Notes under the pieces: generated by a model
Seen by the model: the letters and a program-made list of their open reading frames with translations, nothing else
Told to the model about the DNA's origin: nothing
Database searches by the model: none
Part shown: positions 1 to 37,559 of the stretch, in pieces
Layout of the letters: each line of letters begins with the position of its first letter
How positions within the stretch are numbered: the stretch's first letter is position 1
Origin: Bacteroidia bacterium
GTDB lineage: Bacteria > Bacteroidota > Bacteroidia > NS11-12g > UBA955
Reading direction: 5' to 3'
Length of the DNA stretch: 37,559 nt
NCBI GenBank assembly: GCA_030158725.1
Contig: JAOASJ010000091.1
Span: forward strand, 1-37,559
Position numbers and translations under genes: made by a program

Positions 1-2
1 TC

Positions 3-73
3 AAACACTTGGCTAAAGCGGAGGCAGGGGATATGCAGCCAAAGAATTCAATGAGGTATTAAATGAAGAATGA
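3..73 (+). pseudogene. Possible 3' end of an upstream gene, apparently frameshifted
   Basis: The first bases read HLAKAEAG in one frame, then GYAAKEFNEVLNEE and a stop at 71-73 in the next frame. Adding one G to the GGGG run at 27-30 would join the two into one helical, Ala-rich tail like the end of a TPR or Sel1-type repeat protein. Neither frame alone gives a convincing gene end. This could be a decayed gene, a homopolymer sequencing error, or chance. The gene body lies outside the window, so no function is assigned. Confidence 0.28.
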
Positions 74-119
74 CTTTATAAAACACTTAATCAATTACTA
101 AAATCTTTAGCAATTCGTA

Positions 120-151
120 TTGTGCTTTACCTTTTCTTTTCCTTAGTTTTG
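120..151 (+). promoter_or_regulatory. Promoter of the DUF2130 gene
   Basis: TAGTTTTG at 144-151 matches the Bacteroidota -7 box TAnnTTTG, and a TTG at 120-122 lies 21 bp upstream, as expected for the -33 element. The ATG at 164 follows after 12 nt, so the leader would be very short. Confidence 0.6.
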
Positions 152-163
152 TAAGAACGATTT

Positions 164-1420
164 ATGAAACATGATAATTTAGTTACTTGTCCGAATTGCA
201 AGCACGAATTTAACATTGAAACGGCTTTAACTGCAGACATCGAAAAAGAGATAGATGCCAAGTTGAGGAAGGAATTCAATGAAAAATATATTACCGAAAA
301 GCGCAAGGCTGAAGAGCTTCTCAAGCAAAAAGAGGAGGCCATTGCCAACGAACGCAGCAAATGGATTGAGCAACAGCAGAAAGAGTTTTTTGATAAAAAG
401 CAGGAATTGGAAAACCAGCTGAAAGTAAAGTTGACTCAAGAAAATGAGGCCATGTTGCAGTCGCTTAAAAAGACCAACGAAGAGCAAGAGGCTAAGATAA
501 AAGCGATGAGACAATTGGAGGTTGATAAGATGGAACTTCAAAGCCGCTTGAAAGATTTGACGGAATCGACCGAACTAGAAACTAAAAAACTTTTGTTGGA
601 AAAAGAGATTGAGCTTAAAGAAAAACTTGGCAAAGAAGCCGAGCAGAAGAGTGAGCTTAAAATCAAAGAGATGGAGAAGCAGATGGAAGATCAGCGCAAA
701 TTGATTGAAGAAATGAAGCGCAAATCGGAGCAAGGAAGTATGCAAATGCAAGGCGAAGTTCAAGAACTTGCTTTGGAAGAAATGTTAAGGCATACTTTTC
801 CTTTAGATAAAATACAAGAAGTTGCCAAGGGGGTAAAGGGTGCAGATTTTATACAAGTGGTGGTGAATCAACTCGGTCAAGAGTGCGGTTCTATTGTTTG
901 GGAAAGTAAGCGCACCAAGGAGTTTCAACCTCTATGGATAGATAAATTCAAGACAGATTTTAGACAAAGTGGTGGCGATATCGGTGTTATTGTAACCCAG
1001 GCTATGCCTAAAGATATGGATGGTTTTGGTTTGAAAGAAGGCATATATATTTGCCATTACCACGATGCGAAAAGTTTGGCCATGGTGCTTAGAGGAAGTA
1101 TTATTCGCATAAATGAGGCAAATTCGGCCAATGAGAATAAAGGTGAGAAAATGCAAATGCTATATTCATACTTAACTGGCAATGAATTTAAACACCAAAT
1201 GGAAGCAATTACTGAAGGTTTCTTTAGCATGAAAAGAGCCATTATAAGTGAGCGTGTTGCCATGGAGAAAATATGGAAAGAACGCGAAAAGCAAATCGAT
1301 AAAGTATTGACCAATGCAGCTGGAATGTTTGGCAGTGTTAAAGGCATAGCTGGTTCAGCCGTGTCAGAAATAAAGGGATTGGAATTGGGCTCTGATGACA
1401 TGAATGCCTTAGACGCATGA
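164..1420 (+). CDS. DUF2130 family coiled-coil protein, possible PD-(D/E)xK nuclease fold
   Basis: 418 residues. The N-terminus carries a single CPNC knuckle (C9, C12), followed by a long Lys/Glu-rich coiled coil at about residues 25-195 and a globular C-terminal domain at about 200-380. That domain contains GADFIQ (D228) and IVWESKRTK (E247, K249), a D...E-x-K arrangement like the PD-(D/E)xK nuclease core also found in RmuC-type proteins. Family membership is recognised from the sequence; nuclease activity is inference. There is no signal peptide or membrane segment, so it is probably cytoplasmic. A -7 box just upstream supports the ATG start. The stop overlaps the mnmH start by 4 nt (ATGA), suggesting cotranscription with the tRNA selenation gene, though a functional link is not obvious. 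Confidence 0.85.
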   Translation: MKHDNLVTCPNCKHEFNIETALTADIEKEIDAKLRKEFNEKYITEKRKAEELLKQKEEAIANERSKWIEQQQKEFFDKKQELENQLKVKLTQENEAMLQSLKKTNEEQEAKIKAMRQLEVDKMELQSRLKDLTESTELETKKLLLEKEIELKEKLGKEAEQKSELKIKEMEKQMEDQRKLIEEMKRKSEQGSMQMQGEVQELALEEMLRHTFPLDKIQEVAKGVKGADFIQVVVNQLGQECGSIVWESKRTKEFQPLWIDKFKTDFRQSGGDIGVIVTQAMPKDMDGFGLKEGIYICHYHDAKSLAMVLRGSIIRINEANSANENKGEKMQMLYSYLTGNEFKHQMEAITEGFFSMKRAIISERVAMEKIWKEREKQIDKVLTNAAGMFGSVKGIAGSAVSEIKGLELGSDDMNALDA

Positions 1421-2451
1421 TTGTTCGTCAGTCAATCATAGAGTTTTTAAATTTACAATTACCAATTGTGGATGTGCGCTCGCCTTCTGAATTCGAAGCC
1501 GGGCATATAGAAGCATCCATTAATATTCCAATCTTAAACAATCAGAATAGAGCCATTATTGGCAGAACATTTAAGCAAGAGGGGAGAGAAGCAGCGATAA
1601 AATTGGGTTTTCAATTGGTAAATCCATTGCGTGCTGAATTGCTGGATACTTTGAATCGAAAAGTTGAGGGGAAAACCATTGCATTGTATTGTGCGAGGGG
1701 CGGACTGCGCAGCAACCACATGGCTGCTTTTTTTGTTGAAAATGGATACACGGTTTATGTGTTGAATGGAGGCTATAAAGCATTTCGCAACCATTTATTG
1801 AGCATCATTGCTCAATTTAAACGCATAGTGGTTTTGAGTGCAAATACAGGTAGTGGAAAGACAGAAGTATTACATGCCTTAAAAAGTAAAGGTGCTCAAG
1901 TGCTCGATTTGGAGGGCTTGGCAAAACACAAGGGCAGTGTTTTTGGTGCTTTAGGAAATGAAGCCCAACCCAGCAGTGCGGCTTTTCATAATTTGATTTT
2001 CGAGGAACTTAAACATTATAATCCCAATGAAGTATTGTGGGTGGAAAATGAAAGTTTTACCATTGGGCAAGTCCACTTACCGATTGAATTGTGGACCCAC
2101 ATGAAAATAGCTTCTGGGGTTGAGATGTCGGTACCGCTTGAAGAAAGGGTAGAATTTATAGTTGCAGATTACGGGCGTTATGAAAGTGGCGATTTGGTGG
2201 CCTGTATTCAGAAATTAAACAAACGTTTGGGCGACGAAGCTTGCAGAAAGATTTGCAGTTTGGTAGAAGAAGGCGATTTGAAAGCCGCTGTTTACGGGCT
2301 TTTTAAATATTATGATAAGGCTTATGAAATGGGTAGAATCAAAAGAAATTGTCATCATTATGTAAAAATTCCTTTCGAACGCCTAGACCCAGAAAGAATT
2401 GCAGAATTTTTGTATGAGCATCAAAATAAATATTCACCTGAATTCAATTAA
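1417..2451 (+). CDS. mnmH: tRNA 2-selenouridine synthase
   Basis: 344 residues, close to the usual family length. An N-terminal rhodanese domain (about 1-125) carries the catalytic Cys in YCARGG (C92). A P-loop domain follows, with SANTGSGKT at 141-149 and the family motif LDLEGLAKHKGSVFG. In the known reaction, 2-thiouridine at the tRNA wobble position is geranylated and then converted to 2-selenouridine using selenophosphate. The donor enzyme gene, selD, lies about 1 kb downstream, which fits the assignment. The ATG overlaps the end of the DUF2130 gene. The MnmA-made 2-thiouridine substrate must come from elsewhere in the genome. Confidence 0.95.
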   Translation: MIVRQSIIEFLNLQLPIVDVRSPSEFEAGHIEASINIPILNNQNRAIIGRTFKQEGREAAIKLGFQLVNPLRAELLDTLNRKVEGKTIALYCARGGLRSNHMAAFFVENGYTVYVLNGGYKAFRNHLLSIIAQFKRIVVLSANTGSGKTEVLHALKSKGAQVLDLEGLAKHKGSVFGALGNEAQPSSAAFHNLIFEELKHYNPNEVLWVENESFTIGQVHLPIELWTHMKIASGVEMSVPLEERVEFIVADYGRYESGDLVACIQKLNKRLGDEACRKICSLVEEGDLKAAVYGLFKYYDKAYEMGRIKRNCHHYVKIPFERLDPERIAEFLYEHQNKYSPEFN

Positions 2452-2456
2452 ATTTG
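2449..2456 (+). promoter_or_regulatory. -7 box for the META-domain gene, overlapping the mnmH stop codon
   Basis: TAAATTTG is an exact TAnnTTTG match that includes the mnmH TAA. The next ATG (2464) comes 7 nt later, so transcripts from here would be almost leaderless. No clear -33 TTG is seen. It would allow the META gene and selD to be expressed apart from mnmH. Confidence 0.45.
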
Positions 2457-2463
2457 TGCACAC

Positions 2464-3459
2464 ATGAAAAAAGTACTTTTCACATTCGTTTTATTTTTTA
2501 CCTACACTTTGGCTTTTTCACAAGGAAGTACCATTAGCAGTATTTATATCGGCGACTCAAAAGTTGCTTGTCAATACAACAACACCATAACCAGTTGTTT
2601 GAAAATCAAAACCCATTTGGACAGCAATTGGAAGGAGTTTCCTTATGAAATTGAAGGTTTTATTTTTGAGCCAGGCGTTGAGGTTCATATAGAAATGGAA
2701 AAAACACCTATTTTATTTCCAGAGGACAATGGTCCGAAATTCACTTACAAACAAGTTCGAGTGATCGATACACGTTCAACCGTATTAGACAACAAAGCCT
2801 TGTTGGCCTCTAACAAATGGAAAATCATTAATTTGGAAATGGACCGTGTCATAACCCCAGCAAAGAAAGCTGGCGCTTACATTCTGTTTAATACAGACAG
2901 TAACTATGTAAGTGGTTTTGCAGGATGTAATTCTTTTTTCGCAAATACTTTAATAGAAAATGGAATCTTGCAATTTGGTATTGCCAATAACACTTTGTTG
3001 GCTTGTTCTAATGATGCTATAGAACAAAGAATTATGGAAGGTATAAAGGGCAAAGCAGCTTATTATATCCGCAACAATATGTTGTTTATTGTTTGTGAAA
3101 ACAGAATGATAATGCATTGCCGTCCCGAGAAAAAATTAGACTCATTAATTGCTGACATCAACAAACCAGTTGTGGTTTCTCGTGGCAATACCTTTGGCAA
3201 TATGCAAAATGGCGAATATGTTGTGACTTTGGATGATTTGCCAAAAGCCGCCAACATGCAAATGTTTTTCAAAAGCACAGTATTAACAGCAACAGAGAAA
3301 AAGACCATAAGAATTAAATTAAAAAACAGCAATGCGGATGAGATTGTTTCTCAGATTATAATCTTGTCAAAGCCACATAAAATGAAAGGTTATTATTATG
3401 CCATCGTTATTATGAAGGATGGTACTAAAACCAATGTTGTGATGCGCAATGTCCTATAA
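2464..3459 (+). CDS. Secreted META (HslJ-like) domain protein with N-terminal DUF4377-like region
   Basis: 331 residues with a clear signal peptide (about 1-19, ending AFSQ). Residues about 25-97 resemble DUF4377 (paired Cys, IEGFIFEPG). Residues about 112-222 form a META/HslJ-type domain, with the SGFAGCNSFF motif and a later ACSNDAIEQRIMEG stretch. The last 90 residues are a beta-rich region I do not recognise. It is probably periplasmic or attached to the envelope. META proteins are linked to stress or heat-shock phenotypes in other bacteria, but no biochemical role is known. It sits between mnmH and selD and overlaps selD by 11 nt, an unusual partner for selenium genes. Confidence 0.8.
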   Translation: MKKVLFTFVLFFTYTLAFSQGSTISSIYIGDSKVACQYNNTITSCLKIKTHLDSNWKEFPYEIEGFIFEPGVEVHIEMEKTPILFPEDNGPKFTYKQVRVIDTRSTVLDNKALLASNKWKIINLEMDRVITPAKKAGAYILFNTDSNYVSGFAGCNSFFANTLIENGILQFGIANNTLLACSNDAIEQRIMEGIKGKAAYYIRNNMLFIVCENRMIMHCRPEKKLDSLIADINKPVVVSRGNTFGNMQNGEYVVTLDDLPKAANMQMFFKSTVLTATEKKTIRIKLKNSNADEIVSQIIILSKPHKMKGYYYAIVIMKDGTKTNVVMRNVL

Positions 3460-4435
3460 TTTATTAGAGTTTTCGCGCGGAGGTGGCTGTGGGTGTAAGA
3501 TTGATCCCATTAAACTTCACGCCATTCTTGCCGACCATAAAACCACAGATGCACAATCTTTATTGGTCGACTTTTTAGACAAGGATGATGCTGCCATCAT
3601 TGAAATAAATAATGAAACTTGTTTAATACAAACGGTTGATTTTTTTCTTCCTTTGGTAAACAATGCATTTGATTTTGGTCGCATTGCTGCTGCCAATGCA
3701 ATTAGCGATGTGTATGCTATGGGCGGCAAACCAATTATGGCTTTGTCGATGTTGGGATGGCCTCAAGATGTCTTGCCTTTGGAATTGGCTAAAGATGTAT
3801 TAAAAGGCGCTGAAAGCATCTGTAAAGAAGCCGGAATTAGTATTTCTGGAGGACATTCGATTGAAACCAAAGAGCCTTTGTTTGGTCTCAGTGTTAGTGG
3901 GGTTGTTGAAAAGCAAAACATAAAAAGAAAAAACACCTGTCAGTTAGGAGATTATTTATACATCAGCAAACCACTAGGATTGGGATTGTTGTCAAACGCA
4001 ATAAAACACAATCTTCTAAGTGAAGAAGGCTATCAAGTTTTAATAGAAACCGCCTGTAGATTAAATACTGTTGGTGTTGAATTGGGGAAATTGAAATCTG
4101 TAAACGCCATGACCGATGTAACAGGGTTTGGTTTGCTTGGACATTTAACGGAAATGCTTGGTGGTAAATTTGGTGCAGAATTGAATCTTGAATCTATTCC
4201 TGTAATTCAGGAAGCCAAAGGCTTGGCTGAAAAAATGGTTTACCCAAATATTACAACCAGCAATTACAACTATGTAAAAGACCATTGTGATGGGTTAAAT
4301 GGTTTGGAATTCTTGTGGCTTTGTGACCCTCAAACCAGCGGAGGATTGTTGGTAAGCAGCAGTGAAGTTTTGAATATAGAAACACTACATCCTATAGGAA
4401 GAGTGGTGGATGGCAAAAGAATAAAAATTTCATAA
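3449..4435 (+). CDS. selD: Selenide, water dikinase (selenophosphate synthetase)
   Basis: 328 residues. It makes selenophosphate from selenide and ATP. The N-terminal glycine-rich loop GGGCGCK holds the catalytic Cys (C14, Cys rather than Sec) and the essential Lys (K17), matching C17 and K20 of the E. coli enzyme. AIRS/PurM-type motifs follow: NAISDVYAMGG with metal-binding Asp, SGGHSIETKEP, MTDVTGFGLLGH and DPQTSGGLL. The start is inside the preceding META gene (11 nt overlap). No selA or selB is visible in this window. With mnmH nearby, the local evidence supports tRNA selenouridine as the use of selenophosphate. Confidence 0.96.
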   Translation: MSYNLLEFSRGGGCGCKIDPIKLHAILADHKTTDAQSLLVDFLDKDDAAIIEINNETCLIQTVDFFLPLVNNAFDFGRIAAANAISDVYAMGGKPIMALSMLGWPQDVLPLELAKDVLKGAESICKEAGISISGGHSIETKEPLFGLSVSGVVEKQNIKRKNTCQLGDYLYISKPLGLGLLSNAIKHNLLSEEGYQVLIETACRLNTVGVELGKLKSVNAMTDVTGFGLLGHLTEMLGGKFGAELNLESIPVIQEAKGLAEKMVYPNITTSNYNYVKDHCDGLNGLEFLWLCDPQTSGGLLVSSSEVLNIETLHPIGRVVDGKRIKIS

Positions 4436-4514
4436 AGTATAGGTCTTTCAATATGAGGGGCTTATCCTTCAAATTTCATTAAGTCAATTTTATTTTGTAT
4501 ATTGTGCTATAGTT

Positions 4515-4539
4515 TGATGGTAAATTAATGATACCATCA
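4515..4539. repeat. Perfect 8-bp inverted repeat between selD and the YkuK-like gene
   Basis: TGATGGTA at 4515-4522 pairs with TACCATCA at 4532-4539 across a 9-nt loop. No T-run follows on either strand, so it is a poor intrinsic terminator. It could be an operator or an RNA hairpin ahead of the gene at 4576. No other use is evident. Confidence 0.4.
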
Positions 4540-4575
4540 CACTGAAACATAAGATTTGTAAATAAATAATGACCG

Positions 4576-5049
4576 ATGATTTGGAGAAAATTAGGCGGCG
4601 ATCAAATCGAACTGCCGATTAAACAAGAAGTAGAGCAAGCCATATTGCGGGAGCAAGCAAAAGGCACACATTTGAAAGTTTGTATAGGTACAGACTCTCA
4701 GGTAAAGCGAAATATTGTCGAGTTTGCAACAGCTGTTGTATTTATACGAGAGCACAGTGGTGGCTTTATGTATTTCAATTCATTTATTACCAAGAACCAT
4801 TTTTCTTTAAAGGAAAGAATGCTACTTGAAGTAAGCAAATCGATAGAAATTGCGTATGAACTGTGTTCAGTATTGGATAATTACCATGTTGAAATGGAAG
4901 TCCATGCCGATATCAACACAGATCCGAATTTCAAAAGCCATGATTCTTTAAAAGAAGCGATGGGATACATTATAGGAATGGGCTTTACTTTCAAAGCCAA
5001 ACCAGACGCGTTTGCCAGCAGTTATTGCGCCAACAAAGTGGTGCATTAA
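4576..5049 (+). CDS. YkuK-like (DUF458) RNase H fold protein
   Basis: 157 residues. It is recognised as the DUF458/YkuK family, predicted to have a ribonuclease H-like fold. Visible conserved acidic motifs are CIGTDSQ near residue 36, VHADIN near residue 109 and KPDAFASSYCANK near the C-terminus, where the family ends with a typical D-x-F-A-S-x-x-A-N-K block. These are the expected metal-binding carboxylates. The substrate is unknown. No signal peptide is present, so it is presumed cytoplasmic. It is convergent with era (5 nt between stops, no terminator seen). A weak -7-like AAGATTTG lies upstream. The ATG at 4576 gives the usual family N-terminus. Confidence 0.8.
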   Translation: MIWRKLGGDQIELPIKQEVEQAILREQAKGTHLKVCIGTDSQVKRNIVEFATAVVFIREHSGGFMYFNSFITKNHFSLKERMLLEVSKSIEIAYELCSVLDNYHVEMEVHADINTDPNFKSHDSLKEAMGYIIGMGFTFKAKPDAFASSYCANKVVH

Positions 5050-5054
5050 GAAGC

Positions 5055-5930
5055 TTATTCTAGGTAACCCCAGTGTTTTAATTTCAACTCGTTTTTACGC
5101 CAGTTTTCTTCCACTTTTACGCGCAAGTCTAGGAACACTTTTTTGCCGACAAATTTTTCAATGTCCTTGCGGGCTTCAGTGCCAATGCGTTTGATGCCTT
5201 CACCATTTTTGCCTACGATAATTCCCTTTTGAGAATCGCGTTCAACAATGATATAAGCGTATATTTTATCGATGTTTTGTTCTTCTTTATAATCGTGAAC
5301 AATTACTTCGGTGCTATACGGAATCTCTTGTTCGTAAAGATTAAAGATTTTCTCACGAATAATTTCACTGGTGAAGAAACGGGTATTGCGGTCGGTTAAT
5401 TGGTCTTTGGGATAAAACGCTTCATGTTCAGGTAAGTAAGAAGCAATTCTATTGATAAGCGTTTGTGGGTCTAAACCGTGTAAGGCAGAGATAGCAAATA
5501 CCTCTTTAGGGTTAATTGCTGCAGATAATTCGTTGATCACTTTGGTTACCTCTGCTGGGGTAGATAAGTCAATTTTGTTGACGATTAATAAGATCGGCGA
5601 TTTGGCCGCGGCAATCATTGCCAAATGTTCTTCTTTAAGATTGGGATTGCTAACATCAACAAGAACAATTAAAACATCTGCATCGTCAATGCTATCTTTA
5701 ACGGCATGCATCATGCTTTCGTGCAACTTATAAGCTGGTTCAATGATACCTGGGGTGTCTGATAAGACCATTTGGTAGTCATCGGTATTGATAATTCCAA
5801 GTATACGGTGACGGGTGGTACTCGCTTTTGGGGTTATGATGCTGAGTTGTTCACCAACTAAGGCGTTGCTCAGAGTACTTTTACCAGCATTCGGTTTCCC
5901 GATAATATTTACAAATCCTGCTTTATGCAT
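5055..5930 (-). CDS. era: GTPase Era
   Basis: 291 residues from the ATG at 5930. The open frame runs back to 6032 but would overlap rlmN, and MHKAGFVNIIGKPNAGKST is the standard Era N-terminus. G1 is GKPNAGKST (residues 11-19), G3 is DTPG and G4 is NKID. The C-terminus has a KH domain with GKNGEGIKRIG. Era binds 16S rRNA and assists 30S subunit assembly at the membrane. It lies 10 nt downstream of rlmN on the same strand, so the pair is likely cotranscribed, both acting on ribosomal RNA. Confidence 0.96.
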   Translation of the reverse strand: MHKAGFVNIIGKPNAGKSTLSNALVGEQLSIITPKASTTRHRILGIINTDDYQMVLSDTPGIIEPAYKLHESMMHAVKDSIDDADVLIVLVDVSNPNLKEEHLAMIAAAKSPILLIVNKIDLSTPAEVTKVINELSAAINPKEVFAISALHGLDPQTLINRIASYLPEHEAFYPKDQLTDRNTRFFTSEIIREKIFNLYEQEIPYSTEVIVHDYKEEQNIDKIYAYIIVERDSQKGIIVGKNGEGIKRIGTEARKDIEKFVGKKVFLDLRVKVEENWRKNELKLKHWGYLE

Positions 5931-5940
5931 GTTAATGGGT

Positions 5941-6981
5941 TTAAATTTTATTTGCCAATTGGCCACAAGCGGCATCAATGTCTTTGCCTCTGCTTCGGCG
6001 CACATTGACAATAATACCAGCTGATTCAACACGGCGACCGAAATCGGCTATTTTGTCGACGCTACTGCCTTTGAAATCGGCGAGTTCAATTGGGTTGTAT
6101 TCAATAAGGTTAACTTTACAAGGAACTTTTTTAGCGAATTTTATCAATTCATCTGCTTCCTCTCTGCCGTCGTTGGTGTCATTCATAACGGCATATTCTA
6201 AGGTTATTTTTCTTTTGGTTTTTTGGTAGAAGTAATTCAATGCCTCTTGCAATTCTTCTAGAGGATTGCTGTCATTAATTGGCATAATAGCACTTCTTTT
6301 GGCGTTGTTGGCTGCGTGCAAGGAAAGGGCTAGATTGAATTTAACGCCATCATCACCTAGCTTTTTAATCATTTTAGCGATGCCAGCGGTAGAAACTGTA
6401 ATACGCTGCGGAGACATACCCAAGCCTTCAGGTTTGGTGATTTTTTCAATGCCTGCCATTACATTGTTGTAATTTAGCAAAGGTTCACCCATACCCATAA
6501 AAACAATATTGCTAAGAGGTATGTTGTAAGTTTCTTTTGCCAATTTGTCTATGAGCCACACCTGGTCATATATTTCAGCTGCATCTAAGTTTCTTTGACG
6601 TTTGAGGAAACCAGTTGCACAAAAAGAACAGCTAAGGCTACAACCAACTTGGCTACTAACACAAGCTGTCATTCTGGTTTCGGTGGGAATTAGAACACCT
6701 TCAATGATGGCGTCATCATGGAGTTTGAAGGCCAATTTGATGGTTCCGTCACTGCTCACTTGTTGGGTTAAGATAGTAACGGATAGAATGCTGTAATTTT
6801 CATTTAACCAATTTCTGGTCTCAATCGATAGGTTGCTCATTTCATCAAAAGAACGCGCACCTTTTTTCCAAAGCCATTCATAGGCTTGTTTCCCTCTAAA
6901 TGCAGGATGTCCAGCGTTAGTAAATTCTGCTTTTAAAGCTTCTAGGTCAAATGAACGAATATCTTTTTTTGTTGTGGTCAA
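5941..6981 (-). CDS. rlmN: 23S rRNA (A2503)/tRNA (A37) C2-methyltransferase RlmN
   Basis: 346 residues from a TTG at 6981. It is a radical SAM enzyme that methylates C2 of A2503 in 23S rRNA and A37 in some tRNAs. The cluster motif is CSLSCSFC (C114, C118 and C121 in this numbering), and the C-terminal AACGQLA supplies the catalytic Cys. There is no ATG near the N-terminus. A longer frame starts at a TTG at 6993, but that codon lies inside a TAnnTTTG box, so I prefer the TTG at 6981. This gives MTTTKKDIRSFDLEAL, close to the usual start of Bacteroidota RlmN. It is followed by era. Confidence 0.93.
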   Translation of the reverse strand: MTTTKKDIRSFDLEALKAEFTNAGHPAFRGKQAYEWLWKKGARSFDEMSNLSIETRNWLNENYSILSVTILTQQVSSDGTIKLAFKLHDDAIIEGVLIPTETRMTACVSSQVGCSLSCSFCATGFLKRQRNLDAAEIYDQVWLIDKLAKETYNIPLSNIVFMGMGEPLLNYNNVMAGIEKITKPEGLGMSPQRITVSTAGIAKMIKKLGDDGVKFNLALSLHAANNAKRSAIMPINDSNPLEELQEALNYFYQKTKRKITLEYAVMNDTNDGREEADELIKFAKKVPCKVNLIEYNPIELADFKGSSVDKIADFGRRVESAGIIVNVRRSRGKDIDAACGQLANKI

Positions 6982-6990
6982 AATCGTTTG

Positions 6991-6998
6991 CAAAGATA
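6991..6998 (-). promoter_or_regulatory. -7 box for rlmN
   Basis: On the minus strand this reads TATCTTTG, an exact TAnnTTTG match. Only 9 nt separate it from the TTG at 6981, so the transcript would be near-leaderless. This position argues against the longer rlmN frame. Confidence 0.5.
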
Positions 6999-7181
6999 GT
7001 TCAAATGGAACGTATTTTTATGAAAGAATGAAAGGTAGGCATTCATTTGAAATTAGTCTAAAGTGTATTTCAAATCTGTAATTGTATCAATTATTGCTGA
7101 ATATGTACAAATCGAATTAAAAAAAATCGGGTGTTTAACCTTTGGTATCAAGGCTTTCCTTTTCTGTTATTAAATTGTTTT

Positions 7182-7210
7182 TTGTAATTCTTTGAATTAA
7201 CTTAATTTTG
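7182..7210 (+). promoter_or_regulatory. Promoter of carA
   Basis: TAATTTTG at 7203-7210 is preceded by a TTG at 7182-7184 (18-bp spacer). The ATG at 7218 is only 7 nt after the box, so the leader is at most a few bases. This leaves no room for a pyrimidine attenuator. Confidence 0.6.
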
Positions 7211-7217
7211 CCCTTTG

Positions 7218-9639
<2,422 letters not shown>

Positions 9640-9660
9640 TCAATAAAAGATATCAATAAA

Positions 9661-9689
9661 AAAGTCAGGTTTATAGCCTGACTTTTTTT
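9661..9689 (+). terminator. Intrinsic terminator after enolase
   Basis: AAAGTCAGG (9661-9669) pairs with CCTGACTTT (9677-9685) across TTTATAG and runs into a T-tract. Confidence 0.9.
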
Positions 9690-9806
9690 GTGGGGAATGT
9701 TTTTAATATGTTGTGTGTGCTTGGATACGTTACATTTAAGTAAAGGTGCACACGAAACCAAACAACAATGAAATTGCTGTGGTTTAAATTTGAATTTGAA
9801 TTATAA

Positions 9807-9959
9807 TTAAATCCAGTCCATTGCCATGGCGAATCCACCTACAGTTGTAGGAAGAGCAAGCCAAAAAGCTTCAGGAAGGAAAATCAACAAAGCAGTGATG
9901 GTAACTAAAGATACTAAAAATAGCATCCAGTAAGCGGTTTTCGATTTTTTCTCAGACAT
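9807..9959 (-). CDS. 50-residue membrane protein of unknown function
   Basis: A short frame of 50 codons plus stop, starting MSEKKSKTAYWMLF and ending FAMAMDWI. A charged N-terminus is followed by a hydrophobic stretch at about 11-28. A second, Gly-rich hydrophobic stretch (about 31-47) may form another helix, so it may span the membrane once or twice. An exact -7 box (TAGGTTTG) lies 21 nt upstream on the same strand, which makes it a credible gene. It is divergent from the DUF4293 gene. I do not recognise a family. It faces away from the oxidase operon, so any link to respiration is speculation. Confidence 0.65.
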   Translation of the reverse strand: MSEKKSKTAYWMLFLVSLVTITALLIFLPEAFWLALPTTVGGFAMAMDWI

Positions 9960-9980
9960 TGATGTTTAAAAATTGAAGTG

Positions 9981-9988
9981 CAAACCTA
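9981..9988 (-). promoter_or_regulatory. -7 box for the 50-residue membrane ORF
   Basis: TAGGTTTG on the minus strand, an exact TAnnTTTG match, 21 nt before the ATG at 9959. A second box for the divergent DUF4293 gene lies about 35 bp away. Confidence 0.5.
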
Positions 9989-10023
9989 CATATTTTTTAC
10001 TAAAAAATAATTTTTTTATTCTA

Positions 10024-10031
10024 TAAATTTG
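10024..10031 (+). promoter_or_regulatory. -7 box for the DUF4293 gene
   Basis: TAAATTTG, an exact TAnnTTTG match. The ATG at 10036 follows after only 4 nt, so the predicted transcript is essentially leaderless. No -33 TTG is visible in the A/T-rich sequence upstream. Confidence 0.5.
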
Positions 10032-10035
10032 CCAA

Positions 10036-10521
10036 ATGATACAACGTCAGCAATCCATCTATTTGTTTTTAATTTCTTTAATTTGTTTGATAATGACTTT
10101 TACAGATATCAATCTTTATCAGGGAAAAGCGCTGGGTAAAGATGGTGTTTCAATCGATTACAAGATTAATACTATAACGAGCACGATTGAAGCGGTTCCA
10201 CAGATCAAACTAAGTCGTTTTGAAATTCCTGTTTCTATTACCTTAGTTGCTTTATTGTCAATGGGTACAATATTTTTTTACGGCAATTTAAAAAGACAAT
10301 TAACCTTGGTAACATCCAATTTTGGGGCAATCACAATTGTATTAATTAATGTTTACTTAATAAAGGGTAGAATTGGTGGAACAAATGGAATCACTTTTCA
10401 AGATTTAGGGTTAAATTGGCCAATATTTTTATTATTAGTGATAATAATTTTGAATTTTTTAGCGGCTAGAGGAATCAAGAAAGACCTTGATTTATTGGCC
10501 TCTGCAGACCGTTTGAGATAA
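10036..10521 (+). CDS. DUF4293 family integral membrane protein
   Basis: 161 residues starting MIQRQQSIYLFL, the characteristic start of the Bacteroidota DUF4293 family. Four hydrophobic helices are visible (about residues 8-25, 63-83, 90-108 and 128-146), with a short polar loop after the first. The C-terminus is charged and probably cytoplasmic (KKDLDLLASADRLR). Function is unknown. It lies just upstream of the cytochrome oxidase operon, but a separate -7 box precedes coxB, so they need not share a transcript. Confidence 0.8.
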   Translation: MIQRQQSIYLFLISLICLIMTFTDINLYQGKALGKDGVSIDYKINTITSTIEAVPQIKLSRFEIPVSITLVALLSMGTIFFYGNLKRQLTLVTSNFGAITIVLINVYLIKGRIGGTNGITFQDLGLNWPIFLLLVIIILNFLAARGIKKDLDLLASADRLR

Positions 10522-10602
10522 TTTCCATTTTATACTGATTCTAAATAATATCATTAATCAAAAAAAGGCAATAATTTTTTTAGATTATTTTGAAAATAAC
10601 AA

Positions 10603-10610
10603 TAAATTTG
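10603..10610 (+). promoter_or_regulatory. -7 box for the cytochrome oxidase operon
   Basis: TAAATTTG, an exact TAnnTTTG match 42 nt before the ATG at 10653. It lies inside a longer open frame beginning at 10590, so it supports the downstream ATG as the true start. No clear -33 TTG. Confidence 0.45.
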
Positions 10611-10652
10611 CCGCAACTTAAACATAGACCAACAAAGCAAGTACAAGTTAGA

Positions 10653-12185
10653 ATGAAACCATTTTTAAAATTCACTTTCAAATTGACACTGGCGGTAGTT
10701 ATCCTTTCAGGAGCAGCCTTTTTCATGAGCAAATCAATTGATATCCAAGGGGTGTCAACCGAACAACTCAGTGCTGCTAAGCCGTTTTTTGGAGCAGACG
10801 AATATGCTTACGAAGCACCAAAAGGGGATCCAGCAGAGTCAGCCTTATCATCAAAAATAAATTGGGCCATTATCGGTTTTACCATTTTAATGGTATTGGT
10901 TTTAGCCAATGCATTTGATATTAGCAAGTACACTGCTAAGATTACTGGTCGTGAAACCGTAAATCAAAACAACGTAAACAAATGGGTTATGTTGATTTTC
11001 ATGTTGGTTGGATTAGCCTTAACAATTTGGGAATTCCAGGCACATGGCAAATTGATATTATTAAACAACTCTGCAAGTGCTCATGGTGTTGACTATGACA
11101 GCATGTTTACTATAACATTAATATTAACTTCAATAGTATTCTTTATTACTCAGTTTTTATTGTTTTGGTTTTCATTCAAATATGCACACAAAGAAGGTGA
11201 AAAAGCATTGTATTTAGCCCACAACAACCGTTTGGAAGTTTTTTGGACTATTATACCTGCAATTGTATTGACTCTATTGGTATTAAGAGGTCACCAAACA
11301 TGGAGATCTGTAGTTTATGCTGAAGAAAATAACAATGGTAAAATCCACAGCATTGAAGTATTCGCTTACCAATTTGGTTGGAAAGCTAGATACGCAGGTG
11401 AAGATGGTATCATGGGTATCGCTGATTACAAATTTATTTCAGGTAAAAACGAATTAGGATTGGCATTCAAACCAGAAGTTGATTCATTAATCGTTGAATT
11501 GAAAGCTCAAATTGAAGCTGAGAAAGCAGTTATCAATGATATCAAAAGTGGTGCAGCTTTAATTGCTTTGCAAAATAGCTACACCGAAGTTGAGAATTTA
11601 AGAGACTACAAAAACATGGAGTCACTTCAAAAAGAAATTGATGCGTTAAACAATGGTGACAAATTAGATGAGGCAGAAGCTTCAATCAAAAGAAAAACCA
11701 AACAAATTGAGCGTATATTAGCTATCCAAAACAACAGCAAGCAATTTGCTTCTACTTTTAACGGCGCAGCTAATGACGATATCATTACCCAAGAAATTCA
11801 CATCGCTAAAGATTCATTGGTTACTTTTAACTTTAGATCTAAAGATATTATCCATAGTGCTTGGTTACCACACATGAGAGCACAAATGAACGTTGTTCCA
11901 GGTATGCCAACTAAATTCACTTTCCGTCCTACTAAGTCAACTGTAGAGGCTAAAAAAGAATTTGGTGAAGAATTTGAGTTCTACTTGTATTGCAACAAAA
12001 TTTGTGGTGTATCACACTACAATATGAAAATTAAAGTAGTTGTTGAATCACAAGCAGAAGTAAATGCTTGGTTAGCAACCCAACAACCAGCCTTCATTAA
12101 AAAACCTGTTGCAGTTCCAGCAATTATGAACAGCAGCGACACAATGATGCAAGCCGATACAACTAAAAAATTGGCTATTAACTAA
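10653..12185 (+). CDS. coxB: Cytochrome c oxidase subunit II with coiled-coil insertion
   Basis: 510 residues, much longer than usual. It carries the CuA site that takes electrons from cytochrome c. An N-terminal hydrophobic segment (about 8-25) and a further hydrophobic segment (about 70-87) precede helices at 111-126, 151-176 and 196-211. The cupredoxin domain follows, with YQFGWKARYAGEDG at 239, HSAWLPHMRAQMN (H401) and CNKICGVSHYNM (C447, C451, H455, M458). The usual Glu of CxExC is Lys here (K449), as is common in Bacteroidota. Residues about 272-372 are a Lys/Glu-rich coiled-coil-like insertion inside the cupredoxin domain. The ATG at 10653 is chosen over the upstream in-frame TTG because of the -7 box. 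First gene of the operon. Confidence 0.95.
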   Translation: MKPFLKFTFKLTLAVVILSGAAFFMSKSIDIQGVSTEQLSAAKPFFGADEYAYEAPKGDPAESALSSKINWAIIGFTILMVLVLANAFDISKYTAKITGRETVNQNNVNKWVMLIFMLVGLALTIWEFQAHGKLILLNNSASAHGVDYDSMFTITLILTSIVFFITQFLLFWFSFKYAHKEGEKALYLAHNNRLEVFWTIIPAIVLTLLVLRGHQTWRSVVYAEENNNGKIHSIEVFAYQFGWKARYAGEDGIMGIADYKFISGKNELGLAFKPEVDSLIVELKAQIEAEKAVINDIKSGAALIALQNSYTEVENLRDYKNMESLQKEIDALNNGDKLDEAEASIKRKTKQIERILAIQNNSKQFASTFNGAANDDIITQEIHIAKDSLVTFNFRSKDIIHSAWLPHMRAQMNVVPGMPTKFTFRPTKSTVEAKKEFGEEFEFYLYCNKICGVSHYNMKIKVVVESQAEVNAWLATQQPAFIKKPVAVPAIMNSSDTMMQADTTKKLAIN

Positions 12186-12215
12186 TCTTTCTTTAATAAA
12201 CAGACAATCACAGCA

Positions 12216-14117
12216 ATGAGTACAGCAATTATAACCGACACTCACACAGCAGATCACCACGGTCATCACGAACACCACGAACCTTCTTTTATTAGAAAGT
12301 ATGTGTTCAGTACTGACCACAAGATGATCTCTAAACAATTCTTGATCACTGGTATCATTATGGGATGCTTAGGTATGGGCATGTCATTATTATTTAGATT
12401 ACAGTTGGCTTGGCCTGACCAGTCTTTCCCTTTCCTTGAAACCTTATTGGGTAAATGGGCTAAAGACGGTAAGTTAGATCCAAACTATTATATGGCCTTA
12501 GTTACTATACACGGTACCATCATGGTATTCTATGTATTGACTGCAGGTTTAAGTGGAACTTTTAGTAACTTACTTATTCCACTACAAGTAGGTGCAAGAG
12601 ATATGGCAAGTCCATTTATGAATATGCTTTCATATTGGTTCTTCTTCATGTCTTCATGCGTATTAATGTCATCTTTCTTGGTTGAAACCGGTCCAGCTTC
12701 ATCTGGTTGGACAGTATATCCTCCACTTAGTGCCTTGTCAAAAGCAATGCCTGGTTCGGGATTGGGTACAACCTTGTGGTTAGTTGCTATTATTTTGTTT
12801 ATTGTGTCTTCATTATTGGGTGGTATTAACTACATCACCACCGTATTGAACATGCGTACTCAAGGTATGTCAATGAACAGATTGCCATTAACTATTTGGG
12901 CATTCTTATTGACTGCAATTTTAGGTTTATTATCATTCCCAGTATTATTAGGTGCTGGATTGTTATTGATATTTGACAGAAGTTTTGGAACCAGTTTCTA
13001 TTTAAGTGATATCCACTTAAATGGTGTTGGTGCTTTAACAAACAGTGGTGGTAGCCCAGTATTATACCAACACTTATTCTGGTTTTTAGGTCACCCAGAA
13101 GTTTACATCATCTTGATGCCAGCTTTAGGTATCTCATCAGAAGTAATTTCTACCAATGCTAGAAAGCCAATCTTTGGTTACACAGCGATGGTAATTTCAT
13201 TGATAGGTATCTCTTTCTTGTCATTCATCGTTTGGGGTCACCACATGTTTATCACAGGTATGAATCCTTTCTTAGGAACAATGTTTATGTATGTTACTTT
13301 GATTATTGCGGTTCCATCTGCGGTAAAAACATTTAACTACTTAGCAACTCTATGGAAAGGTAATATCCGTTTCACTCCAGCTATGATGTTTGCCATTGGA
13401 TTGGTTTCATTGTTTATCTCTGGTGGTTTAACCGGTATCTACTTAGGTAACGCTGCTTTGGATATTCAATTACACGATAGTTATTTCGTAGTAGCTCACT
13501 TCCACTTAGTAATGGGTAGTGCATCAATATTTGGTATGTTCGCAGGTATTTACCACTGGTTCCCTAAAATGTTTGGTAAAATGATGAACAAAACTTTAGG
13601 TAGCTTACACTTCTGGTTAACATTCGTGTCAGCTTACTTAGTGTTCTTCCCAATGCACTTTATGGGTCTAGCAGGTGTTCCAAGAAGATACTACCAATTC
13701 TCTTTAATTCCTGAATTTGGAATTTGGATGGACGTAAATATCTTGATTACTGTAGCTGCTATCTTAGGTGGTTTGGCTCAATTGTTATTCATCTACAACT
13801 TCTTTAATAGCATTTTCAGAGGACAAAAAGCAACTCAAAACCCATGGTTGTCTAACACTTTAGAGTGGAGCACACCAGTGAAGCATATCCACGGTAACTG
13901 GGAAGGTGATATTCCAACTGTTTACAGAGGACCTCACGAATATAGCCGTCCAGACAGAGAATTAGATTATTTCCCTCAATATGAAAAAGGTGATGGTGAA
14001 CCTGAGCATTACCATGCTCCATCAACACAAGTTGATACCGCATTCGAAGGTAAAAAAGAAAAAGCAAGCGCTGTATTCTTCTCTTCATTTGCTGCTCTTT
14101 TCATGAAGAAGGCATAA
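12216..14117 (+). CDS. coxA: Cytochrome c oxidase subunit I (aa3-type, A family)
   Basis: 633 residues and about 12 membrane helices. This is the catalytic subunit that reduces oxygen and pumps protons. Visible ligands are H99 (heme a, HGTIMVF), H293 and Y297 (CuB, GHPEVY), H342 and H343 (CuB), H428 (heme a3) and H430 (heme a). E295 in GHPEV marks the A1-type proton path. The N-terminus has a His-rich tail (HTADHHGHHEHHEP) ahead of the first helix, and the C-terminus has a long soluble extension after about residue 535. It lies 30 nt downstream of coxB. Confidence 0.98.
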   Translation: MSTAIITDTHTADHHGHHEHHEPSFIRKYVFSTDHKMISKQFLITGIIMGCLGMGMSLLFRLQLAWPDQSFPFLETLLGKWAKDGKLDPNYYMALVTIHGTIMVFYVLTAGLSGTFSNLLIPLQVGARDMASPFMNMLSYWFFFMSSCVLMSSFLVETGPASSGWTVYPPLSALSKAMPGSGLGTTLWLVAIILFIVSSLLGGINYITTVLNMRTQGMSMNRLPLTIWAFLLTAILGLLSFPVLLGAGLLLIFDRSFGTSFYLSDIHLNGVGALTNSGGSPVLYQHLFWFLGHPEVYIILMPALGISSEVISTNARKPIFGYTAMVISLIGISFLSFIVWGHHMFITGMNPFLGTMFMYVTLIIAVPSAVKTFNYLATLWKGNIRFTPAMMFAIGLVSLFISGGLTGIYLGNAALDIQLHDSYFVVAHFHLVMGSASIFGMFAGIYHWFPKMFGKMMNKTLGSLHFWLTFVSAYLVFFPMHFMGLAGVPRRYYQFSLIPEFGIWMDVNILITVAAILGGLAQLLFIYNFFNSIFRGQKATQNPWLSNTLEWSTPVKHIHGNWEGDIPTVYRGPHEYSRPDRELDYFPQYEKGDGEPEHYHAPSTQVDTAFEGKKEKASAVFFSSFAALFMKKA

Positions 14118-14143
14118 ACAGTTCTGACATCCGTTAGAATAAA

Positions 14144-15187
14144 ATGAACTATATTAAACTAAACCGAAGATCAGGTCTTTTGACACTATCTTCGGTTTTT
14201 TTATTGCTTATTGCTGGAGGTGTTGTTAGAAGCACTGGAAGTGGTATGGGTTGCCCTGATTGGCCGAAATGCTATGGAGCCTATTTTCCGCCTGTTTGCG
14301 CATGTGAACTACCTGGAAACTATCAAGAGCTCTATGTGCAAAAACGTATTCAAAAGGCGAAACGTTTTGCAAAGGTATTGTCAAACTTAGGTTTTAAGAC
14401 ACAATCGGAGGCCTTACTAAATGATCCAAATCTTTTAAAGCCCGAAGTATTCAATCCGTTAAAAGCCTGGACCGAATATATCAATAGACTTATTGGGGTG
14501 TTGTCAGGACTTTTTTCATTGGTTTTCTTTTTATCCTTGCTGCGCATTCGAAGGTATGTGAGCCGATTTAAATTCTGGTGTGGTACCTTGGGATTTGTTA
14601 TGATGTTATTTAACGCTTGGTTGGGCAGTATAGTCGTTGCGACTAATTTATTCCCAATCATAATAAGCATACATTATTTAGCGACTTATGCTGTATTGGC
14701 ATTGATCATGTTTAGTTTGGTTAACTCTAGAATAGATGAAAAGAACAGGTCTATCATGCCTTACAAATGGTATTTCATTGGTTTTGTTTTCTTGTCATTG
14801 TTGCAAGTTGTTTATGGAACCCAATTAAGAGAGGTTAGCGATATTGCAGTAGAGAGAAATTTATTGTTCATTGGAAATGATTTGAATTTCGACTTCTTAG
14901 GTCAGATTTTTAAAACACATTGGATATTGGCAATGGCTCTAATTGTTCTTAGCTTAGTACCTTTGTATTTATTGCGTAAAAAATTGGAGAAGAAATGGAT
15001 GAGATTATTGTCTTCAATTACAGCCGTTTTACTCATTCAATATATCAGTGGCGTCCTTAATTTACGCTATAACTTTCCTCTATATGCACAAGTGTCACAT
15101 ATATTTTTTGCAGGCCTAATATTCGGGATTACCTTGTATATTTGCATCGCTATTTTAAGAGCACCTAAAAACTCTCCAAAGATTTGA
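14144..15187 (+). CDS. ctaA: Heme A synthase (COX15/CtaA)
   Basis: 347 residues. It oxidises the C8 methyl group of heme O to a formyl group to give heme A for CoxA. The N-terminus LTLSSVFLLLIAGGVVRSTGSGMGCPDWPKC... is typical: the first helix, then the conserved loop with GMGCPDWPKCYG. About eight hydrophobic helices with conserved His residues follow (IHYLATYAV, THWILAMAL, VSHIFFAGLIFG). The loop after the first helix is long and charged. The stop overlaps the ctaB start (TTGA), consistent with coupled translation of the two heme A pathway genes. Confidence 0.94.
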   Translation: MNYIKLNRRSGLLTLSSVFLLLIAGGVVRSTGSGMGCPDWPKCYGAYFPPVCACELPGNYQELYVQKRIQKAKRFAKVLSNLGFKTQSEALLNDPNLLKPEVFNPLKAWTEYINRLIGVLSGLFSLVFFLSLLRIRRYVSRFKFWCGTLGFVMMLFNAWLGSIVVATNLFPIIISIHYLATYAVLALIMFSLVNSRIDEKNRSIMPYKWYFIGFVFLSLLQVVYGTQLREVSDIAVERNLLFIGNDLNFDFLGQIFKTHWILAMALIVLSLVPLYLLRKKLEKKWMRLLSSITAVLLIQYISGVLNLRYNFPLYAQVSHIFFAGLIFGITLYICIAILRAPKNSPKI

Positions 15188-16080
15188 CCGACCACAGTAC
15201 CAACAAGCAACCAGAGCAACTAAGCGCTGCTTTTTTTAAAGACTATTTTATGCTGAGTAAAGTAAGACTCAGTACTTCTGTAGTGGGTACAACTATTATT
15301 ACGTACTGTCTAGGTGTCGCAAAAACTGCAGAATCTTTTGATCCTTTAAAATGTTTTGGTTTGGCACTTGGTGGAATGTTGGTTGTAGCCGCATCAAATG
15401 GCTTTAACCAAATATACGAGAAGGATACTGACCGTATGATGTCAAGGACTCAAAACCGTCCAATTGCTGATGGTAGAATGAGCACCAATGATGCTATGAT
15501 ATTTAGTGTAGTCTGTGCCGTTTTGGGACTATTTGCATTGGCATTTTTCACCAACGGAAGAGTTGCCTTTTTGAGTTTGGTTTCATTGTTTATCTATTCC
15601 TTGGTATACACACCTCTAAAAGTTAAAACACCTTTAGCGGTTTTTGTAGGAGCCATTCCTGGGGCATTACCACCTGCAATAGGTTGGATAGCTGCAGTGG
15701 GGAATATTGATGACATTGCTATAATATTATTTTTAATTCAGTTTTTCTGGCAATTCCCCCATTTTTGGGCAATCGCATGGATGCTGGAGGATGATTATAG
15801 AAAGGCAAATTATACTTTACTACCCTCATTCGAAGGACGAACTAAAAAGAATGCCATGCAAATCATTTGGTATTCAGTTATGTTGATTTTGGTGTCGATG
15901 TACCCAATTTCAATAGAATTTGGTTCCTTGAATTCATTGTTTTTAATTCTACCGGCTGGTTTGTATTTACTATACCGCGCAATCGTTTTACATAGAACCC
16001 AAAGCATTAAAGATGCAAAGTCCTTGATGTTTGCCTCTCTTATTTACATGCCAGTCGTACTTTTAAGTTATTTATTTTAA
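15184..16080 (+). CDS. ctaB: Protoheme IX farnesyltransferase (heme O synthase)
   Basis: 298 residues from a TTG start overlapping ctaA by 4 nt. The first ATG would be about 22 residues later (MLSKVRLS) and would also leave the core intact. It is a UbiA-superfamily membrane enzyme that adds farnesyl to heme B. The first Asp-rich motif reads NQIYEKDTDRMMSRTQNRP; the second region has YTPLKVKTPLAVFVGAIPGALPP. Multiple membrane helices. It acts just before CtaA, and the gene order fits a complete heme A route for the oxidase encoded around it. Confidence 0.95.
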   Translation: MTDHSTNKQPEQLSAAFFKDYFMLSKVRLSTSVVGTTIITYCLGVAKTAESFDPLKCFGLALGGMLVVAASNGFNQIYEKDTDRMMSRTQNRPIADGRMSTNDAMIFSVVCAVLGLFALAFFTNGRVAFLSLVSLFIYSLVYTPLKVKTPLAVFVGAIPGALPPAIGWIAAVGNIDDIAIILFLIQFFWQFPHFWAIAWMLEDDYRKANYTLLPSFEGRTKKNAMQIIWYSVMLILVSMYPISIEFGSLNSLFLILPAGLYLLYRAIVLHRTQSIKDAKSLMFASLIYMPVVLLSYLF

Positions 16081-16083
16081 TAT

Positions 16084-16689
16084 ATGTCACAAACCATTCA
16101 GCCGTCTATGTCTAGCAATAAAAAAAGCATTTTCAATGAAAAGACTTTTATCATTTGGTTGTTTATTGTTGCTAGCTCTATGCTTTTCATTGCATTTAGC
16201 AGTGCATATTGGGTACACAAATCAGATGGCATTCGCAACAATGCTTGGTTTGAATTTGAATTACCAATACAGTTTTGGATAAGCGCAATTATAGTTGCCG
16301 TTTCAAGTATTTTTATGCAATTGGCATATAAAGCGGCATCAAAAGATGACGTTTATAAGGTTCCTTCTCTTCTAACTATAACATTTATTTTAGGTGTAAG
16401 TTTCTGTGTTTCGCAATTTTACGCCTATTTTGCTCTAGTAGATATGGGACTTTACCTATCAAACAAAGAGGCAGGTGAAATTTCAGCCTCATTTGTCTAT
16501 GTAATTTCCGGTGCTCACCTTTTGCATATTATTGGTGGATTAGTGCTTCTTTTCGTTGCTATCATTAAGTCTTCGAGATTAGAGGTTCACAAAAAAAATC
16601 TAGTGTTCATTAATATTTGCAAAACTTATTGGCACTTTTTGGGAATTGTATGGATTTTCTTGATTTTATTCCTTTATTTCGCAAAGTAA
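16084..16689 (+). CDS. Cytochrome c oxidase subunit III-like protein
   Basis: 201 residues, five hydrophobic helices. It is recognised as a member of the CoxC/CyoC family by the late helices: SFVYVISGAHLLHIIGGLV and KTYWHFLGIVWIFLILFLYF. It lacks the first two helices of a seven-helix subunit III, as is common for bacterial CyoC-like forms. A second, better conserved subunit III-type gene follows directly, so Bacteroidota oxidases of this layout carry two. It is 3 nt downstream of ctaB and 19 nt upstream of the next gene, within the operon. Confidence 0.85.
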   Translation: MSQTIQPSMSSNKKSIFNEKTFIIWLFIVASSMLFIAFSSAYWVHKSDGIRNNAWFEFELPIQFWISAIIVAVSSIFMQLAYKAASKDDVYKVPSLLTITFILGVSFCVSQFYAYFALVDMGLYLSNKEAGEISASFVYVISGAHLLHIIGGLVLLFVAIIKSSRLEVHKKNLVFINICKTYWHFLGIVWIFLILFLYFAK

Positions 16690-16708
16690 TTTAGATACAA
16701 TTATCATA

Positions 16709-17461
16709 ATGTCAAACTCTTCAGCAGTATCATCTACAAGCATATGGACAGGAGGAAGGTCTCCTTTCAATGTGAGCTACGGAAAATTAATGATGTGGAT
16801 TTTCCTTTTATCGGATGCATTCACATTCTCATCACTATTGGTGGGCTATGGTGCAATCAGGTTCAGTTATGCCGGCAGTACAACGCCTTGGCCAGATCCA
16901 GCAACCGTTTTTAACCACTTCCCATTTGCACATGGTTTACACTTACCATTGCTTTTCGTAAGTTTAATGACTTTGATTTTGATCATTTCATCTGTTACTA
17001 TGGTATTGGCTGTTGAAGCTGGTCATCGTAACTCTAAAAGTGAAGTGTCTAAATACATGTTCTTAACCATCTTGGGTGGAGCTGCTTTCTTAGGCTGTCA
17101 AGCTTGGGAATGGTCTCAATTCATCCATGAAGGTGGTCGTTTAGATTCAAACTTATTTGGATTCACAGACGCTGCGCATGAACATGCAAAACATTTAAAA
17201 TTATTTGACCCAGTTCATTGGACTGAAGCTGATAAGATTTCTGGACCAGTTCCGTTTGCATCTTTATTCTTTATCGTAACTGGCTTCCATGGTTTCCACG
17301 TATTGAGTGGTGTTGTTATCAATATCATCATTTGGATTAACGTAATGCGTGGTACTTATGAAAGAAGAGGACACTACGAAATGGTTGAGAAGGTTGGTTT
17401 ATACTGGCACTTTGTTGACCTTGTTTGGGTATTTGTATTCACTTTTTACTATTTGATCTAA
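16709..17461 (+). CDS. coxC: Cytochrome c oxidase subunit III
   Basis: 250 residues with about five helices. The core family pattern is present: WIFLLSDAFTFSSLLVGYG early, QAWEWSQFIHEGG in the middle, and FFIVTGFHGFHVLSGVVINII plus YWHFVDLVWVFVFTFYYL at the end. Subunit III stabilises subunit I during turnover. A roughly 35-residue polar loop at about 150-185, rich in His and Asp, faces the outside or periplasm. It sits between the shorter subunit III-like gene and subunit IV. Confidence 0.92.
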   Translation: MSNSSAVSSTSIWTGGRSPFNVSYGKLMMWIFLLSDAFTFSSLLVGYGAIRFSYAGSTTPWPDPATVFNHFPFAHGLHLPLLFVSLMTLILIISSVTMVLAVEAGHRNSKSEVSKYMFLTILGGAAFLGCQAWEWSQFIHEGGRLDSNLFGFTDAAHEHAKHLKLFDPVHWTEADKISGPVPFASLFFIVTGFHGFHVLSGVVINIIIWINVMRGTYERRGHYEMVEKVGLYWHFVDLVWVFVFTFYYLI

Positions 17462-17482
17462 CCTTTAAAAGAACACAGCAAT

Positions 17483-17836
17483 ATGAGCAACAATCATACA
17501 CATACTGAAGGCACTTATATTCCAGAAACATACATCCCTCATGCTGAATCGCATGGTACTGGAAGCCTATGGAGAACCTTTTGGATTTTATTAGGTATCA
17601 CCATCGTGGATTTTATCATTTATTTCGCTTTCGGCGCATCAATGGCTAGAAACATTGTTTTCATTGCCTTTGGTATCATCAAAGCGATTTTAATTGTTGG
17701 TATTTTTATGCACTTAAACTACGAAGCTAAGTTTCTTCGTTGGATGATTGTATTACCTGCAGTTATATTCCTTTCTTACTTGGTATGCTTCTTATTAATT
17801 GAAGGTAACTACGTAAGTCTTGAGAAATACTTTTAA
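17483..17836 (+). CDS. Cytochrome c oxidase subunit IV family protein
   Basis: 117 residues: a His-rich soluble N-terminus (about 1-27) followed by three hydrophobic helices (about 29-47, 52-72 and 80-103). This is the layout of the prokaryotic COX4 family. Short family motif IIKAILIVGIFMHLNYE is visible. It is a small structural subunit of the oxidase. It is 21 nt after coxC and 3 nt before the SCO gene. Confidence 0.88.
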   Translation: MSNNHTHTEGTYIPETYIPHAESHGTGSLWRTFWILLGITIVDFIIYFAFGASMARNIVFIAFGIIKAILIVGIFMHLNYEAKFLRWMIVLPAVIFLSYLVCFLLIEGNYVSLEKYF

Positions 17837-17839
17837 GTA

Positions 17840-18502
17840 ATGACTGAAACATCTAAAAAAAGCCCAACATGGAAAGTGTTGGGCATTTTGTTTTTATTGA
17901 TAGGCATGCCCATACTTTGGGTAATGTTAAATAAAACAGGCGTGCATTATTCCAAGAAGCTTCCAATTTATTTTGAAAGAGAATTGGATGCCAAAGGTGA
18001 TACCATCTACCACACAATTGACGATTTTAAATTGGTCAATCAATATGGTGATAGCGTAACACTAGAAACTTATAAAGATAAAATTCTTTTGGTGAGCTTC
18101 TTCTTTGCAAGTTGTGAGACCGTTTGTCCTAAAATGAATGGATATATTGGAACACACATCTACAGAGAATTTGAAAAAGATACCAATATTCGTTTTTTAA
18201 GCTTTACTGTTGACCCGGCTAACGATTCGCCAGCAGTACTGTTGAAATATGCTCAATCATTCAATGCAAACAACCATTGGCAGTTTTTGACGGGTTCTAA
18301 GACTCAGATTTATGACCTTGCCGCAAATAGTTTTAAAATCCCTGGAGCTGAAGATGTACACAATGGATTGTTCCACAGCAATAAAATTGTTCTAGTTGAC
18401 AAACAAAAACGCGTTAGAGGTGTTTTTGATACCAACGGACAGAATGAAAAAAGCGCTACAATAGATGCAGTCCGTGCGCTTAAACTTGAATATAAGAAAT
18501 GA
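17840..18502 (+). CDS. SCO1/SenC family copper chaperone for CuA assembly
   Basis: 220 residues with one N-terminal membrane anchor (about 14-31) and a thioredoxin-fold domain facing the periplasm. The copper-binding CxxxC is SCETVCPKM (C92, C96), and the distal His is H179 in HSNKIVLVD. This set of ligands supports real metal binding rather than only a redox role. SCO proteins deliver copper to the CuA site of CoxB, encoded upstream in the same operon. The ATG at 17840 follows subunit IV by 3 nt, and the stop overlaps the DUF420 start (ATGA). Confidence 0.94.
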   Translation: MTETSKKSPTWKVLGILFLLIGMPILWVMLNKTGVHYSKKLPIYFERELDAKGDTIYHTIDDFKLVNQYGDSVTLETYKDKILLVSFFFASCETVCPKMNGYIGTHIYREFEKDTNIRFLSFTVDPANDSPAVLLKYAQSFNANNHWQFLTGSKTQIYDLAANSFKIPGAEDVHNGLFHSNKIVLVDKQKRVRGVFDTNGQNEKSATIDAVRALKLEYKK

Positions 18503-19032
18503 AGACGATAGCAAAAAACGATAAATTGGCCAACGGAATTATTATCACACTTTCTGTGGTGGTGTTTGCCTTGGTTACATTAATGAGAAGGGTTAAAATA
18601 GATTTAGGTTTTGAATTTGATACCCATATTTTCCCAGCCATTAGTGCCCTTTTAAATTCTATTGTAGCAATTCTATTGTTAGTAGGTTTATGGTTTGTCA
18701 AACAGAAGGATTTCGAAAAGCACCGTAAATCTATGTTGGCAGCCGTTGTATTCTCAATCTTATTTTTGCTAACCTATGTAATGTATCATTTTACAACCGT
18801 TGAGACCGCCTATGGGGGTGTAGGGTTTGTTAAAACGCTATACTATATCATATTGTTTACCCATATTGGATTAGCTGGAATTATATTGCCATTTATTTTG
18901 TTTGCGGTATACCGCGGTTTAACGGGCGAATATGCACAACACAAGCGCTTAACAAGATGGGTTTGGCCAGTTTGGTTTTACGTTTCTGTTACTGGTGTAG
19001 TTGTGTATTTCATGATTTCACCTTTTTATTGA
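18499..19032 (+). CDS. DUF420 family membrane protein
   Basis: 177 residues with five hydrophobic helices. The family pattern is clear: LNSIVAILLLVGLWFVKQ, then HRKSMLAAVVFSILFL, then TYVMYHF and KRLTRWVWPVWFYVSVTGVVVYFM. DUF420 proteins are usually encoded beside SCO and heme-copper oxidase genes and are thought to help oxidase assembly; the mechanism is not known. It overlaps the SCO gene by 4 nt and appears to be the last gene of the coxB operon, because a new promoter and operator follow. Confidence 0.88.
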   Translation: MKTIAKNDKLANGIIITLSVVVFALVTLMRRVKIDLGFEFDTHIFPAISALLNSIVAILLLVGLWFVKQKDFEKHRKSMLAAVVFSILFLLTYVMYHFTTVETAYGGVGFVKTLYYIILFTHIGLAGIILPFILFAVYRGLTGEYAQHKRLTRWVWPVWFYVSVTGVVVYFMISPFY

Positions 19033-19036
19033 GATT

Positions 19037-19052
19037 TGTGACTTTGCTCACT
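19037..19052. promoter_or_regulatory. CRP/FNR-type operator upstream of the CPMC protein gene
   Basis: TGTGA-CTTTGC-TCACT fits TGTGA-N6-TCACA with one mismatch in the last base. Its centre (19044.5) is 28.5 bp upstream of the first base of the -7 box at 19073, within 1 bp of the spacing at the two other sites in this window. The N6 core is less symmetric than in those sites, so it is the weakest of the three. Confidence 0.5.
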
Positions 19053-19072
19053 TTATTAGCATAATTTAATTG

Positions 19073-19080
19073 TAATTTTG
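19073..19080 (+). promoter_or_regulatory. -7 box for the CPMC/DUF983 genes
   Basis: TAATTTTG, an exact TAnnTTTG match, 11 nt before the ATG at 19092. It has no good -33 TTG but a CRP/FNR-type palindrome upstream, as expected of an activator-dependent promoter. Confidence 0.5.
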
Positions 19081-19091
19081 TACCGTATTTT

Positions 19092-19319
19092 ATGAAAAAA
19101 GTAGTTTCACTTTTAGTCCTCTTAACTTTAAATATCCTGGCATTTTCACAATGTCCAATGTGCAAGGCGAGTGTAGAAAGCAGCCAAGCCTCTGGATCCA
19201 AAAGTGTAGGTATGGGACTTAATGTTGGTATTCTGATGCTATTGTTATCGGTCTATGTGATTTTATTTTCAGTAGGTATCATGTGGTACCGTAAATACAG
19301 AAAAAATCAATTAGCCTAA
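19092..19319 (+). CDS. Small secreted/membrane CPMC protein
   Basis: 75 residues: signal peptide (about 1-19), then QCPMCKAS right after the cleavage site (C21, C24), a short Ser/Gly linker, one membrane helix (about 43-63) and a basic C-terminal tail. The CxxC would sit outside the membrane near the N-terminus and could bind copper or take part in thiol exchange; this is inference from its position after the SCO and DUF420 genes. I do not recognise a named family. It has its own promoter with a CRP/FNR-type site, and DUF983 follows after 1 nt. Confidence 0.75.
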   Translation: MKKVVSLLVLLTLNILAFSQCPMCKASVESSQASGSKSVGMGLNVGILMLLLSVYVILFSVGIMWYRKYRKNQLA

Positions 19320-19320
19320 A

Positions 19321-19704
19321 ATGCCTCAAAAAGCCCCATTGTTATTATCAAGTATAGTTACTTGTAAATGCCCACGTTGTCGAAAAGGAAGGGTATTCCC
19401 TTATTCTGCTTTTAATTTGTTTGGGTTTAGTAAAACCAATGACAATTGTCCAAACTGTGGATTGAAGTTTGAACACGAAACAGGTTTCTTCTGGGGAGCC
19501 ATGTATATCAGTTACGCCTTTAGTACTTTTATAATGATCGTATTTGGCGTCTTGGCTATTAATTTAGATTGGTCATTCGCAAAGATTGCAACAGTTCTAA
19601 TCCCAACTATTTTATTAATAACTCCTTTTTCATATCGATATTCTAGGATTTTATTGCTCTATTTAATTTCTCCAAATAGACATTTTGATAATAAATATTT
19701 GTAA
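19321..19704 (+). CDS. DUF983 family zinc-ribbon membrane protein
   Basis: 127 residues. A cytoplasmic N-terminal zinc ribbon has two CxxC pairs, CKCPRCRKGR and NCPNCG. Two or more hydrophobic helices follow (about 58-80 and 87-104), and the loop between ribbon and first helix has the family motif FEHETGFFWGAMYISY. DUF983 is common next to oxidase genes in Bacteroidota and Alphaproteobacteria; its role is unknown. It lies 1 nt after the CPMC gene. No terminator is visible after it. Confidence 0.85.
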   Translation: MPQKAPLLLSSIVTCKCPRCRKGRVFPYSAFNLFGFSKTNDNCPNCGLKFEHETGFFWGAMYISYAFSTFIMIVFGVLAINLDWSFAKIATVLIPTILLITPFSYRYSRILLLYLISPNRHFDNKYL

Positions 19705-19732
19705 TTCGTGAGTTTGGTATTCTTGTTGAAGT

Positions 19733-19762
19733 ATATGCTTTAACAATTTTATTTAAGCATAT
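19733..19762 (+). repeat. Inverted repeat covering the start codon of the Spy-like gene
   Basis: ATATGCTT (19733-19740) pairs perfectly with AAGCATAT (19755-19762) across a 14-nt loop. The 3' arm contains the first two bases of the ATG at 19761. In RNA this hairpin would hide the start codon; in DNA it could be an operator. No TAnnTTTG box is seen in this gap. Confidence 0.4.
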
Positions 19763-20183
19763 GAAAAAACTAATTTTTAGTTTAGCCGCAATTGTTATTG
19801 CCCTAAACACTTTCGCACACGACACAACCAAAGTTAAAAGAACTCCTGAGGCATCCGCCAATATGAGGGCTGATAAGTTAAAAACTGAGCTTGGCCTAAG
19901 CGATGTTCAAAGAAATCAAGTATACGCTGCTGTACTTGAAAAGATGAACCAAGCCAAGGCAATTAAGCAAAAGTATAAAGACAGCGCAAATAAAAAGTCA
20001 CAGCACAGTGAAATGAAGGCTGTTAAAGCGTCTTTTGATGCGAAAATGAACTCTATATTAACTCCAGAGCAGAAAGTTAAGTACGAGGCGTTGAAATCCG
20101 AAAAAAAGGATAAAATGAAAGATAAGAAAGGCAAAATGAAAAAAGGCCAATCTAAAGACAGCGACGACGACGATGAAGATTAA
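19761..20183 (+). CDS. Secreted Lys-rich helical protein, Spy/CpxP-like
   Basis: 140 residues with a signal peptide (about 1-19, cleaved after TFA). The mature protein is helical and highly charged. It contains LKTELGLSDVQRNQV and SILTPEQKVKYEALK, which resemble the paired LTxxQ-type motifs of Spy/CpxP-like periplasmic chaperones and related Bacteroidota proteins. The C-terminus is a Lys-rich run followed by an Asp/Glu run. Its function is not established. The start codon lies within an inverted repeat, and a strong terminator follows. Confidence 0.7.
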   Translation: MKKLIFSLAAIVIALNTFAHDTTKVKRTPEASANMRADKLKTELGLSDVQRNQVYAAVLEKMNQAKAIKQKYKDSANKKSQHSEMKAVKASFDAKMNSILTPEQKVKYEALKSEKKDKMKDKKGKMKKGQSKDSDDDDED

Positions 20184-20196
20184 TTGATAATATTTT

Positions 20197-20223
20197 AAAA
20201 AGCCCCGTAAGGGGCTTTTTTTA
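20197..20223 (+). terminator. Intrinsic terminator after the Spy-like gene
   Basis: AAAAAGCCCC (20197-20206) pairs with GGGGCTTTTT (20211-20220) across GTAA, followed by more T. The next 200 bases before 20423 hold no gene or exact promoter box that I can see. Confidence 0.92.
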
Positions 20224-20422
20224 TGCCCAAAATGTCCCACTTATTCGTCGATTGTGCTATTTGTTTGGACTTGTTTCGGCTGTGAATTGATTGGCTCATG
20301 TTTTAAATACAGGGGCTTTTTTCATTTTTCGTGTAGGATATTTGTTAGGCAAGCTTCAAATAAGGGTGGCTTGTTCGGGAAGCTGAAAACGAATTAGAGT
20401 AGGCAAAACTAAAACACACACA

Positions 20423-23400
20423 ATGAAAAAAATTAAAACATTAATTCTACTATTGCTCTTTTCCTACACGTTAAAAGGGCAAAGTGATTTTAACCAAGTA
20501 TGGGACAGCCTATACCGAGATGTTAAACAACAGGGAAGTTTAAATACTTCTTATTTTTGGAACTTAGGTCTAGTCGATTCCAGTCTTTATGCCTCTCAGG
20601 GTTTGACTAACGACAGCTTATCTGATTACAATAGACTGAGTAATCTTTATCAACAGTATTACAATTCAAGTATTCAAACCAATCAAAATTTACAGCCTTA
20701 TGAAGAGTTTCAGAAAAGACTTGAGTCCGAATTTAAAGCTAAAACCATTCCTGTTCCTATACTGTTTTTGAAAGGTGGAATGATAAAAGAATCGGCATTT
20801 AATGAAGGTGCCATTCAATTTGATAGCAGCAATTATCGATGGTTGGTGAATAGACCAAATGATGCGTTTAAAACACAGGAAGTTTTTATATCTGCACCCT
20901 ATGTTCCTGTGGTATTTACCTCGAGTATTATTTTGCGCTTTTCAGATGAGTTTATCATCAATACTTCTGGTTCAAATATTAAGAGAATTCGTATAAAGTT
21001 TAGAAATGAGGATTATACTGATGTTCAAATGAATATTCCAATGAACTTTGTTTTGCTACCAGGAGATAATGAGGTTTATATAGAAGTAAGTTTTATGGAT
21101 GGCAAAATAAGACAAAGTAAGACTTTAATCGCTTTTGAGACACGCGATTTGAATTTCGGAATATCGAATAAACATGCACTAAATAATCCATTTCATTTTG
21201 GAGATGAATTTGGAAATATCTATGCAAATCCTGAGAGACAAACTGAATTGCAAGAACCCTTAGGTGCTTTTATTGATTATATGCCTGGATTAAACAATGG
21301 CGTTCAGAATACTTGTATAAAGAAACCGTTGATTTTGGTTGAAGGGATAGACTTTGGTTATAAAGACCATTGGACAGGCTGTTATGGTGGAAAGTGTGGT
21401 AATACGGGATTAATTGACTTGATGAATGGTTATGTTTTAAACCCGTATGAGTCAAAATTAAAAGATAGAATCGAGCCATGGGATGCTATTGCTAAAGCAC
21501 CAAAATTTATAAGTGATCTGAGGAATAAAGGATATGATATTTTTTATGTTGACTTTCACAATGGTGCAGATTATATGGAGAACAACGCCCAATTGGTGGT
21601 TAAATTCATTCAATTAATAAATGAAAGAAAATGTAGCGATGAAGAATTGGTAGTTGTAGGGACGAGTATGGGTGGTGTAGTTGCGAAATACGCCTTGTCG
21701 TATATGGAGAAGTACCATTTGCCACATTGTGTTCGAACTTATTTGTCTTTTGATGCGCCCCACCAAGGGGCTAATATTCCTTATGGTTTACAAAATTTCA
21801 TGCAATATTATAGTGGTAAGCTACCTACTATGAAGGAGAACTTTAAAAGAAGATTGGATAGAGCCGCATCTAGACAGCTTTTATCGATGCACATCCTTTC
21901 AGAATTTAAAACCAGTCCACATAAAGACCGAAATGAATTTTTAGGGAAACAAAACCAATTGGGGAATTACCCTAAATTAAGTAGAAATATTGCCCTAACA
22001 AATGGAAGTGTTAATGCAAGTTTTCAAAATTTCAATCCTGGTGATTTGTTACTTACCTTAAATCCAAATTCAGCTTTTATAGATAACAATCCATTGCGAT
22101 TTACCTCTTATGTTTTTGCTATGAGTAGGATTTACCAAGACAATACATGGAACAAACCAATGAATATTGCTTTTTATACTATGCTGCCACTTGGTTTGAA
22201 ACATTATGTTCCATTAGACAAAGAAATTGGTTTGGACCATGTGCCTGGAAGTATACGTTATGACTTGAGAGATTTTAGAAAGATTTATGGCATTATCAAT
22301 ATTGTAAACAACCACAGTGCAACTTGTTTTATTCCGACAGCGAGCGCTTTGGATGTAACGACTAAGGTTGGACAAAAAATTGATGATTATGTTGACCGTT
22401 TTGTACCCAATCCAAGTGTATATCCTTTCCATACTTTTTATGGCGTAGAGAATACCAACCAAGAGCATATGCAATTAACAGATGAGAATATACAATGGAT
22501 GGTTGATGAGTTTGAGAAAAATGCAAATGAGCATGGCGCCTTATTAAATACAGTTTATAATTACGGTCGTTATGAGCGTTATACTTTGCCTTCTTTAACA
22601 GTGCAGTCTCAGGGGAAATTGCAAATTAATGCACATGGATTGAATGGTTTTGGAAATGGTATTTACGATAGATTAAACCGCAAAGGTTCTCGTTTTGAAA
22701 TGAAAACATCTGAATGTAATTCTTTGGTAAATGTTGAACAAGGCGGAACCTTGGAGTTGGGGAGTGACAATGCAGAAAATAATAAAGCCATATTGCGCAT
22801 TAGAAAAGGCTGTACCTTGATGTTGAAATCAGGCAGTACACTTTTGATACATGACAATTCAGAATTGATTATTGAAGAAGGTGCACAATTGGTTTATTTT
22901 CCTGGTGCTATAATTCAATTAGAGGGAAATGAAGCAACCTTGCAAATTGATGGAAAATTAAGGTTGGAGAGCAATGCAATTTTTGCTTTTTCAAAAGGTA
23001 ATTCGAATAATTCGGGATATGTTAAATTCAGGAATGCTAAAGGAGGATATGGTGAAGGCGTTGTTGAGATAGGTGGAGAAAATACTGGAATTAATTTGGA
23101 AGGCACTGCTCGCAATACAGATGTGGTCTTGCAGGTTGAAGGCGAGATGAATTTGATATCTGCAAAAGGAACATATGCATTAAAAAGTTTTTCAATGAAA
23201 AATTGTAAAGTTTTATACGGGAATAGATCAAGTATAAAATTGGGTACAGACTTGAACTTAAAGAACGTAGAATTTAATAAGCTGCCTTGGGCAAGTTTTG
23301 CATCATCCAATGCCATTGAAGTTTTAAATGTCGGAAAGACGGAAATATTGAATTGTGTTTTTACGGATTTTGATTTTGGACTTAAATGTCTTGGTTCGGA

Positions 23401-24487
23401 GAATGTATCGAATGAAGTAAAAATAGAAAATTGCAGTTTTAACCATTGTGACATTGGGTTTTATAGCAGTGAGTCGAAGGTGCAAGTAAATCACTCTCAT
23501 TTTTTTAATTGTATTGAGAATGGATTGTATGTTCTTAATCCTGAAACAGATTTGCAAATTTCGAGTTCTGGTTTTAATGGAAATACTACAGCAGCATTTA
23601 TCGACAATAAATCAGGACAAACTAGATACACTTTTATAGAATCGTGTGACTTTGGGAAAAACAAGGTAGGCTTGGGTTTGAATAAATTGAATACTGTCCT
23701 TACTTGCTCTAGATTTTTAGGCAATGAAATAGGATTAAAAGATGAAAATGGATATTTGAATTTGAGTCAAGATAAACAGTTTGCTGGTTCTGTTTATTCC
23801 AATGTTGGAGGTAATAACACATTCGCATACAATAGCAATTCGGGCCTTTTTGTTAAAGGTAGTGTGTTGTATTTAAACAATGGAAAAAATAATTTTCTTC
23901 AAACCTCTGGTACTAAAGTCTGCAATTTCGTTTTAGGCGATATTGTTTACACACAAGAAACCCATGAAACCATTTCTCCTTATAAATTCAAAGCCTCGAA
24001 TAATTATTGGAAGGATGCGCCTTTTAATGGCAATATAAGCAATGGCGCTATGAGCTTGTATTTTGTTAAATTTTCTTATCCGAACAGCAATTCAAGTACT
24101 TTGAATTTCTTTAGCGGCGATTTGTATCCAAGTTTAAATAAAACATGTTTTAATGGCAGCGCTTGTAATCCATGCAATTTTGTTTTAGACGATAAGAATA
24201 AGAGTAATGAGGAGAATCGAAGCGGATCCAATGATTCGTTTGAGGTAAAGATTTATCCTTTTCCTGCAAGTAATTTTATGGAATTGGAATTGCCCATTAT
24301 TAAGAATGAGGAAAACATGACGGTGAAGTTAATAGACATGCAAGGAAGGATTTTATACCATTCAGTTTTAACAGAGTCGAAAACTAGAATACCTACTTCC
24401 GAATATAGTAACGGTATTTACTTGTTAGAATTGAGTTCAAAGAATCAAAGAATACTAAAAAGAGTACTAATTAACCATGTAGAATAG
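20423..24487 (+). CDS. Large T9SS-secreted alpha/beta hydrolase with beta-helix-like region
   Basis: 1354 residues. A signal peptide (about 1-19, ending LKGQ) is followed by an N-terminal region of unknown fold. A lipase/esterase-like alpha/beta hydrolase domain (about 300-670) has LILVEGIDFG, a GTSMGG nucleophile elbow (S415 in G413-x-S-x-G417) and FDAPHQGANIP after it. Residues about 760-1190 are Asn/Gly-rich short strands like a right-handed beta-helix. The last 83 residues are a type A T9SS sorting domain (KIYPFPASN, then LIDMQGRIL and NGIYLLEL). It should be exported to the cell surface or medium. The substrate is not known; a lipid or polysaccharide ester is possible. It stands alone after a terminator. 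Confidence 0.85.
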   Translation: MKKIKTLILLLLFSYTLKGQSDFNQVWDSLYRDVKQQGSLNTSYFWNLGLVDSSLYASQGLTNDSLSDYNRLSNLYQQYYNSSIQTNQNLQPYEEFQKRLESEFKAKTIPVPILFLKGGMIKESAFNEGAIQFDSSNYRWLVNRPNDAFKTQEVFISAPYVPVVFTSSIILRFSDEFIINTSGSNIKRIRIKFRNEDYTDVQMNIPMNFVLLPGDNEVYIEVSFMDGKIRQSKTLIAFETRDLNFGISNKHALNNPFHFGDEFGNIYANPERQTELQEPLGAFIDYMPGLNNGVQNTCIKKPLILVEGIDFGYKDHWTGCYGGKCGNTGLIDLMNGYVLNPYESKLKDRIEPWDAIAKAPKFISDLRNKGYDIFYVDFHNGADYMENNAQLVVKFIQLINERKCSDEELVVVGTSMGGVVAKYALSYMEKYHLPHCVRTYLSFDAPHQGANIPYGLQNFMQYYSGKLPTMKENFKRRLDRAASRQLLSMHILSEFKTSPHKDRNEFLGKQNQLGNYPKLSRNIALTNGSVNASFQNFNPGDLLLTLNPNSAFIDNNPLRFTSYVFAMSRIYQDNTWNKPMNIAFYTMLPLGLKHYVPLDKEIGLDHVPGSIRYDLRDFRKIYGIINIVNNHSATCFIPTASALDVTTKVGQKIDDYVDRFVPNPSVYPFHTFYGVENTNQEHMQLTDENIQWMVDEFEKNANEHGALLNTVYNYGRYERYTLPSLTVQSQGKLQINAHGLNGFGNGIYDRLNRKGSRFEMKTSECNSLVNVEQGGTLELGSDNAENNKAILRIRKGCTLMLKSGSTLLIHDNSELIIEEGAQLVYFPGAIIQLEGNEATLQIDGKLRLESNAIFAFSKGNSNNSGYVKFRNAKGGYGEGVVEIGGENTGINLEGTARNTDVVLQVEGEMNLISAKGTYALKSFSMKNCKVLYGNRSSIKLGTDLNLKNVEFNKLPWASFASSNAIEVLNVGKTEILNCVFTDFDFGLKCLGSENVSNEVKIENCSFNHCDIGFYSSESKVQVNHSHFFNCIENGLYVLNPETDLQISSSGFNGNTTAAFIDNKSGQTRYTFIESCDFGKNKVGLGLNKLNTVLTCSRFLGNEIGLKDENGYLNLSQDKQFAGSVYSNVGGNNTFAYNSNSGLFVKGSVLYLNNGKNNFLQTSGTKVCNFVLGDIVYTQETHETISPYKFKASNNYWKDAPFNGNISNGAMSLYFVKFSYPNSNSSTLNFFSGDLYPSLNKTCFNGSACNPCNFVLDDKNKSNEENRSGSNDSFEVKIYPFPASNFMELELPIIKNEENMTVKLIDMQGRILYHSVLTESKTRIPTSEYSNGIYLLELSSKNQRILKRVLINHVE

Positions 24488-24613
24488 CGTTTGTTTAAAT
24501 AAATTTGAAATAAATCAAAAAATATTAAGAGAATTAAAATTGATATCCTTATGTTTGTGTAGAGACGGGGGAGCGGATGTGAAAAGTCTGCTTCCTTGTT
24601 TCAACGAATGTTG

Positions 24614-24629
24614 TGTGACAAATGTCACT
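24614..24629. promoter_or_regulatory. CRP/FNR-type operator upstream of the 33-residue ORF and DUF2892 gene
   Basis: TGTGA-CAAATG-TCACT, with GTGACA and TGTCAC forming a perfect 6+2+6 palindrome. Its centre (24621.5) is 29.5 bp upstream of the first base of the TAATTTCG box at 24651, the same distance as at 37533-37548. This is class II activator spacing. Confidence 0.65.
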
Positions 24630-24650
24630 CACGTATTAAGAATTTGGGTA

Positions 24651-24658
24651 TAATTTCG
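24651..24658 (+). promoter_or_regulatory. -7 box for the small membrane ORF and DUF2892 gene
   Basis: TAATTTCG matches TAnnTTTG with one change (C for the third T). A weak box fits activator dependence. The ATG at 24668 is 9 nt further on. Confidence 0.45.
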
Positions 24659-24667
24659 CTTTATCAA

Positions 24668-24769
24668 ATGAATAGAAATTCAAATATCACAAAGGGAATT
24701 ATGTCTGGTTTGGTATATTTGGGTATTACTTTTTTGTTTGCTTTTTTGATTTACAACTTTAAAAAATAA
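24668..24769 (+). CDS. 33-residue single-helix membrane protein
   Basis: A short frame of 33 codons plus stop: MNRNSNITKGIMSG, then a hydrophobic helix (about 14-30), then NFKK. It is correctly placed 9 nt after a -7-like box with an operator upstream, and 11 nt before the DUF2892 gene, so the two are probably cotranscribed. A basic end on each side of one helix suggests a tiny membrane protein. I do not recognise a family; it may be a partner of the DUF2892 protein. Confidence 0.6.
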   Translation: MNRNSNITKGIMSGLVYLGITFLFAFLIYNFKK

Positions 24770-24780
24770 TTATATATAGT

Positions 24781-24993
24781 ATGAAAAAAAACATGGGTTC
24801 TACAGACAGAATTATTCGCGTATTATTGGCAGCAGTTGTTGCTTTCCTTTATTTCGGTAATGTGGTAAGCGGAACAATTGGAATTGTGCTTTTGGTATTG
24901 GCAGCCGTATTTTTGTTAACCAGTATGGTATCTTTTTGCCCACTTTACACATTAGTGGGTGTGAATACTTGCCCAGTGAAAAAAGAAGACTAA
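24781..24993 (+). CDS. DUF2892 (YgaP-like transmembrane) protein
   Basis: 70 residues: a short basic N-terminus with MGSTDRIIRVLLA, two hydrophobic helices (about 11-27 and 30-50), then FCPLYTLVGVNTCPVK with two Cys near the end. This is the DUF2892 domain, which in E. coli YgaP is fused to a rhodanese. Free-standing DUF2892 proteins occur with sulfurtransferase genes, so a role in sulfur handling at the membrane is likely but not shown. It shares its upstream operator type with the rhodanese operon at 35471-37481. Confidence 0.88.
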   Translation: MKKNMGSTDRIIRVLLAAVVAFLYFGNVVSGTIGIVLLVLAAVFLLTSMVSFCPLYTLVGVNTCPVKKED

Positions 24994-25009
24994 TTTATTT
25001 CTAAAATAA

Positions 25010-25044
25010 AAATCCCCGTTCAATACTAATTTGAACGGGGATTT
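25010..25044. terminator. Bidirectional terminator between DUF2892 and ridA
   Basis: AAATCCCCGTTCAA (25010-25023) pairs with TTGAACGGGGATTT (25031-25044), with T-runs on both strands. It serves both converging genes. Confidence 0.92.
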
Positions 25045-25059
25045 TTTATGGTGTAAATT

Positions 25060-25437
25060 TTATTTCACAGCGGTAACACTTATTTCAACTTTTGCACCTT
25101 TCGGTAAGGCAGAAACTTGAACGGTTTCTCTTGCTGGGAAATTACTTGAAAAACTTTCTGCGTAGATAGTATTGACCTTGGCAAAGTCATTCATATCGGT
25201 AAGGAAAATAGTGGTTTTAACAACGTTTTCAAATTGCATTCCTGAAGCTTCTAAAAGTTTAGAGATATTGCTCATTACTTGTTTGGTTTCAGACTCTATG
25301 CTGTCATTGTGAAAATTACCAGCAGTATCCAAGGCAATTTGACCGCTACAATAAAGCGTGTTTCCTACCATAACTGCTTGTGAATACGGACCAATTGGGG
25401 CTGGTGCGTTCTCTGTGAATATGATTTTTTTTTCCAT
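25060..25437 (-). CDS. ridA: RidA family enamine/imine deaminase
   Basis: 125 residues from the ATG at 25437, the standard length. RidA hydrolyses reactive 2-aminoacrylate and other enamines made by PLP enzymes. Family motifs are ENAPAPIGPYSQAV at the N-terminus, LYCSGQIALD, VVKTTIFLTDMNDFAKVN, and FPARETVQVSALPKGAKVEI containing the substrate-binding Arg. The open frame extends to 25524 with a signal-like stretch, but that part overlaps the divergent 3HCDH-like gene, so the short form is chosen. Confidence 0.93.
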   Translation of the reverse strand: MEKKIIFTENAPAPIGPYSQAVMVGNTLYCSGQIALDTAGNFHNDSIESETKQVMSNISKLLEASGMQFENVVKTTIFLTDMNDFAKVNTIYAESFSSNFPARETVQVSALPKGAKVEISVTAVK

Positions 25438-25448
25438 GATTGTATTTG

Positions 25449-25456
25449 TATTTTTG
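25449..25456 (+). promoter_or_regulatory. -7 box for the 3HCDH-like gene
   Basis: TATTTTTG, an exact TAnnTTTG match. The ATG at 25464 follows after 7 nt, the same spacing as at carA and the META gene, so a near-leaderless mRNA is expected. Confidence 0.5.
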
Positions 25457-25463
25457 TGCTCGA

Positions 25464-26123
25464 ATGAACATTGCTGTAAAAGGCTCGCAAGAACGCACAA
25501 TAGAGTTAGACGGAATATTGACATCTGTAGGATTGAGTTTTACAAGGCTCGAAAGTACAAAAAATATCCATTCTAGCAAGTTTGATCTAATTTTTGATTT
25601 AAACTTTGATGATGATGCATCATCCTTAGCCGATTATGCCCTTCTTGATGCCTCAAGTCTTTTGATACTCTCCTCTGTAAAATTACAGTTAGAATCTGTT
25701 TTGCCAAAAGCAATGTGGTCGCATACCATAGGAATTAATGCTTTGCCTAGTTTTTTGAAACGAACTTCCCTAGAGTATTGCGCACTTTCAAATGAAATCT
25801 CAGAAGAGAAGTTGGGAAGTTTGCCATGGAAAACCTTGAATAAGGTAGACTCTCGTGTTGGGATGATATCCCCTCGTGTTGTTTGTATGATCATTAATGA
25901 AGCTTATTTCACATTGCAGGAAGGCACTGCCAATCGCAACGATATAGATTTGGGAATGAAGCTAGGGACCGCTTATCCTCATGGACCATTTGAATGGTGT
26001 GAAATGATAGGCATAAAACATGTATATGAGGTTTTAAACGCACTTTATTTGGATACTCATGACGATAGGTACAAAATTTGTAGTTTGCTTAAAACAGAGT
26101 ATTTGAAAAGTCAGGCTATATGA
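25464..26123 (+). CDS. 3-hydroxyacyl-CoA dehydrogenase C-terminal domain-like protein
   Basis: 219 residues. The second half matches the 3HCDH C-terminal helical domain: GMISPRVVCMIINEAYFTLQEG, then IDLGMKLGTAYPHGPFEW. The first half (MNIAVKGSQERTIELDGIL...) lacks a GxGxxG NAD-binding motif, so it is probably not a functional dehydrogenase on its own. Comparable short proteins occur in Bacteroidota; their role is unclear. The ATG at 25464 is preferred over the TTG at 25440 because of the -7 box between them. The stop overlaps the next gene (ATGA). Confidence 0.75.
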   Translation: MNIAVKGSQERTIELDGILTSVGLSFTRLESTKNIHSSKFDLIFDLNFDDDASSLADYALLDASSLLILSSVKLQLESVLPKAMWSHTIGINALPSFLKRTSLEYCALSNEISEEKLGSLPWKTLNKVDSRVGMISPRVVCMIINEAYFTLQEGTANRNDIDLGMKLGTAYPHGPFEWCEMIGIKHVYEVLNALYLDTHDDRYKICSLLKTEYLKSQAI

Positions 26124-27157
26124 TAAAAACAGTACGCACTTGCATCTTTCTATTTTTGTTTTTGCAATCTTTTTTTGCAAATGCGTTCAACGTTGATACC
26201 CTTTATTTGTGTAAAAACTCTTGTATCATATACACCAATGTCACCACTTCAGGAAATGCAGTTGCTTGGCAGTGGACGTTTCAAGGAGCGAATCCTGGCA
26301 GCAGTAACGTTCAGAATCCAACAGCAATTTGTTACCCAACAGCCGGAATATTTTTAACAACAGTAAAAACAACATTTGACAATGGTAGTGATAGTACTGA
26401 CCAAGTCCATGTGGTGGTTTATGATTGGCCAATTACAGCCTTTGATTTGCCTAAAGATACAGGTTATTGCCCAGGGAATAGCTTTCCATTGGTCTTGAAT
26501 ACAGTGTCTTACCCAGGCGTAAAATACCAGTGGAGTACGGGTGCTACAAGTAAATCTATTACCGTTAACACACAAGGAAGATATTGGGTCAACTTGGTTT
26601 TAAAAGCAGGCAACAATGTTTGTGATAGTGTTTACAAAGAAGTAAATGTTACTGAGTATACTAATCCAAGTGTTTATTTGGGACAAGATAAATTTATGTG
26701 CCAAGGTCAAGCAACGACATTAGATGCCGGAGCTGGGGTAGGGTATACATATTTATGGAAGCCGAATAATGAAATAACTAGAACAATATTGGTAAACTTG
26801 CCAGGTGTTTACGATGTAACTGTTAGGACAAAAAATGACTGTTCAGCGAGCGACCAAATAGAATTTAAAGACTCTTGTCCCCATTATGTTTTTGTTCCGA
26901 ATGCTGTAAGTCCAAACGAAGATAGACTAAACGATTTGTTTATTAAGGTTTGGAATTTTACACCCAAAGATTACAAGTTTACGATTTACAACCGTTGGGG
27001 AGAATTACTTTTTGAAACCCAAGATATAAATGCTGGATGGGATTGTAAATTCAAAGGTGATTTGGTGCAACAGGATATGTATGTTTACAAAATTACCTAT
27101 TACGATACCGACAAGAAATGGTATGAGATGCGCGGGACTTTCTTTGTCGTTCGTTAA
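26120..27157 (+). CDS. Secreted PKD-domain protein with type B T9SS sorting domain
   Basis: 345 residues with a signal peptide (about 1-22). A PKD-type beta domain (about 40-105) has AWQWTFQGA and NPTAICYPTAG. A second Ig-like stretch covers about 110-180 (YQWSTGATSKSITVNTQGRYWV), and a third CQGQATTLDAG...YLWKP region covers about 190-245. The C-terminus (about 250-345) is the gliding-motility-associated sorting domain, VFVPNAVSPNEDRLNDLF, YNRWGELLFE and GWDCKFKG. It should be secreted by the T9SS and stay at the surface or be released. It overlaps the 3HCDH-like gene, and its stop overlaps the radical SAM gene on the other strand. Confidence 0.9.
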   Translation: MIKTVRTCIFLFLFLQSFFANAFNVDTLYLCKNSCIIYTNVTTSGNAVAWQWTFQGANPGSSNVQNPTAICYPTAGIFLTTVKTTFDNGSDSTDQVHVVVYDWPITAFDLPKDTGYCPGNSFPLVLNTVSYPGVKYQWSTGATSKSITVNTQGRYWVNLVLKAGNNVCDSVYKEVNVTEYTNPSVYLGQDKFMCQGQATTLDAGAGVGYTYLWKPNNEITRTILVNLPGVYDVTVRTKNDCSASDQIEFKDSCPHYVFVPNAVSPNEDRLNDLFIKVWNFTPKDYKFTIYNRWGELLFETQDINAGWDCKFKGDLVQQDMYVYKITYYDTDKKWYEMRGTFFVVR

Positions 27158-28179
27158 TTCTTCCAAACGGAAGTTCCTTCGCTACAGTTTTTACAAATAT
27201 CGATATACTGACGGCCTCTTATAATTTGTTTTCTGAATTGATGGTAAGCTGGTCCTTTCCAAATCTGTTCAAAGGACATATCATTTAAATCACCCAAACG
27301 GTAAGTGCCGTCTTTGTCAAAACAGCATGGTACAATTTTGCCATCCCAGGTTATTACACAACTGTTCCAAAGTCTCCAACAATGGTTTAGCAATTTGTTT
27401 TTTATTTTATATTCATTGCCCTCGTTTTTATACCTGCTGAATTCTTCGTTTTTAGGCATCATTTCATTGCCTGTTTCATAATCATATATCTGAGCAGATT
27501 TGATGGCTAATTCGTCAATGTTATAGCTTTTAGCCAAGGCTTTGACATCTTCTAATTGGTGTTCATTATGAGAGAAAACAATAAATTGCCATATAACATG
27601 GGGTGTTTTAGAGTTTAACCTTTTTTTAGCATCCATCAGTTCCTTCGTTCCAGCCAATACTTTTTCTAATTTACCACCAATTCGATATTTCCCATATGTT
27701 TCTTGTGTGGTACCATCTATAGAGATTATTAATCGATCGAGTCCGCTTTTGACTGTTTTTTCAGCATTTTCCTTGTCAAGATAATGGGCATTGGTACTGG
27801 TTGCACTGTATAGTTTGTGTTTGCTGGCCATTGATACCATATCTAAAAATTGAGTATTTAAATATGGCTCACCTTGGAAATAAAAAGTTACATAAGCGCT
27901 GCTTTTGTAAAGTTCTTTTATCGCTTTTTCAAACACAGACATTCCCAACATCCCCGTTGGTCTGCTAAAACTGCGCAAGCCACTGGGACATTGCGGACAT
28001 CTTAGGTTACAAGAGGTAGTAGGTTCAATCGAAAATGAAATTGGTTTGCCCCAATGGATTGGTTTTTTAGTGATTTTAGAAACGTAATAACTGCTAATCA
28101 CCTTAATGGCATTAGCAACTCTAGCCGGGCGCAGAGATTTTTGAAACAGATTACGAAGGTCTTTTAAATTTCTATTCAC
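27154..28179 (-). CDS. Radical SAM/SPASM domain protein
   Basis: 341 residues. The radical SAM cluster motif is SCNLRCPQCPSG (C57, C61, C64), followed by FYFQGEPYLN and IISIDGTTQETYGKYR. A C-terminal SPASM region has CVITWDGKIVPCCFD and later ICKNCSEG, enough Cys for an auxiliary iron-sulfur cluster. Such proteins modify peptides or carry out other radical chemistry; the substrate here is unknown and no small precursor peptide is seen alongside. The gene starts 3 nt after the flavin reductase gene, which could supply electrons. The stop overlaps the convergent T9SS gene by 4 nt. Confidence 0.88.
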   Translation of the reverse strand: MNRNLKDLRNLFQKSLRPARVANAIKVISSYYVSKITKKPIHWGKPISFSIEPTTSCNLRCPQCPSGLRSFSRPTGMLGMSVFEKAIKELYKSSAYVTFYFQGEPYLNTQFLDMVSMASKHKLYSATSTNAHYLDKENAEKTVKSGLDRLIISIDGTTQETYGKYRIGGKLEKVLAGTKELMDAKKRLNSKTPHVIWQFIVFSHNEHQLEDVKALAKSYNIDELAIKSAQIYDYETGNEMMPKNEEFSRYKNEGNEYKIKNKLLNHCWRLWNSCVITWDGKIVPCCFDKDGTYRLGDLNDMSFEQIWKGPAYHQFRKQIIRGRQYIDICKNCSEGTSVWKN

Positions 28180-28182
28180 TTC

Positions 28183-28890
28183 TTAATCGTAAAACTCAAC
28201 TTTTATTTCTGAACGGGTATACCCGAAGGTTTTTAAATTATCGCGCGTCTCTTTTATCATATTGGTCCAGCCACATAGATAGATAATTGCATTGGGTTTG
28301 TCTTTAAATATGCCTTCATAATGTTTGTGCACATACCCGTTTGCCCCACTCCAACTTTCTCTGCTTAACACAGGCGTGTAATGGAAGTTTGAATATTTGT
28401 TTTGCAGTTCTTCAAATTCTTCTCGGTATAAAATATCAATTTGAGTTCGGCAACCAAAGAAGAGATATACCTTGCCTGTATATTTTCTATACTCAAGCAG
28501 GTCTTTTATCATTGCTCTGAAAGGCGCAACTCCTGTGCCTGTGCAGATAAAACCAATGTTTTCAGTTTCTAGTACATCTGGCAATACAAATCTACCTTGT
28601 GGGATACTTACTTTCAATTGATCGCCTACCTTGCTGTTGAATAAAAGCGGAGTAGCTGCGCCATCTTGTTTTAGCGAAACACAAAGTTCAATGGTATTTC
28701 CATGGCTAATGTCTGCAATCGAGTAGCTTCTTGTAGAATAGGTATGGTTAAGTTTTCCAAAGTCAATGATAACAAATTGCCCACTTTGAAAGATTATGTC
28801 ATGAGAGAATTTCAAAAAGAACCGTTTAACCATTGGGTTTATTTCAATGATATTACTGATTTCTGCTTGGTGAAATTCTCTGTTTTCCAT
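28183..28890 (-). CDS. Ferredoxin-NADP reductase-like FAD oxidoreductase
   Basis: 235 residues, with two domains. The FAD domain has YSTRSYSIAD, the RxYS flavin motif. The NAD(P) domain has CTGTGVAPFRAMI and the late YLCGWTNMI. There is no iron-sulfur domain, so this is a plain flavin reductase that would pass electrons to a separate partner. A terminator lies between it and the DUF1573 gene upstream. A -7-like CATCTTTG lies just before the start, one mismatch from consensus. It is tightly coupled to the radical SAM gene (3 nt gap), so the reductase may reduce its cluster directly or through flavodoxin or ferredoxin. This is inference. Confidence 0.88.
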   Translation of the reverse strand: MENREFHQAEISNIIEINPMVKRFFLKFSHDIIFQSGQFVIIDFGKLNHTYSTRSYSIADISHGNTIELCVSLKQDGAATPLLFNSKVGDQLKVSIPQGRFVLPDVLETENIGFICTGTGVAPFRAMIKDLLEYRKYTGKVYLFFGCRTQIDILYREEFEELQNKYSNFHYTPVLSRESWSGANGYVHKHYEGIFKDKPNAIIYLCGWTNMIKETRDNLKTFGYTRSEIKVEFYD

Positions 28891-28916
28891 GTAAAAGAAG
28901 CTGTTTACAAAGATGC

Positions 28917-28950
28917 AAAAAAAAACCTTACAAGCATTGTAAGGTTTTTT
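28917..28950 (-). terminator. Intrinsic terminator between the DUF1573 array and the reductase
   Basis: On the minus strand AAAAAACCTTACAA pairs with TTGTAAGGTTTTTT across TGC, followed by T residues. It ends the DUF1573 array and sits about 27 bases before the reductase start. Confidence 0.9.
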
Positions 28951-28968
28951 ATAATTATAAAATATTAA

Positions 28969-29394
28969 TTAATCGCCAATCTGCACCGGAGACTTTGGTT
29001 TCGCTGTTTCAGTAACAATATTGCCTTTAATAAACAAGATTGATTGACCAAGGTTAGTTGTTACGGTTACGTTTTTTGAGAAGTTGCCGTTTTTTCCTGA
29101 AGAATCAAAAATAACAGTTACTGAACCTTGCGCTCCTGCAGGAACTGGTTCTTTGCTGAAATTTGGAACAGTACAGCCACAAGAAGCGGCAGCATTGCTG
29201 ATTACAATAGGCACTGCACCTTTGTTAATAAAGGTAAATGTGTATTTGGCTTTAGTGCCTTGTACAATTTCTCCAAAATCGTGTGAAGTTTTTTTCCATT
29301 CGATGTCTTTTGGCTCGTCAACTGTTGGTGAGTTGGTGTTGTTGATAGAAGTAAATGACATCAACGCAAATAGGTAAGTAAAAACTGAAATCAT
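28969..29394 (-). CDS. DUF1573 domain protein (fourth of four in tandem)
   Basis: 141 residues with a short signal-like N-terminus (about 1-17). The DUF1573 domain at about 32-125 has the paired family motifs HDFGEIVQGTKAKYTFTF and ASCGCTVPNFSKEPVPAG, with vicinal CGC. Proteins of this type are small Ig-like secreted domains common in Bacteroidota; no molecular function is known. It is the last gene of the array; the terminator follows within about 20 bases. The gap of 52 bases to the third gene contains no clear promoter. Confidence 0.86.
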   Translation of the reverse strand: MISVFTYLFALMSFTSINNTNSPTVDEPKDIEWKKTSHDFGEIVQGTKAKYTFTFINKGAVPIVISNAAASCGCTVPNFSKEPVPAGAQGSVTVIFDSSGKNGNFSKNVTVTTNLGQSILFIKGNIVTETAKPKSPVQIGD

Positions 29395-29446
29395 GTAATG
29401 TGTTATTTTAAAATGTATAAAACAAATTTCGTGCCGAAAAGAAAAT

Positions 29447-29830
29447 TTACTGTTTAATAATATTGGCTTTGATAAACAACTCGAAAAGACCTTGGTTGGT
29501 GTACACTGCTATGGTCTTGCTGTGTTGTTTGCTTTTGCCTTTAGAATCAAATTCAACCGACAAAATACTTGAGTCGCCAGGATTAATGGGTGTTTTCTGC
29601 CAAGTAGGCACCACACATCCACAAGAAGGCATGACGTTTTCAAAGATCAAAATTGAGTCTGAATAGTTGTAACAAGTAAAGCTGGTTTTTGGCACTTCTC
29701 CTTGATTGATGGTTCCAAAATCAAATTCTTTTTTGCTCCAAACTATGCCTTTTTTTTCAATAACAAATCCACTTACTGCAATGGTAATCGCAGCGAATAT
29801 GAATAATTTAGAAAAAGTTGATTTTGACAT
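29447..29830 (-). CDS. DUF1573 domain protein (third of four in tandem)
   Basis: 127 residues from the ATG at 29830. The open frame runs further to 29869 but that would enter the terminator hairpin upstream. It has a signal or anchor segment (about 7-22), then FDFGTINQGEVPKTSFTCYN and PSCGCVVPTWQKTPINPG. It is the most divergent of the four, with an extra Cys in the first strand (SFTCYN). The start codon is only about 6 bases from the terminator T-run, so expression may depend on readthrough or attenuation. Confidence 0.82.
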   Translation of the reverse strand: MSKSTFSKLFIFAAITIAVSGFVIEKKGIVWSKKEFDFGTINQGEVPKTSFTCYNYSDSILIFENVMPSCGCVVPTWQKTPINPGDSSILSVEFDSKGKSKQHSKTIAVYTNQGLFELFIKANIIKQ

Positions 29831-29841
29831 GGGTATAAAAA

Positions 29842-29874
29842 AAGCGTTGTATGCTTTAAAACAATACAACGCTT
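29842..29874 (-). terminator. Intrinsic terminator or attenuator between the second and third DUF1573 genes
   Basis: AAGCGTTGTAT and ATACAACGCTT form a perfect 11-bp stem (arms 29864-29874 and 29842-29852) with an 11-nt loop and then a T-run on the minus strand. It lies downstream of the gene at 29895 and ends 6 bases before the ATG at 29830. Confidence 0.88.
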
Positions 29875-29894
29875 ATAATTAAAAATGAAAGGTC

Positions 29895-30398
29895 TTAGTT
29901 GGTTTTCAATTTGATTGCACTTCCTGCAGGCTCAATTGGATCAACATTTGGCTTTGCAGTTACTTCACATTTGAATTTCAATTCGTGTGTGCCACCGTTG
30001 GTTACGATTTTAACTGTTTTGTCGTTGATACCCATTTTACCATTGGTGTTAAAGCCAACTTTGATGTTGCTGCTTTTACCTGGCATAATTGGTTCCAAAG
30101 AATATGAAGGGGTTGTACAACCGCATTGAACTTCGTGGCTTTTAATGATTACAGGTTCTTTGCCTACGTTGGTGATTACAAATATGGTTTCAACTTGTTC
30201 GCCTTCAGTAGCTTTACCGAAATCGTGGAAGGTTCTATCAAATTTTACATCGTAAACTTTATCTGATAAAACAACTTTTGCTTGAGTGGTTTCTTTTTTA
30301 ACAGCTTTAACTGCTTTTTTTGGTTTTTTAGGCGCTTGAAACGCTGAAATTCCAATTACTAATAGAGCCGAAAGGCTTAGGATTGCGATTTTTTTCAT
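29895..30398 (-). CDS. DUF1573 domain protein (second of four in tandem)
   Basis: 167 residues with a signal peptide (about 1-22, ending ISAFQA), then a Lys-rich linker (about 23-45). The DUF1573 domain at about 50-150 has HDFGKATEGEQVETIFVI and VQCGCTTPSYSLEPIMPG. Here the residue before CGC is Gln rather than Ser. It is 19 nt downstream of the first gene, so cotranscribed with it. A strong terminator follows. Confidence 0.86.
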   Translation of the reverse strand: MKKIAILSLSALLVIGISAFQAPKKPKKAVKAVKKETTQAKVVLSDKVYDVKFDRTFHDFGKATEGEQVETIFVITNVGKEPVIIKSHEVQCGCTTPSYSLEPIMPGKSSNIKVGFNTNGKMGINDKTVKIVTNGGTHELKFKCEVTAKPNVDPIEPAGSAIKLKTN

Positions 30399-30417
30399 GT
30401 TGTATATTCGGGTTTAA

Positions 30418-31020
30418 TTAAGAACTTTTTTTGTCTGATGATTTTTTGCTTTTAGGTCTGTCGGCATCTTTAGATTTTTGTTCGTTTTTATCTTTAGATG
30501 ATTTGCTAGATTTTTTTTCTGATTTTTTGCCTTTACTTTCTACTTTTTCTAATTTGGCTTTTGCTAGGTCAATTGAATCTTGTTTGATTTTCCATTGGTC
30601 ATATGCAGCTGGAACCATTACCATACCTGAAATGGTTAAAGAATTAACTCCTTCTGAAGTTGTAACTGTTACATTTTTTTGAAAGTAACCTTCACTTGCT
30701 GCATTGAAAGTAGCGGTGATTTGAGCAGTTTCTCCTGGTTTGTATATGCCACCTTTCCAATTTGGAGTGGTGCAACCACATGAAGCTTGAACATTAACCA
30801 AAGTGATGTCTTTTGTTCCAACGTTTTTAAATTCGAAGGTATAGCTTACTGGAATGTTTTGTTTAACATTACCAAAATCGTGAGCCGTAACTTTAAACTG
30901 AATGAATTCTGGATTCATTGTAACAGCAGGTGCTACTTGGGGCACAGTGCCAGGTACATCCTGCGCAAACATTGGCAAAGTTGCCAAGGCTAAAAAGGAG
31001 CTAAGTATTATTTTTTTCAT
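30418..31020 (-). CDS. DUF1573 domain protein with Lys/Ser-rich tail (first of four in tandem)
   Basis: 200 residues. A signal peptide (about 1-19, ending FAQ) is followed by a DUF1573 domain at about 45-140 (HDFGNVKQNIPVSYTFEF and ASCGCTTPNWKGGIYKPG) and a low-complexity C-terminal tail of about 50 residues made of Lys, Ser, Asp and Glu. The tail is unique among the four and might bind acidic polymers or the surface. It appears to be the first gene of the array; a weak TAGTTTTA lies in the 115-base gap shared with the divergent rsmA. Confidence 0.86.
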   Translation of the reverse strand: MKKIILSSFLALATLPMFAQDVPGTVPQVAPAVTMNPEFIQFKVTAHDFGNVKQNIPVSYTFEFKNVGTKDITLVNVQASCGCTTPNWKGGIYKPGETAQITATFNAASEGYFQKNVTVTTSEGVNSLTISGMVMVPAAYDQWKIKQDSIDLAKAKLEKVESKGKKSEKKSSKSSKDKNEQKSKDADRPKSKKSSDKKSS

Positions 31021-31123
31021 GTTGATTCTTTTTGATTTTTAAAACTATTTCAAAAACTGTACCAATAATTGCATATTTAATAGATATTGTTTACAGGGTT
31101 TAGGCTTATCCAAAAAATGGCTG

Positions 31124-31131
31124 TAGATTTG
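31124..31131 (+). promoter_or_regulatory. -7 box for rsmA
   Basis: TAGATTTG, an exact TAnnTTTG match. The TTG start at 31137 follows after 5 nt, so the mRNA would be leaderless or close to it. No clear -33 TTG. Confidence 0.45.
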
Positions 31132-31136
31132 AAGCA

Positions 31137-31910
31137 TTGAAACATTTTGTAAAACCTAAGAAACATCTTGGACAGCATTTTCTTAATGACGTCAGTATAG
31201 CAGAGAAGGTTGCTTCTATGTTTAAAGGGGATGGAATTGATTTGCCGGTATTGGAAATTGGTCCGGGAACAGGCGTTTTAACCCAATATTTATTAGAAAA
31301 TTTCAAAGAAGTACGCGCCATTGAATTGGACAGGGAGTCGGTGGCATTTCTGAAAGAAAATTTCGTTCCTAAGGGTTTGAAATTAATGGAAGGTGACTTT
31401 TTGGACAGCAGAAATGATGAAATGTTTTTCCCTGATGATGTTTTAATTTTAGGAAACTTTCCATACAATATCAGTTCTCAAATAGTATTTAAAGTACTTG
31501 ATAATATTTCTAAAGTAAAAGGTTTTGGAGGGATGTTTCAAAAAGAAGTGGCCGAACGATTGGTTGCTGGTCCTGGTTCAAAAACCTATGGAATACTAAG
31601 TGTTTTTTTAAACACCTATTATAAAACTTCCTATGAATTTACTGTTGGACCAGAGTTGTTTACCCCTCCACCTAAGGTTCAAACAGGGGTAATCAAAGCT
31701 ACAAGAATTGACGGATATGTGCTGCCATGCTCAAGAACCTTGTTTTTTGATGTGGTAAAAACAGCATTTAATCAAAGGCGTAAAACATTGAGAAACGCTT
31801 TACATAAATTTAATCTGCAAGAAAGTCATGAATTTGCTAAATTGCGGGCGGAACAATTAAGTCACCATGACTTTATTAAACTTACTCAGTTTTTAGAACA
31901 ATCACAATGA
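31137..31910 (+). CDS. rsmA: 16S rRNA dimethyladenosine transferase (RsmA/KsgA)
   Basis: 257 residues from a TTG start giving MKHFVKPKKHLGQHFLND, the expected N-terminus. It dimethylates two adjacent adenines near the 3' end of 16S rRNA during 30S assembly. SAM-binding motif I is EIGPGTG (from residue 40), the acidic residue binding the ribose is in AIELD, and the catalytic motif is NFPY (107-110; NLPY in most homologues). The stop overlaps mgtE by 4 nt. Confidence 0.95.
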   Translation: MKHFVKPKKHLGQHFLNDVSIAEKVASMFKGDGIDLPVLEIGPGTGVLTQYLLENFKEVRAIELDRESVAFLKENFVPKGLKLMEGDFLDSRNDEMFFPDDVLILGNFPYNISSQIVFKVLDNISKVKGFGGMFQKEVAERLVAGPGSKTYGILSVFLNTYYKTSYEFTVGPELFTPPPKVQTGVIKATRIDGYVLPCSRTLFFDVVKTAFNQRRKTLRNALHKFNLQESHEFAKLRAEQLSHHDFIKLTQFLEQSQ

Positions 31911-33265
31911 GCACTCAAGTTTCAGAAAAGCAACTGCTGTTACAAATTCAACCTCTGATTGAAAATCAGGAGGCTGAGGCTGTTCGCCTGCTTCTTGAAG
32001 CTTACCGTCCTGAAGATATTGCCGAAATTTTTTGGGATATTGAATTGGATGAGGCCAAGTTTATTATCAAGGTTGTCGGTCAAGAGGAGGCGGTTGAAAT
32101 TATTCGTTCATTGGATGAAGAATTACAAGAGCGTTTTTTCAAGGGCTATGATGCCAAAGAAATTGCAGATGATGTGGTTTCGTATTTGGACTCGGATGAC
32201 TCGGTGGATATTCTAAATTTATTGCCAACCAGAAAAGCCGAAGAGGTATTGTCTTATCTTGATGACCAAGATTATGCAAAGAATTTGGCGGCCATGTTGC
32301 ATTATGATGATGATGTTGCAGGTGGTTTGATGGCGAAAGAGTTGGTTCAAGTAAAGCACAATTGGACCGTTAGTCAATGTATTGAAGAAATTCGTTTGCA
32401 AGCTGAAGAGGTTGACTCTGTCCATGCTGTTTATGTAGTTGACGATAAAAATATATTAAAAGGTGTGGTGTCATTGAAAGACATCGTTTTGTCGAAAGCA
32501 CACACTTCGGTTATAGAAATAACCAATACTGAATTTATTGCAGTTAATGCCTATGCAACAGGTGAAGAGGTTGCACGTTTGATGAACAAATATGATTTGA
32601 TTACCATTCCGGTTATTGACAGTATGAACCGTTTAATCGGTCGTATTACAATTGATGACGTGGTTGATTTCATTAAAGAAGAGGCTGACAAAGATTTCCA
32701 GTTGCAAGCGGGTTTGAGTGACAGTGTTGTTAGTGAGGACAAGGTTTTGATTTTGTCTAGAGCGCGTTTGCCTTGGTTAATGGTTGGGTTAATGGGTGGA
32801 TTGGGAAGTTCAATGTTGGTTTCTAATTTTGAAACAGATATTTCTCATTTACCACAAATGGCCTTTTTTATGCCGGTAGTGGCTGCGATGGGTGGAAATG
32901 CCGGTGTGCAATCATCTGCAATCATTGTTCAAGGTTTGGCCAATAACACTTTAAAAAGTAAGAACATTATGCCAAAGTTGGCAAAGGAATTTACCGTGTC
33001 ATTAATTAATGGTTTGGTGTGTTCGGCCTTGTTGCTGTTGTTTAATTTGTTGGTAGGTCACCATTATAATTTGAGTCTAGTTGTAAGTATTGCCTTGATT
33101 ACCGTAATTATTTTTGCATCTCTTTTGGGAACAATTACACCATTGATTTTAGAAAAATTCAATATTGATCCTGCATTGGCAACAGGACCTTTTGTTACTA
33201 CTACCAATGATATTATTGGCTTAACGGTTTATTTTTCTTTAGGTAGAATGCTTTTAGGCGCTTAG
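31907..33265 (+). CDS. mgtE: Magnesium transporter MgtE
   Basis: 452 residues, standard length. The order is an N-terminal helical domain (about 1-130), a CBS pair (about 135-255) that senses cytoplasmic Mg, a linker helix, and a five-helix channel domain. Motifs include EEVLSYLDDQDYAKNLAAMLHYDDD...GGLM at the end of the N domain, and MGGNAGVQSSAI and TGPFVTTTNDIIG in the membrane domain. It imports Mg2+ in a gated way. Coupled to rsmA by ATGA overlap. Confidence 0.95.
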   Translation: MSTQVSEKQLLLQIQPLIENQEAEAVRLLLEAYRPEDIAEIFWDIELDEAKFIIKVVGQEEAVEIIRSLDEELQERFFKGYDAKEIADDVVSYLDSDDSVDILNLLPTRKAEEVLSYLDDQDYAKNLAAMLHYDDDVAGGLMAKELVQVKHNWTVSQCIEEIRLQAEEVDSVHAVYVVDDKNILKGVVSLKDIVLSKAHTSVIEITNTEFIAVNAYATGEEVARLMNKYDLITIPVIDSMNRLIGRITIDDVVDFIKEEADKDFQLQAGLSDSVVSEDKVLILSRARLPWLMVGLMGGLGSSMLVSNFETDISHLPQMAFFMPVVAAMGGNAGVQSSAIIVQGLANNTLKSKNIMPKLAKEFTVSLINGLVCSALLLLFNLLVGHHYNLSLVVSIALITVIIFASLLGTITPLILEKFNIDPALATGPFVTTTNDIIGLTVYFSLGRMLLGA

Positions 33266-33274
33266 TTTTCATGT

Positions 33275-34546
33275 ATGAAGGCTGTTAGACCACATACCAT
33301 CAAAGGCATTATTCTCTGCTACATTATTCAGTTATTGTGTTTGCCGCTACACCTAATCAAAGGTAAGAAATGGCTAAGGGCAAGAGTTTTTGAAGAGAAT
33401 CCTAGGACTATGGGTTTTAAGGATATTGTCTATTTTGCCTATAAATATTATTTCAAATCTCCATTATTGGCTGACAGTATTGAAGTGGAAAAACATTTCA
33501 AAGAAAAACCAGTTCTAGAGAATCAAATTGTAGAACCTTTGGTCACTGTTTCTATTGGAGGCGATTTAATGCCTTACGAAATGATACATGAGGAATTTAC
33601 ACAAAACTTATGGAATGAGGTAGGTTCAGAGTTTTTTGGAAGTGATGTGGTTTTTGCCAATTTAGAGACACCTTTACACGAAGGACTTAAAAACAATTTT
33701 GTACCCGAAGTGATGTTGTATGACATGCATTTCAATACCGATGAAAAAACATTTGATGTCTTTAACGGTCAGGGTAAATATAGAGGCTTTGATGTCTTAA
33801 GTATAGCCAACAACCACACATTGGATCAAGGCAGTGAGGGGATAGATAAAACGATAGAGTTTTTAAACAAAAAGAACATTAAATCAGTAGGGGCTAAATC
33901 TCAAAAAGAGGATAAAGATTTTGAAATACTGGAAGTCAATGGAGTCAAAATTGGTTTTGTTGCTTTTACCTATTCCTTGAATCAATTTTTGCCTGAAAAA
34001 GGGGAGGAATGGAAGGTGAATTATTTGCCGCTGAATACCAAGGATTGTTCTATTGATATGATAGAGCAACAGGTAAAAGATTGCAGAAATGCTGGTGCTG
34101 AATTTATAATTTGCTCGGTTCATGCAGGCAATGCCTACCAGGTGTACCCATCTGAAGTTACAGTTAATTTGTTTCAAAAAATATTTGAGACTTGTGGCGT
34201 AGATGTGATTGCTGGCGGTCATCCGCACAATATGCAACCTTGGCGCTCGTATGTATTTAAAGACCCCAATACCGGGAGAGAAAAACAAGGCTTTGCTATT
34301 TATAGTTTGGGTGATTTTATTGCCTATGATATTTATACCTGGTGCCATGTAACAGCCTTTGTAAAATTAGAAATAGGGAAAAATGCCAGTGGCGATTTGG
34401 TGTTTAATCCTATAGTAAAACCCTTGCTGATGTTAAGAGAAAATAAGCATCTGCGTTTGGTGTACGCCAAAGAATATTTTGAAAAAGCAAAGATGACAAG
34501 TGAATTGAAGGATATGAAAGTTTTATATGATATTTGTGTTTCTTAA
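33275..34546 (+). CDS. CapA family (poly-gamma-glutamate synthesis-type) metallophosphoesterase-like protein
   Basis: 423 residues. Recognised by the CapA/PGA_cap order of motifs: SIGGDLMPYEMI (about residue 93), FANLETPLHEG (about 128), SIANNHTLDQGSEG (about 178), VHAGNAYQVYPS (about 287) and GGHPHNMQPW (about 314). These are metal-binding positions of a calcineurin-like fold. A hydrophobic stretch near the N-terminus (residues 9-24) could anchor it. Without capB or capC genes nearby, a role in polyglutamate synthesis is not supported; a phosphoesterase role at the envelope is possible. It follows mgtE by 9 nt. Confidence 0.85.
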   Translation: MKAVRPHTIKGIILCYIIQLLCLPLHLIKGKKWLRARVFEENPRTMGFKDIVYFAYKYYFKSPLLADSIEVEKHFKEKPVLENQIVEPLVTVSIGGDLMPYEMIHEEFTQNLWNEVGSEFFGSDVVFANLETPLHEGLKNNFVPEVMLYDMHFNTDEKTFDVFNGQGKYRGFDVLSIANNHTLDQGSEGIDKTIEFLNKKNIKSVGAKSQKEDKDFEILEVNGVKIGFVAFTYSLNQFLPEKGEEWKVNYLPLNTKDCSIDMIEQQVKDCRNAGAEFIICSVHAGNAYQVYPSEVTVNLFQKIFETCGVDVIAGGHPHNMQPWRSYVFKDPNTGREKQGFAIYSLGDFIAYDIYTWCHVTAFVKLEIGKNASGDLVFNPIVKPLLMLRENKHLRLVYAKEYFEKAKMTSELKDMKVLYDICVS

Positions 34547-34555
34547 TTAAAAGAT

Positions 34556-35134
34556 ATGAAGCGTAAATTGATTTTATTCTTAGGTTGCTTGATAGGTTTG
34601 CTTTTATTAACAGATTGCAGAACAGGATTACTTGTTGAAAGTCCAATTAGTTTTTATGTATTGAGCAATTCATTTGAAGACACAATACCCTTTAAATATT
34701 CATGTGGGAGTTCACAACAATTCCATCCTCAATTGAGTTGGGGTGGCATTGGAGGAGATCCCGATGGAGCAAATCCTCCAGGAAGTTTTGTGATGATTAT
34801 GGACGATCCTGACGCCATTCCAGTAGCTGGATATGTTTGGAACCATTGGGTGGTATATGATATTCCAGGAAGTCTAAGAGAGATTAAAGAAGGCGTTGAC
34901 CGAATAGGCGTTCTTCCTCCAATCGTTAAAAGAGGTATTAACAGTTTTGGCGATACCACCTATGGAGGACCTTGTCCACCGCCAGGTACTGCGCACCGTT
35001 ATCGGTTTAAATTATATGCTATGAAAAATGCAGAATTGGGAATAGGACGCGCAGCAACCGTAGCTCAAATACGCGCTGCTATGGCAAGCAATATTTTGGA
35101 CAGCGCGGAAATGACTGCTGTTTTCAAGCGTTAA
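34556..35134 (+). CDS. YbhB/YbcL family PEBP-like lipoprotein
   Basis: 192 residues with a lipoprotein-type signal: a hydrophobic stretch ending LLLLTDC (Cys at about 21). The PEBP fold is seen from MIMDDPDA, YVWNHWVVYDIPG and GGPCPPPGTAHRYRFKLYA, which form the ligand-binding pocket. Homologues include E. coli YbhB and YbcL; the bacterial role is mostly unknown. It lies 9 nt downstream of the CapA-like gene. The stop overlaps the end of the convergent thioredoxin gene by 4 nt with no terminator visible. Confidence 0.88.
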   Translation: MKRKLILFLGCLIGLLLLTDCRTGLLVESPISFYVLSNSFEDTIPFKYSCGSSQQFHPQLSWGGIGGDPDGANPPGSFVMIMDDPDAIPVAGYVWNHWVVYDIPGSLREIKEGVDRIGVLPPIVKRGINSFGDTTYGGPCPPPGTAHRYRFKLYAMKNAELGIGRAATVAQIRAAMASNILDSAEMTAVFKR

Positions 35135-35427
35135 TTCACACTTGCAATAACTTTCTGCAAATCGGCTGCACTTAGCACCCCACTTTGTCTCCACTTCGAT
35201 TGCCCTTGTTTGAATACCATTAAGGTTGGTACACCCTGTATACGGTATTGAGCTGCAATTGCGGGGTTTTTGTCTACATCTATTTTTATAATTCGGACAT
35301 TTTCTCCCATCTTGGATTTGAGGTCTTCCAAAATTGGTTTCATCATTTTGCAGGGGCCACACCATTCAGCAAAGAAGTCAACCAGCACGGGTGTTTCGCT
35401 TTGTATAATGTCATTAAAATTACTCAT
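35131..35427 (-). CDS. trxA: Thioredoxin
   Basis: 98 residues, a short but complete thioredoxin. The active site is WCGPCKMMKP (C23, C26), and the cis-Pro motif is IQGVPTLMVF. There is no signal peptide, so it is cytoplasmic. It is the last gene of the rhodanese operon, 43 nt after the free rhodanese, and probably reduces persulfides on the sulfurtransferases or releases sulfide from them. This role is inferred from context. Confidence 0.93.
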   Translation of the reverse strand: MSNFNDIIQSETPVLVDFFAEWCGPCKMMKPILEDLKSKMGENVRIIKIDVDKNPAIAAQYRIQGVPTLMVFKQGQSKWRQSGVLSAADLQKVIASVN

Positions 35428-35470
35428 ATTGGGATTTTCTATATTTTATTAAAATATTATATGGGTTGCT

Positions 35471-35764
35471 TTATGCAAAGCTGTTTTTATAAAAATTAAC
35501 ATTGGTCCATGAACCAGCATTGATACAGTCAACACCAAATAATTTAAGGTATTGTTCGGCTTGAGCACTTCGTCCACCAGAGGCGCAGCAAAGGATTACA
35601 GGACTCGGAAGGCTTTTTATTTTGTCAATATCAGTGGGTAGGTTGTTCAAGGGGATGTTAATTGAGTCGAGAACATGTGCACCCATAAATTCATTGTGTG
35701 TTCTTACATCGACCACAGTACCGACGTTTTCTTTTATTAGATTTTCAAGATTGTATTTCTGCAT
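35471..35764 (-). CDS. Single-domain rhodanese (sulfurtransferase)
   Basis: 97 residues, one rhodanese domain with VVDVRTHNEFMGAHVLDSINIPL and the active loop CASGGRS (C60, preceded by C59). No signal peptide, so cytoplasmic. It would carry sulfur as a persulfide and pass it to acceptors. It lies between the HMA gene (6 nt gap) and thioredoxin. Confidence 0.92.
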   Translation of the reverse strand: MQKYNLENLIKENVGTVVDVRTHNEFMGAHVLDSINIPLNNLPTDIDKIKSLPSPVILCCASGGRSAQAEQYLKLFGVDCINAGSWTNVNFYKNSFA

Positions 35765-35770
35765 ATTTTT

Positions 35771-36067
35771 TTAACTGATTTTACCTACCATGCAACTGGC
35801 ATAACTTTTCATTTGGGTTAGTAAGTCGTTGTCTTCACCAATTTCAGGGTAACCAATTTTGGCAAGTTTTTCACTGAATTGATGGCGGTCAATAGACGCA
35901 TTGTGTTGAATGTCAATACGCGCATTTTCAACATCCACTTTTACCTCATCAACACCTTCTATTTCACTAATTTTATTGTGAATGGTTTTAGCGCATCCAC
36001 TGCATTTAAGATTGGCAACGATAAAGGTGCTATTGGTTTTTTCTGTGTTTAAAATTGTTGTTTCCAT
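35771..36067 (-). CDS. Heavy-metal-associated (HMA) domain protein
   Basis: 98 residues from the ATG at 36067 (the longer frame would overlap the upstream gene). One HMA fold with the metal site LKCSGCAKT (C22, C25), then EIEGVDEVKVDVENARIDIQ. After the HMA domain the C-terminus adds about 20 residues ending YASCMVGKIS with a third Cys (C92). HMA proteins carry Cu(I) or similar soft metals, but in a sulfur operon the thiols could also carry sulfane sulfur. It starts 1 nt after the persulfide dioxygenase-like gene. Confidence 0.88.
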   Translation of the reverse strand: METTILNTEKTNSTFIVANLKCSGCAKTIHNKISEIEGVDEVKVDVENARIDIQHNASIDRHQFSEKLAKIGYPEIGEDNDLLTQMKSYASCMVGKIS

Positions 36068-36068
36068 A

Positions 36069-37481
36069 TTAGCTTTTTGATTTTTGGCAAGCATTTGAAA
36101 TTACAGGAACTGAAGTTTTTGAGATGCCTGAAAATCCAGATTCAACATCTACAAAATTATCCCATCCTCTAGATTTTAATATTGAGGCAGCCACCATACT
36201 TCTGTAGCCCCCTGCACAATGCATAACAAACGGTTTGTCTTTAGGGAATTCAGCGAGGTGGTCGTTGATATAATCGAGAGGAATATTGATTGCATCTTTC
36301 ACATGGTCGGCGTTAAACTCGTTGGCATTTCTAACATCAATAACGATTGGATTCTCAGGAAGAATGCTTTCAAAAGTTTCAGCAGATATTCTTTTTACAG
36401 AATCGAATTCTTTACCATCATTTTTCCAAGCCTCAAAACTGCCATCTAAATAGGCAATTGGATGGTCGTATCCCACACGGGCTAAGCGGGTGATGACTTC
36501 TTTTTCGCGGCCTTTATCTGCAACGATTAAAATTTCTTGTTTGATATCAGGAATTAATGCACCTACCCATGGTGCAAAGTTGCCATCAATACCAATATTG
36601 ATTGAGTTAGGAATAAAGCCTTTTGCAAATTCATTGGCTTCTCGTGTGTCTAAAATGAGTGCGCTGGTTTCATTTGCAACGGCTTCAAAGGTGTCGGGAT
36701 TTAATGCTTGCATGCCACGTTCCATAATGTCATCAAAACTATCGTAACCGCGGATATTCATTAGAACATTTTTTGGGAAATACGCAGGAGGAGTTGTAAG
36801 TCCATCCAGAAGTTCTGTCATGAATTCTTCTTTGCTCATATCTGCTCTCAAGGCATAATTCACTTGTTTTTGATGACCTAAAGTATCAGTGGTTTCTTTG
36901 CTCATATTTTTACCACAAGCGCTACCTGCACCGTGGTTAGGGTATATGATTATATCGTCTGCCAAAGGCATGATTTTATTGCGCAAAGAATCGTATAAAT
37001 GTGCAGCTAGTTTTTCGCTGGTTAATTCAGCAATGACATGTTGGGCAAGATCGGGGCGACCAACATCACCTATGAATAGGGTGTCTCCAGAGATCAGTCC
37101 ATGTTCTTTGCCGTTTTCATCAATAACTAAATAGCAAGTACTTTCCATGGTATGGCCTGGGGTATGTAAAACTTTGACTTGGTAATTGCCAACTTTAAAA
37201 ATTTGATTGTCTTCAGCCACTACTGCATCAAAACCTGGTTTGGCAGTTGGACCATATACAATTTGAGCACCGGTTTTTTTAGCTAAATCGAGGTGACCAG
37301 AAACAAAGTCTGCGTGAAAATGCGTTTCAAAAACGTATTTGATTTTTGCATTGTCTTTATTGGCTCTGTCGATATAGGGTTGAACTTCTCTAAGTGGGTC
37401 GAAGATTGCAGCTTCACCATTGCTTTCTAAATAATATGCAGCGTGTGCGATACATCCGGTATAAATTTGTTCTAATTTCAT
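36069..37481 (-). CDS. Persulfide dioxygenase-like metallo-beta-lactamase fold protein with two rhodanese domains
   Basis: 470 residues. The N-terminal domain (about 1-225) is an ETHE1/Blh-type metallohydrolase fold with THFHAD (H54, H56, D58), H110 in HTPGH and D133 in SGDTLF. ETHE1-type enzymes oxidise glutathione persulfide to sulfite; the iron ligands expected there are present (H54, H110, D133). The first rhodanese (about 265-355) lacks the catalytic Cys: its loop is ADKGRE with D322. The second (about 365-455) is intact, with HCAGGYRS and C422. It is the first gene of a four-gene operon with HMA, rhodanese and thioredoxin. A -7 box and a CRP/FNR-type operator lie upstream. Confidence 0.92.
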   Translation of the reverse strand: MKLEQIYTGCIAHAAYYLESNGEAAIFDPLREVQPYIDRANKDNAKIKYVFETHFHADFVSGHLDLAKKTGAQIVYGPTAKPGFDAVVAEDNQIFKVGNYQVKVLHTPGHTMESTCYLVIDENGKEHGLISGDTLFIGDVGRPDLAQHVIAELTSEKLAAHLYDSLRNKIMPLADDIIIYPNHGAGSACGKNMSKETTDTLGHQKQVNYALRADMSKEEFMTELLDGLTTPPAYFPKNVLMNIRGYDSFDDIMERGMQALNPDTFEAVANETSALILDTREANEFAKGFIPNSINIGIDGNFAPWVGALIPDIKQEILIVADKGREKEVITRLARVGYDHPIAYLDGSFEAWKNDGKEFDSVKRISAETFESILPENPIVIDVRNANEFNADHVKDAINIPLDYINDHLAEFPKDKPFVMHCAGGYRSMVAASILKSRGWDNFVDVESGFSGISKTSVPVISNACQKSKS

Positions 37482-37503
37482 GTGTTTTGATGATTTGATA
37501 CTG

Positions 37504-37511
37504 CAAAATTA
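37504..37511 (-). promoter_or_regulatory. -7 box for the persulfide/rhodanese operon
   Basis: TAATTTTG on the minus strand, an exact TAnnTTTG match 22 nt before the ATG at 37481. The CRP/FNR-type palindrome at 37533-37548 is centred 29.5 bp upstream of its first base. Confidence 0.55.
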
Positions 37512-37532
37512 GAGCTATTCAAAATAATAAAA

Positions 37533-37548
37533 TGTGATAATGGTCACA
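37533..37548. promoter_or_regulatory. CRP/FNR-type operator upstream of the persulfide/rhodanese operon
   Basis: TGTGA-TAATGG-TCACA is an exact match to the E. coli CRP consensus TGTGA-N6-TCACA. It sits at about -41 to the expected start of the minus-strand transcript, the class II position where an activator contacts RNA polymerase. The sequence ends at 37559, so a divergent gene that may share the site cannot be seen. Confidence 0.68.
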
Positions 37549-37559
37549 ATGGGGGAGAG

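Follow-up and report, generated by a model that had tools for sequence, protein, structure and literature searches.

A palindromic site stands upstream of a gene for a DUF2892 protein in the stretch of Bacteroidia DNA analysed here (37,559 nucleotides, hereafter the window), and it raises the question of whether the site is an operator and, if so, which protein reads it and in response to what. The site, TGTGACAAATGTCACT at 24614-24629 on the plus strand, is a candidate operator built around the perfect palindrome GTGACAAATGTCAC (24615-24628, centre 24621.5). The −7 box TAATTTCG (24651-24658) starts 29.5 from the palindrome centre, leaving a gap of 22 nt between palindrome and box, and transcription is predicted to start at about 24663. 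A second site lies on the minus strand at 37533-37548 and reads GTGACCATTATCAC on that strand, with its palindrome core at 37534-37547. Its box, TAATTTTG (37504-37511, read downwards from 37511), is again 29.5 from the palindrome centre, with a gap of 22 nt, and puts the predicted transcription start at 37499. The first-pass annotation had reported both the perfect palindrome and the identical spacing, and both observations hold.

The genes behind these promoters point to sulfur metabolism. Downstream of the first, on the plus strand, are an ORF of 33 residues (24668-24769) and the DUF2892 gene (24781-24993), whose 70-aa protein matches PF11127, YgaP-like_TM, with an E-value of 2.2e-22. The small ORF is present as annotated, while its hydrophobic, supposedly membrane-spanning nature was read from the sequence by eye; hydrophobic ORFs of 31-35 residues, diverged, occupy the same place in three relatives. 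Downstream of the second promoter, all on the minus strand, are genes for an MBL-rhodanese-rhodanese protein (36069-37481) and, in the same gene run, a protein with an HMA domain (35771-36070; PF00403, E 8.3e-11), a single-domain rhodanese (35471-35764; PF00581, E 1.1e-11) and a thioredoxin (35131-35427; PF00085, E 1.6e-30). We argue here that the palindrome is very probably a switch through which a CRP-like protein turns on genes for defence against sulfide and persulfide, and that it recurs in many species of Bacteroidota, set equally far from the gene start.

Class II CRP sites are centred near position −41.5. According to the accessible part of one study, the sigmaA −7 box of Flavobacterium psychrophilum, TAnnTTTG, occupies positions −12 to −5 (PMC9723704), and this rule, together with the box spacing, places the palindrome centres of the window at −41.5. 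Both window sites thus appear to be class II Crp-type operators, with palindromes centred near the predicted −41.5.

Palindromes also arise by chance, and the site at 24614 could be one of these. In the window, GTGAN6TCAC occurs three times against an expectation of 0.37, with three or more copies in one of 100 shuffles, which agrees with the first-pass estimate that the pattern should appear well under once. Looser patterns and the whole genome give no such excess. Three places in the window lie within three mismatches of TGTGACANNTGTCACA, against 2.14 expected, which is not significant. In the genome from which the window comes (2.67 Mb in 131 contigs, 90% complete), GTGAYN4RTCAC has five copies against four for the reversed control, and the relaxed GTRAYN4RTYAC matches at 44 places where its control matches at 97; neither pattern is enriched. 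We therefore dropped palindrome counting alone as uninformative and, since those counts are at control level, rest the case on geometry and conservation. (As a separate observation on this assembly, nearly the same coding stretch occurs at two contig ends, C81:42218 (L388) and C119:35 (L390), probably a repeat at which the assembly was interrupted.)

The geometry was scored by looking for the box pattern [any][A/T]NNTT[T/C]G at gaps of 0 to 40 from each relaxed palindrome. Taken raw, the comparison of genic with intergenic hits that had been proposed for these sites is mixed: three of the exact sites are intergenic and two genic, and the 44 relaxed palindromes, whose flanks were all read, divide into 8 intergenic and 36 genic by a simple ORF caller. 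With the box included, the comparison favours real sites, as a box stands at gap 22 after five of the eight intergenic palindromes but only one of the 36 genic ones, and at the remaining gaps between 0 and 40 the eight intergenic palindromes together have seven boxes. Two of the five are the window sites; the other three precede an OsmC-family gene (C127:23774), genes for cytochrome c-like proteins (C72:41), and a series encoding DUF6132, a pair of rhodaneses, a protein of 83 aa and a rhodanese-thioredoxin protein (C72:18781). Two palindromes inside genes, C66:46795 and C34:71323, were set aside as chance.

Conservation leads to the same conclusion. DUF2892 homologues occur in 31 of the 59 family genomes, own genome counted, and promoters could be compared for 30 of 32 matches. 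By eye, palindromes with the 22-nt gap precede DUF2892 in the window's genome and, at the same place, in nine relatives (G053, G050, G040, G022, G029, G036, G033, G011 and G044). The gap is 23 nt in G008, G039 has a palindrome without the box, and no palindrome was seen by eye at the remaining loci of the 30. Likewise, 15 of 30 MBL-rhodanese loci, own included, have gap-22 sites by eye, so that the second window site has same-gap counterparts at the MBL-rhodanese genes of relatives. A gap scan in which the motif left the third base of each half-site free gave a sharp peak at 22 nt in each set of loci. Among 80 named Bacteroidota loci (Flavobacterium, Pedobacter, Dyadobacter, Chitinophaga, Pontibacter and others), which are not independent because many come from the single genus Flavobacterium, there are 120 intergenic gap-22 sites in 62 loci; gap 23 has 10 sites, and the 38 other gaps average 0.74. 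The 70 class loci have 43 gap-22 sites in 33 loci, with a mean of 0.24 at other gaps, and the 40 family loci have 15 in nine loci. A GTRAY-N4-RTYAC site 22 nt before a NANNTTYG box is thus a geometry conserved across Bacteroidota, mostly by sulfide and persulfide genes, and the operator class is well supported. Although exact palindromes alone are no commoner in the genome than their reversed control, it is very improbable that a chance palindrome would hold its position and gap in this way.

The third GTGAN6TCAC match in the window, GTGACTTTGCTCAC at 19038-19051 on the plus strand, is an imperfect palindrome with a 21-nt gap to TAATTTTG at 19073-19080, and precedes an ORF of 75 aa (19092). 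Upstream of the same gene, G050, G040 and G013 have perfect palindromes with a 22-nt gap (by eye) and G029 has a weak site with a 21-nt gap, and no such site was read by eye in G022, G033, G036 or G044; the G053 promoter was left out of this comparison. The site may be a decaying member of the regulon.

What would such a regulon do? The protein encoded at 36069-37481 matches PDB entries 3tp9 (E 1.2e-68) and 3r2u (E 7.1e-61) over nearly its full length, the latter being CstB. Its Pfam domains, an MBL domain and two rhodanese domains, give it the predicted architecture of a CstB-like persulfide dioxygenase. In the CstR-CstAB system of Staphylococcus aureus, CstR, a CsoR-family repressor that responds to persulfide, controls an MBL-rhodanese-rhodanese enzyme together with rhodanese carriers. 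The window shares the enzyme and carriers with that system, and its regulator would instead be of the Crp/Fnr type. For the DUF2892 gene, the comparison is with YgaP of Escherichia coli, presumably a rhodanese with the transmembrane domain of the DUF2892 protein, a view with which the Pfam name agrees. There, the available portion of one report describes sulfide-responsive control of YgaP by YgaV, a SqrR/BigR-type repressor (PMC9774250), whereas a Crp/Fnr-type activator seems to act here.

Gene neighbourhoods in relatives tie the two window loci together. Shared clusters contain a Crp/Fnr gene, DUF2892, HMA, rhodaneses and thioredoxin, and in some cases MBL-rhodanese as well. These clusters, with the operator and 22-nt gap at both promoters, support the earlier proposal that the two sulfur loci form one regulon. 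Other genes downstream of gap-22 sites encode OsmC, TauE, an SQR-like flavoprotein, a SoxB-like protein and a sulfur transporter, the NCBIfam scores of the last three being below the curated cut-offs. Gap-22 sites also precede genes with no clear sulfur role, namely those for a TetR regulator, a methyltransferase, outer membrane efflux proteins and an OprD-like porin. In sediment amended with NaHS, persulfide dioxygenase transcripts rose, with Bacteroidota among other phyla, according to the part of that study at hand (PMC12345210). The regulon as a whole looks like one for sulfide and persulfide defence. A second palindrome, ATGA[CT]N4AT[CT]A, was also seen by eye farther upstream of MBL-rhodanese at four loci (L076, L077, L078 and L080), and is perhaps a site for another Crp/Fnr protein.

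The probable reader of the window operators is a protein that we call R2, of which one member was found in the window's genome, on contig C38. Its domains (PF00027, E 1.4e-12; PF13545, E 1.1e-11; PF00325, E 1.2e-6) place it in the Crp/Fnr superfamily, and it falls below the NCBIfam cut-offs for CRP (46.3 bits, cut-off 266) and FNR (29.7 bits, cut-off 228). The family occurs in 178 of 295 class genomes at E ≤ 1e-20, and its relatives among named records are almost all from Bacteroidota. A structure model of the homologue from Flavobacterium reichenbachii (pLDDT 85) has a Crp-type fold, with 3dv8 as its best match by E-value and HcpR of Porphyromonas gingivalis (9day) as a more distant one. In what is accessible of PMC13370916, HcpR of Bacteroidota is a Crp-family regulator concerned with nitrosative stress and haem; it is like R2 in family and phylum, but has different genes under its control. 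A literature search that left most subscription journals outside its scope found no description of R2 among the papers listed.

R2-type genes lie near those for DUF2892, MBL-rhodanese, rhodaneses, Trx and TauE. In relatives, an R2-family gene adjoins DUF2892 or precedes MBL-rhodanese, and in several it is followed by DUF6132, HMA, rhodaneses, OsmC and thioredoxin. The search that collected the 80 named loci was made with R2, and hence the R2 linkage there is by choice. In the window's genome the R2 gene is the third of a clpP-clpX-R2 run (6644-9201 of C38, L121), 3 nt behind clpX. The same order, judged by gene size and order, is found in G053, G029, G050 and G040, and an operator scan upstream of R2 in these five clpP-clpX-R2 loci found none.

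The recognition helix of the R2 on C38 is SSREVISR. Arg180, Val182, Ser184, Arg185 and also Cys75 are invariant in all 18 aligned R2 members, in which residue 181 is either Glu or Val (Glu on C38). By profile alignment, R2 positions 180, 181 and 185 match CRP Arg180, Glu181 and Arg185. In CRP bound to TGTGA, as given in the available text of PMC11253593, Arg180 contacts G2, and Glu181 and Arg185 contact the G4:C4 pair. R2 thus resembles E. coli CRP in its fold, in these helix residues, in a TGTGA-type half-site and in a class II centre near −41.5. It differs in that the half-site here is GTGAC, that Glu72 and Arg82 are not kept, that the promoters have the Bacteroidota −7 box, and that a Val181 subgroup pairs with GTAAC. 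Two other proteins of the genome, the FNR-like R3 (C6) and a protein on C27, were set aside as readers by their recognition helix sequences.

If R2 reads these sites, residue 181 and the operator should vary together. From 190 loci with 185 distinct regulators, some possibly counted twice where ORF starts differ, we dropped 65 for want of a linked site (45 Glu, 20 Val) and kept 120. At the third base of the distal half-site, the 132 Glu-type sites have G in 102 cases, A in 29 and T in one, and the 60 Val-type sites have A in 58 and G in two; the corresponding counts for the proximal half are 101 G, 30 A and 1 T for the Glu-type sites and 28 A, 22 T, 5 C and 5 G for the Val-type sites. Every site has at least one GTGA half at 78 of 80 Glu-type loci, and some site has no GTGA half at 39 of 40 Val-type loci. 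When each locus is instead classed by the majority of its sites, the expected pairing holds for 35 of 40 Val-type loci and 78 of 80 Glu-type loci. Residue 181 of R2 and the operator thus change together, Glu accompanying GTGAC and Val accompanying GTAAC, though the pattern covers only about five switches. The pairing of Glu181 with GTGAC is what the Glu181 contact of CRP would lead one to expect. On a helix-masked tree the residue changed at least five times, and in four independent Glu/Val pairs on supported branches the operator was on average concordant in 3.2 and discordant in 0.0, with a single discordant pair in a few of the 200 pairings. We dropped a statistical claim from independent pairs, as a sign test on four to five pairs cannot reach 0.05. 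Ebright and colleagues reportedly obtained altered-specificity mutants of CAP Glu181 in 1984, in which a change at residue 181 goes with a change of G4:C4 to A:T; in R2 the variation is natural and extends across many genomes. The window's genome itself holds a Val-type site, GTAACAAAAGTTAC (C72:18781-18794, L396), identical in G029 and G053 (L411, L412). G029 has a Val-type regulator, and none was found in the window's genome (90% complete) or in G053 (86% complete).

Several results run contrary to a simple pairing of regulator and site. Two genomes that are 99% complete, G013 and G022, have correctly spaced GTGAC sites at MBL-rhodanese, and G013 has one before the 75-aa gene too, yet the search for Crp-HTH proteins in them found a Val-type R2 and another protein, R1. 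Their other cNMP-domain proteins have different helices where these were read (part of the G022 set only), and PF13545 matches of about 240 aa (G013:C7, G022:C22) appear not to be Crp proteins, having another winged helix near the N-terminus. G016 and G026 have GTGAT..RTCAC sites, and no R2 was found in either. These four genomes contradict any strict rule tying every GTGAC site to a Glu-type R2, and we reject such a rule.

These exceptions bear on the alternative that R1 (C81 in the window's genome) or its relatives bind the same class II operators, alone or sharing them with R2. R1 consists of a receiver-like N-terminus (by eye), a cNMP domain and a Crp HTH, and each of the 11 genus members searched has an R1-sized protein with that HTH. 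R1-like BLAST matches occur in seven of the 80 named loci, possibly through the receiver domain only. Because GTGA-type sites exist in four genomes where no Glu-type R2 was found, R1 may share sites. However, the R1 helix, ATETLIR in the window's genome, G013 and G022, has no equivalent of the G2-contacting Arg180, while G2 is conserved in the sites. Furthermore, operator type follows residue 181 of R2, and an R2-type gene adjoins DUF2892 in at least nine of the 31 family genomes that have DUF2892, a set not chosen by R2. We thus regard a role for R1 as unlikely, and R2 as the probable reader.

What R2 might sense is suggested by its ligand domain. Of the CRP cAMP residues named in the accessible portion of PMC11253593 (Glu72, Arg82 and Ser83), R2 keeps the Ser, but not Glu72 or Arg82. 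The invariant Cys75 lies just before the former position of the cyclic-nucleotide cassette. A second cysteine six residues beyond it is present in seven of the 18 members (alignment A1) and in all 24 rows of another alignment (A3). By type, this Cys-X5-Cys pair occurs in 24 of 24 Glu-type A3 rows, five of seven Glu-type A1 rows and two of 11 Val-type A1 rows, the others having Cys75 alone. Sulfane sulfur or a persulfide, sensed at Cys75, could be the signal, although its identity is a guess. The signal could instead be oxygen, nitric oxide or redox state, with the sulfur genes responding within a broader oxidative or anaerobic programme, and this would be compatible with either R1 or R2 as reader. 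Cys75 is a generic redox residue, the regulon includes cytochrome c-like proteins (C72:41), and in relatives it touches a gene that in the window is close to cytochrome oxidase genes (named as such by eye). However, many of the linked genes are sulfide and persulfide genes. The FNR helix has the form Val-Glu...Arg, and R2 does not have a helix of this type; nor does the R2 of the window's genome have a cysteine ahead of Cys75, and so it has no FNR-type N-terminal cluster. Such a signal is a serious possibility, but we consider it somewhat unlikely.

We thus favour, with fair confidence, the model in which a class II Crp/Fnr activator, probably R2, uses the palindrome as its operator and raises defence genes, with sulfane sulfur or persulfide as the more tentative choice of signal. 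Promoters of this kind would offer RNA polymerase with the primary sigma factor a −7 box but no good −33 element, a weakness for which a dimeric activator at −41.5, which appears to be R2, would compensate, with Arg180, Glu181 and Arg185 of its recognition helix reading the GTGAC half-site. Activation would then raise the persulfide dioxygenase-rhodanese, sulfur-carrier rhodaneses, thioredoxin, OsmC and the YgaP-like membrane protein.

Sulfide-responsive regulators are best known elsewhere as ArsR, CsoR or sigma54-type proteins. If our reading is right, Bacteroidota would have a Crp/Fnr route for the sulfide response, with regulons predictable from sequence alone, and DUF2892, rhodanese and small membrane genes would become testable as persulfide-handling parts. 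It would also provide a natural test of a CRP recognition code that was derived from mutants. More tentatively, phylum-wide class II activators of the Crp/Fnr family might be the main persulfide sensor-regulator of Bacteroidota, with an invariant cysteine replacing the nucleotide pocket and residue 181 giving two DNA dialects, Glu with GTGAC and Val with GTAAC. If true, a cell with paralogues, as in G029, could use each for a sulfur regulon of its own.
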